DNA of 51,886 bases. It comes from Myxococcales bacterium (lineage in GTDB: Bacteria > Myxococcota > B64-G9). The translations under genes were made by a program, and so were the position numbers. Where the stretch lies: positions 1 through 51,886 of the forward strand of contig JAAZNF010000012.1 of NCBI GenBank assembly GCA_012798435.1, given 5' to 3'. The notes below the pieces were generated by a model that made no database searches, was not told where the DNA came from, and worked only from the letters and a program-made list of their open reading frames with translations. Shown here one piece after another: positions 1-51,886 of the stretch. Numbering within the stretch: position 1 is the stretch's first letter; each line of letters begins with the position of its first letter.

Positions 1-1575
1 CGCGACCTCGATGAGCCCGCCGTACCGCTCCACGATCTCCTTGGAGATACTGAGGCCGAGCCCGGTGCCCTCGCCGGCGGCCTTGGTGGTGAACAGCGGC
101 TCGAACATGCGGCCCTGTATCTCCGGTGGGATGCCCGGGCCGGTGTCCCTGATGGATGTGTACACCCAGGCGCTCTCCGCCCAGACGCGGATGAAGATGC
201 TACCCTTGCCCTTCATGGCCTGGGCGGCGTTGATCAGGATGTTGAGGAACACCTGGCCCACCTCACCGGCGCGGGCGAGTACGTCCGGAACCTCCTGGTA
301 GGATTTCTCGACGACCAGTCCGGTCTTGTAGCGGTAGGTCACCATGGCCAGGCTGGATTCCAAACAGCGCTGCACCGAGACCCGCTCCCGTTGGCCAGAA
401 TCCTCGCGCGCAAAGGTCTTGAGGTTGAGGGCCACGCCGATGATGCGCTCGACACCCTCGCGCGTCTCCGCGATCACCTCGCCAATCTCCGCCACGCTCT
501 TCTCTACCTCGGTGCTCTGGTTCGTCGCCTCCAGGCGCCGGCGAAGCTCGGGTGGAGCCAGCTCCTCTACCGCCCGGCGCGATTCGCTCATGGCCTGGAG
601 GATGTCCGCTAGATCGCTCTCGATGATGCCCAGGTTGGCCCGCACGTAGGCGGCCGGGTTGTTGATCTCGTGCGCCACGCCGGCCGCCAGTAGTCCTAGC
701 GCGGCCATCTTTTCCATGGTGATGAGCTGTCCCTGGTGGGCGGCGCTGGATTCGCGGTGGCGTTTCACCTCGGAGAACAGCATGGTGCGCTCCATGGCGT
801 CCACCAGTTGCTCGGCCACGAAGTCGATCCACGACAGCTCGTCTTGTCGCAGCTTATCCAGGAAGGTGCGCAGCCACCAGATGTCGTTCTGGACCTGCCA
901 GAGCGGGATGGCGTAACGCCAGTGGGATTCGCAGCGGTCGAGGCGGGTATTGGTCTCCACGTGACGGATGGCCGGTGGAAACTGCACCATCTGCTCCATG
1001 ATCACCCGCTCCGCGGTGGCGATCCCCAGCCGTTGGGGACGCGCGTTGTCGCCCACCGTCAGCTCGCAGGCCTGCACGCCTTCCAGGCGTGCCACCTGGC
1101 TCAGGGCCAGGCGCATGAGCTTCACCGGGTCGGTCTCGCGCCGGAACTGGCGCTCCACCTCCACTCCCAGGTCGAAGCGCCGCAGGCTGCGCTCCAGTTT
1201 CTGTTCCAGCACCCGAAGCTCGAGCGAACGCTGCACCGCGATCTCCAGTTCGTCGCGCCAGGGTTTGGCCACCTTGAGCACCCCCCGTTCGGTGAGCGCG
1301 CCGTCGCGGGCCTCGGCGTCGGAGAAGGCGGTGATGAGCACCCGTCCGACGAACGGATCACGCAGCCCGATCTCGCGCAACAGCGCCATGCCGTTGGTGC
1401 CGGGCATGCGGTAGTCGCTCACCACGCAATCGACCGAGTTGCGAGAGAAAATCTCCAGCGCCTCCCGCGCCGTGGCGGCGGTGAGCACATGGTAGCTTCG
1501 GCCCAACTCCGCGCGCAGCGAGTCGAGCACCAGGGCGTCGTCATCCACGACCAGGATCGTCTGCTGAGCTTTCAA
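1..1575 (-). CDS. Receiver-histidine kinase hybrid, 3' end beyond window
   Basis: The frame is open from a TTG start (complement of 1573-1575) to the window edge, so 525 codons are visible and the C-terminus is missing. An in-frame TGA lies two codons upstream of the TTG, and GAGGTGA is the likely ribosome site, so TTG is the only plausible start. The N-terminus is a receiver domain (ILVVDDDALV; phosphoacceptor Asp in VVSDYRMPG). A GAF-like middle region of unknown ligand follows. The C-terminus is a HisKA H-box (AAGVAHEINNP) and a HATPase domain with an N-box (LINAAQAMKGKG) and G-boxes (RDTGPGIPPEI, GEGTGLGLSISK). There is no membrane segment, so it is probably a cytosolic relay kinase. It overlaps the end of the upstream kinase by 35 bases, which suggests one operon. 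Its target is unknown; the NtrC-type regulator next door is an inferred candidate. Confidence 0.85.
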   Translation of the reverse strand, partial: MKAQQTILVVDDDALVLDSLRAELGRSYHVLTAATAREALEIFSRNSVDCVVSDYRMPGTNGMALLREIGLRDPFVGRVLITAFSDAEARDGALTERGVLKVAKPWRDELEIAVQRSLELRVLEQKLERSLRRFDLGVEVERQFRRETDPVKLMRLALSQVARLEGVQACELTVGDNARPQRLGIATAERVIMEQMVQFPPAIRHVETNTRLDRCESHWRYAIPLWQVQNDIWWLRTFLDKLRQDELSWIDFVAEQLVDAMERTMLFSEVKRHRESSAAHQGQLITMEKMAALGLLAAGVAHEINNPAAYVRANLGIIESDLADILQAMSESRRAVEELAPPELRRRLEATNQSTEVEKSVAEIGEVIAETREGVERIIGVALNLKTFAREDSGQRERVSVQRCLESSLAMVTYRYKTGLVVEKSYQEVPDVLARAGEVGQVFLNILINAAQAMKGKGSIFIRVWAESAWVYTSIRDTGPGIPPEIQGRMFEPLFTTKAAGEGTGLGLSISKEIVERYGGLIEVA

Positions 1576-2773
1576 CGGTCACCTCGATCGGCAGGCGGAT
1601 GACGAAGCGTGCTCCGCCGCCGGTAGAATCCGCCAGGGTGAGCGTGCCGGCGTAGCCTTCGATGATGCTGCGGGAAACAGCCAGGCCGATGCCGCTGCCC
1701 TTCCCGGCGGTCTTGGTGGAAAAAAACGGCTCGAACACCCGCTCGCGGATGTCCGGCGGTATACCCGGGCCGGAGTCCTCGATTTCGAGCGCCACCTGCC
1801 GCTGTTCGATGCGCGCTCGTAGCGAGAGCCGGCCCTGGCCGTTCATGGCGTAGACCGCGTTGTCCACCAGGTTCATGATCACCTGGTTGAATTCGTCCGG
1901 CGCCGCCCGCACCGAGATTCCCTCGGGAACGTCGACCACCATCTCGATGCCCGAGAGCTTGTGCGAGACCAGATCCAGGGCCAGCCGCACCTCATGGGCC
2001 AGATCGACCGAGCGGATGTCGCTGCGACGGACTCCGATGCGGGCCACCCGCCGCAAGTCGGAGACGATGCCCTCGATTCGTTTCAACGCCAGGTCCATAC
2101 GGCGTACGGTGGCCGCCAGCCTGCCATCCGGGTCCCAGGCCGGGTGTTCCGCCAAGACGCCGCCGACCTCGCGCAAACCGCTCACGGCCACCGCCAGCGG
2201 ATTGTTGATGCCGTGGGTGGCGCCCGCGGTGAGTTCGGCGATGGCCGCCATCTTGGAGGCGTACGCTAGCTGGCGATAGGCCTCGCGCAGCTCGCGGTTG
2301 CGCAGGTTGAGGGTGTCGTTCAAGAGTTCCAGGCGGTTGTAGGCCGACTGCAGTTCGCGGTGGGAACGTTGCAAGGCGAGGTGGCGGTTCTCGAGCTGGC
2401 TACCCGGCCCGTCGGGGGTGCGCGGTTGAAGCCGGAGCACGATGGCCGGTTGGGGGTCGTGCTCCACGAATATGGCGCACAGCTCGACCGGGACGCGCTT
2501 GCCGTCCTTGCGTAAAAGCACGGCGTGGCGCTGCCTCTCCATCTGCACCAGTTTGTCCTGGGCCTCCTGGAACAGGCCGTCCAGCGGCCGGCCGATGATA
2601 TCCGAGCTGTTCGCCCCAATGAGTTCGGCGAGCGAGCCGTTCGCCGCCAGCACCTTGAGGCTGGCGCCATCCACCAGGGCGGTAGGCACGGGCGATTCCA
2701 GCATTCCGGCGATGATCGATGGGTCCGACACGCCGACCTCCAGGTGCGCTCCAAGGCGCTCCCAGGGAGTCAT
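1541..2773 (-). CDS. PAS-domain histidine kinase
   Basis: Cytosolic sensor kinase of about 410 residues. A PAS domain (about residues 15-115, LVDGASLKVLAANGSLAELI) is followed by a coiled coil and a HisKA dimerisation segment. The H-box reads ATHGINNPLAV, so Gly replaces the acidic residue that normally follows the phosphorylated His. The HATPase domain has an intact N-box (VIMNLVDNAVYAM) and G-boxes (EDSGPGIPP, GKGSGIGLAVS). ATG 2773 is used here; GTG 2779 two codons upstream is equally possible, and no clear Shine-Dalgarno decides between them. It runs divergently from the NtrC-family activator and overlaps the downstream REC-kinase. The pair may feed phosphate into flagellar control, but that is inferred only from position. 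Confidence 0.85.
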   Translation of the reverse strand: MTPWERLGAHLEVGVSDPSIIAGMLESPVPTALVDGASLKVLAANGSLAELIGANSSDIIGRPLDGLFQEAQDKLVQMERQRHAVLLRKDGKRVPVELCAIFVEHDPQPAIVLRLQPRTPDGPGSQLENRHLALQRSHRELQSAYNRLELLNDTLNLRNRELREAYRQLAYASKMAAIAELTAGATHGINNPLAVAVSGLREVGGVLAEHPAWDPDGRLAATVRRMDLALKRIEGIVSDLRRVARIGVRRSDIRSVDLAHEVRLALDLVSHKLSGIEMVVDVPEGISVRAAPDEFNQVIMNLVDNAVYAMNGQGRLSLRARIEQRQVALEIEDSGPGIPPDIRERVFEPFFSTKTAGKGSGIGLAVSRSIIEGYAGTLTLADSTGGGARFVIRLPIEVTVESSADDPGRG

Positions 2774-2991
2774 CGTCACAGAGGAGTCGCACTTGACCCG
2801 AAGAGTTCTTCAAGTACCAAAACTCCCTGGAAATCACCGGGTATCTGATGACCCATGGGTTGCCGCGGCCACGGGCAGACCTCCTTGGAATTTTTTTACA
2901 TGAGCTGGCAGGGTGGGGTTTTTTTGTACCCACAGGTATCGATCGACGCGATGCAAGATTACAAAGATAATAGGTTTTTTGGGGCCCAGGT

Positions 2992-3007
2992 TGGCGCGGT
3001 TTTTGCC
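2992..3007 (+). promoter_or_regulatory. Sigma54-type promoter of the NtrC-family regulator
   Basis: The element reads TGGCGCGGTTTTTGCC. GG (2993-2994) and GC (3005-3006) have the exact 12-base offset of the -24/-12 signature; the consensus A at the fifth position is G here. The predicted transcript start is near 3018, 26 bases before the ATG. The 264-base divergent intergenic region also contains T-rich tracts. A sigma54 promoter in front of a sigma54 activator implies autoregulation. Confidence 0.6.
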
Positions 3008-3043
3008 AAAGGCCGCCCCAAGGAAGGATAGAAGGGGAAATCA

Positions 3044-4423
3044 ATGGCCGCCGCCAACCGCGCACTTCTTCTTGAAGATGATCCCGGCTTCCGCTCCATC
3101 TTGCGCCGTGTGGTCTCGCAGATGGATTTCGACGTCCACGAGGCCGAACGCGGCGACGAGGGACTGCGGCTCATCGACGGGGGCGACTATCACCTGGTGA
3201 TGTCGGACTACATGATGCCCGGTGCCGACGGTCTGGCGGTGGTAGAGCACGCCCGCAAGGTCCAGCCCAACTCGGCCATCGTCCTCATCACTGGCTACGC
3301 CACCGTCGAACGCGCGGTGAAGGCCATGCGCTTGGGTGCGGACCAGGTGCTGGAGAAGCCGGTGGGCCTGGACGTGCTGTCGAACACCATCCGCGATCTG
3401 ATGCGCGCTCGCCAGGCGGCGCAGGCCCCGGCCGCGCCGCCAGCGGAGAGACCGGAACTGGGCGAAGCCTTCGTGAGCCGCTTCATGGGCCCCATGAAGT
3501 CCCTGCTCGAGTTGCTGGAGCGCATCAGCCCCACCGATTGCACCGTGCTCATCCGCGGCGAGAGCGGCACCGGCAAGGAACTCATCGCCCGCGCCATCCA
3601 CTCGCGCTCGCCGCGGGCGCGGGGGCCGTTCGTGCCGGTGAACTGCGGGGCCATCCCCGAAAACCTGCTGGAGAGCGAGCTGTTCGGTTACTGCAAGGGG
3701 GCCTTTAGCGGGGCCTTTCGCGACCGGCCCGGACGCTTCGCCGTAGCCGACGGCGGCACTATTTTCCTGGACGAGATCGGGGAGATGTCGCCGGCCTTCC
3801 AGGTGAAGCTGCTTCGGGTGCTGCAGGACAAGAGCTTCGAGCCGGTGGGTGGCACCCGCTCGCAACGCTCCGACTTCAGGGTGCTGGCCGCCACCCATCG
3901 CGATCTGGCCCAGATGGTGAGAGAGGGGCGCTTCCGGGAGGACCTGTACTACCGGCTGAACGTGTTCGAGCTGCGGCTTCCCCCGCTGCGGGACCGGCCC
4001 GAGGACATCCGGCCGCTCGTAGAGCACTTCATCGCTGGCTTCAACCGGCGCCACCGACTGGCCATCCAGGGCGTCAGTGAAGAGCTGGTCAATCTATTGC
4101 GTTCTTGCGCCTGGCCGGGCAACGTGCGCGAGTTGGAGAACCTCATCGAGCGCATGGCCATCATCAAGGCGCGCGGAACCCTCACCCCGGCCGATCTGCC
4201 GCAGAATTTTTCGGAACGCCTGCCCGCCCCGAAGGAGCCGGAAACCGCCCTTCCCTCCGAGGGCCTGGACTTCTATCGTGCGGTGGAGGAGTTCGAGAAT
4301 CGTCTCATCCTGCAGGCGCTGGAGCGAACCGGCAACAACAAGAACCGCGCCGCCTCGCTCTTGTCGTTGAACCGCACCACGCTGGTCGAAAAGATGAAGA
4401 AGAAGGGCCTGCTCATCGAGTGA
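3044..4423 (+). CDS. NtrC-family sigma54-dependent flagellar response regulator (FlrC/FlgR type)
   Basis: 459-residue enhancer-binding protein with three domains. The receiver domain (about 1-120) has acidic pocket E11-D12-D13 and phosphoacceptor D55 in VMSDYMMPG. The AAA+ domain (about 145-385) has Walker A GESGTGKE, Walker B GGTIFLDEIGEM and a sigma54-contact loop GAFSGA at residues 219-224, where most family members have GAFTGA. A Fis-type helix-turn-helix lies at the C-terminus (NNKNRAASLLSLNRTT). The start has GAAGGGGA upstream and is preceded by a sigma54-type promoter. Position and domain plan point to FlrC/FleR/FlgR, the activator of basal-body and hook operons. Candidate kinases are the FlrB-like protein at 8367 and the two at 1-2773. 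Confidence 0.9.
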   Translation: MAAANRALLLEDDPGFRSILRRVVSQMDFDVHEAERGDEGLRLIDGGDYHLVMSDYMMPGADGLAVVEHARKVQPNSAIVLITGYATVERAVKAMRLGADQVLEKPVGLDVLSNTIRDLMRARQAAQAPAAPPAERPELGEAFVSRFMGPMKSLLELLERISPTDCTVLIRGESGTGKELIARAIHSRSPRARGPFVPVNCGAIPENLLESELFGYCKGAFSGAFRDRPGRFAVADGGTIFLDEIGEMSPAFQVKLLRVLQDKSFEPVGGTRSQRSDFRVLAATHRDLAQMVREGRFREDLYYRLNVFELRLPPLRDRPEDIRPLVEHFIAGFNRRHRLAIQGVSEELVNLLRSCAWPGNVRELENLIERMAIIKARGTLTPADLPQNFSERLPAPKEPETALPSEGLDFYRAVEEFENRLILQALERTGNNKNRAASLLSLNRTTLVEKMKKKGLLIE

Positions 4424-4474
4424 GAGGCGGTCCGCCCCACTCACCGGCGCGCCCTTTTTCCGTTCGGGGCCTGC

Positions 4475-5194
4475 TCAGTGCAGCCCTTCCGGCGAGTCGG
4501 CTCCCGCGGGCGCCAGCTGCCGGATCCATTGGGTCACCACGGGTTCAGCGTCTTCACTGAAGCGGATGGCCATCCCCGGATGTGTCACCAGCGGACGGTC
4601 GGGCTGATCCGTGCGCATGATCTTCTCATCATCGAAGCCGATGGCGTACAGCACCTGACCCTGGGCCTCTCCCGCGGCCTGGTGATCGATCAGGCGCAGT
4701 TGCACCGCGCAGCCGGTGGGGAAGGGGTTGAGCGTGCGCACAAAGGCACCGCCCAGCGAGAGGTTGGCCAGCGTGGTCTTGAGGATTCGTTCCGGACCCT
4801 CCACCAGCACCTCCGCCGACACCAGGTGGCGTTGGAACTTGCGCGTGCCGGTGTTGCGGAAGAACACGTCGTTGGTGATCTGCAGAATGGTTTCCGCGGC
4901 CATCTCGCCGTGGACCGCGGCCTCGAAGGGCCAACCCGGTGTGAGCAGCCCGTCACGCCCCGGGCCTCGGGCCACGCCGATCAGACGCACGCCGGCCGAG
5001 AACAGCACGGCCACCTCTGGCCCTCCGGGAAGTTGCAGGAAGGCCAGGGAGCAGGCCTGGTTGTCGCGCGTGTCCAGGTGCACCACGAAGCCGCCGCTCT
5101 CGAGGATGTGGGACAGACGCTCCTGAGAAGCGGTGGGCAGGCCTGCCAGCAGCACGTGATTGCCCCCGGCGGATTGGGTGAGTCGCTCGCTCAT
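4475..5194 (-). CDS. PilZ-domain protein
   Basis: 239 residues. The C-terminal half is a PilZ domain with an RxxxR motif (RKFQR) followed by a beta-barrel motif NLSLGGAFV, the usual cyclic-di-GMP contacts. The N-terminal 110 residues are unrecognised and contain hydrophobic strands (VAVLFSAGVRLIGVARG). The ATG at 5194 overlaps the stop of the upstream MinD-like gene in an ATGA, so they are translationally coupled. The frame is open far upstream of 5194, but that part lies wholly inside the MinD-like gene and is not coding. The gene converges with the NtrC-type regulator across about 50 bases. A cyclic-di-GMP effector acting with the ATPase on polar placement or motor behaviour is an inference. 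Confidence 0.85.
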   Translation of the reverse strand: MSERLTQSAGGNHVLLAGLPTASQERLSHILESGGFVVHLDTRDNQACSLAFLQLPGGPEVAVLFSAGVRLIGVARGPGRDGLLTPGWPFEAAVHGEMAAETILQITNDVFFRNTGTRKFQRHLVSAEVLVEGPERILKTTLANLSLGGAFVRTLNPFPTGCAVQLRLIDHQAAGEAQGQVLYAIGFDDEKIMRTDQPDRPLVTHPGMAIRFSEDAEPVVTQWIRQLAPAGADSPEGLH

Positions 5195-6447
5195 GGCCTT
5201 GGGCGTTCTCCTTCCGTGTCTGCGTTTCCCGGCCGCTTGCCCTCGGCGCCGGGCAGGGTCAACGGGATCCGCCCCGACAGAATGGCCTGGACCACGGTGC
5301 GATGCAAGAAACGCACCCTCTCCTGGCGCAAGCTCGATCCAGCTCTCTCGAAGAATGAGCTGGACCATTCCACCCGTTTGGAGAGCAGCACGCGGCCGCC
5401 CATGTACACCAGCGTCAGGTAAGCGGCGGCTTCGGGGCCGAGATCTTCGGTCTGGATGTGAAGCACCTCGTCGCGAAAGCGGATCTCCTCGTTGACGCCC
5501 ACTGCCATACCGGGTTCGAACGCCCCGGCCACCCGCTCCCAAAGCCGTACGGCGAAACCGGGGCGGTTGAGCAACGGCGGCTGGCCGCGCAGGATCGACT
5601 CGCGCAAGCTCTCGTCCGTTGGAACGTGGCCGAGGAGGTTCAGGCGCAGGTCGAGGAAACGCTGCGCCACCGAGGCCAGACCCTGGTAGACCCTCTCTCC
5701 GAGCTCGGGATCCACCATGTTCACCACCAGATCGAGCGTCCACCCGGCGTGAGCGCGTTCGACCTGCTGGGCGTGGTCGGGCGACTCGGCGCGCAACTTC
5801 TGCAACAGCTCGAGGATGGACATGTCGACATCCGTGGACTCCGGATCCCACACCCGGTCCAGCAAGGCACGGCAAGCGGAGTGCGGCGGACAGGCTCGCC
5901 ACAGGCGGCGCAGCAGGGCAGCCTTCATGAAGCCGTAGGTGTTCTTCACCGCCGTCGGCTCGGGGGTCGTGACCAGCACGCCGAAGTGGGACAGGTGGAA
6001 AAGGTCCAGGGTGTCCAGCGAGGAGTTCCCACCCAGATCGCATACCACCACGTCAGCGTCCAGCCGCCGCAAGTGGCGGACGAGTTTCTGCTTGCGCGCC
6101 GCGCCAGGCTGCACCACTCCGGCCGCCTCGTCGCCTCCGGCGATGAGATGGATCTGCATCTGTGGAACCGGGGTCAACAGATCGACGAGGCTTTCCACCC
6201 GCCCTCCGAAGAAGTCACGCAACGTGCCGCGGGGGTGCTCCACACCCGCCAGGATGTGGAGGTTGGCGCCGCCGAGGTCAAGATCGGCCAGCACTACCTT
6301 GAATCCTTCTTTGGCCAGTTGCCGGGCCAGGTTGAGCGACACCACACTCTTGCCGGTACCCCCCTTGCCTCCACCCACGCAGCACACCAGCGGGCGCTCG
6401 GGTTGGGGCGCAGCGGTTTCCGACGCATTGCGGGTGGATTCGGCCAT
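5191..6447 (-). CDS. MinD/FlhG-like P-loop ATPase
   Basis: 418 residues of the ParA/MinD/FlhG superfamily. The deviant Walker A motif is GGGKGGTGKS (K28 and K33), followed by ADLDLGGANLHILAG and VVCDLGGNSSLDTL. The C-terminal 100 or so residues extend past the usual MinD fold and contain a charged helical tail. It is distinct from the true FlhG at 27302: it lacks the N-terminal DQxxGLR-type motif and has Thr rather than Val in the P-loop. Paralogues of this type commonly sit beside PilZ genes in deltaproteobacterial genomes, as here. A sigma28-like promoter lies immediately upstream, which would make the transcript nearly leaderless. Its client is unknown. Confidence 0.85.
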   Translation of the reverse strand: MAESTRNASETAAPQPERPLVCCVGGGKGGTGKSVVSLNLARQLAKEGFKVVLADLDLGGANLHILAGVEHPRGTLRDFFGGRVESLVDLLTPVPQMQIHLIAGGDEAAGVVQPGAARKQKLVRHLRRLDADVVVCDLGGNSSLDTLDLFHLSHFGVLVTTPEPTAVKNTYGFMKAALLRRLWRACPPHSACRALLDRVWDPESTDVDMSILELLQKLRAESPDHAQQVERAHAGWTLDLVVNMVDPELGERVYQGLASVAQRFLDLRLNLLGHVPTDESLRESILRGQPPLLNRPGFAVRLWERVAGAFEPGMAVGVNEEIRFRDEVLHIQTEDLGPEAAAYLTLVYMGGRVLLSKRVEWSSSFFERAGSSLRQERVRFLHRTVVQAILSGRIPLTLPGAEGKRPGNADTEGERPRP

Positions 6448-6455
6448 CGAATCGC

Positions 6456-6482
6456 ATATCGGCGCCTTCTTGTCGAACCTGA
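6456..6482 (-). promoter_or_regulatory. Possible sigma28 promoter of the MinD-like/PilZ pair
   Basis: On the minus strand, TCAG (complement of 6479-6482), exactly 15 bases, then GCCGATAT (complement of 6456-6463). The extended -35 CTCAGGTTC is one base from the flgM promoter (CTCAAGTTC), and the -10 matches 7 of 8 positions of GCCGATAA. The predicted start lies 1-3 bases from the ATG at 6447, so the message would be almost leaderless; that lowers confidence. Confidence 0.4.
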
Positions 6483-6488
6483 GCCGAT

Positions 6489-6504
6489 GGTCAAATTCAT
6501 GACC
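6489..6504. promoter_or_regulatory. Inverted repeat GGTCA-N6-TGACC, possible enhancer-binding site
   Basis: Perfect 5-base inverted repeat with a 6-base spacer, centred about 140 bases upstream of the sigma54 promoter at 6636. A second inverted repeat, GTCAA-AGTG-TTGAC, lies at 6521-6534. A matching repeat (CGTCA-N6-TGACG) lies upstream of the sigma54 promoter at 18502. The distances suit sites for an NtrC-type activator. Binding is inferred. Confidence 0.35.
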
Positions 6505-6635
6505 GCCGGTCGGCCACCTCGTCAAAGTGTTGACTCCGCAAATGCCACCCCGGCGCGCTCCGAGCTGGTCGAGGTAACGTGGATAGCGTTTTATTTTTGA
6601 AGACTTGGAAGCGCCGCTGAAAACTCCCGCCAGCG

Positions 6636-6651
6636 TGGCACCGACCTTGCA
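6636..6651 (+). promoter_or_regulatory. Sigma54 promoter of the TPR/flgB/fliF operon
   Basis: TGGCACCGACCTTGCA matches the -24/-12 consensus almost completely, with GG at 6637-6638 and GC at 6649-6650. The predicted start is near 6662, 14 bases before the ATG at 6676. It is the likely promoter for the chain of overlapping genes running to flgE. Confidence 0.85.
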
Positions 6652-6675
6652 GGGAGGGCGGGCTCGGCAGGAACC

Positions 6676-8370
6676 ATGAGTCAACGATTTCGCATTGGTG
6701 TGTTGCTCGCTACGTTGTGCGCCGTTCCCGCCCAAGGCGCGGAAGCGGACCTCGATCCCTTGCTGGTCGAACAGAGCGACATTCTGGTTCCGATCTCGGC
6801 GAGGGGCGGGGTGCACCTGCGGGCCGATCCGCTCGCGTACCGACTGGAGATCGACATTCCCTGGAAGAAAGCCTCGGACCCCACCTTCGAGCTCATAAAA
6901 TCCCTGTCTGCCGCCGGGGGGCGGGTGGTGAAGACCGACCGCGGCCGGGGGCGAGTGCGCTGGACGGTGGAGCTGCCGTACCCCAATCTGCAAGCGCGCC
7001 TCCTGACCGAGCCACGCTCCGCGCGCGTCCGCATCCGGCTGGGCAGCGGGAGGGTGCTGCCCCCGGAAACCGGCCACTACCCATACAGTCGCCGGCGCGG
7101 CCTGCCCCCGCGAGTCGCTGCCGCCCTGGGTGAGGCGGAGGCGTTGCTGGCGTCAGATCCGGCCGGCGCGCGAGCCCGCTTGCTGCGATTGGCTGCCGGC
7201 GAAGGCTCGCTCGCCGTGCTGGCGGCGCTCGCCCTCGCCGACCGGATGGTTCGCGCGCAGAACCTGGACGCGGCGGCGACCCTGTTGCGGGCCGTGCAGG
7301 TGCGGGCGCAGCGGCAATCGCCAGAGCTTCTGCCCCTGGTGCGGTGGCGCATCGCCGCCTATTGCGGGAACGTGTTCCAGCCCGCGGGGGAATTTCTCAC
7401 CGGCGAACGGTCGGCCTATCCGGGCTGGGTGCGGGAGGAGACGCGTTTCGCCGAGGCGCGCCTGGCGTACGCCCGCGGAGACATGGAGTCCAGCGTGCGC
7501 GCCGGGATCGAGTTGTTTTCCGAAGCACCCGATAGCGTTTTTGGCCCCGAGGTGCGCCCCATGTTGGAGGCGGCTCTGCGGCGGCGTGTCGCCGAACTGG
7601 AGCGGGATGGGATGTTGGGCGAGAGCGCAGCGCTCATCCTGGACTACCTCCACGGCATACCGGCGCTGCCGTTGGAGGCGTTGCGACACGAGGCGGAGGC
7701 CGCGGCCCAGGGATTGCTGGGGGCGGGGCTCCCCCGTCTGGCCTCCGAGTGCGTGCTGTGGCTGCTACGCACCCGAGGTGCCGGCGCCATCACGCCGAGG
7801 TTGGCCCTGTTGCTGGCCGAGGCCTTCTTCGCCCAGGGCGATCTGGAGCGCACCGCCAAGACCCTGGCCCTGCACGAGACCCTGCCCCAGGCCAAGCCGG
7901 AGGCGATGGCCGTGCTGTTGCGCGGCAAGTTGGCCGAGGCACGTGGGCGGCCCGAGGAGGCCGTGGAATACTACCGGCAGGTTCTGGTGTTGGAGCCGGG
8001 ACGGGGCGCTGGCCTGGAGGCTGCCCGGCGTGGGGCGGAAGCGCTGCGCGGTCTGGGCCGCCAGGTGGACGCGGTGAAACTGGTACGGCAGGGGATGCCG
8101 CCGGCCGGCGATCGCCGGGCCGAGGCGGCTGATTTCTACGTCCTGCTGGGGGACCTGGCCTACCAGGTGGGGCTGAAGGACACCGCGGCGCAGGCCTACC
8201 GCGAGTTGGTGCGCCGCTTTCCCAAGGACGAGCGAACCGAGGTGGCTCACTACCGCCTGCAGCGCCTCGGTGTGGTGACGGAGCAGTCGCCGGGTGGCGG
8301 AGACTCGCCCTGGGCGATGGCCGCGCGGCTGCAACGTGAAAAGCCGAAACCGGAGGAACGAGCCCCATGA
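6676..8370 (+). CDS. Exported TPR-repeat protein leading the basal-body operon
   Basis: 564 residues. The N-terminus is a signal peptide (MSQRFRIGVLLATLCAVPAQG, cut near AQGAEA). A beta-rich segment (about 30-140) precedes a long helical array of TPR-like hairpins (for example GRPEEAVEYYRQVLVLEPG and GLKDTAAQAYRELVRRFPKD). The tail is proline/glutamate-rich. It is probably periplasmic. Its gene is the first of the sigma54 operon and overlaps the FlrB-like kinase in an ATGA. The plan recalls periplasmic TPR proteins that scaffold flagellar motor disks (such as PflA of Campylobacter), but I see no specific sequence match, so a motor accessory role is inferred from context. Confidence 0.8.
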   Translation: MSQRFRIGVLLATLCAVPAQGAEADLDPLLVEQSDILVPISARGGVHLRADPLAYRLEIDIPWKKASDPTFELIKSLSAAGGRVVKTDRGRGRVRWTVELPYPNLQARLLTEPRSARVRIRLGSGRVLPPETGHYPYSRRRGLPPRVAAALGEAEALLASDPAGARARLLRLAAGEGSLAVLAALALADRMVRAQNLDAAATLLRAVQVRAQRQSPELLPLVRWRIAAYCGNVFQPAGEFLTGERSAYPGWVREETRFAEARLAYARGDMESSVRAGIELFSEAPDSVFGPEVRPMLEAALRRRVAELERDGMLGESAALILDYLHGIPALPLEALRHEAEAAAQGLLGAGLPRLASECVLWLLRTRGAGAITPRLALLLAEAFFAQGDLERTAKTLALHETLPQAKPEAMAVLLRGKLAEARGRPEEAVEYYRQVLVLEPGRGAGLEAARRGAEALRGLGRQVDAVKLVRQGMPPAGDRRAEAADFYVLLGDLAYQVGLKDTAAQAYRELVRRFPKDERTEVAHYRLQRLGVVTEQSPGGGDSPWAMAARLQREKPKPEERAP

Positions 8371-9035
8371 TTCCGGCCGCCGCCCCTCTTCCCGTCGATC
8401 GCCTGGCGCACAAGCTGCGCAACCCGTTGGGTTGCGTTCGGCTGCTGGCGGATGAACTCTCCACCCACTTGATGGAACCCCAGCGAGCCCTGGCGCGCGA
8501 TCTGGCGCGGGAGGTGGAGCGGACCTGCCGCATCCTCAACGCGGCGGTATTGGCCAGCGGGGCGCGCCTCCAGCGCCGGCACGCGGTCGACCTGGTGCGG
8601 GTGCTGCGCGAGGCCGCGGGGGCCGCCGGTGCCACGTGGGAGGATCCGCCGTCCTGGCGCTTCGACACGGAGTCGCTGGCCCAGGAGCAAATCTGGGGAG
8701 ACGAGGCGCTGTTGACGGCCCTGTTCGTCGAGCTTCTCACCAATGCTGCCTTGTCGGGGAGCGGGGTGGTGGAAGTGGTAGCCCAGTCGGTCGCCGGCGG
8801 CGTGTTTGTCAGGATCCTGGACCGCGGCACCGGATTGCCCAAGGACCTGGAAGACCCGTTCGCTCCGTTCGTGTCCGGCTGGCCCGGTCGGGCGGGTTTG
8901 GGGCTCACGGTGGCCGCGCGCATCGCTGCCCTGCATGGCGGTCGCATCGATTTGTCGGAGCGTGCGGGGGGGGGAACCCAGGCCGAGGTGTGGTTGCCGG
9001 CGGTGGACGAGGCGCCGCCAGGAGGTGAGTCATGA
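8367..9035 (+). CDS. FlrB/FleS-like cytosolic histidine kinase
   Basis: Compact 222-residue kinase without a sensor domain. The H-box DRLAHKLRNPLGCV resembles the H-Q-L/I-R-T-P-L form of FlrB and FleS rather than the usual HExxNPL. A HATPase domain follows with an N-box (LLTALFVELLTNAAL) and G-boxes (LDRGTGLPKD, GRAGLGLTVAA). It overlaps both neighbours by 4 bases (ATGA), so it is co-translated with the TPR protein and FlgB. Being embedded in a sigma54 flagellar operon, it is the most likely partner of the NtrC-family regulator at 3044; that pairing is inferred. Confidence 0.8.
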   Translation: MIPAAAPLPVDRLAHKLRNPLGCVRLLADELSTHLMEPQRALARDLAREVERTCRILNAAVLASGARLQRRHAVDLVRVLREAAGAAGATWEDPPSWRFDTESLAQEQIWGDEALLTALFVELLTNAALSGSGVVEVVAQSVAGGVFVRILDRGTGLPKDLEDPFAPFVSGWPGRAGLGLTVAARIAALHGGRIDLSERAGGGTQAEVWLPAVDEAPPGGES

Positions 9036-9418
9036 GCGGATTTCCCGACAGGGTCTCCGGGGTCCTGGCGAGGGCCCTGGCGCTTCGACTCGAACGCCAA
9101 CATCTGCTGGCGGGCAATATCGCCAACGCCAACACACCGGGCTATGTCCCGGTGGATATGCGCTTCGATCGGGTGCTGGAGAGCGCTCTGCAGGAGGGGA
9201 CTGCGGCCGAGACGGCCCCCGCGGCGGCCCCGGCTCCGACGCCGGAGGTGGTGTACGACCCGGCGGTGGTGCCAGGCCTGGATGGCAATGCCGTGGCGCT
9301 CGATCGGGAGCTGGCCAAGCTGGCGGAAAACTCCACCCTGTACCACGCGGCCAACCGGGCGCTGCAGAAGAAGCTGGGCATGATCCGTTACGCCGTCGGA
9401 GAAGGAGGCGCGCAATGA
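9032..9418 (+). CDS. flgB: Flagellar proximal rod protein FlgB
   Basis: 128 residues, a normal FlgB length. The N-terminal rod signature is clear (LLAGNIANANTPGYVPVDMRF), as is the C-terminal helix (NSTLYHAANRALQKKL). It forms the cell-proximal rod on the MS ring together with FlgC and FliE. The ATG overlaps the stop of the upstream kinase, with AGGAGG as Shine-Dalgarno. It is exported by the flagellar type III system without a cleaved signal. Confidence 0.95.
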   Translation: MSGFPDRVSGVLARALALRLERQHLLAGNIANANTPGYVPVDMRFDRVLESALQEGTAAETAPAAAPAPTPEVVYDPAVVPGLDGNAVALDRELAKLAENSTLYHAANRALQKKLGMIRYAVGEGGAQ

Positions 9419-9855
9419 GCGATTTCAATACCGCCATGGCCATCGCCGGCAGCGGTATGGCCGCCGAGCGACTGCGCCTGAACCTGGTGGCCTCCAACCT
9501 GGCGAATGCCAACACCACTCGCACCGCCGAGGGCGGCCCCTACCGCCGGCGCGACGTCGTATTCCGTGCGGCTCCGCTGGAAGAGTCGTTCCCCGGCGTG
9601 TTGGAGCGGCTGGTCGGTGAAAACGCCAGCAGTGTGCAGGTGGAGGGAGTGCTCTCCGACCCATCTTTGCCCCGCACGGTGTTCGATCCCGAGCACCCGG
9701 ACGCGGACGAGCTGGGGTACGTCCGCCTACCGAATGTGGAGGTCGCCGAGGAGATGGTCAACCTCATCACCGCCACCCGCTCGTACGCGGCCAACGCCAC
9801 GGTGCTGGAGACGTCCAAACAGATGGCCGCCCGGGCCATTGATCTCATGCGCTAG
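9415..9855 (+). CDS. flgC: Flagellar basal-body rod protein FlgC
   Basis: 146 residues. The N-terminus NLVASNLANANTTRT and C-terminal YVRLPNVEVAEEMVNLI are diagnostic FlgC/rod signatures. The ATG at 9415 overlaps the flgB stop and is preceded by GAAGGAGG. It is a proximal rod subunit. The open frame extends upstream inside the kinase and flgB, but that part is not coding in this frame. Confidence 0.95.
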   Translation: MSDFNTAMAIAGSGMAAERLRLNLVASNLANANTTRTAEGGPYRRRDVVFRAAPLEESFPGVLERLVGENASSVQVEGVLSDPSLPRTVFDPEHPDADELGYVRLPNVEVAEEMVNLITATRSYAANATVLETSKQMAARAIDLMR

Positions 9856-9865
9856 GAGACGCGTC

Positions 9866-10171
9866 ATGGCGCTCGATGTGCAGATGCCCATCTCCCCACC
9901 AGTCGGTCCGGTACGCTCCGAGGTGTTGGTGCCGGAGCCTGCCCCGGGATCGGGGGAGGCGTTTTCCGATTTGCTGGGTCGGGCCCTGCGCGCGGTGGAT
10001 GGCGAGTTGAAGCAAGGAGACGCCGCCGCAGCGGACTTCGTTCTCGGCAAGACCGGCATCCATGAGATGGCGCTCGCTTTGGAAAAGGCCGATCTCTCGC
10101 TGCGCCTGCTCACCCACGTACGCAATCGCATTATCGAGGCCTATCGGGAGATCAGCCGTATGAACGTCTGA
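9866..10171 (+). CDS. fliE: Flagellar hook-basal body protein FliE
   Basis: 101 residues. The FliE C-terminus is typical (MALALEKADLSLRLLTHVRN then EAYREISRMNV). FliE joins the MS ring to the rod and is the first substrate of the export gate. ATG 9866 follows TAGGAGA at good spacing. The gene lies between flgC and fliF, the usual order. Confidence 0.93.
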   Translation: MALDVQMPISPPVGPVRSEVLVPEPAPGSGEAFSDLLGRALRAVDGELKQGDAAAADFVLGKTGIHEMALALEKADLSLRLLTHVRNRIIEAYREISRMNV

Positions 10172-10178
10172 GGCTCGC

Positions 10179-11792
10179 ATGGAAACACTCAAGAAGATCG
10201 GCAAGCAATCGTTGGCCTTCTACCAGGGGCTGTCTCCCGCTCGGCGCTGGTCGCTCGGGCTGCTGCTAGTCCTTTCGCTGGCCTTCTTCGTGTTCGTGGC
10301 GCTGGTGTTGTCTCGGGACGATTTCCGCTCGCTCGGTGGCGGAATGTCGGCCGAGGAAGTACAGGCCACCGTGGCCCGCCTGAAGGAGCGCAACATCCCG
10401 GCCCGGGTGCGCGACGCTGGCGACGGCGTGGAGGTGCCCGCTTCCCGCCTGGACGAGGCCCGCATGGAGCTGGCGGCCGCCGGCCTGCCGCGCGCGGGGG
10501 GCGCGGGCTTCGAGCTGTTCGACCATGACGATCTGGGAATGACCCGTTTCAAGGAGCAGGTCACCTTCCAGCGTGCCCTGGAAGGAGAGCTGGCGCGCAG
10601 CATCCGCTCCCTCAAAGAAGTGCGTTCGGCCCGGGTCCACCTGGTGCTGCCGCAGCGCAGCCTGTTCCGCGAGGAGCAGCGGGAACCCTCGGCCTCGGTG
10701 ATGATCAACCTGCTGCCGGGGGCCGATCTGGAGCCGGCGCGGGTGAAAGGCATCCGCTACCTGGTGTCCTCGGCGGTGGAGGGCTTGCGGCCGGGTCGAG
10801 TGACCGTGATCGACTGACAGGGCCGGGTGCTGGCGCGGTTGGACGAGGCAGAGGGCGGCGGGCTGAACGACGAACGGGTGGCCTATCAGCGCGAGATCGA
10901 GCGCCTGGTGGAACGCCGCATCCTGGACCTGCTGGAGCCGCTGGTGGGTGCCGGGCGCGTGGTGGCCCAGGTGACCGCCGATGTGGACTTCGACAAGGTG
11001 GTGGAGACCCGCGAGGAGTACAACCCGGACCGGGCGGTGGTGCGGAGCGAACAGCGGACCAACGAGAGCCGCAATCGCGAGAACGCCATCGCCGCCGGTG
11101 TGGTGGGCACGCCATCCAACCTGCCCGGTGGCAGCGGGCCGGCCGTGGGCGCGCAGCCGGGGGACTACCAGCGCTCGAGCGAGACGCTTTCGTACGAGAT
11201 CGACAAGAAGGTGCAGCGCACCGAGCGGCCGCAGGGCAACCTGCGGCGCCTGAGCGCCGCGGTGGTGGTGGACGGGAGCTACCGCAGCGAGGGCAATGGA
11301 AACAGCGGGCGACCGGTCTACCAACCGCGCACACCCGAGGAGATGGAGCGGTTCGCCGTGCTGGTCAAGAAGGCGGTGGGCTTCGATGAGACGCGTGGCG
11401 ATCAGGTCGAGGTGTCCAACCTGGCCTTCCAGACCGTGGAGACCCCGGAGGAGCCCTCCCTGCTCGCCGTCTGGTGGGAGCGCCTGGATGGCCTGGCCGC
11501 CGCCCGCATCGTGGGTTTGATCCTGCTCGGCGTGCTGCTGTTCTTCTTTGGCGTGAAACCGGCCGTGCGCGGTCTTTTCGGGGCGCGCTCGCCCACGGTG
11601 TTGCCACCGGGAAAGACACTGACCGTGTCGGAGCTGGAACAGCGGCTGGGACCAGCCGGTCTGCTCGACACCGGCTCGGCCGCCACGGAGCTGCCGGGCG
11701 ACTCCGCCAGCCAAATCCGCCAGATGGCGACGCAGAACCCCGAGCGGGTGGTGCACCTGCTCAAGAACTGGCTTGAGGAGGAGAGCCGATGA
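10179..11792 (+). pseudogene. fliF: MS-ring protein FliF, interrupted by one in-frame TGA
   Basis: The frame encodes a full-length FliF of about 537 codons, broken only by TGA at 10815-10817. The first part (10179-10817) gives 212 residues with the N-terminal membrane helix (LGLLLVLSLAFFVFVALVL) and the first ring-building domains (LASRLDEAR-type region, VHLVLPQRSLF). After the TGA the same frame continues as QGRVLARLDEAEGG, matching the point where E. coli FliF reads VDQSGHLL, then ring domain 3, the second membrane helix (IVGLILLGVLLFFFGV) and the FliG-binding tail (VVHLLKNWLEEESR). No ribosome site precedes a restart codon; GTG 10827 has none. The first product alone would lack the FliG-binding end. 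The cause may be a real nonsense mutation, recoding or a sequence error. Confidence 0.85.
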
Positions 11793-12760
11793 GCGAGTCC
11801 CTCTCCGGCCCCGCCCGCTGCGCCCTGCTGCTCTACGCCCTGGGCGCGGAGGCGGCCTCCGCCATCCTGGAGCGACTCGACCCGGAGCAGGTGGGTCGCA
11901 TCCTGGCCGCCTCTCGACGCCTGCGCGCCGAGGACGCCGACGCCATGCAACGGGTGTTGCAGGAATTCCAGCAGGTGGTGCAGGGCAACCGCATGCTGCC
12001 GGGAGAGAGCGCCGCTTTCCTGGAGCATTTACTGCACAAGAGCGGCGCGGCGGTCCCCGATGTCTCCGAAGAGGAAGTCGGCCTGTGCCCGGAAGCGGAT
12101 GCCGAGTCGCTGGCCCAGGTGCTGCAGAACGAGCATCCACAGACGGTGGCGCTGGTGCTGGCCCACGTGGACGTGAAGCGCGCCAGCGAGACGCTGCAGA
12201 AGCTGCCATTGGAGAGGCGCTCGGAAGTGGTGCTGCGCATGGCCGGCCTGTCCGCGGTGCCGGTGCCCATGCTGCGCCAGATCGAGGCCAGCCTTCAGAG
12301 CGAGCTCAAGCGGCGCAACCGTAGCCAGGTGCGCCGCCTGGACGGCGTGGAAACCGCTGCCGGTCTGCTCAAGCGTTTACCCAAGGCACAGGTGAGCGCC
12401 ATGTTGGAGGAACTGACCAAGCGCAACGCCGAGCTAGCCGAGCGGGTGAAGCGCAACCTGTTCACTTTCGAGGATCTGGTGGGCATGGACGACCGCGGTG
12501 TTCGCAACCTCCTCAAGGAGGTGGACGGCCAGGTGCTGGCCAAGGCGCTCAAGGTGGCGGACGAGGCCCTCAAGGAGCGCTTCTTCAAGAACATGTCCGA
12601 GCGCGCCGCCACCATGCTGTCCGAGGACATCGAGAGCTTGCCGCCGATGCGCCTGTCGGAGGTGGAGGAGGCGCAAAAGAAGGTGGTCGAGGCCGCCGCC
12701 GCTCTGGTGCAGGAGGGTAAGGCCCTGCTGCTGGGCGCCGGCGACGAGCAGGTGGTGTGA
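11789..12760 (+). CDS. fliG: Flagellar motor switch protein FliG
   Basis: 323 residues, full length. The middle-domain EHPQ motif is present (LQNEHPQTVALVLAHV). The C-terminal torque helix carries the alternating charged residues that meet MotA (TFEDLVGMDDRGVRNLLKEV). FliG forms the top of the C ring, bound to the FliF tail below the membrane. The ATG overlaps the fliF stop in an ATGA, so fliG translation should depend on ribosomes finishing fliF. That makes the upstream stop codon functionally relevant. Confidence 0.96.
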   Translation: MSESLSGPARCALLLYALGAEAASAILERLDPEQVGRILAASRRLRAEDADAMQRVLQEFQQVVQGNRMLPGESAAFLEHLLHKSGAAVPDVSEEEVGLCPEADAESLAQVLQNEHPQTVALVLAHVDVKRASETLQKLPLERRSEVVLRMAGLSAVPVPMLRQIEASLQSELKRRNRSQVRRLDGVETAAGLLKRLPKAQVSAMLEELTKRNAELAERVKRNLFTFEDLVGMDDRGVRNLLKEVDGQVLAKALKVADEALKERFFKNMSERAATMLSEDIESLPPMRLSEVEEAQKKVVEAAAALVQEGKALLLGAGDEQVV

Positions 12761-12761
12761 C

Positions 12762-13466
12762 GTGACCCACGCCGAATCCACATCCGCCCGTCCCTGGCGG
12801 CCGCACCGGAAGACCAACGCCCAGGCGGGCAACCCCTTCGCCGCCATTGGCGAGGGAGCGGTGGTGGCGGCCCGCTTCGAACGGCGCGGCGTCCCGCCCG
12901 TGGCCGAACCGGATCCCGAGCTGGTGCCACCGCCCGCGTCTCCTCCCCCTTCCCCCGCGCCAAACGACTCGGACCGGCTGCAGCGAGCGTTTCAGGAAGG
13001 AGTGGAGGAGGGCCGCCGTCAGGAGCGGGCCGATCGGTTGGCCGACGAGGTGATCGAGACGGGTGGTTTCCTGCTGCACTTCCGAGCCGCGGCGGTGGAG
13101 GTGTTGTTGGAGCTCACGGGCGCGGTGGCCGAGCGCCTGGTGGGACGCGAGTTCGAGCGTGATCCGGCCGAGGTGGGCCGGCACGTGGCGCACTGCCTGC
13201 AGCGCCTGCCGCCCAACGGGCCGCTCAAGCTACGCCTGCATCCCCAGGATCGGGAGGCGCTGCTGCGCCGGACGCCCCGGCCGGAGTGGCTGACGGAGGA
13301 CGAGGGGCGGCTTCGGCTTCTGGCCGACGAGTCGCTGGGGCGGGGCGAGTGCGTGGTGGAATCCGAGCGGGGCCGGGTCGACGGTCGGCGAGCCGCCTCC
13401 CTGGATGCGGCCCGCGAGGTGTTGCGCGACCTGCTGGCCCAGGCATTCGCGGGGGACAGGGCATGA
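12762..13466 (+). CDS. fliH: Flagellar export stalk protein FliH
   Basis: 234 residues from GTG 12762, one base after the fliG stop. The N-terminus is polar and proline-rich. A helical segment rich in Gly/Glu/Arg pairs (LQRAFQEGVEEGRRQERADR) and a C-terminal domain (GRGECVVESERGRVDGRRAA) follow, the FliH/HrpE/YscL plan. FliH binds and restrains the FliI ATPase and links it to the C ring. The open frame upstream lies inside fliG and is not coding. Identity rests on motif style and position between fliG and fliI. Confidence 0.88.
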   Translation: MTHAESTSARPWRPHRKTNAQAGNPFAAIGEGAVVAARFERRGVPPVAEPDPELVPPPASPPPSPAPNDSDRLQRAFQEGVEEGRRQERADRLADEVIETGGFLLHFRAAAVEVLLELTGAVAERLVGREFERDPAEVGRHVAHCLQRLPPNGPLKLRLHPQDREALLRRTPRPEWLTEDEGRLRLLADESLGRGECVVESERGRVDGRRAASLDAAREVLRDLLAQAFAGDRA

Positions 13467-14803
13467 TGACCGCCGCCGACATCGGGAGACGCGCGCGGGA
13501 AGCGCTCTCGCGAGCCGAGCTGGTTCCGGTGGCGGGCAAAGTGACCCAGGTGGTGGGGTTGTTGGTGGAGGGCTGGGTGCCCGGAGCCACCGTGGGTTCC
13601 ATGTGCCGTATACGGCCGGAAACGGGTGGCGAGGGAGTGCTGGCCGAGGTGGTCGGGTTCCGGCGCGAGAGCGCATTGCTCATGCCGCTCGGGGACATGC
13701 GAGGAGTGGCGCCGGGCAGCTCCATCTTCCCCGGCCGCTCGGAGAGTTCCGTCGCCGTCGGCGCGAACCTGCTGGGTCGGGTGATCGACGGCCTGGGACA
13801 GCCGCTGGACCGGCTACCACCGCCCGCCGTGACGAGCGCACGCCCCATACACGCCGCGCCGCCCCCGCCGCTGCGGCGGGCTTTGATCCGCCAGCCGCTG
13901 TCACTGGGCGTGCGCGCCATCGACGCCTGCGTCACCTGCGGCCAGGGACAGCGCCTGGCCATCGTGGCCGGCTCCGGAGTGGGAAAGAGCGTGCTGATGG
14001 GCATGCTGTGCCGCAACTCCCAGGCAGAGGTGAACGTGGTGGCGTTGATCGGTGAGCGCGGCCGCGAGGTGCGGCAGTTTCTCCAGGACGATCTCGGGCC
14101 GGAAGGCCTGGTCCGGTCTGTGGTGGTGGTGGCCACCGCCGATCGCTCACCGGTGGAGCGCATCCGCGCCGCCTTCGTGGCTACCGCGGTGGCGGAGCAT
14201 TTCCGCGACGAGGGCAGGCGCGTGCTGCTCACCATGGATTCGCTGACCCGGGTGGCCATGGCCCAGCGGGAGATCGGGCTGGCCATTGGTGAGCCTCCTA
14301 CCACCAAGGGGTATCCACCCTCCATGCTCGGGGTGTTACCGCGCCTGGTGGAGCGTGCCGGGCCGGGGGAGGGGAGCGGCAGCATCACCGCGCTGTACAC
14401 CGTGCTGGCCGAGTCGGACGACCTGGACGATCCGGTGGTCGACGCCGCGCGGGCAGCTCTGGACGGACATGTCGTGCTGTCGCGCGCCATCGCCAATCGC
14501 GGCCAATATCCCGCCATCGACGTGCTCCGCAGCGTCAGCCGGCTGATGAACGAGATCGTGAGCGAGGAGCACCGGCGCCTGGCGAACGACCTGCGCGCCA
14601 TCCTGGCCGACTACGAGGAAGTGAAAGACCTGGTGCACGTCGGTGCCTACGCCCGGGGTTCCAATCCCAGGGCCGACCGGGCCATCGAGCGCGTCGAGGC
14701 GGTGCGGCGCTTCCTGGCGCAGGGGCGCGAGGAGCGCTTCACCATGGCCGAAACCCTGGATCAGTTGCGTCGCCTGCTGGCGCCAAAGGAGAGGACGGCA
14801 TGA
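13463..14803 (+). CDS. fliI: Flagellum-specific ATPase FliI
   Basis: 446 residues from ATG 13463, which overlaps the fliH stop. Walker A is AIVAGSGVGKS. The catalytic-glutamate region is VALIGERGREVRQF, and YPPSMLGVLPRLVERAG is the ATPase-family signature. The C-terminus has the usual LRRLLA helix. FliI is the hexameric ATPase of the type III export apparatus, resembling the F1 beta subunit. The frame is open upstream, but codons before 13463 lie in fliH. Confidence 0.96.
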   Translation: MMTAADIGRRAREALSRAELVPVAGKVTQVVGLLVEGWVPGATVGSMCRIRPETGGEGVLAEVVGFRRESALLMPLGDMRGVAPGSSIFPGRSESSVAVGANLLGRVIDGLGQPLDRLPPPAVTSARPIHAAPPPPLRRALIRQPLSLGVRAIDACVTCGQGQRLAIVAGSGVGKSVLMGMLCRNSQAEVNVVALIGERGREVRQFLQDDLGPEGLVRSVVVVATADRSPVERIRAAFVATAVAEHFRDEGRRVLLTMDSLTRVAMAQREIGLAIGEPPTTKGYPPSMLGVLPRLVERAGPGEGSGSITALYTVLAESDDLDDPVVDAARAALDGHVVLSRAIANRGQYPAIDVLRSVSRLMNEIVSEEHRRLANDLRAILADYEEVKDLVHVGAYARGSNPRADRAIERVEAVRRFLAQGREERFTMAETLDQLRRLLAPKERTA

Positions 14804-15384
14804 GCCAGCTTCCGCTCGCCTTCAGTCTGTTGCTGCAAGCGGCCGGCGCCGCTTCCGTCGCCTCGCCGGCGGCCGCGGTGCTCGCGCCTGCCGCGACCTC
14901 GTCCGAAGAACGGCCGGCGCGAGGAATACTACCCAGCTCGCAGGAGGTGCGTCAGGCGCTGGGCGAGCGGCAAAAGGCCTTGCAGGAGGAGAAGGAACGC
15001 TTGCGCGAGGAGGAGCGGCGTCTGGAACAACTGCGCCAGGAGATCCGCCAGGATATTCAGGCCCAGGCCCGCCTGTTGAGCGCCCCGGACGAGAGCCAGG
15101 CCCCGGCCGCGACTCCGCCAGGTCAGCAAGCGATCCAGAAGATGGAATCCCAGGTGGAAGATCGGCAAGCCCGCGTGCGGCGGGTTTCGCGGGGCCTGGC
15201 CTCCATGACTCCGGCCACCGCGGCTCTGGCCTTGTCGCGCCTCTCCGTCCCTTTCGCGGCGGAGCTGCTGTCGGTCATGGACGCCAAGCGGGTCGGCAAG
15301 ATCCTGGACGCCATGAGCCCGGAACAGGCGGCCCGTGTCGTGGAGGCCCTGGTGGCCCGCGGAGCGAAGGGAGGCGCGCCATGA
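14800..15384 (+). CDS. MotE-like coiled-coil protein with MgtE N-domain
   Basis: 194 residues. The N-terminus is hydrophobic (LPLAFSLLLQAAGAASVASP), consistent with a signal or membrane anchor. A charged coiled coil follows (about 45-90; QKALQEEKERLREEERRLEQ), then a C-terminal repeat of the MgtE N-domain type (LSVPFAAELLSVMDAKRVGK, LDAMSPEQAARVVEAL). This plan is that of MotE, the periplasmic chaperone of stator-associated proteins. It occupies the slot between fliI and fliK where FliJ normally lies, and overlaps both neighbours by 4 bases. A FliJ-like coiled coil was considered, but the leading hydrophobic segment and MgtE-type end argue against it. Confidence 0.7.
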   Translation: MSQLPLAFSLLLQAAGAASVASPAAAVLAPAATSSEERPARGILPSSQEVRQALGERQKALQEEKERLREEERRLEQLRQEIRQDIQAQARLLSAPDESQAPAATPPGQQAIQKMESQVEDRQARVRRVSRGLASMTPATAALALSRLSVPFAAELLSVMDAKRVGKILDAMSPEQAARVVEALVARGAKGGAP

Positions 15385-16184
15385 TGCCGCCGAACCGCGG
15401 TGTGGGGGCGCTTCCCCGTGGAGGAGTCGGGACCTCGCAGTGGCCAGAGCGCACCGGTAGGTCCGAACGGTTCGGGGAGTGTCTGCGCCAAGTCCAGCAG
15501 ACGGGCGGCGAGACGGCCCTGTGGGCCGCGGTGCTGCCTGCCCTCCCCGGACCGGCGATTCCCGATTCGAAGGACGAGTCGTCGCGGTCTGCGGCGCAAC
15601 GCCCGCCAAGGTTGAGCAGCGACAGCGCCCCGACGCAGCCTGGCTCGGTGTCGGCGTCCCAGGAAGAGCAGACCCGCAGTGGCGACTCGCGCGCCGAGGA
15701 GGTGGATCGGGCGGCTGCTGTGGCTGCGTCTGGTGGCGGTCTCGAGGCGAGCGCGGAAGCGAAGGCCGATGTCGGCGCCGGGGCCGAGCCCCTGCCGCAA
15801 GCCGTGCACGATCGGTTGCTGTTGGCGGTACGCCAGGCGGTGCGGGAGCGGCGGGAGGTGGTGGTGCTGGAGCTCGAGCCCCCCGGTGGCGGCGTGGTGG
15901 AGATCCGGCTGGACCGCGCGGCGGACCGGCCCGCGTTGCGGCTCGTCTGTCATGGATGGAACGGCTACTTGCCACTGGCACGGGAGCTTCCGGCGTTGCA
16001 GGCCCGCTTGCTGCAGGTCGGCGTGGTGCTCCAGGACATCTCGCTCTTGTTCGAACGCCCGGCCGAACCCCTTCCGGTGAGAGCCGAGCGCGTCGAGAAA
16101 CCCGGGGCGCGTTCTCGCTGGGCAGAAGAGGATGAGGACGGGGATGGCGAGCGCGATCCGAAAGCGTCACGACGGCGGCGCTGA
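15381..16184 (+). CDS. fliK: Flagellar hook-length control protein FliK
   Basis: 267 residues, short for FliK (often 370 or more). The first 140 residues are low-complexity, rich in Ser, Ala, Gln and Glu, as expected of the secreted ruler. The C-terminal domain (about 150-235) fits the FliK hook domain (VVVLELEPPGGGVVEIRLDR, then LPALQARLLQVGVVLQDISL) that flips FlhB specificity. The tail is highly charged. ATG 15381 overlaps the MotE-like stop; GAGGCG lies upstream. Position between fliI/motE-like and flgD supports the call. Confidence 0.85.
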   Translation: MMPPNRGVGALPRGGVGTSQWPERTGRSERFGECLRQVQQTGGETALWAAVLPALPGPAIPDSKDESSRSAAQRPPRLSSDSAPTQPGSVSASQEEQTRSGDSRAEEVDRAAAVAASGGGLEASAEAKADVGAGAEPLPQAVHDRLLLAVRQAVRERREVVVLELEPPGGGVVEIRLDRAADRPALRLVCHGWNGYLPLARELPALQARLLQVGVVLQDISLLFERPAEPLPVRAERVEKPGARSRWAEEDEDGDGERDPKASRRRR

Positions 16185-16195
16185 GGAGGGAAGCC

Positions 16196-16852
16196 ATGGA
16201 TATTCGCCAGACCGGTTGGACGCCGAACACGCCGGCCAAGGACCCCAACCGTAACCCGAACGAGCTCAACCGGCAGGACTTCCTCAACCTGCTCATCGCC
16301 CAGATGAGCATGCAGGATCCGCTGAACCCGGCCGACCCCGCGCAGTTTATGGCCCAGCTAGCCCAGTTTTCCAACGTGGAACAGCTCATCCGCGCCAACG
16401 ACAAGCTGGACCAGCTCGCGCTGTCCCAGGCGGCCATGAGCGGCACGGCGGTGGCCTCGCTGGTGGGCCGTACGGTTACGGTGCAGGGGGATCGGGTGAC
16501 GCTGCCCACGGAGGGATCGGCCGAGCTGGCCTACCACTTGCCGGCCGCGGGAAGCGAGATGGTGCTGAACATCACCGACGCGAGCGGCAAGGTGGTGCGC
16601 TCGGTCCCGCTCGGGGAGTTGGCCGCTGGCCCGGGGCGCTACACCTGGGATGGCCGGGACGGCAGCGGCAACCGCCTGCCGGCTGGCGAGTACACCTTCT
16701 CCGTCACCGGACGCGACTCCGATGGAGAGCCGTTGACCGCGAGCGGCCGCGTCACCGGCGTGGTGACCGGGGTGAGTTACGAGAAAGGGTACCCGGAGAT
16801 CCTGATCGGGGATCTGCGGGTGGCCCTGGGCGACGTAATCGAAGTGTCCTAA
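16196..16852 (+). CDS. flgD: Hook capping protein FlgD
   Basis: 218 residues. The N-terminal export and capping motif is clear (QDFLNLLIAQMSMQDPLNP, then FMAQLAQFSNVEQLI). The C-terminus holds Ig-like strands (GPGRYTWDGRDGSGNRLPAG). FlgD is the scaffold for hook assembly and is discarded on completion. GAGGAGGGAAGCC precedes the ATG. It directly precedes flgE. Confidence 0.95.
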   Translation: MDIRQTGWTPNTPAKDPNRNPNELNRQDFLNLLIAQMSMQDPLNPADPAQFMAQLAQFSNVEQLIRANDKLDQLALSQAAMSGTAVASLVGRTVTVQGDRVTLPTEGSAELAYHLPAAGSEMVLNITDASGKVVRSVPLGELAAGPGRYTWDGRDGSGNRLPAGEYTFSVTGRDSDGEPLTASGRVTGVVTGVSYEKGYPEILIGDLRVALGDVIEVS

Positions 16853-16897
16853 ACGGGTCCCAAACCAACGGTATCTACCGTACGAAAGGAGAATCCC

Positions 16898-18199
16898 ATG
16901 ACCCTGCTCAGTTCCATGTATACCGGCGTAAGCGGCCTGCAATCCAACGGCCTGGCCATCTCCATCATCGGAGACAACATCGCCAACGTGAACACCGTGG
17001 GCTTCAAGGCCTCCCGCGGCAACTTCGAGGACATGCTGCAGATGACGCTCCTCGGGCGCAACGGTTCGGCCAGCCAGCTCGGTGGCGGCTCGAACCTGAC
17101 CGACGTTCAGACCCTGTTCACCCAGGGCTCGCTGCTGAACACCGGACGGGCCACCGACCTGGCGGTGTCCGGCAACGGCTTCTTCATCCTGAACGGAACG
17201 GTGAACGGCGTGGAGGGGCGCTTCTACAGCCGCGCCGGACAGTTCTTCCTGGATCAGGACGGCTACCTGGTGAACCCCAACAACCTCAAGGTGCAGGGGT
17301 ACATGGCCGACGCCAACGGGGTCATCAGCGGTGTGCTGGGCGACCTCAACCTCACCGGCGTGAACGTCCCGCCGTTGCCCACCACCGAGGTCACGCTGAC
17401 CGCCAACCTGGACGCCAACGCCGCCGTGCTGGCCAACCCCTGGGATCCGGCCGATCCGGCGGGCACCTCCAACTTCAACACCACCCTCACGGTGTACGAC
17501 AGCCTGGGCAACGCCCACGAGGTGGTGGTGTACTTCCGCAAGACCGGCGCCAACGCCTGGGAGTGGCACGCCATGGTCGATGGCGGCGAGCTGACCGGCG
17601 GCACTCCGGGCACCCCCACGCAGATCGCAAACGGCACCCTGACCTTCACCACCGACGGGGCGCTGGACACCGAGACGGTGGCTGGCAATACGGTGGACTT
17701 CCTGGGAGCCACGCCAGGCCAGACCATCGACTGGGACTTCGGCGACTCCATCACCACCGATGGCGGCACCGGGCTGGCCGGCACCACCCAGTTCGCCGGC
17801 AACTCGGCGGTGAACTTCCTCAGCCAGAACGGCTACGCCACCGGCACACTGCAGATGCTCTCAGTGACCCCCGAGGGATTCATCACCGGAAGCTTCTCGA
17901 ATGGCGAGGTGCGCACCATCGCCCAACTGGCGCTGGCCACCTTCCAGAGCAACGAGGGCCTGGACCGCATCGGCGGCAACCTGTTCCTGGAGACGCGCGG
18001 TTCTGGCGAGCCGCTGATCGGCGCCGCCAACAGCGGCAGCCGCGGCACGGTGCACGCCTACTCCCTGGAGCAGTCGAACGTCGATCTGGCCGAGCAGTTC
18101 GTCGAGCTCATCGCCGCCCAGCGCGGCTTCCAGGCCAACTCCAAGACCATCGGCACCGCAGATCAGCTGCTGCAAGAGGTCATGAACCTCAAGCGCTGA
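16898..18199 (+). CDS. flgE: Flagellar hook protein FlgE
   Basis: 433 residues. The N-terminus SSMYTGVSGLQSNGLAISII and DNIANVNTVGFKASR and the C-terminus VDLAEQFVELIAAQRGFQAN are diagnostic of FlgE. The central domain has hook folds (FYSRAGQFFLDQDGYLVNPN). A strong Shine-Dalgarno (AAAGGAG) sits before ATG 16898. An inverted repeat, ACGGTA-TC-TACCGT, lies in the 45-base gap after flgD (16868-16881); its role is unknown. This is the last gene of the run started at 6636. Confidence 0.95.
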   Translation: MTLLSSMYTGVSGLQSNGLAISIIGDNIANVNTVGFKASRGNFEDMLQMTLLGRNGSASQLGGGSNLTDVQTLFTQGSLLNTGRATDLAVSGNGFFILNGTVNGVEGRFYSRAGQFFLDQDGYLVNPNNLKVQGYMADANGVISGVLGDLNLTGVNVPPLPTTEVTLTANLDANAAVLANPWDPADPAGTSNFNTTLTVYDSLGNAHEVVVYFRKTGANAWEWHAMVDGGELTGGTPGTPTQIANGTLTFTTDGALDTETVAGNTVDFLGATPGQTIDWDFGDSITTDGGTGLAGTTQFAGNSAVNFLSQNGYATGTLQMLSVTPEGFITGSFSNGEVRTIAQLALATFQSNEGLDRIGGNLFLETRGSGEPLIGAANSGSRGTVHAYSLEQSNVDLAEQFVELIAAQRGFQANSKTIGTADQLLQEVMNLKR

Positions 18200-18388
18200 T
18201 CCCCGGCCCCCGGTTCACTCCCGCCTGATCTCCTTTGCCGCCGTCGAGGTGGCCTCGAACCTCCCACGACCGCCGAAGCGCTCGTCCGCGTGACCCGGCC
18301 GGCCGGCGCGGACACTCGGGCCTTGGACCGCGGGGGCCCCAACGCCCCTGGCTGGGCGGAACATGCTCCCCAGCGCCTTTCTTGCCGG

Positions 18389-18404
18389 CGTCAAGAACCT
18401 GACG
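18389..18404. promoter_or_regulatory. Inverted repeat CGTCA-N6-TGACG, possible enhancer-binding site
   Basis: Perfect 5-base inverted repeat, centred about 107 bases upstream of the -24 GG at 18503. It has the same GTCA-N6-TGAC core and spacing as the repeat at 6489-6504 ahead of the other strong sigma54 promoter. It overlaps a TTCTTG-N7-CAAGAA repeat (18379-18397). Assignment as an NtrC-type activator site is inferred. Confidence 0.35.
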
Positions 18405-18501
18405 GGTTCGCTGTCCGAAGGCTTGGCGGTCTTGGAGCCTCCGGGCGGTGGCCTGAACAATAAAAACCTTTATATACAATGAGTTGGCTCGGAAGTTCGT
18501 C

Positions 18502-18517
18502 TGGCACCCCTATTGCA
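18502..18517 (+). promoter_or_regulatory. Sigma54 promoter of the fliL operon
   Basis: TGGCACCCCTATTGCA has GG at 18503-18504 and GC at 18515-18516, a near-perfect -24/-12 element. The predicted start is near 18528, so any start codon before that is excluded and GTG 18560 becomes the fliL start, with a leader of about 32 bases. Confidence 0.85.
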
Positions 18518-18559
18518 TTGAGCCAGGCCGACCGAGTCTCGTGCCGAAAGGAGTTGCTC

Positions 18560-19066
18560 GTGGCAGAACAAGAAAAGTCGCCCGAAGAAGCCGTGGTGGC
18601 GAAGGGTTCTTCGCCCCTGCCAGCGGTGCTCTCCGTGCTGAGCCTGTTGGTGGGAGGGGCCGCGCTGGCCCTGACCCTGCTGCGGCCTGCCGCGGCCCCG
18701 CACCAGGCGAACGGCGAGGCCAGCGAAGACGACGCGGCGGTCGATGAGCACGCGGGGAAGGGCCCGGGCCCGCTGTTTGCCATTACCGGGTTGATCGTGA
18801 ACCTGGCCGACCGGGACAGTGGTCACTACCTGAAGCTCAGCGTGTCCATCGAACTGCCAAACTAACAGGCTCTGGAAAAGCTGCGCGCGCGAGAGGCGGT
18901 GTTGCGCGACGGCGTGCTCACGCTGCTCGGCGACAAGACCGTGGAGCAGGTGCAGTCCGCCGAAGGCAAGCAGGCCCTGCGCCAGGGCATCGCGGCGCAA
19001 GTCGAGGAGATCCTCGGCGGCAAGAAGCCGCGCGGAGTGTTCTTCACCGAATTCGTGGTGCAGTGA
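18560..19066 (+). pseudogene. fliL: Flagellar stator-ring protein FliL, interrupted by one in-frame TAA
   Basis: One frame from GTG 18560 (Shine-Dalgarno AAAGGAG) to TGA 19064-19066 encodes a complete FliL of about 168 codons, broken by TAA at 18863-18865. Before it lie a short cytoplasmic tail, a membrane helix (LPAVLSVLSLLVGGAALALT) and the start of the periplasmic domain (GLIVNLADRDSGHYLKLSVS). After it the frame continues with QALEKLRAREAVLRDGVLTL and ends FFTEFVVQ, the classic FliL C-terminus. The truncated product (101 residues) would lose the ring-forming part. No start codon with a ribosome site follows the TAA. FliL supports stator units around the motor. The cause is unresolved, as in fliF. 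Confidence 0.85.
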
Positions 19067-19078
19067 GGTCCGGCGGCG

Positions 19079-20110
19079 ATGCCCCCTACCTTGTCACAAA
19101 ACGAAGTCGATGCCCTGATGGAGGCCCTGCAGGACGGGCGCATCGACACCGCCCAGGAACGCACGGTGATCACCCGCACCCCGGGCGGAGCCACCGGCAA
19201 GACTCCTGAAGTGAAGCCATACGATCTGGTCAGCCGCGAACGGGTGGTGCGGGGACGCATGCCGACGTTGGATGCCATCCATGGGCGCCTGGCGCGCGGA
19301 CTTTCACAGCAGCTCTGCGAGCTGGGGTTGCCCGAGGCCGAGATCGCTTCCGATCCCGCGGCGCCGCAGAAGATGGGCGAGTTTTTGAGCTACCAGACCA
19401 GCCCTGCCTGCATCAACCTGCTGTCCATCCCGCCGCTGCAAGGGACCGCGCTGCTGTGCGTGCAGCCCAACCTGTTCTTCGCCCTGCTCAGCATGGCCTT
19501 CGGGGGCCAGGCCATGGTGGCAGACGCGGCCTTGCCGGTGCGACCGCGGGCGGATCTGAGCGCGGTGGAAACGGAGTTTGCCCGCCTGCTCTCCGAGGCC
19601 TTCGCCCGGGCAGCCGCTGCGGCCTGGAGCGAAGTGCTGGCGCTCAAGCCGGCCTACCTGCGCACCGAGGTGTCCGCGGAGCACCTCATGACCGGCTCCA
19701 GCGGCGATCTGGTGATGGCTTGCGCCTTTCCGATGCGCGTGGCGGACGTCGAGGGCCGGCTGGACCTGGCCTTGCCTTATACCTCGCTGGAGCCGGTGAA
19801 GCCGCGCCTGGCCGAGCATCCGCAGGAAGAGAGCCCCGCCGACCGGGAGCGCTGGCAGCGCAACCTGCGGCTGGCCGTGGCTCACGTTCCCTTGCGCCTG
19901 TCGATCGAGCTGGGCCGCAGCGCCATGAGCCTGCGCCGCCTGCTCGACCTCCAGGTGGGGCAGGTGGTGCGGCTGGAGGAACACCCGGGAGGGCCACTGC
20001 GGCTGTTCTTGGGCGGCGCGCACAAGGGTGTGGCCATCCCGGTGGAGCAGAACGGAAAGTTCGCCATCGAATTCGTGGAATGGAGGAAGCCCGATGACGC
20101 CCGAGGCTAA
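19079..20110 (+). CDS. fliM: Flagellar motor switch protein FliM
   Basis: 343 residues. The N-terminal CheY-P binding peptide is present (LSQNEVDALMEAL, residues 5-17), then the FliM middle domain (RERVVRGRMPTLDAIHGRLA) and a C-terminal SpoA domain (RRLLDLQVGQVVRLEEHPGG). FliM connects FliG to the FliN ring and receives the chemotaxis signal, so a CheY is implied although no che gene lies in this window. It sits 12 bases after fliL. Confidence 0.95.
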   Translation: MPPTLSQNEVDALMEALQDGRIDTAQERTVITRTPGGATGKTPEVKPYDLVSRERVVRGRMPTLDAIHGRLARGLSQQLCELGLPEAEIASDPAAPQKMGEFLSYQTSPACINLLSIPPLQGTALLCVQPNLFFALLSMAFGGQAMVADAALPVRPRADLSAVETEFARLLSEAFARAAAAAWSEVLALKPAYLRTEVSAEHLMTGSSGDLVMACAFPMRVADVEGRLDLALPYTSLEPVKPRLAEHPQEESPADRERWQRNLRLAVAHVPLRLSIELGRSAMSLRRLLDLQVGQVVRLEEHPGGPLRLFLGGAHKGVAIPVEQNGKFAIEFVEWRKPDDARG

Positions 20111-20414
20111 GACCAAAGCCGCCGAGTCCGCGCCGGTCGACCAAGGCCGCGACCACAACCTGGAGCTCATGCTGGACGTGCCGCTCAACTTCTCCGCCGA
20201 GCTGGGAGGTTGTTCCCTCACCGTGGGCGAGATCCTGCAGCTCTCGCGCGGCAAGGTGATCGAGCTCGACAAGCTGGCGGGCGAGCCCCTGGACCTCACG
20301 GTGAACGGCCGGCTCATCGCCCACGGCGAGGCGGTGGTGGTCAACGAGCGGTTCGGTGTGCGCATCCTGGATATCGCCAGCCCGTCTGAGCGGCTGGCCC
20401 GCATGCGCGGCTGA
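20094..20414 (+). CDS. fliN: Flagellar motor switch protein FliN
   Basis: 106 residues from ATG 20094, overlapping the fliM end by 17 bases; TGGAGGAAG upstream is the Shine-Dalgarno. It is a single SpoA domain (MLDVPLNFSAELGGCSLTVG then LSRGKVIELDKLAGEPLDL and VVVNERFGVRILDI), the typical FliN sequence. It forms the base of the C ring with FliM and docks FliH/FliI. Confidence 0.95.
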   Translation: MTPEAKTKAAESAPVDQGRDHNLELMLDVPLNFSAELGGCSLTVGEILQLSRGKVIELDKLAGEPLDLTVNGRLIAHGEAVVVNERFGVRILDIASPSERLARMRG

Positions 20415-20426
20415 AGGAGGCGGGTC

Positions 20427-21065
20427 ATGAACGCGTGCGCGGTATTGCTGCTCTCGGCGCTGGCTGCCAGCTCACCGCAGGCCGCCGAGCCGGAGGTTGG
20501 CTCGTTGCGGCAGCGGTTGGCCGCGGAGCTTCTGGCGCCCGAGCCGCCCCAAGCCGCCGCTTCCGTCCCGGCATCGGCGCCCGCGGAGCCGGCCGTCGTC
20601 TCCGCGTCGGAGAAAGCGCCGGCGTCACCGCATGCCGGTCCCACGGTGGGCTCCGCCGCAATGTCCGTGCCGGCATGGCCGGCGCTGTTGCTGCTGGTCG
20701 GCCTGGGTGGGGTGTGGGTGTGGACACGGCGTCGGACGCCTCGTTCTGCCGCGGTGCCGCTGCACCGTCTGGCCAGCCTGCCCATGGGAGGCCGGCGCTC
20801 GTTGGTGTTGGTCGAGGTGATGCAGCAACGCTTGCTGGTCGGCTGCTCCGAAAAAGGGCTTTCTCTGCTGGCTCGCTTGAACGGCCCGGCCACGGAGGAA
20901 GAGCCGGCGGCCGACGCAGACGACCCCAGCGCCGACGAGCGTGCCTTCAACCGCTTGCTGGACGCCGCCGAGGCCGCCGATCGTTCCCCGGCCGCCAATC
21001 CCGGGCGCGTGCCCGGCGAGCAACGCGACCTGGCCCGCAAGTTGCGAAACCTGGGGAGGATCTAG
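20427..21065 (+). CDS. fliO: Flagellar biosynthesis protein FliO
   Basis: 212 residues. A signal-like N-terminus (ACAVLLLSALAASSPQAAE) and an Ala/Pro-rich stretch are followed by one membrane helix (AWPALLLLVGLGGVWVWT). The cytoplasmic FliO domain (PLHRLASLPMGGRRSLVLVE, then LLVGCSEKGLSLLARL) comes next, and a variable tail. FliO assists assembly of the FliP ring. Sequence is weakly conserved in this family; the position between fliN and fliP makes the call firm. Confidence 0.9.
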   Translation: MNACAVLLLSALAASSPQAAEPEVGSLRQRLAAELLAPEPPQAAASVPASAPAEPAVVSASEKAPASPHAGPTVGSAAMSVPAWPALLLLVGLGGVWVWTRRRTPRSAAVPLHRLASLPMGGRRSLVLVEVMQQRLLVGCSEKGLSLLARLNGPATEEEPAADADDPSADERAFNRLLDAAEAADRSPAANPGRVPGEQRDLARKLRNLGRI

Positions 21066-21071
21066 GGCGCC

Positions 21072-21815
21072 ATGTCCGTCCCCCGCCTGGCACTGTTGAT
21101 CTGCCTCCTGGCGCTGCCGCGGCTGGCCGGCGCTGAACCCGTCCCGGCGGATGCGGCCGCCGTCACGCTCTCGGTGCAGGGCGGCGGGCAGATGTCGGTG
21201 GCTCTCAAAATCCTGCTCATGCTCACCGCGCTGGCCTTCGCGCCGGCCATCCTGATGTGCCTCACCTCCTTCACCCGCATCATCGTGGTGCTGGGCTTCT
21301 CGCGGCAGGCGCTGGGATTGGGTCAGACCCCGCCCACTCAGGTGCTGATCGGCATCGCCTTGTTCCTCACCCTGTTCACCATGGCGCCCACCCTGGGGCG
21401 CATCCAGCGCCAGGCGGTGGACCCCTACCTGGCCGGGCAGCTCGACGAAGGCCAGGCCTTCTCCCAAGGTTTTACCGTGCTCAAGGATTTCATGCTGCGC
21501 CATACCCGCGAGGACGACCTGCGGCTGTTCTACGGTATCGCCGGCGAGGCGCGCCCGGAGAACGCGCTCTCGGTCCCGGCGCGCATCCTGGCGCCGGCCT
21601 TCATGTTGAGCGAGCTGAAGACCGCTTTTCAGATGGGTTTTCTGCTCTTTTTGCCGTTCTTGCTCATCGATCTCATCGTGTCCTCGGTGCTCATGGCCAT
21701 GGGAATGATGATGCTGCCGCCGGTGATCGTGTCGCTTCCCTTCAAGATCCTGCTGTTCGTGCTGGCCGACGGTTGGAACCTGCTGATCGGGTCCTTGGCC
21801 CATAGCTTCGCCTGA
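21072..21815 (+). CDS. fliP: Flagellar export gate protein FliP
   Basis: 247 residues with a cleavable signal peptide (LALLICLLALPRLAGA), unusual for an inner-membrane protein but normal for FliP. The conserved core is clear: LMCLTSFTRIIVVLGFSRQA, FMLSELKTAFQMGFLLFLPF and MAMGMMMLPPVIVSLPFK. Five FliP subunits form the export gate with FliQ and FliR. Confidence 0.96.
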   Translation: MSVPRLALLICLLALPRLAGAEPVPADAAAVTLSVQGGGQMSVALKILLMLTALAFAPAILMCLTSFTRIIVVLGFSRQALGLGQTPPTQVLIGIALFLTLFTMAPTLGRIQRQAVDPYLAGQLDEGQAFSQGFTVLKDFMLRHTREDDLRLFYGIAGEARPENALSVPARILAPAFMLSELKTAFQMGFLLFLPFLLIDLIVSSVLMAMGMMMLPPVIVSLPFKILLFVLADGWNLLIGSLAHSFA

Positions 21816-21825
21816 GGAACGCGCC

Positions 21826-22095
21826 ATGACGCCCGCCTTTGCCGTCGAATACGCCCGCTCGGCTCTCCAGGTCGCCATGCTGGTCTCCGGCCCGGTGTTG
21901 ACCGCCGGCCTGGTGGTGGGTCTGGTGGTTTCTATCTTCCAGGCGGTGACCCAGATCCATGAGGCCTCGCTGGCTTTCATCCCCAAGATCGTGGCCATGG
22001 CCATCGCCGCCTACCTGTCGGCGGGTTGGATGATCGACACCCTGCTCGATTTCACTCGGCACTCATTTTCCTTGCTGCCGCAGATGGGAGGGTGA
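21826..22095 (+). CDS. fliQ: Flagellar export gate protein FliQ
   Basis: 89 residues with two membrane helices (LVSGPVLTAGLVVGLVVSIF and FIPKIVAMAIAAYLSAGWMI) joined by the conserved QAVTQIHEASLAF loop. It is a subunit of the FliPQR export gate. Shine-Dalgarno GAGGAACG precedes ATG 21826. It is tightly packed between fliP and fliR. Confidence 0.95.
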   Translation: MTPAFAVEYARSALQVAMLVSGPVLTAGLVVGLVVSIFQAVTQIHEASLAFIPKIVAMAIAAYLSAGWMIDTLLDFTRHSFSLLPQMGG

Positions 22096-22096
22096 C

Positions 22097-22870
22097 GTGT
22101 CGCTGCCGCTGCTGCCGCTCAGCGCCGGGTTGTTCTTGATGGTGCGCCTGACGGGTCTCATGGCGGCCGCACCATTCTTCGGGCTGGAAGGATTCCCCTG
22201 GGCGTTGCGCCTATTGTTGGCGCTCGGTACGGCTGTAGTGCTGGCACCGGTGGCGCCGCCTACGGCCCCGCCCGCCGACCTGGTGGATCTGGCACTGCGC
22301 GGGGCCGCGGAGGCCCTGCTCGGGCTGGGCCTCGGCCTGTGCGCCGGGATGTTCCTGGCCGGGGCCAAGCTGGCCGGGCAGTGGATGGGGTTGCAGATGG
22401 GCCTGGGTTTTGCCGGGCTGGTCGATCCCGGTTCCAACGATCCGCAGGGGGCGCTGGCGCATCTTTTGAGCTGGATCGCCCTGGCGGTGTTCGTGGCTGC
22501 CGACGGACATCACGGCCTGTTGTGGGCCGTGGCTCGCGGCTGCCAGTCGGTGCCTCCCGGGGAAGCGGCGCGCTCGCTGGGCGCGCTGGCGCTGGGTGTG
22601 CCGCAGGCGGGCGCAGCGCTGTTTTTTGCTGCAGTGTCGTTCGCCGCCCCGGTGGTGGCGGTGGTGTTCTCGGTTCAGGTCGGGCTGGCGCTGCTGGCGC
22701 GGGCCGCGCCACAGTTCAACCTGCTGTCGATCGGATTCATCGTCACCATCCTGGCGGGACTGTGGGTGCTGTCGCTCAGCCTGGAGGGAGTGGGAGAGAG
22801 CGTACGCTGGGAGAGCCAGCGCTCGCTGGACTTGGCGCTGCAGACCGGCGGCGTCCAGGCCGGGCCCTAG
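22097..22870 (+). CDS. fliR: Flagellar export gate protein FliR
   Basis: 257 residues from GTG 22097, one base after the fliQ stop, with GGGAGGGTG upstream. It has six or so hydrophobic helices and typical FliR segments (LFLMVRLTGLMAAAPFFGL, GLQMGLGFAGLVDPG-like KLAGQWMGLQMGLGFAGLVD, and APQFNLLSIGFIVTILAGLW). It completes the FliPQR gate and contacts FlhB. Confidence 0.94.
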   Translation: MSLPLLPLSAGLFLMVRLTGLMAAAPFFGLEGFPWALRLLLALGTAVVLAPVAPPTAPPADLVDLALRGAAEALLGLGLGLCAGMFLAGAKLAGQWMGLQMGLGFAGLVDPGSNDPQGALAHLLSWIALAVFVAADGHHGLLWAVARGCQSVPPGEAARSLGALALGVPQAGAALFFAAVSFAAPVVAVVFSVQVGLALLARAAPQFNLLSIGFIVTILAGLWVLSLSLEGVGESVRWESQRSLDLALQTGGVQAGP

Positions 22871-22882
22871 GGAGTGTCGCAC

Positions 22883-23935
22883 ATGGCCGAAGAAACCACC
22901 CAGGAACGCAATCAGCCGGCCAGCGCCCGGCGCGAACGCGAGTTCCGCGAGCGTGGGGACCGCGGCCTGAGCCACGAGCTGATCACAGTGGTGGTGCTGG
23001 GGACCTCGGCCCTGGTGGTGGGGCTGGCGCCGACCCTCAGCGGTGGCGCGCGCTCTTTCTTCATCGGCACCCTCTCGAACCTGGACGGCCCACCGCTGGA
23101 GGGGTTGGCGCGGGGGCTGTCGGTTGGCACGGCGGCGCTGTTGCCGGTGTTCGCCCTGGCGCTGGCGGCCGCCGCCGCAGGACACGCGGTGCAGGGCGGC
23201 TTCGTCTTCGCTCCACGAGCCATCGAACCGGACTGGAACCGGCTTCGGCCGTGGCCCCGGTTGAAGCAGCTCCTCTTCTCGCGCCGGGCACTGGCAGAGC
23301 TGCTGAAGGCCCTGCTCAAGGCGGCGGTGATCGCCGGCGTCGTGACCCTGTGCCTGCGCCGCGATCTGCCGGCCATCGTCGCCCTGGCACGCGAATCGCC
23401 CGGCGGTCTGGCCTGGTACCTGTCGGACGCGGCGGTGCGCCTGTTCGGCCTGGCCGCCCTCGGTCTGTCAGGGATCGCCGCTGCTGATCTGGTGTTCAAC
23501 CGTTGGGACTTGAGCAAGCGCATGCAAATGACCCGCCAGGAAGCCCGAGATGATTATAAGGAGCAGGAGGGGGACCCGGTGGTGCGTTCGCGCCGGCGCC
23601 AGCGCTACCGGGCCCTGACCGCGAACCGCATCCTGCGCGAGGTGCCGCGCGCCGACGTGGTGGTGACCAACCCGACCCACCTGGCGGTGGCATTGCGCTA
23701 CCAGCGCACCCGCGAGAACGCGCCGCGCCTCACCGCCAAGGGTCAGGACGCGCTGGCGGAGCGCATCCGGCGCCTGGCCCGGCGCCACGGGGTGCCGGTC
23801 CTGGAAAACCGGCCGCTGGCGCGTTCTTTGTTCCGCAAGGTCAAGGTGGGCCAGCCGATCCGGCCGGAGTTCTTCCGGGCGGTGGCCGAGATCTACGCCG
23901 CCTTGTACCGGCGGCGGGGTGAGGTGGCGCCATGA
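22883..23935 (+). CDS. flhB: Flagellar export switch protein FlhB
   Basis: 350 residues from ATG 22883. GTG 22874 is in frame but too close to the AGGGAG ribosome site. The N-terminus has the usual KT/REF-type sequence (REREFRERGDRGLSHELI), followed by four membrane helices. The autocleavage motif NPTH begins at N263 (VVTNPTHLAVALRY). FlhB switches export from rod/hook to filament substrates once FliK signals hook length. It overlaps flhA by 4 bases. Confidence 0.96.
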   Translation: MAEETTQERNQPASARREREFRERGDRGLSHELITVVVLGTSALVVGLAPTLSGGARSFFIGTLSNLDGPPLEGLARGLSVGTAALLPVFALALAAAAAGHAVQGGFVFAPRAIEPDWNRLRPWPRLKQLLFSRRALAELLKALLKAAVIAGVVTLCLRRDLPAIVALARESPGGLAWYLSDAAVRLFGLAALGLSGIAAADLVFNRWDLSKRMQMTRQEARDDYKEQEGDPVVRSRRRQRYRALTANRILREVPRADVVVTNPTHLAVALRYQRTRENAPRLTAKGQDALAERIRRLARRHGVPVLENRPLARSLFRKVKVGQPIRPEFFRAVAEIYAALYRRRGEVAP

Positions 23936-26079
23936 GTGCCGCGGCCAACCCTCGCGCGACCCTCCCCGGCATCCCGGCGCCCGCTCGCGCCGATGCCATG
24001 GTGGCGGTGCTGCTCATCGGCATCGTGCTACTGATGATCCTGCCGCTGCCACGACCGCTCATGGACGTGCTGCTGGGCTTCAACTTCTCCTTCAGCCTGT
24101 TGCTGCTGTGCGTGGCGGTGTACCTCAGGCGCCCGCTGGAATTCTCGGTGTTCCCGACCATGCTGTTGCTCGCCACCCTGTTGCGCCTGGGGCTGAACGT
24201 GGCCTCCACCCGCTTGGTGCTGCTGCACGGCCACGAGGGCACCGCCGCCGCGGGCCGCATTATCGAGACCTTCGGCAAGTTCGTGGTGGGCGGCAACTAT
24301 GTGGTGGGCGGCATCGTGTTCCTCATCCTGGTGATCATCAATTTCGTCGTCATCACCAAAGGCGCCGGCCGGGTGGCTGAAGTGGCGGCGCGCTTTACCC
24401 TGGACGCCTTGCCCGGCAAACAGATGAGCATCGATGCCGAGTTGGCTTCGGGGGCCATCGGCGAGGCCCAGGCCCGCGAGCGCCGGGCCGAAGTCGAGCG
24501 CGAGGCCGACTTCTACGGGGCCATGGACGGCGCCAGCAAGTTCGTGCGTGGTGACGCCATCGCTGGCCTGATCATTACCGCGGTGAACCTGATTGGCGGG
24601 CTGGCCATCGGCGTAGGCCAGCAGCACTTGGCGGCGGGCGACGCCGCGGCCATCTATGGGTTGCTGGCCATCGGAGACGGCCTCACCTCTCAAATCCCTG
24701 CCCTGTTGGTGTCTACCGCTGCCGGCGTGGTCATCACCCGCACCGCCTCGCGCGACGAGCTGGGCAGCGAGATCTTGACCCAACTCTCCAAGAACGAGCG
24801 TGGTAGCCGCATCGTGGCCGGGCTGCTGGTCGCCATGGGGTTCGTTCCCGGCATGCCCACCGTGATCCTGTGGGGATTGGCCGGGATGGCTTACCTGCTC
24901 TCGCGCGCGCCACGTCAGAAGCCGGCCGTCGCTCCCGCAGAGACCCCGCCGGCTGCCCCGCCCGAGAACCCGGAAGCGCTGCGTGAGATGCTGCCGGTGG
25001 ACACGCTGGAGCTGGAGCTGGGCTATAGCCTGGTGCGCCTGGTGGAGAAGGATGCCGACGGCGATCTGCTGGGCCGCATTCGCGCCATCCGCCGCCAGTT
25101 CGCCATGGATCTGGGGTTCGTGGTGCCTCCGATTCACATCCGCGACAACCTGCGGCTGCCGCCCGATCGCTACCGGGTGTTGCTGCGGGGGGCGGAGATC
25201 GGGCGGGGTCAGCTGGTCCCCGACCGTCTGATGGCCATGGCGCCGGCCCAGCCGAGCGAGGTGATCAACGGGCAGCCGGGTGTGGAGCCGGCCTTCGGCA
25301 TCGAGGTGACGTGGATCGCGCCCGACCAACGGACGCGGGCGGAGCGGGCCGACTACACGGTGGTGGACGGCTCTACCGTCATTGCTACCCACCTGACGGA
25401 ACTGGTACGTCGCCACGCCGCCGAACTGCTCGGCCGCGGTGAGGTGCAGGACTTGCTGGAAGTGGTGGCGCGCCGGACCCCCAAGCTGGTCGAGGATCTC
25501 ATCCCCGGCACGCTCACCCTGGCGGAGCTCACCCGGGTGCTGCGCCTGTTGTTGGCGGAGGGCGTGTCCATCCGCGATCTGAGCACCATCCTGGAGACGC
25601 TGGCCGAGGAGGCCGGACGCACCCGCGATCCGGCGCTCCTGTGCGAGCTGGTGCGCGCGCGTCTGGCTCCTTCCATCTGCCAGAAGGCCGCCGACGAGGA
25701 GGGTCGCCTCCACGCCATCTTCCTGGACCCCACCACGGAGCGACTGATCCGGGAACGGTTGCTGCCGGGCGAGCGCGGCGGCTCCCTGTCTCTCGACTTG
25801 GAGGAGATCCGAAACTGGACGCGCCAGATCCAGGAGTTCACCGCCGCCGCCCCCGCCCCGCCGCTCCTGGTGGTGCCGGGGGATCTACGGCGCGGCGTCT
25901 CGGATCTGCTGCGACGCTTCCTGCCGGCCCTGCCCGTGCTTTCCTTGCACGAGGTACAGACGCGGGCAGAGGTCCGCACCGTGGGGTTGTTGCGTCCGTC
26001 CGAGCGACGCGTACCGGCAGCAGCGCCGGTTGCGCCATCCCTATCCACCACCCGGGCCGCCGCCGCGGCGGTCCGCTGA
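23932..26079 (+). CDS. flhA: Flagellar export protein FlhA
   Basis: 715 residues. The first 330 or so form eight membrane helices. The FHIPEP signature region is visible (LLLATLLRLGLNVASTRLVL, then FVVGGNYVVGGIVFLILVII and KQMSIDAELASGAI). The rest is the cytoplasmic nonameric domain that receives chaperone-substrate complexes (MAMAPAQPSEVINGQPGVEP; RVLRLLLAEGVSIRDLSTIL). The C-terminal 25 residues are a variable Ala/Pro linker. Confidence 0.97.
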   Translation: MSAAANPRATLPGIPAPARADAMVAVLLIGIVLLMILPLPRPLMDVLLGFNFSFSLLLLCVAVYLRRPLEFSVFPTMLLLATLLRLGLNVASTRLVLLHGHEGTAAAGRIIETFGKFVVGGNYVVGGIVFLILVIINFVVITKGAGRVAEVAARFTLDALPGKQMSIDAELASGAIGEAQARERRAEVEREADFYGAMDGASKFVRGDAIAGLIITAVNLIGGLAIGVGQQHLAAGDAAAIYGLLAIGDGLTSQIPALLVSTAAGVVITRTASRDELGSEILTQLSKNERGSRIVAGLLVAMGFVPGMPTVILWGLAGMAYLLSRAPRQKPAVAPAETPPAAPPENPEALREMLPVDTLELELGYSLVRLVEKDADGDLLGRIRAIRRQFAMDLGFVVPPIHIRDNLRLPPDRYRVLLRGAEIGRGQLVPDRLMAMAPAQPSEVINGQPGVEPAFGIEVTWIAPDQRTRAERADYTVVDGSTVIATHLTELVRRHAAELLGRGEVQDLLEVVARRTPKLVEDLIPGTLTLAELTRVLRLLLAEGVSIRDLSTILETLAEEAGRTRDPALLCELVRARLAPSICQKAADEEGRLHAIFLDPTTERLIRERLLPGERGGSLSLDLEEIRNWTRQIQEFTAAAPAPPLLVVPGDLRRGVSDLLRRFLPALPVLSLHEVQTRAEVRTVGLLRPSERRVPAAAPVAPSLSTTRAAAAAVR

Positions 26080-26097
26080 GAGATGGAGGAGAAACAC

Positions 26098-27291
26098 ATG
26101 AGTGCCACCGCCACCGCCAAAACGTACCGGGCCGAGAGCATCGCCGAAGCCCTGGCCGCGGCCAAGAAAGAGCTGGGGCCGCAAGCCGTGGTGTTGTCCG
26201 CTCGGGAGTTGCGGCGGCCCGGCCTGCTGGGCGCGGGCCGGCCCCTGCTGGAGTTGTTGGTGGCGCCCTCGTCGACCCCGGTGGCCCCGGCGCAGGCCGT
26301 GACAGAGTCGCGGCCGGCGACGCCTGCGGAGGAACCAGCATCCGATCAGTTGGTGAAGCGCCTGGTGCGTGATCTGCGGGCCACCTGCCGCGAGAGCGAA
26401 ATGGAACGCGCCCAGGCTCGCGAAGCCCTGTCGCGCATCCGGCGCGAGATCGGCGAGGCCGGGGCCACGCTGCGCTCGTTGATCGCGGAGGCGCGCCTGG
26501 CGCGCGGCTGCGATCTGCCGCCGGCTCAGATCACCGTCATCCGACAATTGGTCGACAATGGGATCGAACCCGGGAACGCCGAGGCCCTGGTGCGCTCGGC
26601 GCCGCAGGACTTCGACGATCCGGCCCAGGTACGTTCCGCAGTGGCCCGTTTCGCGGTGGGCCTGCTGCGGGTGGCAGCGCCGCCGCATCTGGTGGCGGAG
26701 CGGACGGTTGCGGCCTTCGTGGGGCCCACGGGCGTGGGCAAGACCACCACCGTGGCCAAGATCGCCGCGCACGCCGCGCTGGCGGGTCGGACGGTCGGGT
26801 TGATCACCACCGACACCTACCGAATCGGTGCGGTGGATCAGCTGCGCGCCTATGCCGAGCTGCTGCACGCGCCGTTGTGCGTGGTGGAACAACCGCAAGA
26901 CTGGGAGCGGACGCTGCGACGCCTGCAGGGTTGCTCGCTCCTGTTGGTGGACTCCGGCGGCCGCAGCTTTCGCGCCCGGGAAGAGGTCGAGCGCCTGGCG
27001 GAGCTGCTGCCGCGGCCCTTGGTGAACGAGATCCACCTGGTGTTGCCTGCGGCCATCTCGCCCTCCGACCTGCGGTTGCAGGCCCAGGCCTTCGCCGCAC
27101 TGCGGCCGGATCGCCTGCTGTGGACCAAGCTCGACGAGTGTGCGGTGTTCGGAGCGCTGCTGAATGGTTTTCTGAACCTGCGCCTTCCCTGTAGCTACCT
27201 GTCCACCGGCCAGCGGGTACCGGAGGACCTGGAGGTGGCGACCCCCGAACGAATCGGGAGGTTGCTGTTGGCCAGCCCGCCAGGCGCCTGA
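26098..27291 (+). CDS. flhF: Signal-recognition-type GTPase FlhF
   Basis: 397 residues from ATG 26098. The in-frame ATG at 26083 is part of the GGAGGAG ribosome site and is rejected. The N-terminal B domain begins with TYRAESIAEALAAAKKELG. A helical N domain follows, then the SRP GTPase G domain with GPTGVGKTTT (from about residue 209), TTDTYRIGAVDQL, DSGGRS in place of the common DTAGR, and TKLDE. FlhF sets flagellar number and polar position together with FlhG, which implies polar or otherwise patterned flagella. Confidence 0.95.
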   Translation: MSATATAKTYRAESIAEALAAAKKELGPQAVVLSARELRRPGLLGAGRPLLELLVAPSSTPVAPAQAVTESRPATPAEEPASDQLVKRLVRDLRATCRESEMERAQAREALSRIRREIGEAGATLRSLIAEARLARGCDLPPAQITVIRQLVDNGIEPGNAEALVRSAPQDFDDPAQVRSAVARFAVGLLRVAAPPHLVAERTVAAFVGPTGVGKTTTVAKIAAHAALAGRTVGLITTDTYRIGAVDQLRAYAELLHAPLCVVEQPQDWERTLRRLQGCSLLLVDSGGRSFRAREEVERLAELLPRPLVNEIHLVLPAAISPSDLRLQAQAFAALRPDRLLWTKLDECAVFGALLNGFLNLRLPCSYLSTGQRVPEDLEVATPERIGRLLLASPPGA

Positions 27292-27301
27292 GGAGACGGC
27301 C

Positions 27302-28204
27302 ATGGATCAGGGACAAGGGCTTCGCGTGTTGATGAACGGCAGCGGTCCGCCGCAACCGGCGGTCGGAGCACATCAGGGCTTGCGGGTGTTCGCCCTCGTC
27401 AGCGGCAAGGGTGGTGTGGGCAAGACCAACATCGCCGCCAACCTGGCCCTGCTGCTCAGCCAGCGTGGGCGTCGGGTGTTGCTGGTGGACGCCGATCTGG
27501 GCCTGGCGAACGTGGACATCGTCATGGGACTGACCACCCGCTTCACCCTGTTCGATGCCATCTCCGGACGGGTGGCTCTGGAGGACATCCTGGTGGAGGG
27601 ACCCGGAGGGGTGGTGGTGCTGCCGGCGGCCTCTGGCATCTACGAGATGACCTGCCTGGACGACACCCAGCGCTACGCCATCCTGCACCAGATCGACGCT
27701 CTGGAGTCCCGCTTCGACACCGTGCTCATCGACAACTCCGCCGGCATCTCGCGCGACGTGCAGTTCTTCGCCGGCGCTGCCCGGGAGGTGGCGGTGGTCA
27801 CCGACCCCGAGCCCACGGCCATCACCGACGCCTACGCCACCATCAAGATTCTGTGCCAGCGTAGGGTGCACCGCCACTTCCACCTGCTGGTCAACAATAC
27901 TTCCAGTGAGGAGGACGGGCGCGAGGTGTACCGCAAGCTCACTACGGTTACGGGCCGTTTTCTGGACGTGTCCATCTCGTTGCTGGGGAGCATCCCCCAC
28001 GACGAGAACCTCAACCGCGCCGTGATGGCACGCCGTCCACTGGTGGAACTGTTCCCCGGCTCCCCGGCGTCCCTGAGTCTGACGCGGCTGGCCGAGCGTT
28101 TTCTGGCCCTGCCGCCGCCGGCGGGCCAGGACGGTGGCATGAAGATGTTCTGGGAACGCCTGTTGCGCAATCCCGGATCCGTCGCCGAGGGAGGTGAGGG
28201 ATGA
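27302..28204 (+). CDS. flhG: Flagellar number regulator ATPase FlhG (FleN/YlxH)
   Basis: 300 residues. The N-terminus MDQGQGLRVLMN carries the DQxxGLR motif that stimulates FlhF GTPase. The P-loop is VSGKGGVGKTN (K36, K41), followed by LLVDADLGLANVDIVMGL and LIDNSAGISRDVQFF. FlhG restrains flagellar number and, in related bacteria, antagonises the master activator. It lies directly after flhF and overlaps fliA by 4 bases (ATGA), the common flhF-flhG-fliA order. Confidence 0.95.
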   Translation: MDQGQGLRVLMNGSGPPQPAVGAHQGLRVFALVSGKGGVGKTNIAANLALLLSQRGRRVLLVDADLGLANVDIVMGLTTRFTLFDAISGRVALEDILVEGPGGVVVLPAASGIYEMTCLDDTQRYAILHQIDALESRFDTVLIDNSAGISRDVQFFAGAAREVAVVTDPEPTAITDAYATIKILCQRRVHRHFHLLVNNTSSEEDGREVYRKLTTVTGRFLDVSISLLGSIPHDENLNRAVMARRPLVELFPGSPASLSLTRLAERFLALPPPAGQDGGMKMFWERLLRNPGSVAEGGEG

Positions 28205-28968
28205 ACACCGCCACTATGAGCTACCGGGAGGAACAGCTCCGCTCCGAAGGCAGCTCGCGCGAGGCTCGCATCCTCCAGTACCTTCCGCTGGTCCAGCGCG
28301 TGGCCAGCCGTCTGGCGCGGCACCTGCCGGCCTCGGTCGATCGCCGAGACCTGGTCCTGGCCGGTTGCGTGGGCTTGATCGCCGCCCTCGAACGCTTCGA
28401 CCCGCAACGCGGGCTGGACTTCGGCACCTTCGCCGAGTTTCGGATTCGCGGCGCTATCCTGGACGAGTTGCGCGCACTGGATCCCATCTCGCGGCGGGCG
28501 CGGCGGCGGCTGCACCAGGTCGAGGCCCGCCGACGCGCCCTCACGGGACAACTGGGACGGCCGCCCGACAACGAGGAGCTGGCCCAGGACCTGGGCATGA
28601 GCCTGGCCGAGTTCGAGCGGCAGCAGGCCGTTCTCACGCCTGGACTGGAGCTCTCCCTGAGCCTGCTGGAACAATGTGGCTTCGAGTTGCCGAGCGACCC
28701 GGAACGGGAGCAGGCGCAGCCCGATCAGCGGCTGTTGCGCAACGAGGCTCGCCGCCGCCTGACGCGAGCGCTACGCCGCTTGCCCGAACGCCTGCGCACG
28801 GTGGTGTCTCTGTACTACTACGCCCAGCTCTCCTACAAGGAGATCGCGCTGCTGTTCGACGTCACCGAGTCGCGGGTGTGCCAGATGCATCGGGAGGCGG
28901 TGAACATCATGCGCGACGTCATGCTGCAGGAAGGCCCGGCCCCGGAGGATTCCCATGACCAGCGATGA
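28201..28968 (+). CDS. fliA: Flagellar sigma factor FliA (sigma28)
   Basis: 255 residues. Region 2 contains RDLVLAGCVGLIAALERFDP and FGTFAEFRIRGAILDELRAL. Region 3 starts near RRARRRLHQVEA. Region 4 has LPERLRTVVSLYYYAQLSYK and EIALLFDVTESRVCQMHRE, the -35 recognition helix-turn-helix. It directs transcription of late genes and is held by FlgM until the hook is finished. It belongs to the sigma54-driven fliL run, so it should be made at the hook-basal-body stage. Five candidate target promoters are found in this window. Confidence 0.96.
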   Translation: MNTATMSYREEQLRSEGSSREARILQYLPLVQRVASRLARHLPASVDRRDLVLAGCVGLIAALERFDPQRGLDFGTFAEFRIRGAILDELRALDPISRRARRRLHQVEARRRALTGQLGRPPDNEELAQDLGMSLAEFERQQAVLTPGLELSLSLLEQCGFELPSDPEREQAQPDQRLLRNEARRRLTRALRRLPERLRTVVSLYYYAQLSYKEIALLFDVTESRVCQMHREAVNIMRDVMLQEGPAPEDSHDQR

Positions 28969-29131
28969 CGCCATCCGACCCGGCGCGCCGGCGCGGATCC
29001 CACCGACGCCGGGTCCCGCCGCTCCGGGGCGTCAGCACCCCGAGCGCCGCCGGCGGCCGCCGAAACGCTCGCCGGACCCTGAGCACCCCCGCCCCGACGA
29101 GCGTGGGGAGCGCGTGGACGTGACCGTGTGA
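28955..29131 (+). CDS. Small proline/arginine-rich protein of unknown function
   Basis: 58 residues from ATG 28955, overlapping the fliA end by 14 bases, with CCGGAGGA as a well-placed Shine-Dalgarno. The protein is very polar, rich in Pro and Arg (RQHPERRRRPPKRSPDP), and ends in GERVDVTV. It has no signal peptide or hydrophobic stretch and is probably disordered. It fills the gap between fliA and fliJ, which would otherwise be 172 bases without a gene. I do not recognise a family. Short genes ending in a similar hydrophobic tail occur near fliA in some deltaproteobacteria, but that is recollection, not a match. Confidence 0.55.
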   Translation: MTSDDAIRPGAPARIPPTPGPAAPGRQHPERRRRPPKRSPDPEHPRPDERGERVDVTV

Positions 29132-29140
29132 GGTGGCGCC

Positions 29141-29593
29141 ATGGCGTATCGTTTTCGCATGGAGAAATTACTGCGGCTCAAACAGCTGGCCGAGGAGGAG
29201 TCGGTGCGGCGGCTGGGACAGAAGATGGAGGGAGAGCGCGAATGCCTGCGCCGTGCTCAGGCCATCGAGGCGGGCTACGACGAGTTGGTGCGCGAGTTGC
29301 AGCAACCGCTGGGGGCGGAGGAACTGGCGCTGGTGCTGGACTTGCTCGATCGGCTGTCGCGGCAGATGCGGCGGGCCTTGCAGGATCTGGAACGGGCGTG
29401 CCAGGAGGTCGCGCGTCAGCGCGCCGAGACGACCCAGAAGGTGTGCGATCGCCAGGCCTTCGAGCGCATCCGGGAGGACGATCGGGAACGCTATTGCCGG
29501 GAGCAGCGGAAATCGGAGCGGCACCGCCTGGACGAAGTGGCGCGCGCTCTCCTCCCGGGGGCTCTGAACATCGCGGAGGCGGAACATGAGTGA
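29141..29593 (+). CDS. fliJ: Flagellar export chaperone-type protein FliJ
   Basis: 150 residues, almost entirely charged coiled coil. The start MAYRFRMEKLLRLKQLAEEE is the FliJ pattern (basic-aromatic start and LL.LK), and the C-terminal third has the family's ER.RE..R..YRREQ style (DDRERYCREQRKSERHRL). FliJ is the central stalk of the FliI ATPase ring and cycles export chaperones. It lies far from fliI, whose usual neighbour slot is taken by the MotE-like gene. It overlaps flgF by 8 bases. The family is variable in sequence, so some doubt remains. Confidence 0.78.
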   Translation: MAYRFRMEKLLRLKQLAEEESVRRLGQKMEGERECLRRAQAIEAGYDELVRELQQPLGAEELALVLDLLDRLSRQMRRALQDLERACQEVARQRAETTQKVCDRQAFERIREDDRERYCREQRKSERHRLDEVARALLPGALNIAEAEHE

Positions 29594-30338
29594 CGGTATC
29601 TACGTCGCCCTCTCCGGGGCGCTCGGGCGGCAACGGCAGCTGGAAACGGTGGCCAACGACCTGGCCAATCTGGAAACGCCCGGCTACCGCAGTCTACGGC
29701 CGTCGTTTCGGGAATACCTCGGCACGGCCCTGGGCAGCCCCGGCCAGGCGCCGGACGCGGTGTGGGATGCGCCGCGGGAGGTCCCGGCCGATCGGGTGCT
29801 GCTCTCCATCGAGCCTGGCACGGAGTCGAAGCGGCCGGGTCCGCTGCGCGAGACCCGGGGTGAACTCGATCTGGCGCTGGAGGATGCCGGTTACTTCGTC
29901 CTGCAGACGGCGCAGGGAGTGCGTTATACGCGGGACGGCCGCTTCCAGCGAGACGCCGAGGGCTTCCTTGCGGCCGGCGACGGCAGCCGGGTGTTGGGCG
30001 AGAAAGGCCCGTTGCACCTTCCAGCGGGGACGGTGCAGGTGCTCGCGGACGGCACGCTGCGGGCGCGCGGCCAGGACGTCGGGCGCTTGCTGCGGGTGGA
30101 GCTTCCGCCTCAGGCCCTGCAGCGGGAGGGCGCCAACCGCTATCGCTGTGATCTTCCCGGACGGCCGGTGGAGACACCGGTGCGTCAGGGATGGTTGGAG
30201 GGCGCCGATGTATCGGCGCTGTCGGGCATGGTCCAGATGATCGCCTTGCAGCGGTCGTTCTCGGCGCTGCAACAGGTGATCCAGAGCTACCGTGAAATCG
30301 ACCAGCGGGCCAACGAGGCCGCCCGCAAGGAGGTGTGA
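29586..30338 (+). CDS. flgF: Flagellar basal-body rod protein FlgF
   Basis: 250 residues. The N-terminal rod motif reads GIYVALSGALGRQRQLETVA then NDLANLETPGYRSLRPSF. The centre has FVLQTAQGVRYTRDGRFQRD, and the C-terminus ends LSGMVQMIALQRSFSALQQV. FlgF is a proximal rod protein related to FlgG. It has about 30 extra residues between the N-terminal helix and the core, within normal variation. The start overlaps fliJ. Confidence 0.92.
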   Translation: MSDGIYVALSGALGRQRQLETVANDLANLETPGYRSLRPSFREYLGTALGSPGQAPDAVWDAPREVPADRVLLSIEPGTESKRPGPLRETRGELDLALEDAGYFVLQTAQGVRYTRDGRFQRDAEGFLAAGDGSRVLGEKGPLHLPAGTVQVLADGTLRARGQDVGRLLRVELPPQALQREGANRYRCDLPGRPVETPVRQGWLEGADVSALSGMVQMIALQRSFSALQQVIQSYREIDQRANEAARKEV

Positions 30339-30340
30339 TC

Positions 30341-31126
30341 ATGATTCGCGCCCTCACCACCGCCGCCAGCGGCATGGACGCGCAGCAGACTCGCATGGAG
30401 GTCATCGCCAACAACCTGGCCAACGTCAACACCACTGGTTTCAAAAGGGACGACCTGCACTTCGAGGATCTCTTGTACCAGACCTTGCGAACCCCGGGAG
30501 CGGCCAACACCCGCGGGGACGCCACGCCCAGCGGCATCCAGATCGGGCACGGCACCCGGCTTGCGGACATCGTCAAGAGCTTCGCCCCCGGCTCGCAACT
30601 CGCCACCGGCAACCCGTTCGACCTCGCCATCGAGGGACGCGGATTCTTCCGGGTGCAGCTACCCAACGGCAGCTACGCCTATACCCGGGACGGCAGCTTC
30701 CGCACCGACGGCGAGGGACGGGTGGTCACCAGCGCCGGCGATCCCCTGGACCCGCCGCTGGAAGTGCCTCCCGAGACCACCCAGGTCACCATCTCGCGAG
30801 ATGGAGTGGTGACGGCCTACCGCGCGGACACTGCCGAGGGGACCGAGATCGGCCGCATCGAGCTGGCCGATTTCCCGAACCCGGCTGGGCTCATCAGTCT
30901 GGGGCACAACCTGTTCCGGCAGTCGCAGGCCAGTGGCGAGCCGATCCTGGACTCGCCGGGGCAAAGCGGCATCGGGAGCGTGAGCCAGGGCTTTTTGGAA
31001 TCATCGAACGTGCAGGTGGTGGAGGAGATGATCCGGCTCATCACCACCCAGCGGGCCTACGAGCTCAACTCCAAGGTCATCCAGACCGCCGACACCATGT
31101 TGCAGGACGTCACCCGACTGCGCTGA
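30341..31126 (+). CDS. flgG: Flagellar distal rod protein FlgG
   Basis: 261 residues from ATG 30341, 7 bases after AAGGAGG; GTG 30335 in the same frame is rejected. It is a typical FlgG: MIRALTTAASGMDAQQTRME, NNLANVNTTGFKRDDLHFED, a central YAYTRDGSFRTDGEG and the C-terminal NVQVVEEMIRLITTQRAYEL. It forms the distal rod through the P and L rings. Confidence 0.96.
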   Translation: MIRALTTAASGMDAQQTRMEVIANNLANVNTTGFKRDDLHFEDLLYQTLRTPGAANTRGDATPSGIQIGHGTRLADIVKSFAPGSQLATGNPFDLAIEGRGFFRVQLPNGSYAYTRDGSFRTDGEGRVVTSAGDPLDPPLEVPPETTQVTISRDGVVTAYRADTAEGTEIGRIELADFPNPAGLISLGHNLFRQSQASGEPILDSPGQSGIGSVSQGFLESSNVQVVEEMIRLITTQRAYELNSKVIQTADTMLQDVTRLR

Positions 31127-31146
31127 ACCGGAGGAAGGATGTCGCC

Positions 31147-31860
31147 ATGCGTTATGGGCTCGTCTCGATGGTGTCGTTATTGTTGTGGAACCAGGCTTCG
31201 GCAAATCCACCGGCGCCCGCGCAGGGCGATGCCTGGTCCGCTTTGATTCTCTCGGCTGCCCGCGCCCAGACAGCGGCCGCCGGCGAGCGCTTGACGTTGC
31301 AAGCGTTACGCCTTCCCGCGCGGTTGCCGGAGCGACCCGACCCGGCGCAGATCCGGGTGGAATTTCGGCAGAACGAGGACTTCTCCGGCCCCACCGTGGT
31401 GGGTCTGATCGTCGAAGGGCGGCGGACCTGGGCGCGGGTGAGCTTCGAGCGACTCGTTCCGGCGGTGACGGCGGCGCGGGATCTGCCTGCGGGGACGATG
31501 CTGGCTGGCACGGATCTCGTGTCTGGTTTCTCGCCAGCGCGCCCGGAGGCGGGCGTGATTTGCCAGGACGTGGCGGCAGCGGTGGGCCAGAAGCTGCGGG
31601 CTTTTGTGAAGGCCGGGGAGCCCATCCGGGCCGATCGTCTGGAACGTCCGCAGGTGGTGCAGGCCGGCGAGCCCGTAAGCATCGAGCTCGTCTCGGGCGC
31701 GGTACGCCTACGGGTCGGCGGGCAAGCCCTGGCGCCAGGCCGCGTCGGAGATCGCATCCCGGTGCAGAACCTGCAGAGCGGGCGGCGCGTCGAGGCACGC
31801 GTCTTGGGAGCGGCCCGGGTGGCGGTGGAGACGCCGGCGTCTCCGGGAGGCGAGCCATGA
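31147..31860 (+). CDS. flgA: P-ring assembly chaperone FlgA
   Basis: 237 residues from ATG 31147, behind GGAGGAAGG. It has a signal peptide (LVSMVSLLLWNQASA, cut before NPP). The C-terminal SAF-like domain has the FlgA features VTAARDLPAGTMLAGTDLVS, FVKAGEPIRADRLERP and VSIELVSGAVRLRVGGQALA then VQNLQSGRRVEARVL. It is periplasmic and helps FlgI assemble. The ATG of flgH overlaps its stop. Confidence 0.92.
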   Translation: MRYGLVSMVSLLLWNQASANPPAPAQGDAWSALILSAARAQTAAAGERLTLQALRLPARLPERPDPAQIRVEFRQNEDFSGPTVVGLIVEGRRTWARVSFERLVPAVTAARDLPAGTMLAGTDLVSGFSPARPEAGVICQDVAAAVGQKLRAFVKAGEPIRADRLERPQVVQAGEPVSIELVSGAVRLRVGGQALAPGRVGDRIPVQNLQSGRRVEARVLGAARVAVETPASPGGEP

Positions 31861-32564
31861 AGCGTTTGCGGGTGGCGCTGTCGCTGGCACTCTTGTCGCT
31901 GATCGTGGGAGGGGCATGCGTCAAGCACATCGCCCCGTACGAACCCAAGCGGCGCGACTACCAACTCCCTACCGACGAGGCCGAGCGCTCGGCGCCACCG
32001 CAGGACGGTTCCCTGTGGGCCGCGGCTCAGCCGGTGAACTACCTCTTCTCCGACCAGCGGGCGCTACTCCCCAACGACGTGGTGACGGTGCGCATCCGCG
32101 AGGAATCCAGCGCCTTCTCAGACGCCACCACCGACCTCAGCTCCGAGTCGGACGTGCGGGTCGGCATCGACGCCATGATGGGATTCTTGAAGGCGCTGCA
32201 GCAGGCCAACCCCAACCTGGACCGCTCCCACCTGGTCGGCGCCAGCTCTCAGAACAACTTCCTGGGAAAGGGCGCTACCTCGCGGCGCGGCGATGTGAAG
32301 GCGGTCGTGCCGGCCATCGTGCGCAAGGTGCTGCACAACGGGGCGCTGTTCGTGGAGGGCCACCGCGTCATCCTGGTCAACGACGAGGAGTATCATTTCT
32401 ATATCAGTGGGGTGGTGCGGCCCATCGACATCGACGGCAGCAACAGCGTGGATTCCTCCAAGATCGCCGACGCCCAGATCGAGTTCACCGGGCGCGGCAC
32501 GATCAGCGAAAAGCAGGGGCCGGGCTGGTTCGCCCGCTTGCTGAACTGGATCTGGCCGTTCTGA
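31857..32564 (+). CDS. flgH: L-ring lipoprotein FlgH
   Basis: 235 residues. A signal sequence ends at Cys in LIVGGACVKHI, a slightly atypical lipobox with Gly at -3. The mature protein has typical FlgH segments (SLWAAAQPVNYLFSDQRALL, NDVVTVRIREESSAFSDATT, LVNDEEYHFYISGVVRPIDI, ADAQIEFTGRGTISEKQGPG). It forms the outer-membrane L ring, showing the host is diderm. ATG 31857 overlaps the flgA stop. Confidence 0.94.
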   Translation: MKRLRVALSLALLSLIVGGACVKHIAPYEPKRRDYQLPTDEAERSAPPQDGSLWAAAQPVNYLFSDQRALLPNDVVTVRIREESSAFSDATTDLSSESDVRVGIDAMMGFLKALQQANPNLDRSHLVGASSQNNFLGKGATSRRGDVKAVVPAIVRKVLHNGALFVEGHRVILVNDEEYHFYISGVVRPIDIDGSNSVDSSKIADAQIEFTGRGTISEKQGPGWFARLLNWIWPF

Positions 32565-32577
32565 GAAGGGAGGCTGC

Positions 32578-33672
32578 ATGCGATCCTGTGCTCTGCTCCT
32601 TGCGGTGGCCCTGCCACTGCTCGCCCCGCCGGCCGCCGCCGAACGCATCAAGGACATCTCCAACGTCCACGGGGTGCGCGCGAACCAGCTCTTCGGCTAC
32701 GGTCTGGTGGTGGGCCTGAAGGGCACCGGCGATACCATCCAGTCGCGCTTCACCACCCAGTCCCTGGCCGCCATGTTGGGACGTCAGGGCGTACGCATCG
32801 ACCCGCGCGAAATTCAGGTGCGCAACGTGGCCGCCGTCATGGTCACTGCGGACCTGCCGCCGTTCGCGCGCAGCGGCGCCCGCCTGGACGTGGTGGTGTC
32901 CTCCATCGGCAACGCCCGCTCGTTGAACGGCGGCACGCTGCTGTTCACGCCGCTGAAGGCCGCCGACGGCAACGTGTACGCGGTGGCCCAGGGCTCGCTG
33001 TCGGTCGGCGGGTTCGATGTGCAGGGCGGGGGCTCCAGCCTGGCCCGCAACCACACCACCGCCGGCCGGGTGCCTCAGGGCGCGCTGGTGGAGCGCGAGG
33101 TGCCGGTGAGTCTGGCGGGGAGGGAGGAGATCCTGCTCGACCTGGCGAACCCCGATTTCACCACCGCCGCGCGCGTCGCCGAGGCCATCAACGCCGCGCT
33201 GCAGGCGGAACTGGCCGAGGCCGACGACCCCGGTCGGGTACGGGTGCGGCTGCCCGAAGACAGGAAGAACAAGCTGGTGTCCCTGGTGGCCCAGATCGAG
33301 GCGCTGGAGATCGCGCCGGATACGGTGGCGCGGGTGGTGCTGAACGAGCGCACCGGCACGCTGGTCATGGGCGAGGCGGTGCGCATCGCGCCGGTCGCGG
33401 TGTCGCACGGCAGCTTGCAACTCGAGATCCGATCCGTTCCGGTGGTGTCGCAGCCCGAGCCTTTCTCGCGCGGAACCACCGTGAGCACCTCGGCGGAGGA
33501 ACTCTCGGCTCAGGAGCAGGCCGGTGGTATCCGGCTCATCGAGCGCGGCGCGACCTTGGGAGACGTGGTGCGGGCACTGAACGCCATCGGCGCCAGCCCG
33601 CGGGATCTGATCGACATCCTGCAAGCCATCCGCGCCGCCGGCGCGTTGCCGGCCCGTCTCGAGATCCTGTGA
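32578..33672 (+). CDS. flgI: P-ring protein FlgI
   Basis: 364 residues with a signal peptide (ALLLAVALPLLAPPAAA, cut before ERIKD). Conserved segments include RIKDISNVHGVRANQLFGYG, LVVGLKGTGDTIQSRFTTQS, NGGTLLFTPLKAADGNVYAV and the C-terminal ALNAIGASPRDLIDILQAIR. It forms the P ring around the rod in the peptidoglycan layer. GGGAGGCTGC precedes the ATG. Confidence 0.97.
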   Translation: MRSCALLLAVALPLLAPPAAAERIKDISNVHGVRANQLFGYGLVVGLKGTGDTIQSRFTTQSLAAMLGRQGVRIDPREIQVRNVAAVMVTADLPPFARSGARLDVVVSSIGNARSLNGGTLLFTPLKAADGNVYAVAQGSLSVGGFDVQGGGSSLARNHTTAGRVPQGALVEREVPVSLAGREEILLDLANPDFTTAARVAEAINAALQAELAEADDPGRVRVRLPEDRKNKLVSLVAQIEALEIAPDTVARVVLNERTGTLVMGEAVRIAPVAVSHGSLQLEIRSVPVVSQPEPFSRGTTVSTSAEELSAQEQAGGIRLIERGATLGDVVRALNAIGASPRDLIDILQAIRAAGALPARLEIL

Positions 33673-33685
33673 GAGGAGGCGCCCC

Positions 33686-34372
33686 GTGACGCTGCTGGCC
33701 CTTGACAACGGCCTCCGCCCCGACTCTCCGCGCGCGCTCGAAAAGGCGGCGCGGCAACTGGAAGGTTTCTTTTGGGAGATGCTGCTTTCCGAGATGCGCC
33801 GCAGCCTGCCGGAGTCCGACTGGCTCGGCGAGGGAGCGCAAGGCCAGATGGCGGTCGCGCTCTTCGATCAGGTCATGTCAGAAAAACTCGCCGCCGGCGC
33901 CAGCCTGGGTCTGGCGGAGGCGGTGACGCGCTCGCTCTCAGGAGCGGCAGAGACGGATCCGCTGGTGTGCCTGGGGCTCCGGGACTGTGGGCACATCTCC
34001 TCGGCATTCGGTTATCGCACGGACCCCTTCACCGGCCAGCCGCAGTTCCACAACGGGATCGACATCGCGGCCCCCGAAGGCCAGCCGTTCACGGCGCTGG
34101 CTTCAGGTCGGGTGGTCCAGGCCGGGGAGAATGGCGGCTTGGGGCTCTCCGTGACGGTGCGCCACGCCGACGGCAGCGAGGCGGTGTACGGCCATCTCAA
34201 GGCTGCGCGGGTGCAATGTGGAGATCTGGTGCGAGCGGGGCAGCCGCTCGGCGAGATCGGCCAGAGCGGGAGGTCCACCGGACCCCACCTGCATCTCGAG
34301 GTCCGGCGCCACGGCCGGAGTCTGGATCCCCGTCTCGCGCTCCCGGGAGTGGTGCGGGCTCAAGTTCGCTGA
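33686..34372 (+). CDS. flgJ: Rod-binding protein FlgJ fused to an M23 peptidase domain
   Basis: 228 residues from GTG 33686 behind GAGAGGAGG. The first 85 residues form the FlgJ rod-binding domain (ALEKAARQLEGFFWEMLLSE, then QGQMAVALFDQVMSEKLA). The C-terminal half is a LytM/M23 metallopeptidase domain, not the glucosaminidase of enteric FlgJ. It has H122 and D126 in FHNGIDIAAPEGQPF and the H201-L-H203 pair in GPHLHLEVR, so the zinc ligands are present. It would cap the growing rod and cut peptide cross-links for rod passage. There is no signal peptide, which fits type III export as in FlgJ. Confidence 0.9.
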   Translation: MTLLALDNGLRPDSPRALEKAARQLEGFFWEMLLSEMRRSLPESDWLGEGAQGQMAVALFDQVMSEKLAAGASLGLAEAVTRSLSGAAETDPLVCLGLRDCGHISSAFGYRTDPFTGQPQFHNGIDIAAPEGQPFTALASGRVVQAGENGGLGLSVTVRHADGSEAVYGHLKAARVQCGDLVRAGQPLGEIGQSGRSTGPHLHLEVRRHGRSLDPRLALPGVVRAQVR

Positions 34373-34386
34373 CGCCGGGCCGATGA
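34360..34386 (+). promoter_or_regulatory. Sigma28 promoter of flgM
   Basis: TCAA (34360-34363, within CTCAAGTTC), exactly 15 bases, then GCCGATGA (34379-34386). The same form precedes flagellin and fliD. The predicted start is near 34393, which rules out ATG 34383 as the flgM start. It overlaps the end of the flgJ fusion gene. Confidence 0.75.
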
Positions 34387-34398
34387 TCCACAGAGAGC

Positions 34399-34413
34399 GC
34401 GGGGAAGTCCCGC
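34399..34413 (+). promoter_or_regulatory. Leader hairpin of flgM next to the Shine-Dalgarno, possible CsrA site
   Basis: GCGGG-GAAGT-CCCGC forms a 5-bp stem with a GGA at the stem-loop junction (34403-34405). AAGGAG follows immediately and supplies a second GGA at 34416-34418. The arrangement resembles the flagellin leader. Regulation by CsrA is inferred. Confidence 0.4.
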
Positions 34414-34427
34414 AAGGAGCGAGCGCT

Positions 34428-34739
34428 GTGAAGATCAACGAAAACAGCCGAGTAACGGTGCCGTGGCCCGCCGTCGCCAAGGGCGCGTCGGTTGTGGAGA
34501 CGGCTTCCCGGGGGCGAGACGGCGTCTCGTTGTCGGGTCTGGCCGAGGCCCGAGAGTTGCTGCGCCGCCTGCCTGTGCCGGGTGAGGAAGCCCCGGACCT
34601 GGCCCGGGTGGCCGCCGCCGCCGCTCGTCTCAAGGACGGAACGTTCGTGGCGTCCGCCGAGGACGTGGCCGACGCCATTCTCGATGAACTGTCCACGGTG
34701 ATGCTATGGCTCTCGGACGGATCGATATCGCGGGAATAA
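34428..34739 (+). CDS. flgM: Anti-sigma28 factor FlgM
   Basis: 103 residues from GTG 34428, following GCAAGGAG. The start MKINENSRV is FlgM-like, the first half is disordered, and the C-terminal helices carry the FliA-binding region (ARVAAAAARLKDGTFVASAE, then DVADAILDEL). FlgM holds FliA until secreted through the finished hook. The frame is open upstream, but the promoter at 34360-34386 places the start here. The gene overlaps flgN by 34 bases. Confidence 0.88.
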   Translation: MKINENSRVTVPWPAVAKGASVVETASRGRDGVSLSGLAEARELLRRLPVPGEEAPDLARVAAAAARLKDGTFVASAEDVADAILDELSTVMLWLSDGSISRE

Positions 34740-35080
34740 TGCGCTCGCTGGAGCAGGCGCTGGAACTGCTGCGGCAGCAGCGAGCGGCGGCTCTCGCCTG
34801 GCGTGCCGGGGAGGTCGAGGAGCTCTCCACGCGCATCGGAAGTCTACGCTCTCGTTTGCAGGAAGAGCTGGCAGGTGCGGACCGGGCCCAACGGGAGGCG
34901 CTGGCGCCGCTGGCGGCCCAGGTGCACCGGCAGTGGTGCGCCAACCGGAGCCTCATCGAACAGGCCCTGGGCCTGGTGCGGGAGTGGCGCCGCGTCCTGT
35001 GTGGCACCCGCGCCGTGTCCTACGATCGCAGCGGCCGGCCGGTGGAGACCCGTCCCGCTGCGGGTGGACGGGTCGCCTGA
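34706..35080 (+). CDS. flgN: Flagellar export chaperone FlgN
   Basis: 124 residues, all helical (MRSLEQALELLRQQRAAALA, then VEELSTRIGSLRSRLQEELA), ending in a flexible GTRAVSYDRSGRPVETRP segment. The length and the position between flgM and flgK fit FlgN, the chaperone for FlgK and FlgL. The ATG lies inside flgM, so coupling with flgM is likely. The family is weakly conserved. Confidence 0.8.
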   Translation: MALGRIDIAGIMRSLEQALELLRQQRAAALAWRAGEVEELSTRIGSLRSRLQEELAGADRAQREALAPLAAQVHRQWCANRSLIEQALGLVREWRRVLCGTRAVSYDRSGRPVETRPAAGGRVA

Positions 35081-35090
35081 AGGAGGGAGT

Positions 35091-36503
35091 GTGGCAGGAA
35101 CCTTCGACCTCTTGGGTATCGGCTGGAGCGCGCTCGCCAGCCATCGCCTGGCCGGTGAGGTGGTCGGGCACAACATGGCCAACGCCGCCACGCCAGGATA
35201 CAGCCGCCAGCGCGCCGATCTGCTGGCGCGCGATCCCTGGCTAGGGCGGCCCGGACCCATCGGGACCGGGGTGGACGTATTGGGTATCTCGCAGGCGCGG
35301 GACGAGTTCGTGGAGCGCTCGCTGCTGGGGGCGAACGCCGGCCTGGGCTTTCAATCCGAGCGGGTGCAGGTGCTCACCACGCTGGAAACGGCGTTCGGCG
35401 TCGGCGCCGACGATCCCATCGATCGTACGCTCCAGGACTTCTTCTCGGCCCTTCGCGATCTGGCGAGCAACCCTGGAGGCGCGGCCGAGCGCACCGCGGC
35501 GTTGGCGGCCGGGCGCGCGCTGGGCGACGCCTTTCGTCTGCAACGCACGCGCCTGGAACAGGCTCGCAGCGCGTTGGATGGACAGGTGGCGGGGATGGTG
35601 AGCGAAGTGCAGTCGCGCCTGGAGCAGATCGCCGAGCTCAACCAGCAGATCCGGCTCCAGGAGGCCTCCGGAGGTTCGGCCAACGATCTGCGCGACCGGC
35701 GCGCCATGTTGGCGAACGAGGTGGCCGAGCGCGTCAGCGTGGTGATGGTGGCCGATGATCGAGGCAACCTCAACCTGGCGCTGACCGACGGCACCATGCT
35801 GGTGAACGGCGAACGGGCGGCGCGGCTCACCACCGAGCCCCAGGCCGCCAACGATGGTTTGCTGGCCCCGGTGGTGTGGTTGCCGGATGGCAGCCAACGG
35901 GTGTTGGATGAGTCGGTCTCAGGACGCCTGGGGGGACTGCTCTCGGCGCGGGATGGCGAGGCGCGCCGGGCCATGCAGCGGCTCGACGAGCTTGCCTTCG
36001 GCATTTCGCAGGCCGTGAACGCTCAACACCGCGCCGGTGTCGGCCTGGACGGGATCGGCGGGCGGGATTTCTTCACACCGATCGCGACCCAGGCCGGGGC
36101 CGCATTACAACTGCGACTGGACGCGGCCGTCGATGGAGCACCCGATGCGCTGGCCGCGGCCCAGGACCCGCTGAACCTGCCCGGCGACAACCGCAACGCG
36201 CTGGCGCTGGCTGACTTGCAGGAAGCGCTGCTGTTCGCTGGTGGCAGTCGCAGCGCCGGGGAGTTTTGGCGCAGCGCCGTGACGGATGTGAGCGCAGGGC
36301 TGGAGGACGCCGGGCGCGCCCTGGAACAGGCCGCGGCCCGGATCGCCATGGTCTCGCAAGTCCGCGAGGCAGTGAGCGGAGTCTCGCTGGACGAAGAGAT
36401 GATCGAGCTCAGCAAGGCGCAGCGTGCCTTCGAAGCCGCGGCCAAGGTCATCCAGGCGGGCGACGAGATGTTGGAAGTCATTCTCTCGCTCAAGCGGGAC
36501 TGA
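35091..36503 (+). CDS. flgK: Hook-filament junction protein FlgK
   Basis: 470 residues from GTG 35091, just behind AAGGAGG. The N-terminus contains GEVVGHNMANAATPGYSRQR, the FlgK/FlgL rod-hook signature. The middle has LRDRRAMLANEVAERVSVVM. The C-terminus ends GVSLDEEMIELSKAQRAFEA and MLEVILSLKRD. It is the first junction protein between hook and filament. Length is within the normal range for FlgK without large insertions. Confidence 0.95.
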   Translation: MAGTFDLLGIGWSALASHRLAGEVVGHNMANAATPGYSRQRADLLARDPWLGRPGPIGTGVDVLGISQARDEFVERSLLGANAGLGFQSERVQVLTTLETAFGVGADDPIDRTLQDFFSALRDLASNPGGAAERTAALAAGRALGDAFRLQRTRLEQARSALDGQVAGMVSEVQSRLEQIAELNQQIRLQEASGGSANDLRDRRAMLANEVAERVSVVMVADDRGNLNLALTDGTMLVNGERAARLTTEPQAANDGLLAPVVWLPDGSQRVLDESVSGRLGGLLSARDGEARRAMQRLDELAFGISQAVNAQHRAGVGLDGIGGRDFFTPIATQAGAALQLRLDAAVDGAPDALAAAQDPLNLPGDNRNALALADLQEALLFAGGSRSAGEFWRSAVTDVSAGLEDAGRALEQAAARIAMVSQVREAVSGVSLDEEMIELSKAQRAFEAAAKVIQAGDEMLEVILSLKRD

Positions 36504-36518
36504 TCCCGGGAGCCGAGC

Positions 36519-37400
36519 ATGCGTGTCACCGATTCGCAAGTCTTCGCGCGCCTCTCCGGGCGGGTGGCCGCTGCCTGGGAACGCCTGGCTCGACTGCAAG
36601 ACCAGGCCGCCACCGGTCGACGGGTGAACCGGCCATCGGACGATCCGGCGGCGGCCGCCCGCATTGGCGCCCTGGACGAGTTTTTGGCGCGCCTTCGGGA
36701 TTGCCAAGACGGGGCTCACCAGGCGCAGGCGTGGCTCGAAGGCGCCGAGTCGGCGCTGGCCTCGGCCAGCGACACCCTCATCCGGGCCCGAGAGCTGGCG
36801 GTACAGGGCGCCTCCGAGCAATACTCGCCCGCGGACCGTGCCGCACTGGCCGCAGAGGCGCAGGAGCTCTACCAGCAGTTGCTGGCGTCCAGCAACGCCC
36901 AGGTGGCTGGACGTTACCTGTTCGCGGGTTTCCAGGAGGATGCTCCCGCCTTCGATAGCACTGGTACCTACCAGGGCGACGACGGTGAGCTCTGGCTCGA
37001 GGTGTCGCCGGGCCTGCGGGTGGCGGCCAACCTGCCTGGCGACCGCGTGTTCTCCGGCGCTGGTGGCGGGGTGGACCTGTTCGCCACGCTCGACGGACTG
37101 CGTGCCGCGCTGGCGGCGGACGACAGCGTGGCCATCCGCGCCAGCCTGAGCGGTCTGGAGCAGGGGTTGGAGCAGCTCAACGCCGCTCGGGCCGAGCTGG
37201 GGACCCGCTATAACACGGTGAGTTTCGCGCAAGAGGGCAACAGCGCCCTGCGCGTGAGCTCGGAAAGTGACCGGGGACGGCTGGGCGATGCCGATTGGGC
37301 GCAGCTCACCTCGGAGCTGGCGACTGCCGAACGGGCGCTACAAGCGGCGCTGGCCACGTTCCCCATGCTCCAATCCATGAGCCTGCTGGCTCGCAGGTGA
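36519..37400 (+). CDS. flgL: Hook-filament junction protein FlgL
   Basis: 293 residues, with a flagellin-like N-terminus (VNRPSDDPAAAARIGALDEF) and C-terminus (TSELATAERALQAALATFPM). It has ARELAVQGASEQYSPADRAA and a GRYLFAGFQEDAPAF segment typical of FlgL. It is the second junction protein and base of the filament. CCGGGAGCC precedes the ATG. Confidence 0.93.
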   Translation: MRVTDSQVFARLSGRVAAAWERLARLQDQAATGRRVNRPSDDPAAAARIGALDEFLARLRDCQDGAHQAQAWLEGAESALASASDTLIRARELAVQGASEQYSPADRAALAAEAQELYQQLLASSNAQVAGRYLFAGFQEDAPAFDSTGTYQGDDGELWLEVSPGLRVAANLPGDRVFSGAGGGVDLFATLDGLRAALAADDSVAIRASLSGLEQGLEQLNAARAELGTRYNTVSFAQEGNSALRVSSESDRGRLGDADWAQLTSELATAERALQAALATFPMLQSMSLLARR

Positions 37401-37415
37401 CAACGGGAGGTGCCC

Positions 37416-37628
37416 ATGCTCACTCTGACAAGGAGGTCGGGGGAGCAGATCCGGATTGGCGACGATATCTTGATCACCGTCCGTGAAGTGCGCGGAAACC
37501 AGGTGCGTTTGGGCATTGAAGCCCCGAGGAGCGTCCATGTCTACCGCGAAGAGCTCTACCAGAGGCTCGCGGAAATCAACCGCGAAGCCGCCGGTGCCTC
37601 GAGCCAAGACCTTGACCGGATTCGCTGA
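37416..37628 (+). CDS. csrA: Carbon storage/translation regulator CsrA
   Basis: 70 residues from ATG 37416, behind GGGAGG. It is a typical Csr[41 protein letters not shown] and [15 protein letters not shown]. It binds GGA motifs in mRNA leaders and blocks ribosome access. It lies next to fliW, as in bacteria where FliW sequesters CsrA. Likely targets in this window are the flagellin and flgM leaders. Confidence 0.95.
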
Positions 37629-38064
37629 CCTGCCGGCCGCGGTCGAGAGCCCGCGTTTTGGCCGCCTGGCGGTCGAACCGGCCAAGGTGATCACCCTGCA
37701 GCACGGAATGATCGGCTTCCCCCAGCAGCGGCACTTCATCCTGCTCGATCACGCTCCCGGCTCTCCCCTCCATTGGCTGCAGTCGGTGGACGAGGGGGGG
37801 CTGGCCTTCCCGGTGGCCTCGCCGCTGCATTTCGTGTCGGATTATCGTCCGGCCCTCCCCTCCGACCTGGCGGAGCTGGTGGGCGACTTCGGGGATGAGG
37901 ACCTGTGGCTAGGCGTGGTCGTGTCGTTTCCGCCGGGACAAGGGACGGCCACGCTGAATCTCAAGGCTCCGGTGGTGCTGAATACTCGCAGCCGTCTGGG
38001 AGCGCAGCTCGTGCTGGACGATCCATCACTCCCCCTGCGCTTCGTCTTGCCCGCGGGCGCATGA
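37537..38064 (+). CDS. fliW: Flagellin-binding CsrA antagonist FliW
   Basis: The FliW core is clear: [40 protein letters not shown] and [20 protein letters not shown] then LRFVLP. ATG 37537 (175 residues) has a good ribosome site (GAGGAG) but overlaps csrA by 92 bases and gives a basic, low-complexity leader. TTG 37612 would give 150 residues, the family's usual size, but has a poor ribosome site. FliW binds free flagellin or CsrA, linking flagellin export to its translation. Its stop overlaps the ATG of the cyclase gene. Confidence 0.88.
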
Positions 38065-40841
38065 GTCGCGAAGAAATCGATTTCTGGAGCCAACTTCCCA
38101 GCGCGGAGGCGGTGCGGCCGCCGTCGCCGGAAGCCACGGCACCACCGCTTTCGCCGCGCGAGCGAGAGCGCCGGTACCGGACCGTGCGCGCCTCTCGGCT
38201 TCAGGCATTGCGCCGGCGCTTGGTCGAGCCTGCCCGGCTGGTGTTCGACGCCTTGCCCGGCCTGCTGCACCAGGTGGAAGCGGGCACACCCGCTGCCGGC
38301 GAGACGGCCGGTTGCCCCGCCGGCATCGTCAACTTCGAGCCCAGCGAGGCCATGCGCCTGGCCATGTCTCGGCTGTTCCCCAAGGTGGGCTGGCACAGCG
38401 CGCTCAGCCGCGGCCGACCGGCCATCCAGGCATTGTTCACCATCGGCAGCATGGGGACGGTGGCGCAGACGCAAAGCTCGGATCTCGACCTGTGGTTGCT
38501 GGTGGACGAACGAGAGGCGCAGGGCAAGGGATTGCGCCTGTTGCGGCGGCGTCTGGACGCCCTCGCGGAATGGGCTGCGCGCCACGGATTGGAAGTGCAC
38601 TTCTTCCCCCTGAGCCTCGCCCAGGTGCGCGCTTGCGACTTCGGGCGTCTCGACGGGGAGAGTTGCGGCACCACCATGCGGCATGCCCTGCAGGAGGAAT
38701 TCTACCGCACTCATCTGGTGATCCAGGGACGCCATCCGCTGTGGTGGCTCGTGCCGCCGCGGCTGGACGAGGAGGCGTACCAGAGCGCGATCCGGGCGTT
38801 GGAACGCGACGTCAGCATCGTACGTGACGACTACCTGGACCTGGGAGCGCCGCGACCGGTGGGGGTTGAGGAGGTGTTGGGGGCTGGCTTGTACCAGTTT
38901 CTCAAGGCCGTGGAGCGTCCTTTCAAGGCCTTGCTCAAGATGACGCTGCTGGCCCGCCACTTGGAGGCGGCACAACCCGTATTGCTATGCGAACTCTTGA
39001 AGGAGCGCGTCATGGGTTCGCAGGCGCCGGGCCCGCTGGAGAATGATCCCTACCTGTTGCTCCTCGACGTCTTGGTGCAGGAGATGCGGACCAGCGGGAA
39101 AACGGAGGACGTCGATCTGATCGAGGACGCCTTCTACCTGCAGCTATGGAGCGCGCGGGGGAAAGGAGAAGACCCGGGCATGGAAGCGACGCTGCGGGAA
39201 CTGGCCGCCCGCTGGGGTTGGCCGGCCTCTCGCATCGAACGGCTGCAGAGCTTCGAGCGCTGGAGCCCGGCCGCGGTCGATGGACTGGGGCGCCGCATCC
39301 AACGGTACCTGGAGTCGGTGCTGGACCGGTTGCAGCGACGCTACCCTTCTCTGCCACCGCAGGCCCTGTCTGCCCGCGACTTCATCGCGCTGCAGAACAA
39401 GCTCCGTTGCAGCCGCGGTCAGGAGCCCAACCAGGTTCCGCTTCTATACACCGGGTATTTCCCCGCCTCGCTGATCCAGCCACTGCTCCACTTCCGCCGG
39501 GATGCGGAAGGGGTGCGTCTGGACAGCGCTGCGGGGGAGACACTGGCGCGCGGGTTGGACGAGGACCTGGCCATGGCCTTTCCGGCCCTGAACGGCCTGT
39601 TCGGGCCCGAGACCGTGGTACGGGTGAATGACTGGCCCGGCGCTCGCTTGTCTCTGGTGAGGCGGCGGCTGGAACGGCTCACCCGCTTCGTGGCCCACAC
39701 CCGCCCCGACAAGGTGCCGGTGGAGCGTTTTGTCGAGGCGCCCCGCGTCGAGCGGATGCTGGTAGAGGCGCAGTTCGCGACACCGATGGCCGAAGAGGAT
39801 GTGCAGCGGCTCTCTCAGCAGTGGGATCCGTTGGACTACGGTTCCGAAGGCATGTGCCAGCTCGACCGGCTGGTGGTGTGGAAGGTCACGTCCTGGGGCA
39901 CGGTGGAACGTCGGGTCTTGCAGGGTGCGGACGGCCTGGTGGAGCTCTTGTTGTGGCTGGCCCGTCTCGGGAGGGAGTTGTCGTCGGGGGCCTTCGACAT
40001 CGCGCCGCGCGACGCCCTTTCGGGACGGGGCGTGCCGCGCCTGCGGCGGTTGACGCAGACGGTCATGGAGACGTTTTCGCCGATGGAGAACGGTGAGCCG
40101 GCGGAGCGAGTCTTGTGGTTGCGGCTGGGCGGCCAGAACGTCTTGCTGCTCGGCCAACATGGTTCCTTGGACGCCCTGCCAAATCTCAGCGAAGACGACG
40201 TGCAGCGAGTATTGGCGCGGCAGCCTGCGGCAGGTGGCAGGAGGCTGGTGCTCGACCCCGCCAGCCGGGCGTTGGAACCGTGGCGAGAGGCGCAACGCCG
40301 CGTGCCGCCTGGCGTGGCGAGAAACGTATGGTTGCGCCAACACGGCGACAATCTGGTCGTGAGCGTGTCGCCGGATGGTCGCATGGCGTGGGATCGCAAC
40401 CAGGGGGATCGGAAGCGCCTGGCACTCCTGCTCTCGGAGGCGGCGGCGGGAAGCGGGGGCGAGGCGCCGCTATCGCTGCGGTTCACTCCGGACGGCGTTT
40501 GGGAGGAGGCCGAAGCCCCGGTCCTCGAGGCGACCGGACCAGAGGTCGTGGCGAGCGGCGATCTGAGCCGACCCACCGAACTACGGTTCTGGGTCGAGCC
40601 GGGCGGTGCCCGGTCGGCGCGAGAGACGCTGGAGGAAGCGGCGGTGCGGTTGTTGGCGCGCTTCAAGCCGGGCCGGGAACGGCCCGTGTACCTGAAGTTG
40701 GGCGAGGTGAGCCTGGACGGACGGGAGCCGGACGCGGTGGAGCGGATCTTCTGGCGGCGGGAGCTGGAAGGGTGGCTGTTCGAGGCCTGTCTGCGCCTCT
40801 CGGGCGCACCCGGCTCAAGCCTCGGCAGGACGGGCCGATGA
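38061..40841 (+). CDS. Class I adenylate cyclase-like protein
   Basis: 926 residues from ATG 38061, overlapping the fliW stop (ATGA). The catalytic nucleotidyltransferase signature is present: G129-S130 in IGSMGTVAQTQSSDLDLWLL with D141 and D143 as predicted metal ligands, as in E. coli CyaA (GS, about 10 residues, then DLD-W). The long remainder (about 300-926) includes a CyaA-style helical region (LKAVERPFKALLKMTLLARH) and a divergent C-terminus. No membrane segment is seen. It probably makes cyclic AMP from ATP in the cytosol. Genomic placement between fliW and flagellin is unusual, and its last bases carry the flagellin promoter. A non-cyclase nucleotidyltransferase cannot be excluded. 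Confidence 0.8.
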   Translation: MSREEIDFWSQLPSAEAVRPPSPEATAPPLSPRERERRYRTVRASRLQALRRRLVEPARLVFDALPGLLHQVEAGTPAAGETAGCPAGIVNFEPSEAMRLAMSRLFPKVGWHSALSRGRPAIQALFTIGSMGTVAQTQSSDLDLWLLVDEREAQGKGLRLLRRRLDALAEWAARHGLEVHFFPLSLAQVRACDFGRLDGESCGTTMRHALQEEFYRTHLVIQGRHPLWWLVPPRLDEEAYQSAIRALERDVSIVRDDYLDLGAPRPVGVEEVLGAGLYQFLKAVERPFKALLKMTLLARHLEAAQPVLLCELLKERVMGSQAPGPLENDPYLLLLDVLVQEMRTSGKTEDVDLIEDAFYLQLWSARGKGEDPGMEATLRELAARWGWPASRIERLQSFERWSPAAVDGLGRRIQRYLESVLDRLQRRYPSLPPQALSARDFIALQNKLRCSRGQEPNQVPLLYTGYFPASLIQPLLHFRRDAEGVRLDSAAGETLARGLDEDLAMAFPALNGLFGPETVVRVNDWPGARLSLVRRRLERLTRFVAHTRPDKVPVERFVEAPRVERMLVEAQFATPMAEEDVQRLSQQWDPLDYGSEGMCQLDRLVVWKVTSWGTVERRVLQGADGLVELLLWLARLGRELSSGAFDIAPRDALSGRGVPRLRRLTQTVMETFSPMENGEPAERVLWLRLGGQNVLLLGQHGSLDALPNLSEDDVQRVLARQPAAGGRRLVLDPASRALEPWREAQRRVPPGVARNVWLRQHGDNLVVSVSPDGRMAWDRNQGDRKRLALLLSEAAAGSGGEAPLSLRFTPDGVWEEAEAPVLEATGPEVVASGDLSRPTELRFWVEPGGARSARETLEEAAVRLLARFKPGRERPVYLKLGEVSLDGREPDAVERIFWRRELEGWLFEACLRLSGAPGSSLGRTGR
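40815..40841 (+). promoter_or_regulatory. Sigma28 promoter of the flagellin gene
   Basis: TCAA (40815-40818, within CTCAAGCCT), exactly 15 bases, then GCCGATGA (40834-40841). It lies inside the final codons of the cyclase gene and ends on its stop codon. The predicted start is near 40848, giving a leader of about 52 bases. Confidence 0.78.
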
Positions 40842-40856
40842 AGGAGAGTGAAACCC

Positions 40857-40902
40857 GCGGGGCGTGGACGCCCCGCCCAACCTTCCAAGGAGGAAGATCA
40901 TG
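40857..40902 (+). promoter_or_regulatory. Flagellin leader: GGA-loop hairpin plus GGA Shine-Dalgarno (CsrA-type site)
   Basis: A perfect 8-bp stem, GCGGGGCG-TGGA-CGCCCCGC (40857-40876), displays GGA in its loop (40866-40868). The Shine-Dalgarno AAGGAGG (40887-40893) carries further GGA motifs at 40889-40891 and 40892-40894, about 23 bases downstream. A hairpin-loop GGA paired with a GGA at the ribosome site is the classic bipartite CsrA target. There is no T-run after the stem, so it is not a terminator. Binding is inferred. Confidence 0.65.
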
Positions 40903-41721
40903 GTAATGTCCATCCAGACCAACGTGTCCGCGTTGAACGCCCAGCGCAACCTGATGCAGACCCAGCTGCTGCTGGACTCGTCGCTGTCGAAGCTCTCCAG
41001 CGGCTACCGCATCACCAAGGCCGGCGACGACGCCGCCGGCCTGGGCATCAGCGAGAACCTGCGCGCCCAGATCCGCTCGGCGGCGCAGGCGCAGCGCAAC
41101 GCCTTCGACGGCGTGAGCGTCATCCAGACCGCCGAAGGGGCCCTGAACGAGATCTCCAACATCCTGATCCGCATGCGGGAGTTGGCGATGGAGTCGGCCT
41201 CCGACGGCGTGGGCACGACCGAGCGTGGCTACCTGGACACCGAGTTCCAGGCGCTGCTCGACGAGGTCGACCGCATCGCGGCCACCGCCGAGTTCAACGG
41301 CACGGCGCTGCTCGACGGCACGGCCAACCTGGACTTCCAGGTGGGCATCCGTAACACCGCGGACGACCGCATCAACGTGACCATCGGTGCCGCCGACACC
41401 ACCACGCTCGGCATCAACGCTGCGGCGGTCGACACCAAGGCCAACTCCCAAGCGGCGCTGAGTCTCATCGACACCGGCATCGTGGCCGTCAGCACCCTGC
41501 GGGCCGACCTGGGCGCGCTGGGGAACCGGCTGAACAGCACCATCGCCAACCTGGGCGTGCAGCACGAGAACCTGTCGGCGGCGAACTCGCGCATCCGGGA
41601 CGTGGACGTGGCGGCCGAGACCTCGACGCTCACCAAGGCCCAGATCCTGATGCAGGCGGGCGTGGGCGTGTTGGCCCAGGCCAACGCCGTGCCTCAGGTG
41701 GCCCTGAGCCTGCTGAAGTAG
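40900..41721 (+). CDS. fliC: Flagellin FliC
   Basis: 273 residues from ATG 40900, 6 bases after AGGAGG; ATG 40906 (MSIQTNV) is the family's classical start and is also possible. The N-terminal D0/D1 part reads SIQTNVSALNAQRNLMQTQL and YRITKAGDDAAGLGISENLR. The C-terminal part reads ANSRIRDVDVAAETSTLTKA and QAGVGVLAQANAVPQVALSL. There is essentially no D2/D3 domain, so the filament surface is minimal. It is the only flagellin gene in the window. Expression should be under sigma28, with CsrA/FliW control of translation. Confidence 0.97.
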   Translation: MVMSIQTNVSALNAQRNLMQTQLLLDSSLSKLSSGYRITKAGDDAAGLGISENLRAQIRSAAQAQRNAFDGVSVIQTAEGALNEISNILIRMRELAMESASDGVGTTERGYLDTEFQALLDEVDRIAATAEFNGTALLDGTANLDFQVGIRNTADDRINVTIGAADTTTLGINAAAVDTKANSQAALSLIDTGIVAVSTLRADLGALGNRLNSTIANLGVQHENLSAANSRIRDVDVAAETSTLTKAQILMQAGVGVLAQANAVPQVALSLLK

Positions 41722-41727
41722 CGCCGA

Positions 41728-41755
41728 CCGGGCGAGCCGCTCAGCGGGCGCCCGG
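41728..41755 (+). terminator. Stem-loop after the flagellin gene
   Basis: CCGGGCG (41728-41734) pairs with CGCCCGG (41749-41755), and an inner CCGC/GCGG stem encloses TCA. It begins 6 bases after the flagellin stop and has no T-run. It could slow decay of flagellin mRNA or partially terminate before flaG. Confidence 0.45.
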
Positions 41756-41770
41756 GAAGCGGGGTGAGCC

Positions 41771-42109
41771 ATGTCCGTGACGAACCTGAAAGCCGTGGGC
41801 GCGACGCCTCCCGTGGTGGTGGCGTCCGAGCCCTCCGCCACCGGCAGCGAGGCCGCCCGGCCCCGCGAATCCCGGCCGGCAGAGGAGAAGTCCCCCCGGA
41901 GGGCGGAGGCGCCATCCCTGGTGGGGAGCGACCTCCTGGCGGAGGGACAGGCCATGGTGCTCAAGGACGGGCCGCTCCATCAGCCGGTCATCCTGGTCAT
42001 CGACAAGGCCACGGGCCGGGTGGTGCGGGAGATCCCGCCCGCGGAGGTCCGCAAGGTCCTGGCCAACCTGGAGGTCCTGCGAGGGCTGTTCTTCGACAGC
42101 GTCACCTGA
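41771..42109 (+). CDS. flaG: FlaG family protein
   Basis: 112 residues. The first 55 are disordered, rich in Ala, Pro, Glu and Ser. The C-terminal half is the FlaG domain (ILVIDKATGRVVREIPPAEV then RKVLANLEVLRGLF). FlaG proteins limit filament length or help cap function in other bacteria. The ATG lies 49 bases after flagellin, beyond the stem-loop, with GGGGTGAG upstream. A terminator follows. Confidence 0.88.
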   Translation: MSVTNLKAVGATPPVVVASEPSATGSEAARPRESRPAEEKSPRRAEAPSLVGSDLLAEGQAMVLKDGPLHQPVILVIDKATGRVVREIPPAEVRKVLANLEVLRGLFFDSVT

Positions 42110-42114
42110 TCCCC

Positions 42115-42149
42115 GGGGCGGCTCCGGTCCTCGCCCGGGGCCGCCCCTT
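42115..42149 (+). terminator. Probable terminator after flaG
   Basis: GGGGCGGC (42115-42122) pairs perfectly with GCCGCCCC (42140-42147) around a 17-base loop and is followed by TTCCCCTCC, a weak T-tract. It separates flaG from the fliD promoter. The 110 bases up to 42259 hold nothing else I can support. Confidence 0.5.
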
Positions 42150-42259
42150 CCCCTCCTGCCGCGGAAAAGACACGAACCGCTTGTGGAACGCCGGGCCGCG
42201 AGGTGCCGACAGCCAGCGCCGCCTGGCGCGCTCCCGATGCCGATGTGCCATCGCTCGAC

Positions 42260-42286
42260 TCAAGATCTCACTTGGGGGACCGATGA
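42260..42286 (+). promoter_or_regulatory. Sigma28 promoter of fliD
   Basis: TCAA (42260-42263, within CTCAAGATC), exactly 15 bases, then ACCGATGA (42279-42286). It differs by one base in the -10 from the flgM and flagellin promoters. The predicted start is near 42293, so ATG 42309 is the fliD start and the longer upstream open frame is not used. Confidence 0.7.
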
Positions 42287-42308
42287 AGCAGAAGGAAAGG
42301 AAGCGCCC

Positions 42309-43667
42309 ATGACATTTCGCGCCGGCGGAATTTTTTCGGGACTCGACACCAACAGCATCATCGAGCAGCTAGTGGCCCTGGAACGGATCCCCATCCAGAA
42401 CCTGCAAAAGAAACAGGAGACCATCAACACCCAGAAGTCCCTGCTGAGCGAGATCTCGAGCGCGCTGACGGAGCTCAAGACGCTACTTTCCGGCATGGAC
42501 CGGACCAGCGAGGTGCTGGCCTACACGGCCCAATCCTCGGACGAGTCCGTGCTGCGCGCCAGCGCCAGCGGTTCCGCCAGCCCCGGCGTGTACTCCATCC
42601 AGGTGTTGCAGCGGGCCCGCGCCGAGCAGGATCGCTCGGTCGCCTTCGCCTCCGCCGACGCCGAGGTCAAGGCCGGCAGCATCGAGATCACCGTGGGTTC
42701 GGCCGATCCGGTGACCGTTGCCATCGAGGAGGGCATGACGCTGGCCGACGTGGCGTACGCCATCAACCAGTCCGGCGCGGCCGTCAACGCCGCCGTGATT
42801 GATACCGGCAGTTCCGCCTACCTCACCATCTACGCTCGCGACACCGGTTACGAGGGCGTGGCCGACGATGCCCTGGTGATCGCGGAGAGCTACACCGGAA
42901 GCACCGGCCAGGAACTCTCGCTCACCCAGACGGTGCAGGCGCAGAATGCGCAGATCGTGTTCGACGGTCTCACCGTGGAGCGGCGCGAGAACCGCATCAC
43001 CGACGTGGTGGCGGGCCTCACCCTGGACGTCCTCGACGACACCGGCCAGCCGACGGTCGAGATCACGGTGCTGGGCGACACCGAGACCATCAAGGGCCGC
43101 GTCCAGGGGTTCGTGGACGCCTACAACAAGGTGGTCTCGCTCTTGCACTCCCAGTTCGTGCGCGATGCCGACGGCGGGGTGGGCGTGATGTTTGGCGACA
43201 GCACCCTGCGATCGCTACTCTCTCGGCTCCAGCTCGCTGCCGGCGAGCCGGTGAGCCAGAGTGGCAGCGACATCGCCACCCTGTACCAGATCGGGCTCAA
43301 GACGGGGTCGGATGGCACCTTGAGCGTGGACGCGGTCACCTTGGACGCCGCGCTGGCCGAGGACCCGTCCGGGGTGGCGGGGTTGTTCGCCGAGGAGAGC
43401 ACCGGGTTGGCCGATCGCATGAGCGGCTTGGTCACGGAATTTACCGACGTCGTCTCCGGTATCTTGGTGGAGCGCCAGGAAGGGCTGGACACCCGTTACG
43501 AGAACCTCGAAGATCAGATCGCCCGCATGGAACAGCGGGTTGAGGACTATGAGAAGCTGCTGGTGCAGCAGTTCACCTATCTCGAGACCGTCATCTCACA
43601 GCTCAAGGCGCAGCAGACGAGCCTGCTCAACTGGTCGAGCCAGTTCAGCGCCAGCCAGAACGGGTGA
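42309..43667 (+). CDS. fliD: Filament cap protein FliD
   Basis: 452 residues from ATG 42309, behind AAGGAAAGGAAG. The N-terminus is diagnostic (FSGLDTNSIIEQLVALERIP). The central domains have IQVLQRARAEQDRSVAF and VAGLTLDVLDDTGQPTVEIT. The C-terminus has a coiled coil (LEDQIARMEQRVEDYEKLLV) and ends in LKAQQTSLLNWSSQFSAS. It caps the growing filament as a pentamer. It starts an operon with fliS and the fliT-like gene. Confidence 0.95.
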   Translation: MTFRAGGIFSGLDTNSIIEQLVALERIPIQNLQKKQETINTQKSLLSEISSALTELKTLLSGMDRTSEVLAYTAQSSDESVLRASASGSASPGVYSIQVLQRARAEQDRSVAFASADAEVKAGSIEITVGSADPVTVAIEEGMTLADVAYAINQSGAAVNAAVIDTGSSAYLTIYARDTGYEGVADDALVIAESYTGSTGQELSLTQTVQAQNAQIVFDGLTVERRENRITDVVAGLTLDVLDDTGQPTVEITVLGDTETIKGRVQGFVDAYNKVVSLLHSQFVRDADGGVGVMFGDSTLRSLLSRLQLAAGEPVSQSGSDIATLYQIGLKTGSDGTLSVDAVTLDAALAEDPSGVAGLFAEESTGLADRMSGLVTEFTDVVSGILVERQEGLDTRYENLEDQIARMEQRVEDYEKLLVQQFTYLETVISQLKAQQTSLLNWSSQFSASQNG

Positions 43668-43670
43668 TCC

Positions 43671-44060
43671 ATGCACAACCCCTACCAGAGCTCTCGGGTG
43701 CTCACCGCCGACCGCGGCCAGCTCCTGCTCATGCTATACGACGGGGCGCTGCGGTTCAACGGCCAGGCCGTCGACGAGATCGGCCGCGGTCAATACCTCA
43801 AGGCGCTGCCTTACATGCGGCGGGTGATGGCCATCGTGCAGGAGCTCTCCGCGATGTTGGACCATTCCCGCGCCCCGGAGATCTGCGCCAACCTGGAGCG
43901 GTTGTACCAGTTCGTGCTCGACCGGATCGTGGCAGCGCAAACCGATCGTTCGGCGAAGCCGCTCGCAGACGTGACGCGCATACTCGGCGATCTACGTCAG
44001 ACCTGGCAGGAAGCTTTAGAGAAGGCAAACGACAAGAAACCGATGGAACGCACGGGGTGA
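43671..44060 (+). CDS. fliS: Flagellin chaperone FliS
   Basis: 129 residues. The FliS pattern is clear: MHNPYQSSRVLTADRGQLLL, MLYDGALRFNGQAVDEIGRG and APEICANLERLYQFVLDRIV. It binds flagellin's C-terminus in the cytosol and delivers it to FlhA. It sits 3 bases after fliD. Confidence 0.94.
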   Translation: MHNPYQSSRVLTADRGQLLLMLYDGALRFNGQAVDEIGRGQYLKALPYMRRVMAIVQELSAMLDHSRAPEICANLERLYQFVLDRIVAAQTDRSAKPLADVTRILGDLRQTWQEALEKANDKKPMERTG

Positions 44061-44063
44061 TCG

Positions 44064-44444
44064 ATGCCCTCGCGGCTGGAATCGTGGCAACTGCTCACGG
44101 CCCTGGATGACGTTACACTGAGGATGCGCGAGGCGCTGGTCGCATGTGACATGCCAGCTTTCTCCGACCTGCTTGCCCGTCGCCAATATCTGGTGGATGG
44201 CCTGGTGAAAATTGACGCTGAAACAGACCCATCATCCGGCGTGTCCGCGTCCGGTGATTTCGAGAAAATATCAAATAAAGTCAATTGGTTGTTGGTTGCT
44301 GGCGAACGTCTGATCGCGTCGGCCGAGGCCTTGCGTTCCGACCTCCTGGAAAAGAGGCGTCAGAACTCCGTCGCTAGGACCGCGCTGCGCTCCTACCTGG
44401 CCAAGACTGGTGGGCCCATCAACACTCGGGTGCTTGATGGATAA
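44064..44444 (+). CDS. FliT-like export chaperone candidate
   Basis: 126 residues, all helical (LLTALDDVTLRMREALVACD, then ARRQYLVDGLVKIDAETDPS), with a C-terminal SYLAKTGGPINTRVLDG. Its size, helical content and place right after fliS fit FliT, the FliD chaperone, a family with little sequence conservation. The DNA here is locally richer in A and T (around 44260-44290) than the neighbours. The last codons contain a hairpin, CCATCAA...TTGATGG (44416-44440), without a T-run. Confidence 0.65.
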   Translation: MPSRLESWQLLTALDDVTLRMREALVACDMPAFSDLLARRQYLVDGLVKIDAETDPSSGVSASGDFEKISNKVNWLLVAGERLIASAEALRSDLLEKRRQNSVARTALRSYLAKTGGPINTRVLDG

Positions 44445-44517
44445 CCAATTGAGATACAAGCTGTATTTTCGGATCGTGGCTCGGTGTCGGTATCCACTGG
44501 GTCGCGCCGTCCCCGCC

Positions 44518-44533
44518 TGGCACCAGGCTTGCA
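44518..44533 (+). promoter_or_regulatory. Sigma54 promoter of the receiver/PilT-like operon
   Basis: TGGCACCAGGCTTGCA has GG at 44519-44520 and GC at 44531-44532, a near-perfect -24/-12 element. The predicted start is near 44544, 34 bases ahead of ATG 44578. No GTCA-N6-TGAC repeat was found upstream. Confidence 0.85.
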
Positions 44534-44577
44534 AAGGGTTCTGGGCCCTCGGAAATGGGGCTTCGGAGGATGCTCGA

Positions 44578-45009
44578 ATGACGAACCCGGGCCAAGCCGC
44601 TGCTGGTTTCAACCATCGTCTCCATGTGTTGGTGGCGGGAGCGGACGAAAGGACCCTCCACACCATACGTCGACTAGTGGCGGAGGATTGCGAACTCCAG
44701 TGTTGCAGCATCGACGCTGTCGTCGGGGCGCTGGCGTCAAGAAGCTTCGATGGATTGATCATCGATCTCGACCGGGCGCGCCTGTCGGCGGGGCGGTTGC
44801 TGGGCGAGGCGCGGACCAGGGGCCTGCACCTGCCGGCGCGCATTTTCTTCCTGGACGGATCGAAACGATCGGTCGCGCCGCCTTCGATGGGCGAGGCCGT
44901 GCTTTTGAAAAAACCCCTGGACGTGGCAGCGCTGGCGGCTCTCGTGCGATCCCAGAGCGATTCTCGGGCGCCGCTTGGGCAGCTCGCGCTGGCGGCGGGA
45001 ATGCCATGA
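44578..45009 (+). CDS. Receiver-like single-domain protein
   Basis: 143 residues from ATG 44578, 7 bases after GGAGGA. The fold looks like a CheY-type receiver: LHVLVAGADERTLHTIRRLV at the start, FDGLIIDLDRARLSAGRLL at the phosphoacceptor strand, and EAVLLKKPLDVAALAALV with the conserved Lys-Pro. The acidic pair after strand 1 is reduced to Ala-Asp-Glu, so phosphorylation is uncertain. The frame upstream of 44578 is before the promoter and is not used. It is first of a sigma54 operon and overlaps the next gene by 4 bases. Confidence 0.65.
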   Translation: MTNPGQAAAGFNHRLHVLVAGADERTLHTIRRLVAEDCELQCCSIDAVVGALASRSFDGLIIDLDRARLSAGRLLGEARTRGLHLPARIFFLDGSKRSVAPPSMGEAVLLKKPLDVAALAALVRSQSDSRAPLGQLALAAGMP

Positions 45010-45374
45010 CTTGCGACCGCGAACTCATGGAGAGCGCCAGCCGAACCCTTTCCAGCCTGCGGCGAATGCTGGACGAGGACCCAAGCCAGGCCGTGGCGCA
45101 CTTGCGAGAGGCGCTCACCTGCCTGGGACGCATCGAGGAACACCTGGGCGCGGCGGAGCCTTTGCAGCCTGCTCGGGAAGTGGTGCGCCGGTACCTGACA
45201 CGCCTGCGAGCCTCGCTCGAAGATCTCTTGATGCGCAGGATGAGAGAGGATCCGGGGTGTGAGGAGATCCTGGCCGGAGAGGTGCTGCCGCTTTCCGAGG
45301 GGCTGGAAGGCCTGTGCCGGTCTCTGGCGGCAGGGACAATCGCTTCGCGCCCGACCGGTTCTCGGGAGGCATGA
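45006..45374 (+). CDS. Small helical protein of unknown function
   Basis: 122 residues, nearly all helix (SASRTLSSLRRMLDEDPSQA, then LREALTCLGRIEEHLGAAEP and RRYLTRLRASLEDLLMRRMR), acidic, with no signal or membrane segment. It overlaps the receiver-like gene and the PilT-like gene by 4 bases each, so all three are co-translated. I do not recognise a family. Its size and helix pattern could suit an adaptor or a phosphotransfer-like bundle, but no conserved His is evident in a suitable motif. Confidence 0.6.
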   Translation: MTCDRELMESASRTLSSLRRMLDEDPSQAVAHLREALTCLGRIEEHLGAAEPLQPAREVVRRYLTRLRASLEDLLMRRMREDPGCEEILAGEVLPLSEGLEGLCRSLAAGTIASRPTGSREA

Positions 45375-46459
45375 GCGTGGACATCGCCACCGCCGAACAG
45401 AGCATCGCCCGTTTGCTGGCGCTGGCAGTTCAGCAGCGCGCCTCTGATGTGCACATCCGCGTGGGCCAGCCCCCCATGTTGCGGGTGGCGGGAGAGCTCA
45501 CGTCGGTCGAGGGAATACTCTTCGACCGGGAGGCATTGCTGGCCGTCTCCGAGCGTATGATCCCGGCCGGCCTGCGGGAGCGAGCCGCCGCCTGTAGCCA
45601 GTTCGACTTTTCGGCGGAATGGCCGGGGGCGGCCCGCTTTCGGGTGCACCGCTTCTTTGCGCGAGGGGAGGCAGCACTGGTGCTGCGGCTCATCCCGCTG
45701 CACATCCCGGATTTTGCCGCCTTGCGCCTGCCGCCGGCGGTGAAGCGTGTCGCCGCCCTGGAGCGGGGACTGGTGCTGGTGACCGGGGCCACCGGCATGG
45801 GCAAGTCAACCACCATCGCGTCCATCCTGGACTACTTGAGCAAGAACACCCGCCAGCACATCCTGACCATCGAGGACCCGGTGGAGTTCATCATCGGGCC
45901 GGGGACTTCGCTGGTGAGCCAGCGCGAGGTGGGGCGGGATATCCTGGACTACTCATCGGGGTTGTGGGCCGCCCTGCGCGAGGATCCCGACACCATCTTC
46001 CTGGGCGAGATCCGCGACCTGGAGACCGTGCGGGTGGCGTTGCAGGCCGCCGAGACGGGCCACTTGGTGCTGAGCGCCATCCACACCAGCGATGCCACCA
46101 GCACCGTGGAGCACCTCATCAGCCTGTTCCCACCGGAGGAGCAGATGGCGGGGCGCTTCCGCCTGGCGGAAACGTTGCAGGCGGTGCTCAGCCAGAAGCT
46201 CTTGCCCATGAAAGGGCGCAAGTCGCGCCTCCTGGTGACCGAGATCATGCTGCGCTCGGCCAGCATCCAGGAGATGATCCGCAAGCCTGAGCGGCTGCGG
46301 GGGCTTGCGGAACGTATCGCTCAGTCGGTGCCGGATGGCATGCACACCTTCGATCAAGAGCTTCGGCGGATGCTGGAGGGAGGGTTGCTCGACTTCGAAG
46401 TGGCGCGGACGGCGGCCTCGAATCCCGCTGACTTCGTGCGCAATTTGCAGGTCACCTAG
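45371..46459 (+). CDS. PilT/PilU-like secretion-superfamily ATPase
   Basis: 362 residues from ATG 45371. The N-terminal PAS-like domain reads RLLALAVQQRASDVHIRVGQ. Walker A is GATGMGKS at residues 139-146. The Asp box ILTIEDPVEFI, Walker B FLGEIRDLETVRVALQAAET and His box GHLVLSAIHTSDATSTVEHL are intact. The retraction-associated AIRNLIRE-type C-terminal motif is altered (SIQEMIRKPERL), closer to PilU than PilT. These ATPases power pilus retraction, yet no pilus gene lies in this window. Its link to flagella is unknown. Confidence 0.88.
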   Translation: MSVDIATAEQSIARLLALAVQQRASDVHIRVGQPPMLRVAGELTSVEGILFDREALLAVSERMIPAGLRERAAACSQFDFSAEWPGAARFRVHRFFARGEAALVLRLIPLHIPDFAALRLPPAVKRVAALERGLVLVTGATGMGKSTTIASILDYLSKNTRQHILTIEDPVEFIIGPGTSLVSQREVGRDILDYSSGLWAALREDPDTIFLGEIRDLETVRVALQAAETGHLVLSAIHTSDATSTVEHLISLFPPEEQMAGRFRLAETLQAVLSQKLLPMKGRKSRLLVTEIMLRSASIQEMIRKPERLRGLAERIAQSVPDGMHTFDQELRRMLEGGLLDFEVARTAASNPADFVRNLQVT

Positions 46460-46511
46460 CGGGAGGGGACTCGCTGGTCCGGATGGGGTTGGCGGAACGA
46501 AAGGTCGGATC

Positions 46512-48887
46512 ATGACGACAGCGAACATCCTGGCTTACGAGGACATCTGTCTGCGATTCGATCTGGGGCGAACCCTCATGGCTCGGGAGGGTGTGAAGGT
46601 GCGCACGGCGCGTTCGGGCTGGGAGTTCGTCCTGGAGGCATCGCATCAGCCACCCGACCTGATGTTGCTCGAACACTGGATGCCCGACATGCTGGGCGAC
46701 GAGGTGCTGGAGCAGCTGCGCCGCCAGTCGAGGCTGCGCGGGGTGGCCGCCCTGGTGCTGTGTCCCGGCTTGCCGCCCGAAGCCATGCGGCGCTATCAGA
46801 GCCTGGAGCCATCGCAGCTGATCACGGAGCCACCGCCGATCGGAGAATTCCAACAGCGACTGTTCGAGGCGCTGCACATGGCGACGCGGCTCAACCTGCG
46901 CGTGGCGATCGAGGTCCCGGTGTCGCTACAGATGGCCGGGCTGGTGGTGCTGGGGCACACCCGGGAGCTCTCGTTGACCGGGGCTTCGCTGGCGGTGGGG
47001 CAGGAGTTCGCCGTCGGAGACGAGATCGAGCTCTGTTTCCTCAAGCCCGAAGGCGGTGCTCCACAGGCCAGCCTGCGTGCCCGCGTGCGTCATGCGGCTC
47101 AGGGGCCCGTCTCGTGGGTGCTGGGGGTGGAGTTCCTCGACCCGACACCAGAAGCGCGCCGTTGGCTGGAGAGCGTCACATGCTTCGGCACCAGGCTTCA
47201 GCAGACGCTGGATCGAATGGACCGTCTGCCCGCCTTGCCGCCCGTGGCTGCCCGCGTCCTGGAATTGTGCGTGGACGAGAAGGCGGATCTCCATGCGCTG
47301 GTGGAACTGATCCGCTCCGATCCCTCGCTGACGAGTAGCGTGCTCAAGATGGCGAACAGCGCCGCCTACCGCGCGGTGTCGCCGGTCACCACGGTGGAGC
47401 GGGCCACGACGTTGATGGGGATGCGCAGCGTGCGCTACGCCGTGTTGGGTGTCACCATCCTGCGGCACGTGGCCGGCAACGGGCAGCGGCAGCCGGGATA
47501 TCACCTGTGGCGCCACTCGTTGGCCTGCGCCTTGGCCTGTGAAGCCCTGGCGCGCCGGAGCGACCTCCCAGTGGACGAAGCGTTCGTCTGGGGGTTGCTG
47601 CACGACGTGGGACGCTTCCCCATGCTCTCTGAGATGAAGCCCGATGCCACTGTGGGTGAGAGGATGCGGCGCTTCACGCTGGAGCAGGAGCGGCACCAAT
47701 TCGGTGTCGATCACGCCGAGACCGGGGCCCTGCTGCTGTCGCGGTGGCGGGTGCCTTCCAGTATCTGGAAGGTCGTGAGACATCACCACGCGCCGGAGGC
47801 GGCCGAACCCGAGCTGCGCCGGGCCTGCGAGTTGGTGCAGGCCGGCGATGCGTTGGCGTACCAGTGCCACATGGGTGCGGAGAATGGCCTCAATGACGGC
47901 GAGGCTCGCCTGCACCTCGCCGTGCCGCGCGAGCAGATGGAGGAGCTGGCCGGTGGCCTCTATCGGCGGTTGGCCGAGATCGGCGAAATGTTCGGCCAGC
48001 CCATCGATCCCACCGCCCTGTGCGCCGAGATTGTGGAGCGGGCCAACCACCGATTGGCGGAAGAGCTGGGGGGCGTGCTGGAGCAGCACGAACTGCTCAA
48101 GCGGGCCTACGAACGCACGCGGCAGCAGCTCGTCAGCCTGGCCCAGTCCGAGAAATTCCACTCCCTGGGCCGTATCGCCGGCGCGGTGGCCCACGAGATC
48201 AACAACCCGCTGGCTTTCGCCCGCTCGAACCTCTCGACGCTGCAGGAATACTTGCAGACCCTGGGCGACTCGTTGCGTCAGCGGGGTCCGATCACGGTGG
48301 AGACGGAGGAGATCCTGCGCGACATTCCCAAGCTGATTGCCGAGACCGTCAATGGATTGGACCGGGTGCACGGGGTAGTGCGGGCGCTGGGCCACCTGAC
48401 CCCCGATGGGCAGCCGGGCTTCATCGAAGAATCCATGCTGAGCGCATGCCTGGAGGACGCCCTGTGTCTGGCGTCTACCTCGCGCCCGGCGACCGTCCAG
48501 GTTTCGTTTCAGGCGGATGAGATACCGCCGCTGTGGCTCGACTCGGGCAACCTGGCGCGGGCCTTCGTGGAGATCATCATCAACGCCTTCGGGGCGATGC
48601 CGGGCGGCGGCCGGTTGGACATCCACCTGTACCAGGAGGGCGACGAGGCGGTGGTGGCGTTCCGCGACACCGGGCAGGGGATCCACGAGCAGGATCTGCG
48701 TCACCTGTTTGAACCGTTCTTCACCACCCGCCCAATGGGCGAGGGTCGCGGCCTGGGGCTGTCCATGGCCTGGGGCATCGTGAGCCGGCACCACGGGAAC
48801 ATCCAGGTGCAATCGACGCCGGGCCAGGGAACCGTGGTCCAGGTGCGCTTGCCGATAAACCGCCAGCATGGGTCGTGTGGCGCTTAA
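46512..48887 (+). CDS. Receiver-PilZ-HDOD-histidine kinase protein
   Basis: 791 residues from ATG 46512. Domains in order: a receiver-like domain (1-120, LAYEDICLRFDLGRTL), a PilZ-type domain (about 125-225, RLNLRVAIEVPV with ELSLTGASLA, E replacing the usual D/N), an HDOD domain (about 230-440) with an intact HD pair in GLLHDVGRFPM, and a HisKA/HATPase module (about 540-785) with AVAHEINNPLAFARSNL and GRGLGLSMAWG. It is cytosolic. Cyclic-di-GMP sensing and kinase output in one chain is inferred from the domains. It follows the PilT-like gene by 52 bases and may share its promoter. Confidence 0.85.
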   Translation: MTTANILAYEDICLRFDLGRTLMAREGVKVRTARSGWEFVLEASHQPPDLMLLEHWMPDMLGDEVLEQLRRQSRLRGVAALVLCPGLPPEAMRRYQSLEPSQLITEPPPIGEFQQRLFEALHMATRLNLRVAIEVPVSLQMAGLVVLGHTRELSLTGASLAVGQEFAVGDEIELCFLKPEGGAPQASLRARVRHAAQGPVSWVLGVEFLDPTPEARRWLESVTCFGTRLQQTLDRMDRLPALPPVAARVLELCVDEKADLHALVELIRSDPSLTSSVLKMANSAAYRAVSPVTTVERATTLMGMRSVRYAVLGVTILRHVAGNGQRQPGYHLWRHSLACALACEALARRSDLPVDEAFVWGLLHDVGRFPMLSEMKPDATVGERMRRFTLEQERHQFGVDHAETGALLLSRWRVPSSIWKVVRHHHAPEAAEPELRRACELVQAGDALAYQCHMGAENGLNDGEARLHLAVPREQMEELAGGLYRRLAEIGEMFGQPIDPTALCAEIVERANHRLAEELGGVLEQHELLKRAYERTRQQLVSLAQSEKFHSLGRIAGAVAHEINNPLAFARSNLSTLQEYLQTLGDSLRQRGPITVETEEILRDIPKLIAETVNGLDRVHGVVRALGHLTPDGQPGFIEESMLSACLEDALCLASTSRPATVQVSFQADEIPPLWLDSGNLARAFVEIIINAFGAMPGGGRLDIHLYQEGDEAVVAFRDTGQGIHEQDLRHLFEPFFTTRPMGEGRGLGLSMAWGIVSRHHGNIQVQSTPGQGTVVQVRLPINRQHGSCGA

Positions 48888-48910
48888 GAGTGCCACATTT
48901 GGGTCGATGT
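48884..48910 (+). promoter_or_regulatory. Probable sigma28 promoter of swrD-motAB
   Basis: TTAA (48884-48887, within CTTAAGAGT), exactly 15 bases, then GTCGATGT (48903-48910). It is a weaker match than the flgM, flagellin and fliD sites but in the right place and with the same spacing. The predicted start is near 48917, about 38 bases before swrD. Confidence 0.5.
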
Positions 48911-48954
48911 AAGGTACGGCGCGGCGTGCCAAACCCGCGTCAGGGAGATGAACG

Positions 48955-49155
48955 GTGATCCACCTGACCCGCCTGGGACACCACGATTTCGTTCTCAACT
49001 CCGAGCTGATCCTCACCGTGGAAAGCACGCCGGACACGGTGGTGACGCTCATGAACGGCGTGAAGTACATGGTCGAGGAGCCGGTGGATGAAGTGGTGCG
49101 GCGGGTGATCGCCTATCGGCGCGCGGTGCACGCGGGCCCGGCGGCTGGGGAGTGA
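48955..49155 (+). CDS. swrD: SwrD/FlbD family protein
   Basis: 66 residues from GTG 48955, with CAGGGAGA upstream. The family pattern is complete: MIHLTRLGHHDFVLNSELIL then ESTPDTVVTLMNGVKYMVEE. SwrD raises motor torque in Bacillus and the gene commonly precedes motA in many phyla. Here it lies 3 bases before motA. The name follows the Bacillus protein. Confidence 0.88.
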   Translation: MIHLTRLGHHDFVLNSELILTVESTPDTVVTLMNGVKYMVEEPVDEVVRRVIAYRRAVHAGPAAGE

Positions 49156-49158
49156 GCC

Positions 49159-49965
49159 ATGGACAAGGCGACCGTGGTCGGTCTGTTGATGGCCTGGGTG
49201 GCCCTCGTTGGCTCGGCCCTGTGGGAGGGCACGCACCTGTCGGCGCTGCTCAACGCTCCGGCCTTCATGCTCATTGTCGGCGGCACACTCGGCGTGACGA
49301 TGATGAGTTATCCGCTCAAGACCACCACCAACATCAGCAAGGTGCTGAAGAACGCCTTCTTCGAAAAGCACATGGATCTGGCCGAGACCATCCGCACGCT
49401 GGTGAAGTTCTCCGAGCGCGCCCGGCGCGAGGGACTGCTGGCGCTGGAATCCGAGGTCGCCAAGATCCAGGACGAGTTTTTGCAGAAGGGCATCCAATTG
49501 GTGGCCGACGGCTTCGACATGCAGGTCACTCGCTCCATCCTGGAAAACGATCTCGCGCACATCGAGGAGCGTCACCACGAAGGCGAAGGGTTCTTCTCCA
49601 CCATGGGGGGCTACGCGCCCACTCTGGGCATCATCGGCACCGTGCTTGGCCTGGTGCACGCCCTGGGACAGCTCGAGGACCCCAGCAAGATGGGCGCGGC
49701 CATCGCCGGGGCCTTCATCGCCACCTTCTACGGGGTGTCCTTTGCCAACCTGATTTTCTTGCCGTTGGGAGCCAAGCTCAAGGCGCGCAACGCCGAGGAG
49801 TCCCTGGTGCGCCAGGCCATGATCGAGGGCATCATCTCCATCGAGGCCGGGGACAACCCGCGCATCACCGAGGAAAAGCTCAAGGTGTTCCTGGCCCCGG
49901 AGCAGCGCACGGCCGTCCAGCGCGAGAAGACTGCGGCGCGCAGCGAGGCCCCGGGCCCCGCCTGA
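49159..49965 (+). CDS. motA: Flagellar stator protein MotA
   Basis: 268 residues with four membrane helices. Conserved segments: FMLIVGGTLGVTMMSYPLKT, FFSTMGGYAPTLGIIGTVLG and AAIAGAFIATFYGVSFANLI. The cytoplasmic loop has KFSERARREGLLALESEVAK, including basic and acidic residues facing FliG. It is of the proton-type MotA/PomA family; the ion cannot be assigned from sequence alone. Confidence 0.96.
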   Translation: MDKATVVGLLMAWVALVGSALWEGTHLSALLNAPAFMLIVGGTLGVTMMSYPLKTTTNISKVLKNAFFEKHMDLAETIRTLVKFSERARREGLLALESEVAKIQDEFLQKGIQLVADGFDMQVTRSILENDLAHIEERHHEGEGFFSTMGGYAPTLGIIGTVLGLVHALGQLEDPSKMGAAIAGAFIATFYGVSFANLIFLPLGAKLKARNAEESLVRQAMIEGIISIEAGDNPRITEEKLKVFLAPEQRTAVQREKTAARSEAPGPA

Positions 49966-49984
49966 GGCGAGGCCGGGAGGCGCC

Positions 49985-50755
49985 ATGGCCAAGAAGCACC
50001 AGGAGAGCGGCGGTGGCGGTGGGCACGACGGTGGCGGCTCGATGCGCTGGTTGCTCACCTACGCCGACATGATCACGCTGCTGGTGGCCTTCTTCGTCAT
50101 GCTATACTCGCTGTCGATCCTCGACCTCAAGAAGTTCCAGGCGGTGGCCGGCGCCTTGCGCATGAACTTCGGTGGCACCGAGAAGACCATGCCCGAGGGT
50201 GGCAAGGGTGTACTCATGCCCGGGCCGGCGGACGGCACCAAGATCGCCATCGTCTCCGGATCGGGCGTGGCCCAGATGTCGGCGGTGGCCGCGAACATCA
50301 AGAAACTCATCGAGCGTGCCGGGTTGCAGGGATCGCTCAGCGTCATCCCTTCCGAGCGCGGCGTCACGGTGCGCTTCGCCGCCGAGGGCATCATGTTCCC
50401 GCCGGGGTCGGCCGACTTGCAGCCTTCGGTGCTGCCCATCCTCAAGCAGGTGGGAGAGATCGTCGCCGGGACCCAATACTCGGTGCGCGTCGAGGGACAC
50501 ACCTGCTCGCTGCCGATGGCCAGCGCGCGCTTCCCCTCCAACTGGGAGTTGTCCTCGGCGCGGGCCAGCGCGGTGGTGCGCTACCTGCTGTCGCTGGGGA
50601 TTCCCGCGCACCGTCTCACGGCGGTGGGCTACGCCGATGCCCACCCCATCGCGCCGCAGGACAACGAAGCCGACCGGCGCCGCAACCGCCGGGTGGACAT
50701 CGTGATCACCGAGAGCCCGGAGGAGAAGCTCCTGCAGGACATCCTCAATCCATAA
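49985..50755 (+). CDS. motB: Flagellar stator protein MotB
   Basis: 256 residues. A Gly/Ser-rich cytoplasmic start is followed by the single helix with the ion-binding aspartate D28 (TYADMITLLVAFFVMLYSLS). A plug region follows (KKFQAVAGALRMNFGG). The C-terminal OmpA-like peptidoglycan-binding domain has VRVEGHTCSLPMASARFPSN, SSARASAVVRYLLSLGIPAH and NRRVDIVI. It anchors the stator in the wall. GGGAGGCGCC precedes the ATG. Confidence 0.96.
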   Translation: MAKKHQESGGGGGHDGGGSMRWLLTYADMITLLVAFFVMLYSLSILDLKKFQAVAGALRMNFGGTEKTMPEGGKGVLMPGPADGTKIAIVSGSGVAQMSAVAANIKKLIERAGLQGSLSVIPSERGVTVRFAAEGIMFPPGSADLQPSVLPILKQVGEIVAGTQYSVRVEGHTCSLPMASARFPSNWELSSARASAVVRYLLSLGIPAHRLTAVGYADAHPIAPQDNEADRRRNRRVDIVITESPEEKLLQDILNP

Positions 50756-50766
50756 GGTGAGGTGCC

Positions 50767-51489
50767 ATGTCTCCTGGCCAATCCGCCATGGCTTCTCCGT
50801 CCCGGCCCTTCCTTCGCACGCGCGCGTGGCGGGGCTGGAGGCGCTGGCCCCACCTGGCGCAAGAGAATAGGTCGCCAAGAGGTGGAACCCTCGCCGGTGG
50901 ACCAGAAGGGCCCCGGACCGCAGCGCTGCTCTCGAATCCCCTGACTCTGTTTTCGGTCCTCGCCTTGTGCGTCGCGAACGCCCGTCCGGCGACCGCCATC
51001 GAGGTCGGGCTGGACCTGGAGCTTCAACCGGTCGAGGCCGCGCTCCTGGGGAACCTGCAGCGGCCGGGAGCCTCGGATCCGGGCTGGTATTTCGACGCTG
51101 GCTCGGGGCTGCAGGCGCGAGCGGACATCGCCTTTGCCTACCTCACGCTCGACTACCGCCACTTCTACCAGCTCAATCTGGATCGGGTCCTGGCGGGCGC
51201 CGGCGTGCGCTTCGTGTTGCCTCTCGAGAAGGTCGCCAAGTGGCGCGACGCCGAACTCAGCGTGGCAGCCCAGGCCGCCTTGCTGGTCTTGTCCAGCCGG
51301 CCCGCAGGCGGCGCCGACCCGTCGGAGCGGCAGAACCTGATCGGCGCGAGGGCCAGCGGGGCGCTGTCGCTCTCGTTTGGCCTGGGGGAGTGGTTCTACG
51401 GGGGCTTTTGCTTCGGCCTGGGGGCCGGCTATGCAGGGAGCTTCGGCTTCGACGTGTCCTTCGGTGGGCTCGTCGGGCTCAAGATCTGA
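50767..51489 (+). CDS. Putative outer-membrane beta-barrel protein
   Basis: 240 residues from ATG 50767, behind GGTGAGGTG and 11 bases after motB. The first 55 residues are basic and low-complexity. A signal-like helix then appears (LTLFSVLALCVANARPATA, cut before IEVGL). The rest alternates short amphipathic strands (GLDLELQPVEAALLGNL, ASGALSLSFGLGEWFYGGF, GFDVSFGGLVGLKI), the pattern of an outer-membrane barrel. The long n-region is odd; a later start was sought but no good codon and ribosome site was found. I do not recognise a family. Confidence 0.55.
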   Translation: MSPGQSAMASPSRPFLRTRAWRGWRRWPHLAQENRSPRGGTLAGGPEGPRTAALLSNPLTLFSVLALCVANARPATAIEVGLDLELQPVEAALLGNLQRPGASDPGWYFDAGSGLQARADIAFAYLTLDYRHFYQLNLDRVLAGAGVRFVLPLEKVAKWRDAELSVAAQAALLVLSSRPAGGADPSERQNLIGARASGALSLSFGLGEWFYGGFCFGLGAGYAGSFGFDVSFGGLVGLKI

Positions 51490-51501
51490 CTTGCCGCGAT
51501 C

Positions 51502-51886
51502 TCAGTGCCGAGGGGTTCCCGTGCGCAGCGCTTCGTAGGGAGAGACGGAGCTGGTCTTCCGATCGAAGGACGAGGCATCGAGGGGCAGCCGAGCGCAGAA
51601 GATGCAGCCACCGCCATCCCGCGGGGAGAAGGTGAGCTTGCCGCCGAGTTGCTCGGCCGCGTTGCGGGCGAAAAAGAGCCCCAGTCCCAGGCCCTGCCCG
51701 GGTGGCCGGGTGGTGAAGAAGGGATCGAAAATCCGCTGCGCGAGATCCGGTGGGATGCCCGGGCCCTGGTCTTCGACCTGGAGGAAGAATTCGTCTCCGT
51801 TCTTTCCTGTGGAGAGCCGGATTCCGGGCCGGTCGTTCATGGCGCGGCGAGCGTTGTCGAGCAAGGGGTCGAGGATGCGCTCCAGC
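51502..51886 (-). CDS. Histidine kinase ATPase domain, 5' part beyond window
   Basis: The frame is open from the right edge of the window to TGA (complement of 51502-51504), so about 128 residues are visible. They form a HATPase domain: N-box LERILDPLLDNARRAM, G1 box EDQGPGIPPDLAQR, F-box IFDPFFTTR and G2 box GQGLGLGLFFARNAA. A 25-residue polar tail ends at GTPRH. The sensory and H-box parts lie outside. It converges with the barrel-like gene across 12 bases. It is unlikely to be part of the flagellar operons. Confidence 0.85.
   Translation of the reverse strand, partial: LERILDPLLDNARRAMNDRPGIRLSTGKNGDEFFLQVEDQGPGIPPDLAQRIFDPFFTTRPPGQGLGLGLFFARNAAEQLGGKLTFSPRDGGGCIFCARLPLDASSFDRKTSSVSPYEALRTGTPRH

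Follow-up and report, generated by a model that had tools for sequence, protein, structure and literature searches.

A myxobacterial PilT-family ATPase gene in a sigma54-preceded signalling unit of a flagellar cluster suggests a link between swimming and type IV pili

The window (the whole stretch of DNA that was analysed, 51,886 nucleotides) is contig C128 of a 5.05-Mb genome, 97% complete, and carries a large flagellar cluster. At the end of this cluster, downstream of a FlaG-like gene, fliD, fliS and a FliT-like gene, lies a unit of four genes, here called A to D (Table 1), whose GC3 of 0.73-0.87 fits coding DNA. A sequence-only reading had placed these genes behind a sigma54 promoter, and this was borne out, as the four genes are real and a site with a single mismatch to the consensus that was scored (TGGCACG-N4-TTGCW) precedes them. 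Sites with no more than one mismatch numbered 3 in the window compared to 0.5 expected, and those with no more than two mismatches numbered 14 compared to 5.25 expected. A GGAGG sequence lies eight bases 5' of the gene A ATG, A/B and B/C are joined by ATGA overlaps and C and D are separated by 52 bases, giving the total of three ATGA overlaps or short gaps that had been counted. The unit does lie between filament and stator genes, with fliD-fliS-fliT on its upstream side and flbD-motA-motB on its downstream side. Matching FliD genes adjoin FliS in the Myxococcota fliS loci surveyed, and the FliT-like protein has a weak match (32 bits) to the product of a gene 3' of fliS in another genome, G002.

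Table 1. Features of the four-gene unit and the genes flanking it (window positions)
Feature	Position	Strand	Basis
FliD	42237..43667	+	read as FliD by sequence
FliS	43671..44060	+	Pfam FliS 103 bits
FliT-like small helical protein	44064..44444	+	directly 3' of fliS; without Pfam match
Sigma54 (-24/-12) promoter TGGCACCAGGCTTGCA	44518..44533	+	one mismatch to consensus
Gene A, single-domain diverged receiver, 143 aa	44578..45009	+	AlphaFold model, Foldseek
Gene B, four-helix bundle, 122 aa, possible adaptor	45006..45374	+	ATGA overlaps both sides; model
Gene C, PilT-family hexameric ATPase, 362 aa	45371..46459	+	TIGR01420 374 bits; clade 100/99
Gene D, receiver-like/PilZ/HDOD/HisKA-HATPase kinase, 791 aa	46512..48887	+	Pfam and sequence
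FlbD	48955..49155	+	Pfam FlbD 92.5 bits
MotA stator	49159..49965	+	Pfam MotA_ExbB 114 bits
MotB stator	49985..50755	+	Pfam OmpA and MotB_plug

Some other features of the flagellar cluster are recorded here in their own right. The fliF gene (window 10179-11792) holds one in-frame TGA at 10815-10817, between TVID and QGRVL, the remainder reading through as FliF, so that either the draft sequence is wrong at this point or a gene that flagella cannot do without is truly broken. A class-I adenylate cyclase gene (37905-40841; Adenyl_cycl_N 148 bits, Adenylate_cycl 68 bits) lies inside the cluster between a flgL-like gene and flagellin, and this second-messenger enzyme has no standard place in a flagellar cluster. 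The FlgJ-like protein (33686-34372) has a rod-binding segment and an M23 peptidase domain, where enterobacterial FlgJ has a glucosaminidase. Sigma28-like sites (TCAAG...GCCGATGA and similar, with 2-3 mismatches) at 34360, 40815 and 42260 precede flgK, flagellin and fliD, and so different sigma factors appear to control the filament genes and the sigma54 module.

Gene A had been called a receiver and, though it had no match in the Pfam search, its fold agrees: the AlphaFold model has the strand and helix order of a receiver and the top Foldseek matches are mostly receivers (E 2.6e-4 and up). The acceptor D and the K-P are present, the Thr is lost and the acidic pair is reduced. Gene D, previously described as a PilZ-HDOD kinase, scored 46 bits for PilZ (cut-off 22.5), 161 for HDOD and 78 for HATPase; that description had missed an N-terminal receiver-like domain (29.7 bits, just below the cut-off of 30.2) in which the acceptor D is replaced by E. 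The PilZ domain has the RLNLR motif, and its second motif reads ELSLTG, with E where [D/N]xSxxG has D/N, making c-di-GMP binding by D uncertain, and the receiver-like segment is also without a phospho-acceptor. The kinase motifs (H-box AHEINNPL, NAFGAM and DTGQGI) are present, with HisKA scoring 23.5 bits, under its 26.9 cut-off.

The predicted structure of gene B (pLDDT 77) has helices at residues 5-24, 26-47, 51-76 and 83-108 and gave no significant structural match in the PDB, FliS being top-ranked at E 0.15. B as a FliS or FliT relative was rejected, since the FliS matches (E 0.15-1) were no better than those to unrelated four-helix bundles. A counterpart by position was found only in G005, a genome of the same family. 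BLAST does not connect the two proteins, and so their homology is based on position and helical pattern; a search of the phylum with a two-row B model recovered these two proteins and otherwise marginal matches.

Gene C matched TIGR01420, the PilT/PilU family, over residues 12-354 with a score above the curated NCBIfam cut-off of 319 bits, in agreement with its earlier description as a PilT/PilU-like ATPase. The Walker A (GATGMGKSTT), Asp box (TIEDPVEF), Walker B (IFLGEIRD) and His box (ETGHLVLSAIHT) are all intact, and the closest solved relatives are PilT structures (PDB 2ewv, 2gsz, 5fl3, 6ojx). C thus resembles canonical PilT in family, length, catalytic boxes and a profile match of some 350 residues, but it has FRxH where PilT has FRxN, it lacks AIRNLIRE, it falls outside the canonical clade and its context is flagellar rather than that of a pil operon. 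AIRNLIRE, present in the canonical PilT of the same genome, is replaced by SIQEMIRKPE in the window protein and by xIR[DK] in the clade to which it belongs (described below), being absent from all seven full clade members. Four clade-wide residues also stand apart from pilus PilT (H93, F210, E204 and H325 in window numbering): residue 93 is His in 7/7 members and Asn, Ser or Thr in others, and Phe is found at 210 in 7/7. PilU likewise has no AIRNLIRE and functions only together with PilT (PMC6762196). C is like PilU and the PilT-2 accessory retraction ATPases in being a PilT paralog without AIRNLIRE in a genome that also has a canonical PilT, but it lies neither in a pilT operon nor in the proteobacterial PilU clade.

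The genome containing the window has ten T2SSE-family matches, and on another of its contigs (C36) a canonical pilB-pilT-pilC-pilS-pilR operon has its genes side by side, the pilT product being only about 37% identical to C. The possibility that C is an ordinary pilT misplaced in the bin was rejected, as flagellar genes surround it in the middle of its contig and a canonical pilT is present elsewhere in the genome. A tree of 43 sequences placed C with six other myxococcal proteins (support 100/99). Canonical PilT (that of the same genome and those of proteobacteria), a further group of myxococcal paralogs and proteobacterial PilU all fell outside this clade, and so C does not belong with an ordinary retraction system, a grouping that would have counted against the sequence-only reading. 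A first tree had flagged a long-branch joining of G028, but with G137, G138, G172 and G182 added the flag was gone and the clade was kept. In the first tree, loci of Archangium and other named Myxococcota were interspersed with those of genomes from the same phylum as the window, which identifies that phylum as Myxococcota. When a profile of the seven members was run against 195 Myxococcota genomes the members scored 572-622 bits and other full-length matches no more than 425. An eighth sequence, a fragment at a contig end in G173 which was outside the training set and scored 395 bits over only 267 residues, looks like a further member, making eight in the 195 genomes. Matches of 46-48% identity in Myxococcaceae-type genomes were rejected as orthologs, since they form a separate clade away from flagellar genes. 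The deep searches of genome collections were made within Myxococcota, mostly on fragmented draft genomes; a scan of named genomes found mostly ordinary PilT among the matches listed, and at these PilT loci no flagellar queries were adjacent among the matches listed, except for weak MotB/OmpA matches to large proteins. A PilT domain also occurs within an ORF of about 1300 residues in G001 (L066 4180-8073), which is possibly a fusion protein.

The genes of the clade (clade pilT) lie inside flagellar loci in 4 of the 8 members, from three distant lineages, and a fifth (G005) is linked indirectly. Both G137 and G138 have clade pilT 3' of flagellin (fliC), fliD, fliS, a small gene and a GT2 glycosyltransferase gene on the same strand, overlapping the glycosyltransferase gene in G138, while in G028 it follows flhF-flhG-fliA, downstream of flgE, fliM, fliP and flhA relatives. 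G005 has, on a 4.3-kb contig, a sigma54 box matching that of the window, then genes for a small kinase-receiver, a helical protein and a PilT 62% identical to C, and finally an open ORF (129 aa, without Pfam match) which runs off the contig and may be the beginning of a PilZ protein. The kinase of G005 has a relative in G002 (32%, E 4e-28) whose gene follows a matching sigma54 box directly after fliD-fliS-fliT, an indirect link between the G005 module and the same post-fliT slot. Divergent from the G005 module, a cytidylyltransferase gene (L060 85-807, minus strand) has a perfect sigma54 box, TGGCACGGGGATTGCT, upstream of it, and so may be a surface-sugar gene under sigma54 control.

The exact four-gene order was found in no other genome searched, including a survey of about 40 fliS loci. 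Gene order, to which the sequence-only reading had looked, is thus conserved only as the loose version in G005 (kinase-receiver, helical protein, PilT and an ORF of no known family behind the same sigma54 box), within the same family. Conservation reaches further for the PilT subtype itself, which is found within the flagellar loci of Myxococcota from distant lineages and usually has two-component or c-di-GMP genes next to it. These signalling neighbours are a receiver and a PilZ-HDOD-kinase in the window, a kinase-receiver in G005, a tandem-receiver-GGDEF-EAL protein in G028, a kinase in G137, a receiver-PAS protein in G138 and a PAS-GAF-kinase in G182; among the kinases compared, the one beside clade pilT in G137 is the best match to the kinase half of gene D (33% identity, E 1e-32). 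Several flagellar loci of unrelated Myxococcota (L090, L099, L103, L105) also have HDOD-domain proteins close to fliS/flagellin or motAB, and G012 has three of them.

FliS scored above its cut-off in 5 of the 8 clade carriers compared to 43 of the 195 genomes overall (hypergeometric 0.014, kinship ignored). FliS was used as the marker of flagella because the FHIPEP/FlhA score is a weak one, with an FHIPEP protein at about 785 bits in Myxococcus-type genomes that have no FliS. No fliS was found in the fragmented G005 assembly, where a high-scoring flagellar FlhA is present. Most flagellated Myxococcota have no clade pilT, and so it is an accessory gene.

The occurrence of a myxobacterial PilT relative in a flagellar cluster, behind a flagellar-type promoter, suggests a link between the swimming machine and type IV pili. 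Our tentative preference, which falls a little short of being probable, is that the unit is a sigma54-driven control module co-regulated with the flagellum and that C serves as a PilU-like, accessory retraction ATPase for type IV pili whose genes lie elsewhere. This is the first of the two functions suggested in the sequence-only reading, the second being action on the flagellum. The unit would be made when the sigma54 flagellar genes switch on, as flagella are completed, and we propose that a cell finishing its flagellum may thereby also retract its pili. C would dock on PilC and retract pili encoded elsewhere in the genome, kinase D and receiver A would set the timing of its activity through phosphorylation and c-di-GMP, and B may serve as an adaptor relaying the signal from A and D to C; we infer the direction of the effect on pili. 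Membership of the PilT/PilU family, the intact catalytic boxes and the PilT structures as nearest solved relatives support the retraction step, for which the pilB-pilT-pilC-pilS-pilR operon could supply the platform, this clade carrier having a full pilus operon too. The absence of AIRNLIRE throughout the full clade members, as in PilU, supports a PilU-like role, the same-box sigma54 promoters ahead of the unit here and in G005 support co-regulation with the flagellum, and the signalling genes adjoining clade pilT in most loci support the control step. Control of pilus ATPases by c-di-GMP via PilZ/FimX is established in other systems (PMC8389850). The adaptor step is not general, since B is confined to the family of the window, and the three of eight carriers in which clade pilT lies away from flagellar structural genes (G172, G173 and G182) count against the mechanism. 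The lost acceptor in the receiver-like segment of D and the E in its second PilZ motif do so too. No pilus genes were seen near C, and for a pure pilus motor it is odd that the clade is tied to flagellar genes and not to pilus genes.

Alternatively, the flagellum may have taken C over, so that it works directly on the flagellar machine (on the stator or the scaffold of the motor, on export of the filament or on pole placement, for instance), A and D being its regulators. The placement of clade pilT among flagellar structural genes in four genomes of three distant lineages and the four clade-wide residues that differ from pilus PilT would fit this, as would family f1, where the ATPase is present in 2 of the 3 genomes with flagellar FlhA and 0 of the 6 without, and the motors of Campylobacterota, which contain PilMNO-like and other pilus-derived parts, offer a general precedent (PMC11870540). 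However, those parts are scaffold proteins and not an ATPase (PMC11870540), a PilT hexamer must have a partner that it turns, neither a PilC-like platform nor another pilus part was seen in the flagellar cluster of the window, and the gene is dispensable for flagella, being missing from most flagellated Myxococcota; we regard this takeover, the main rival to our preference, as unlikely, if by no means far-fetched. A more definite form of it, that a PilT-type motor ATPase of a subfamily co-transcribed with late flagellar genes is a working flagellar part in a subset of Myxococcota, under its own phospho- and c-di-GMP control and not acting on pili, is decidedly unlikely.

The patchy distribution (8/195), with neighbours that differ by lineage, would suit a mobile PilT paralog that had inserted itself into flagellar operons without being functionally connected to flagella, but C is translationally coupled to A and B, the sigma54 box is common to two genera and repeated landing would have been in flagellar loci, a small fraction of the genome, making such a bystander improbable. 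That C regulates instead of acting as a motor, sensing assembly and passing its ATPase state on to a phosphorelay or to gene expression, is very improbable, for while C is embedded in a signalling operon and Geobacter has several PilT paralogs outside the pil cluster that do not all behave alike (PMC5065972), all four catalytic motifs are intact, as expected of a working motor.

Like the unit described here, the PilB-PilZ-FimX system of Xanthomonas and Pseudomonas has c-di-GMP and phospho-receiver domains encoded alongside a pilus ATPase, but the window ATPase is PilT-type rather than PilB-type, the PilZ of the window unit is fused to HDOD and kinase domains and the operon encodes no FimX-like GGDEF-EAL protein. 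FcpMNO/PilMNO of the Campylobacterota flagellar motor cage (PMC11870540) are also type IV pilus proteins associated with flagella, but they form an inner-membrane scaffold, are not an ATPase and co-occur strictly with flagella in that phylum, whereas clade pilT is patchy in Myxococcota. Geobacter PilT1-PilT3 are likewise extra PilT paralogs away from pil genes, but flagella are not mentioned in the text of that paper (PMC5065972). In the open-access literature we found no description of such a link between PilT and flagellar loci, and met no ATPase precedent for a pilus motor acting in the flagellum. The earlier suggestion of an undescribed system fits this literature search.

It is usual to regard flagella and type IV pili as distinct machines, each with ATPases of its own, which a cell coordinates largely through regulation at a distance. 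The recurrence of a PilT subfamily in flagellar operons provides a specific gene with which to ask if flagellar assembly directly drives pilus retraction or, alternatively, if a pilus motor has been borrowed by flagella in the way that pilus scaffold proteins were in Campylobacterota.
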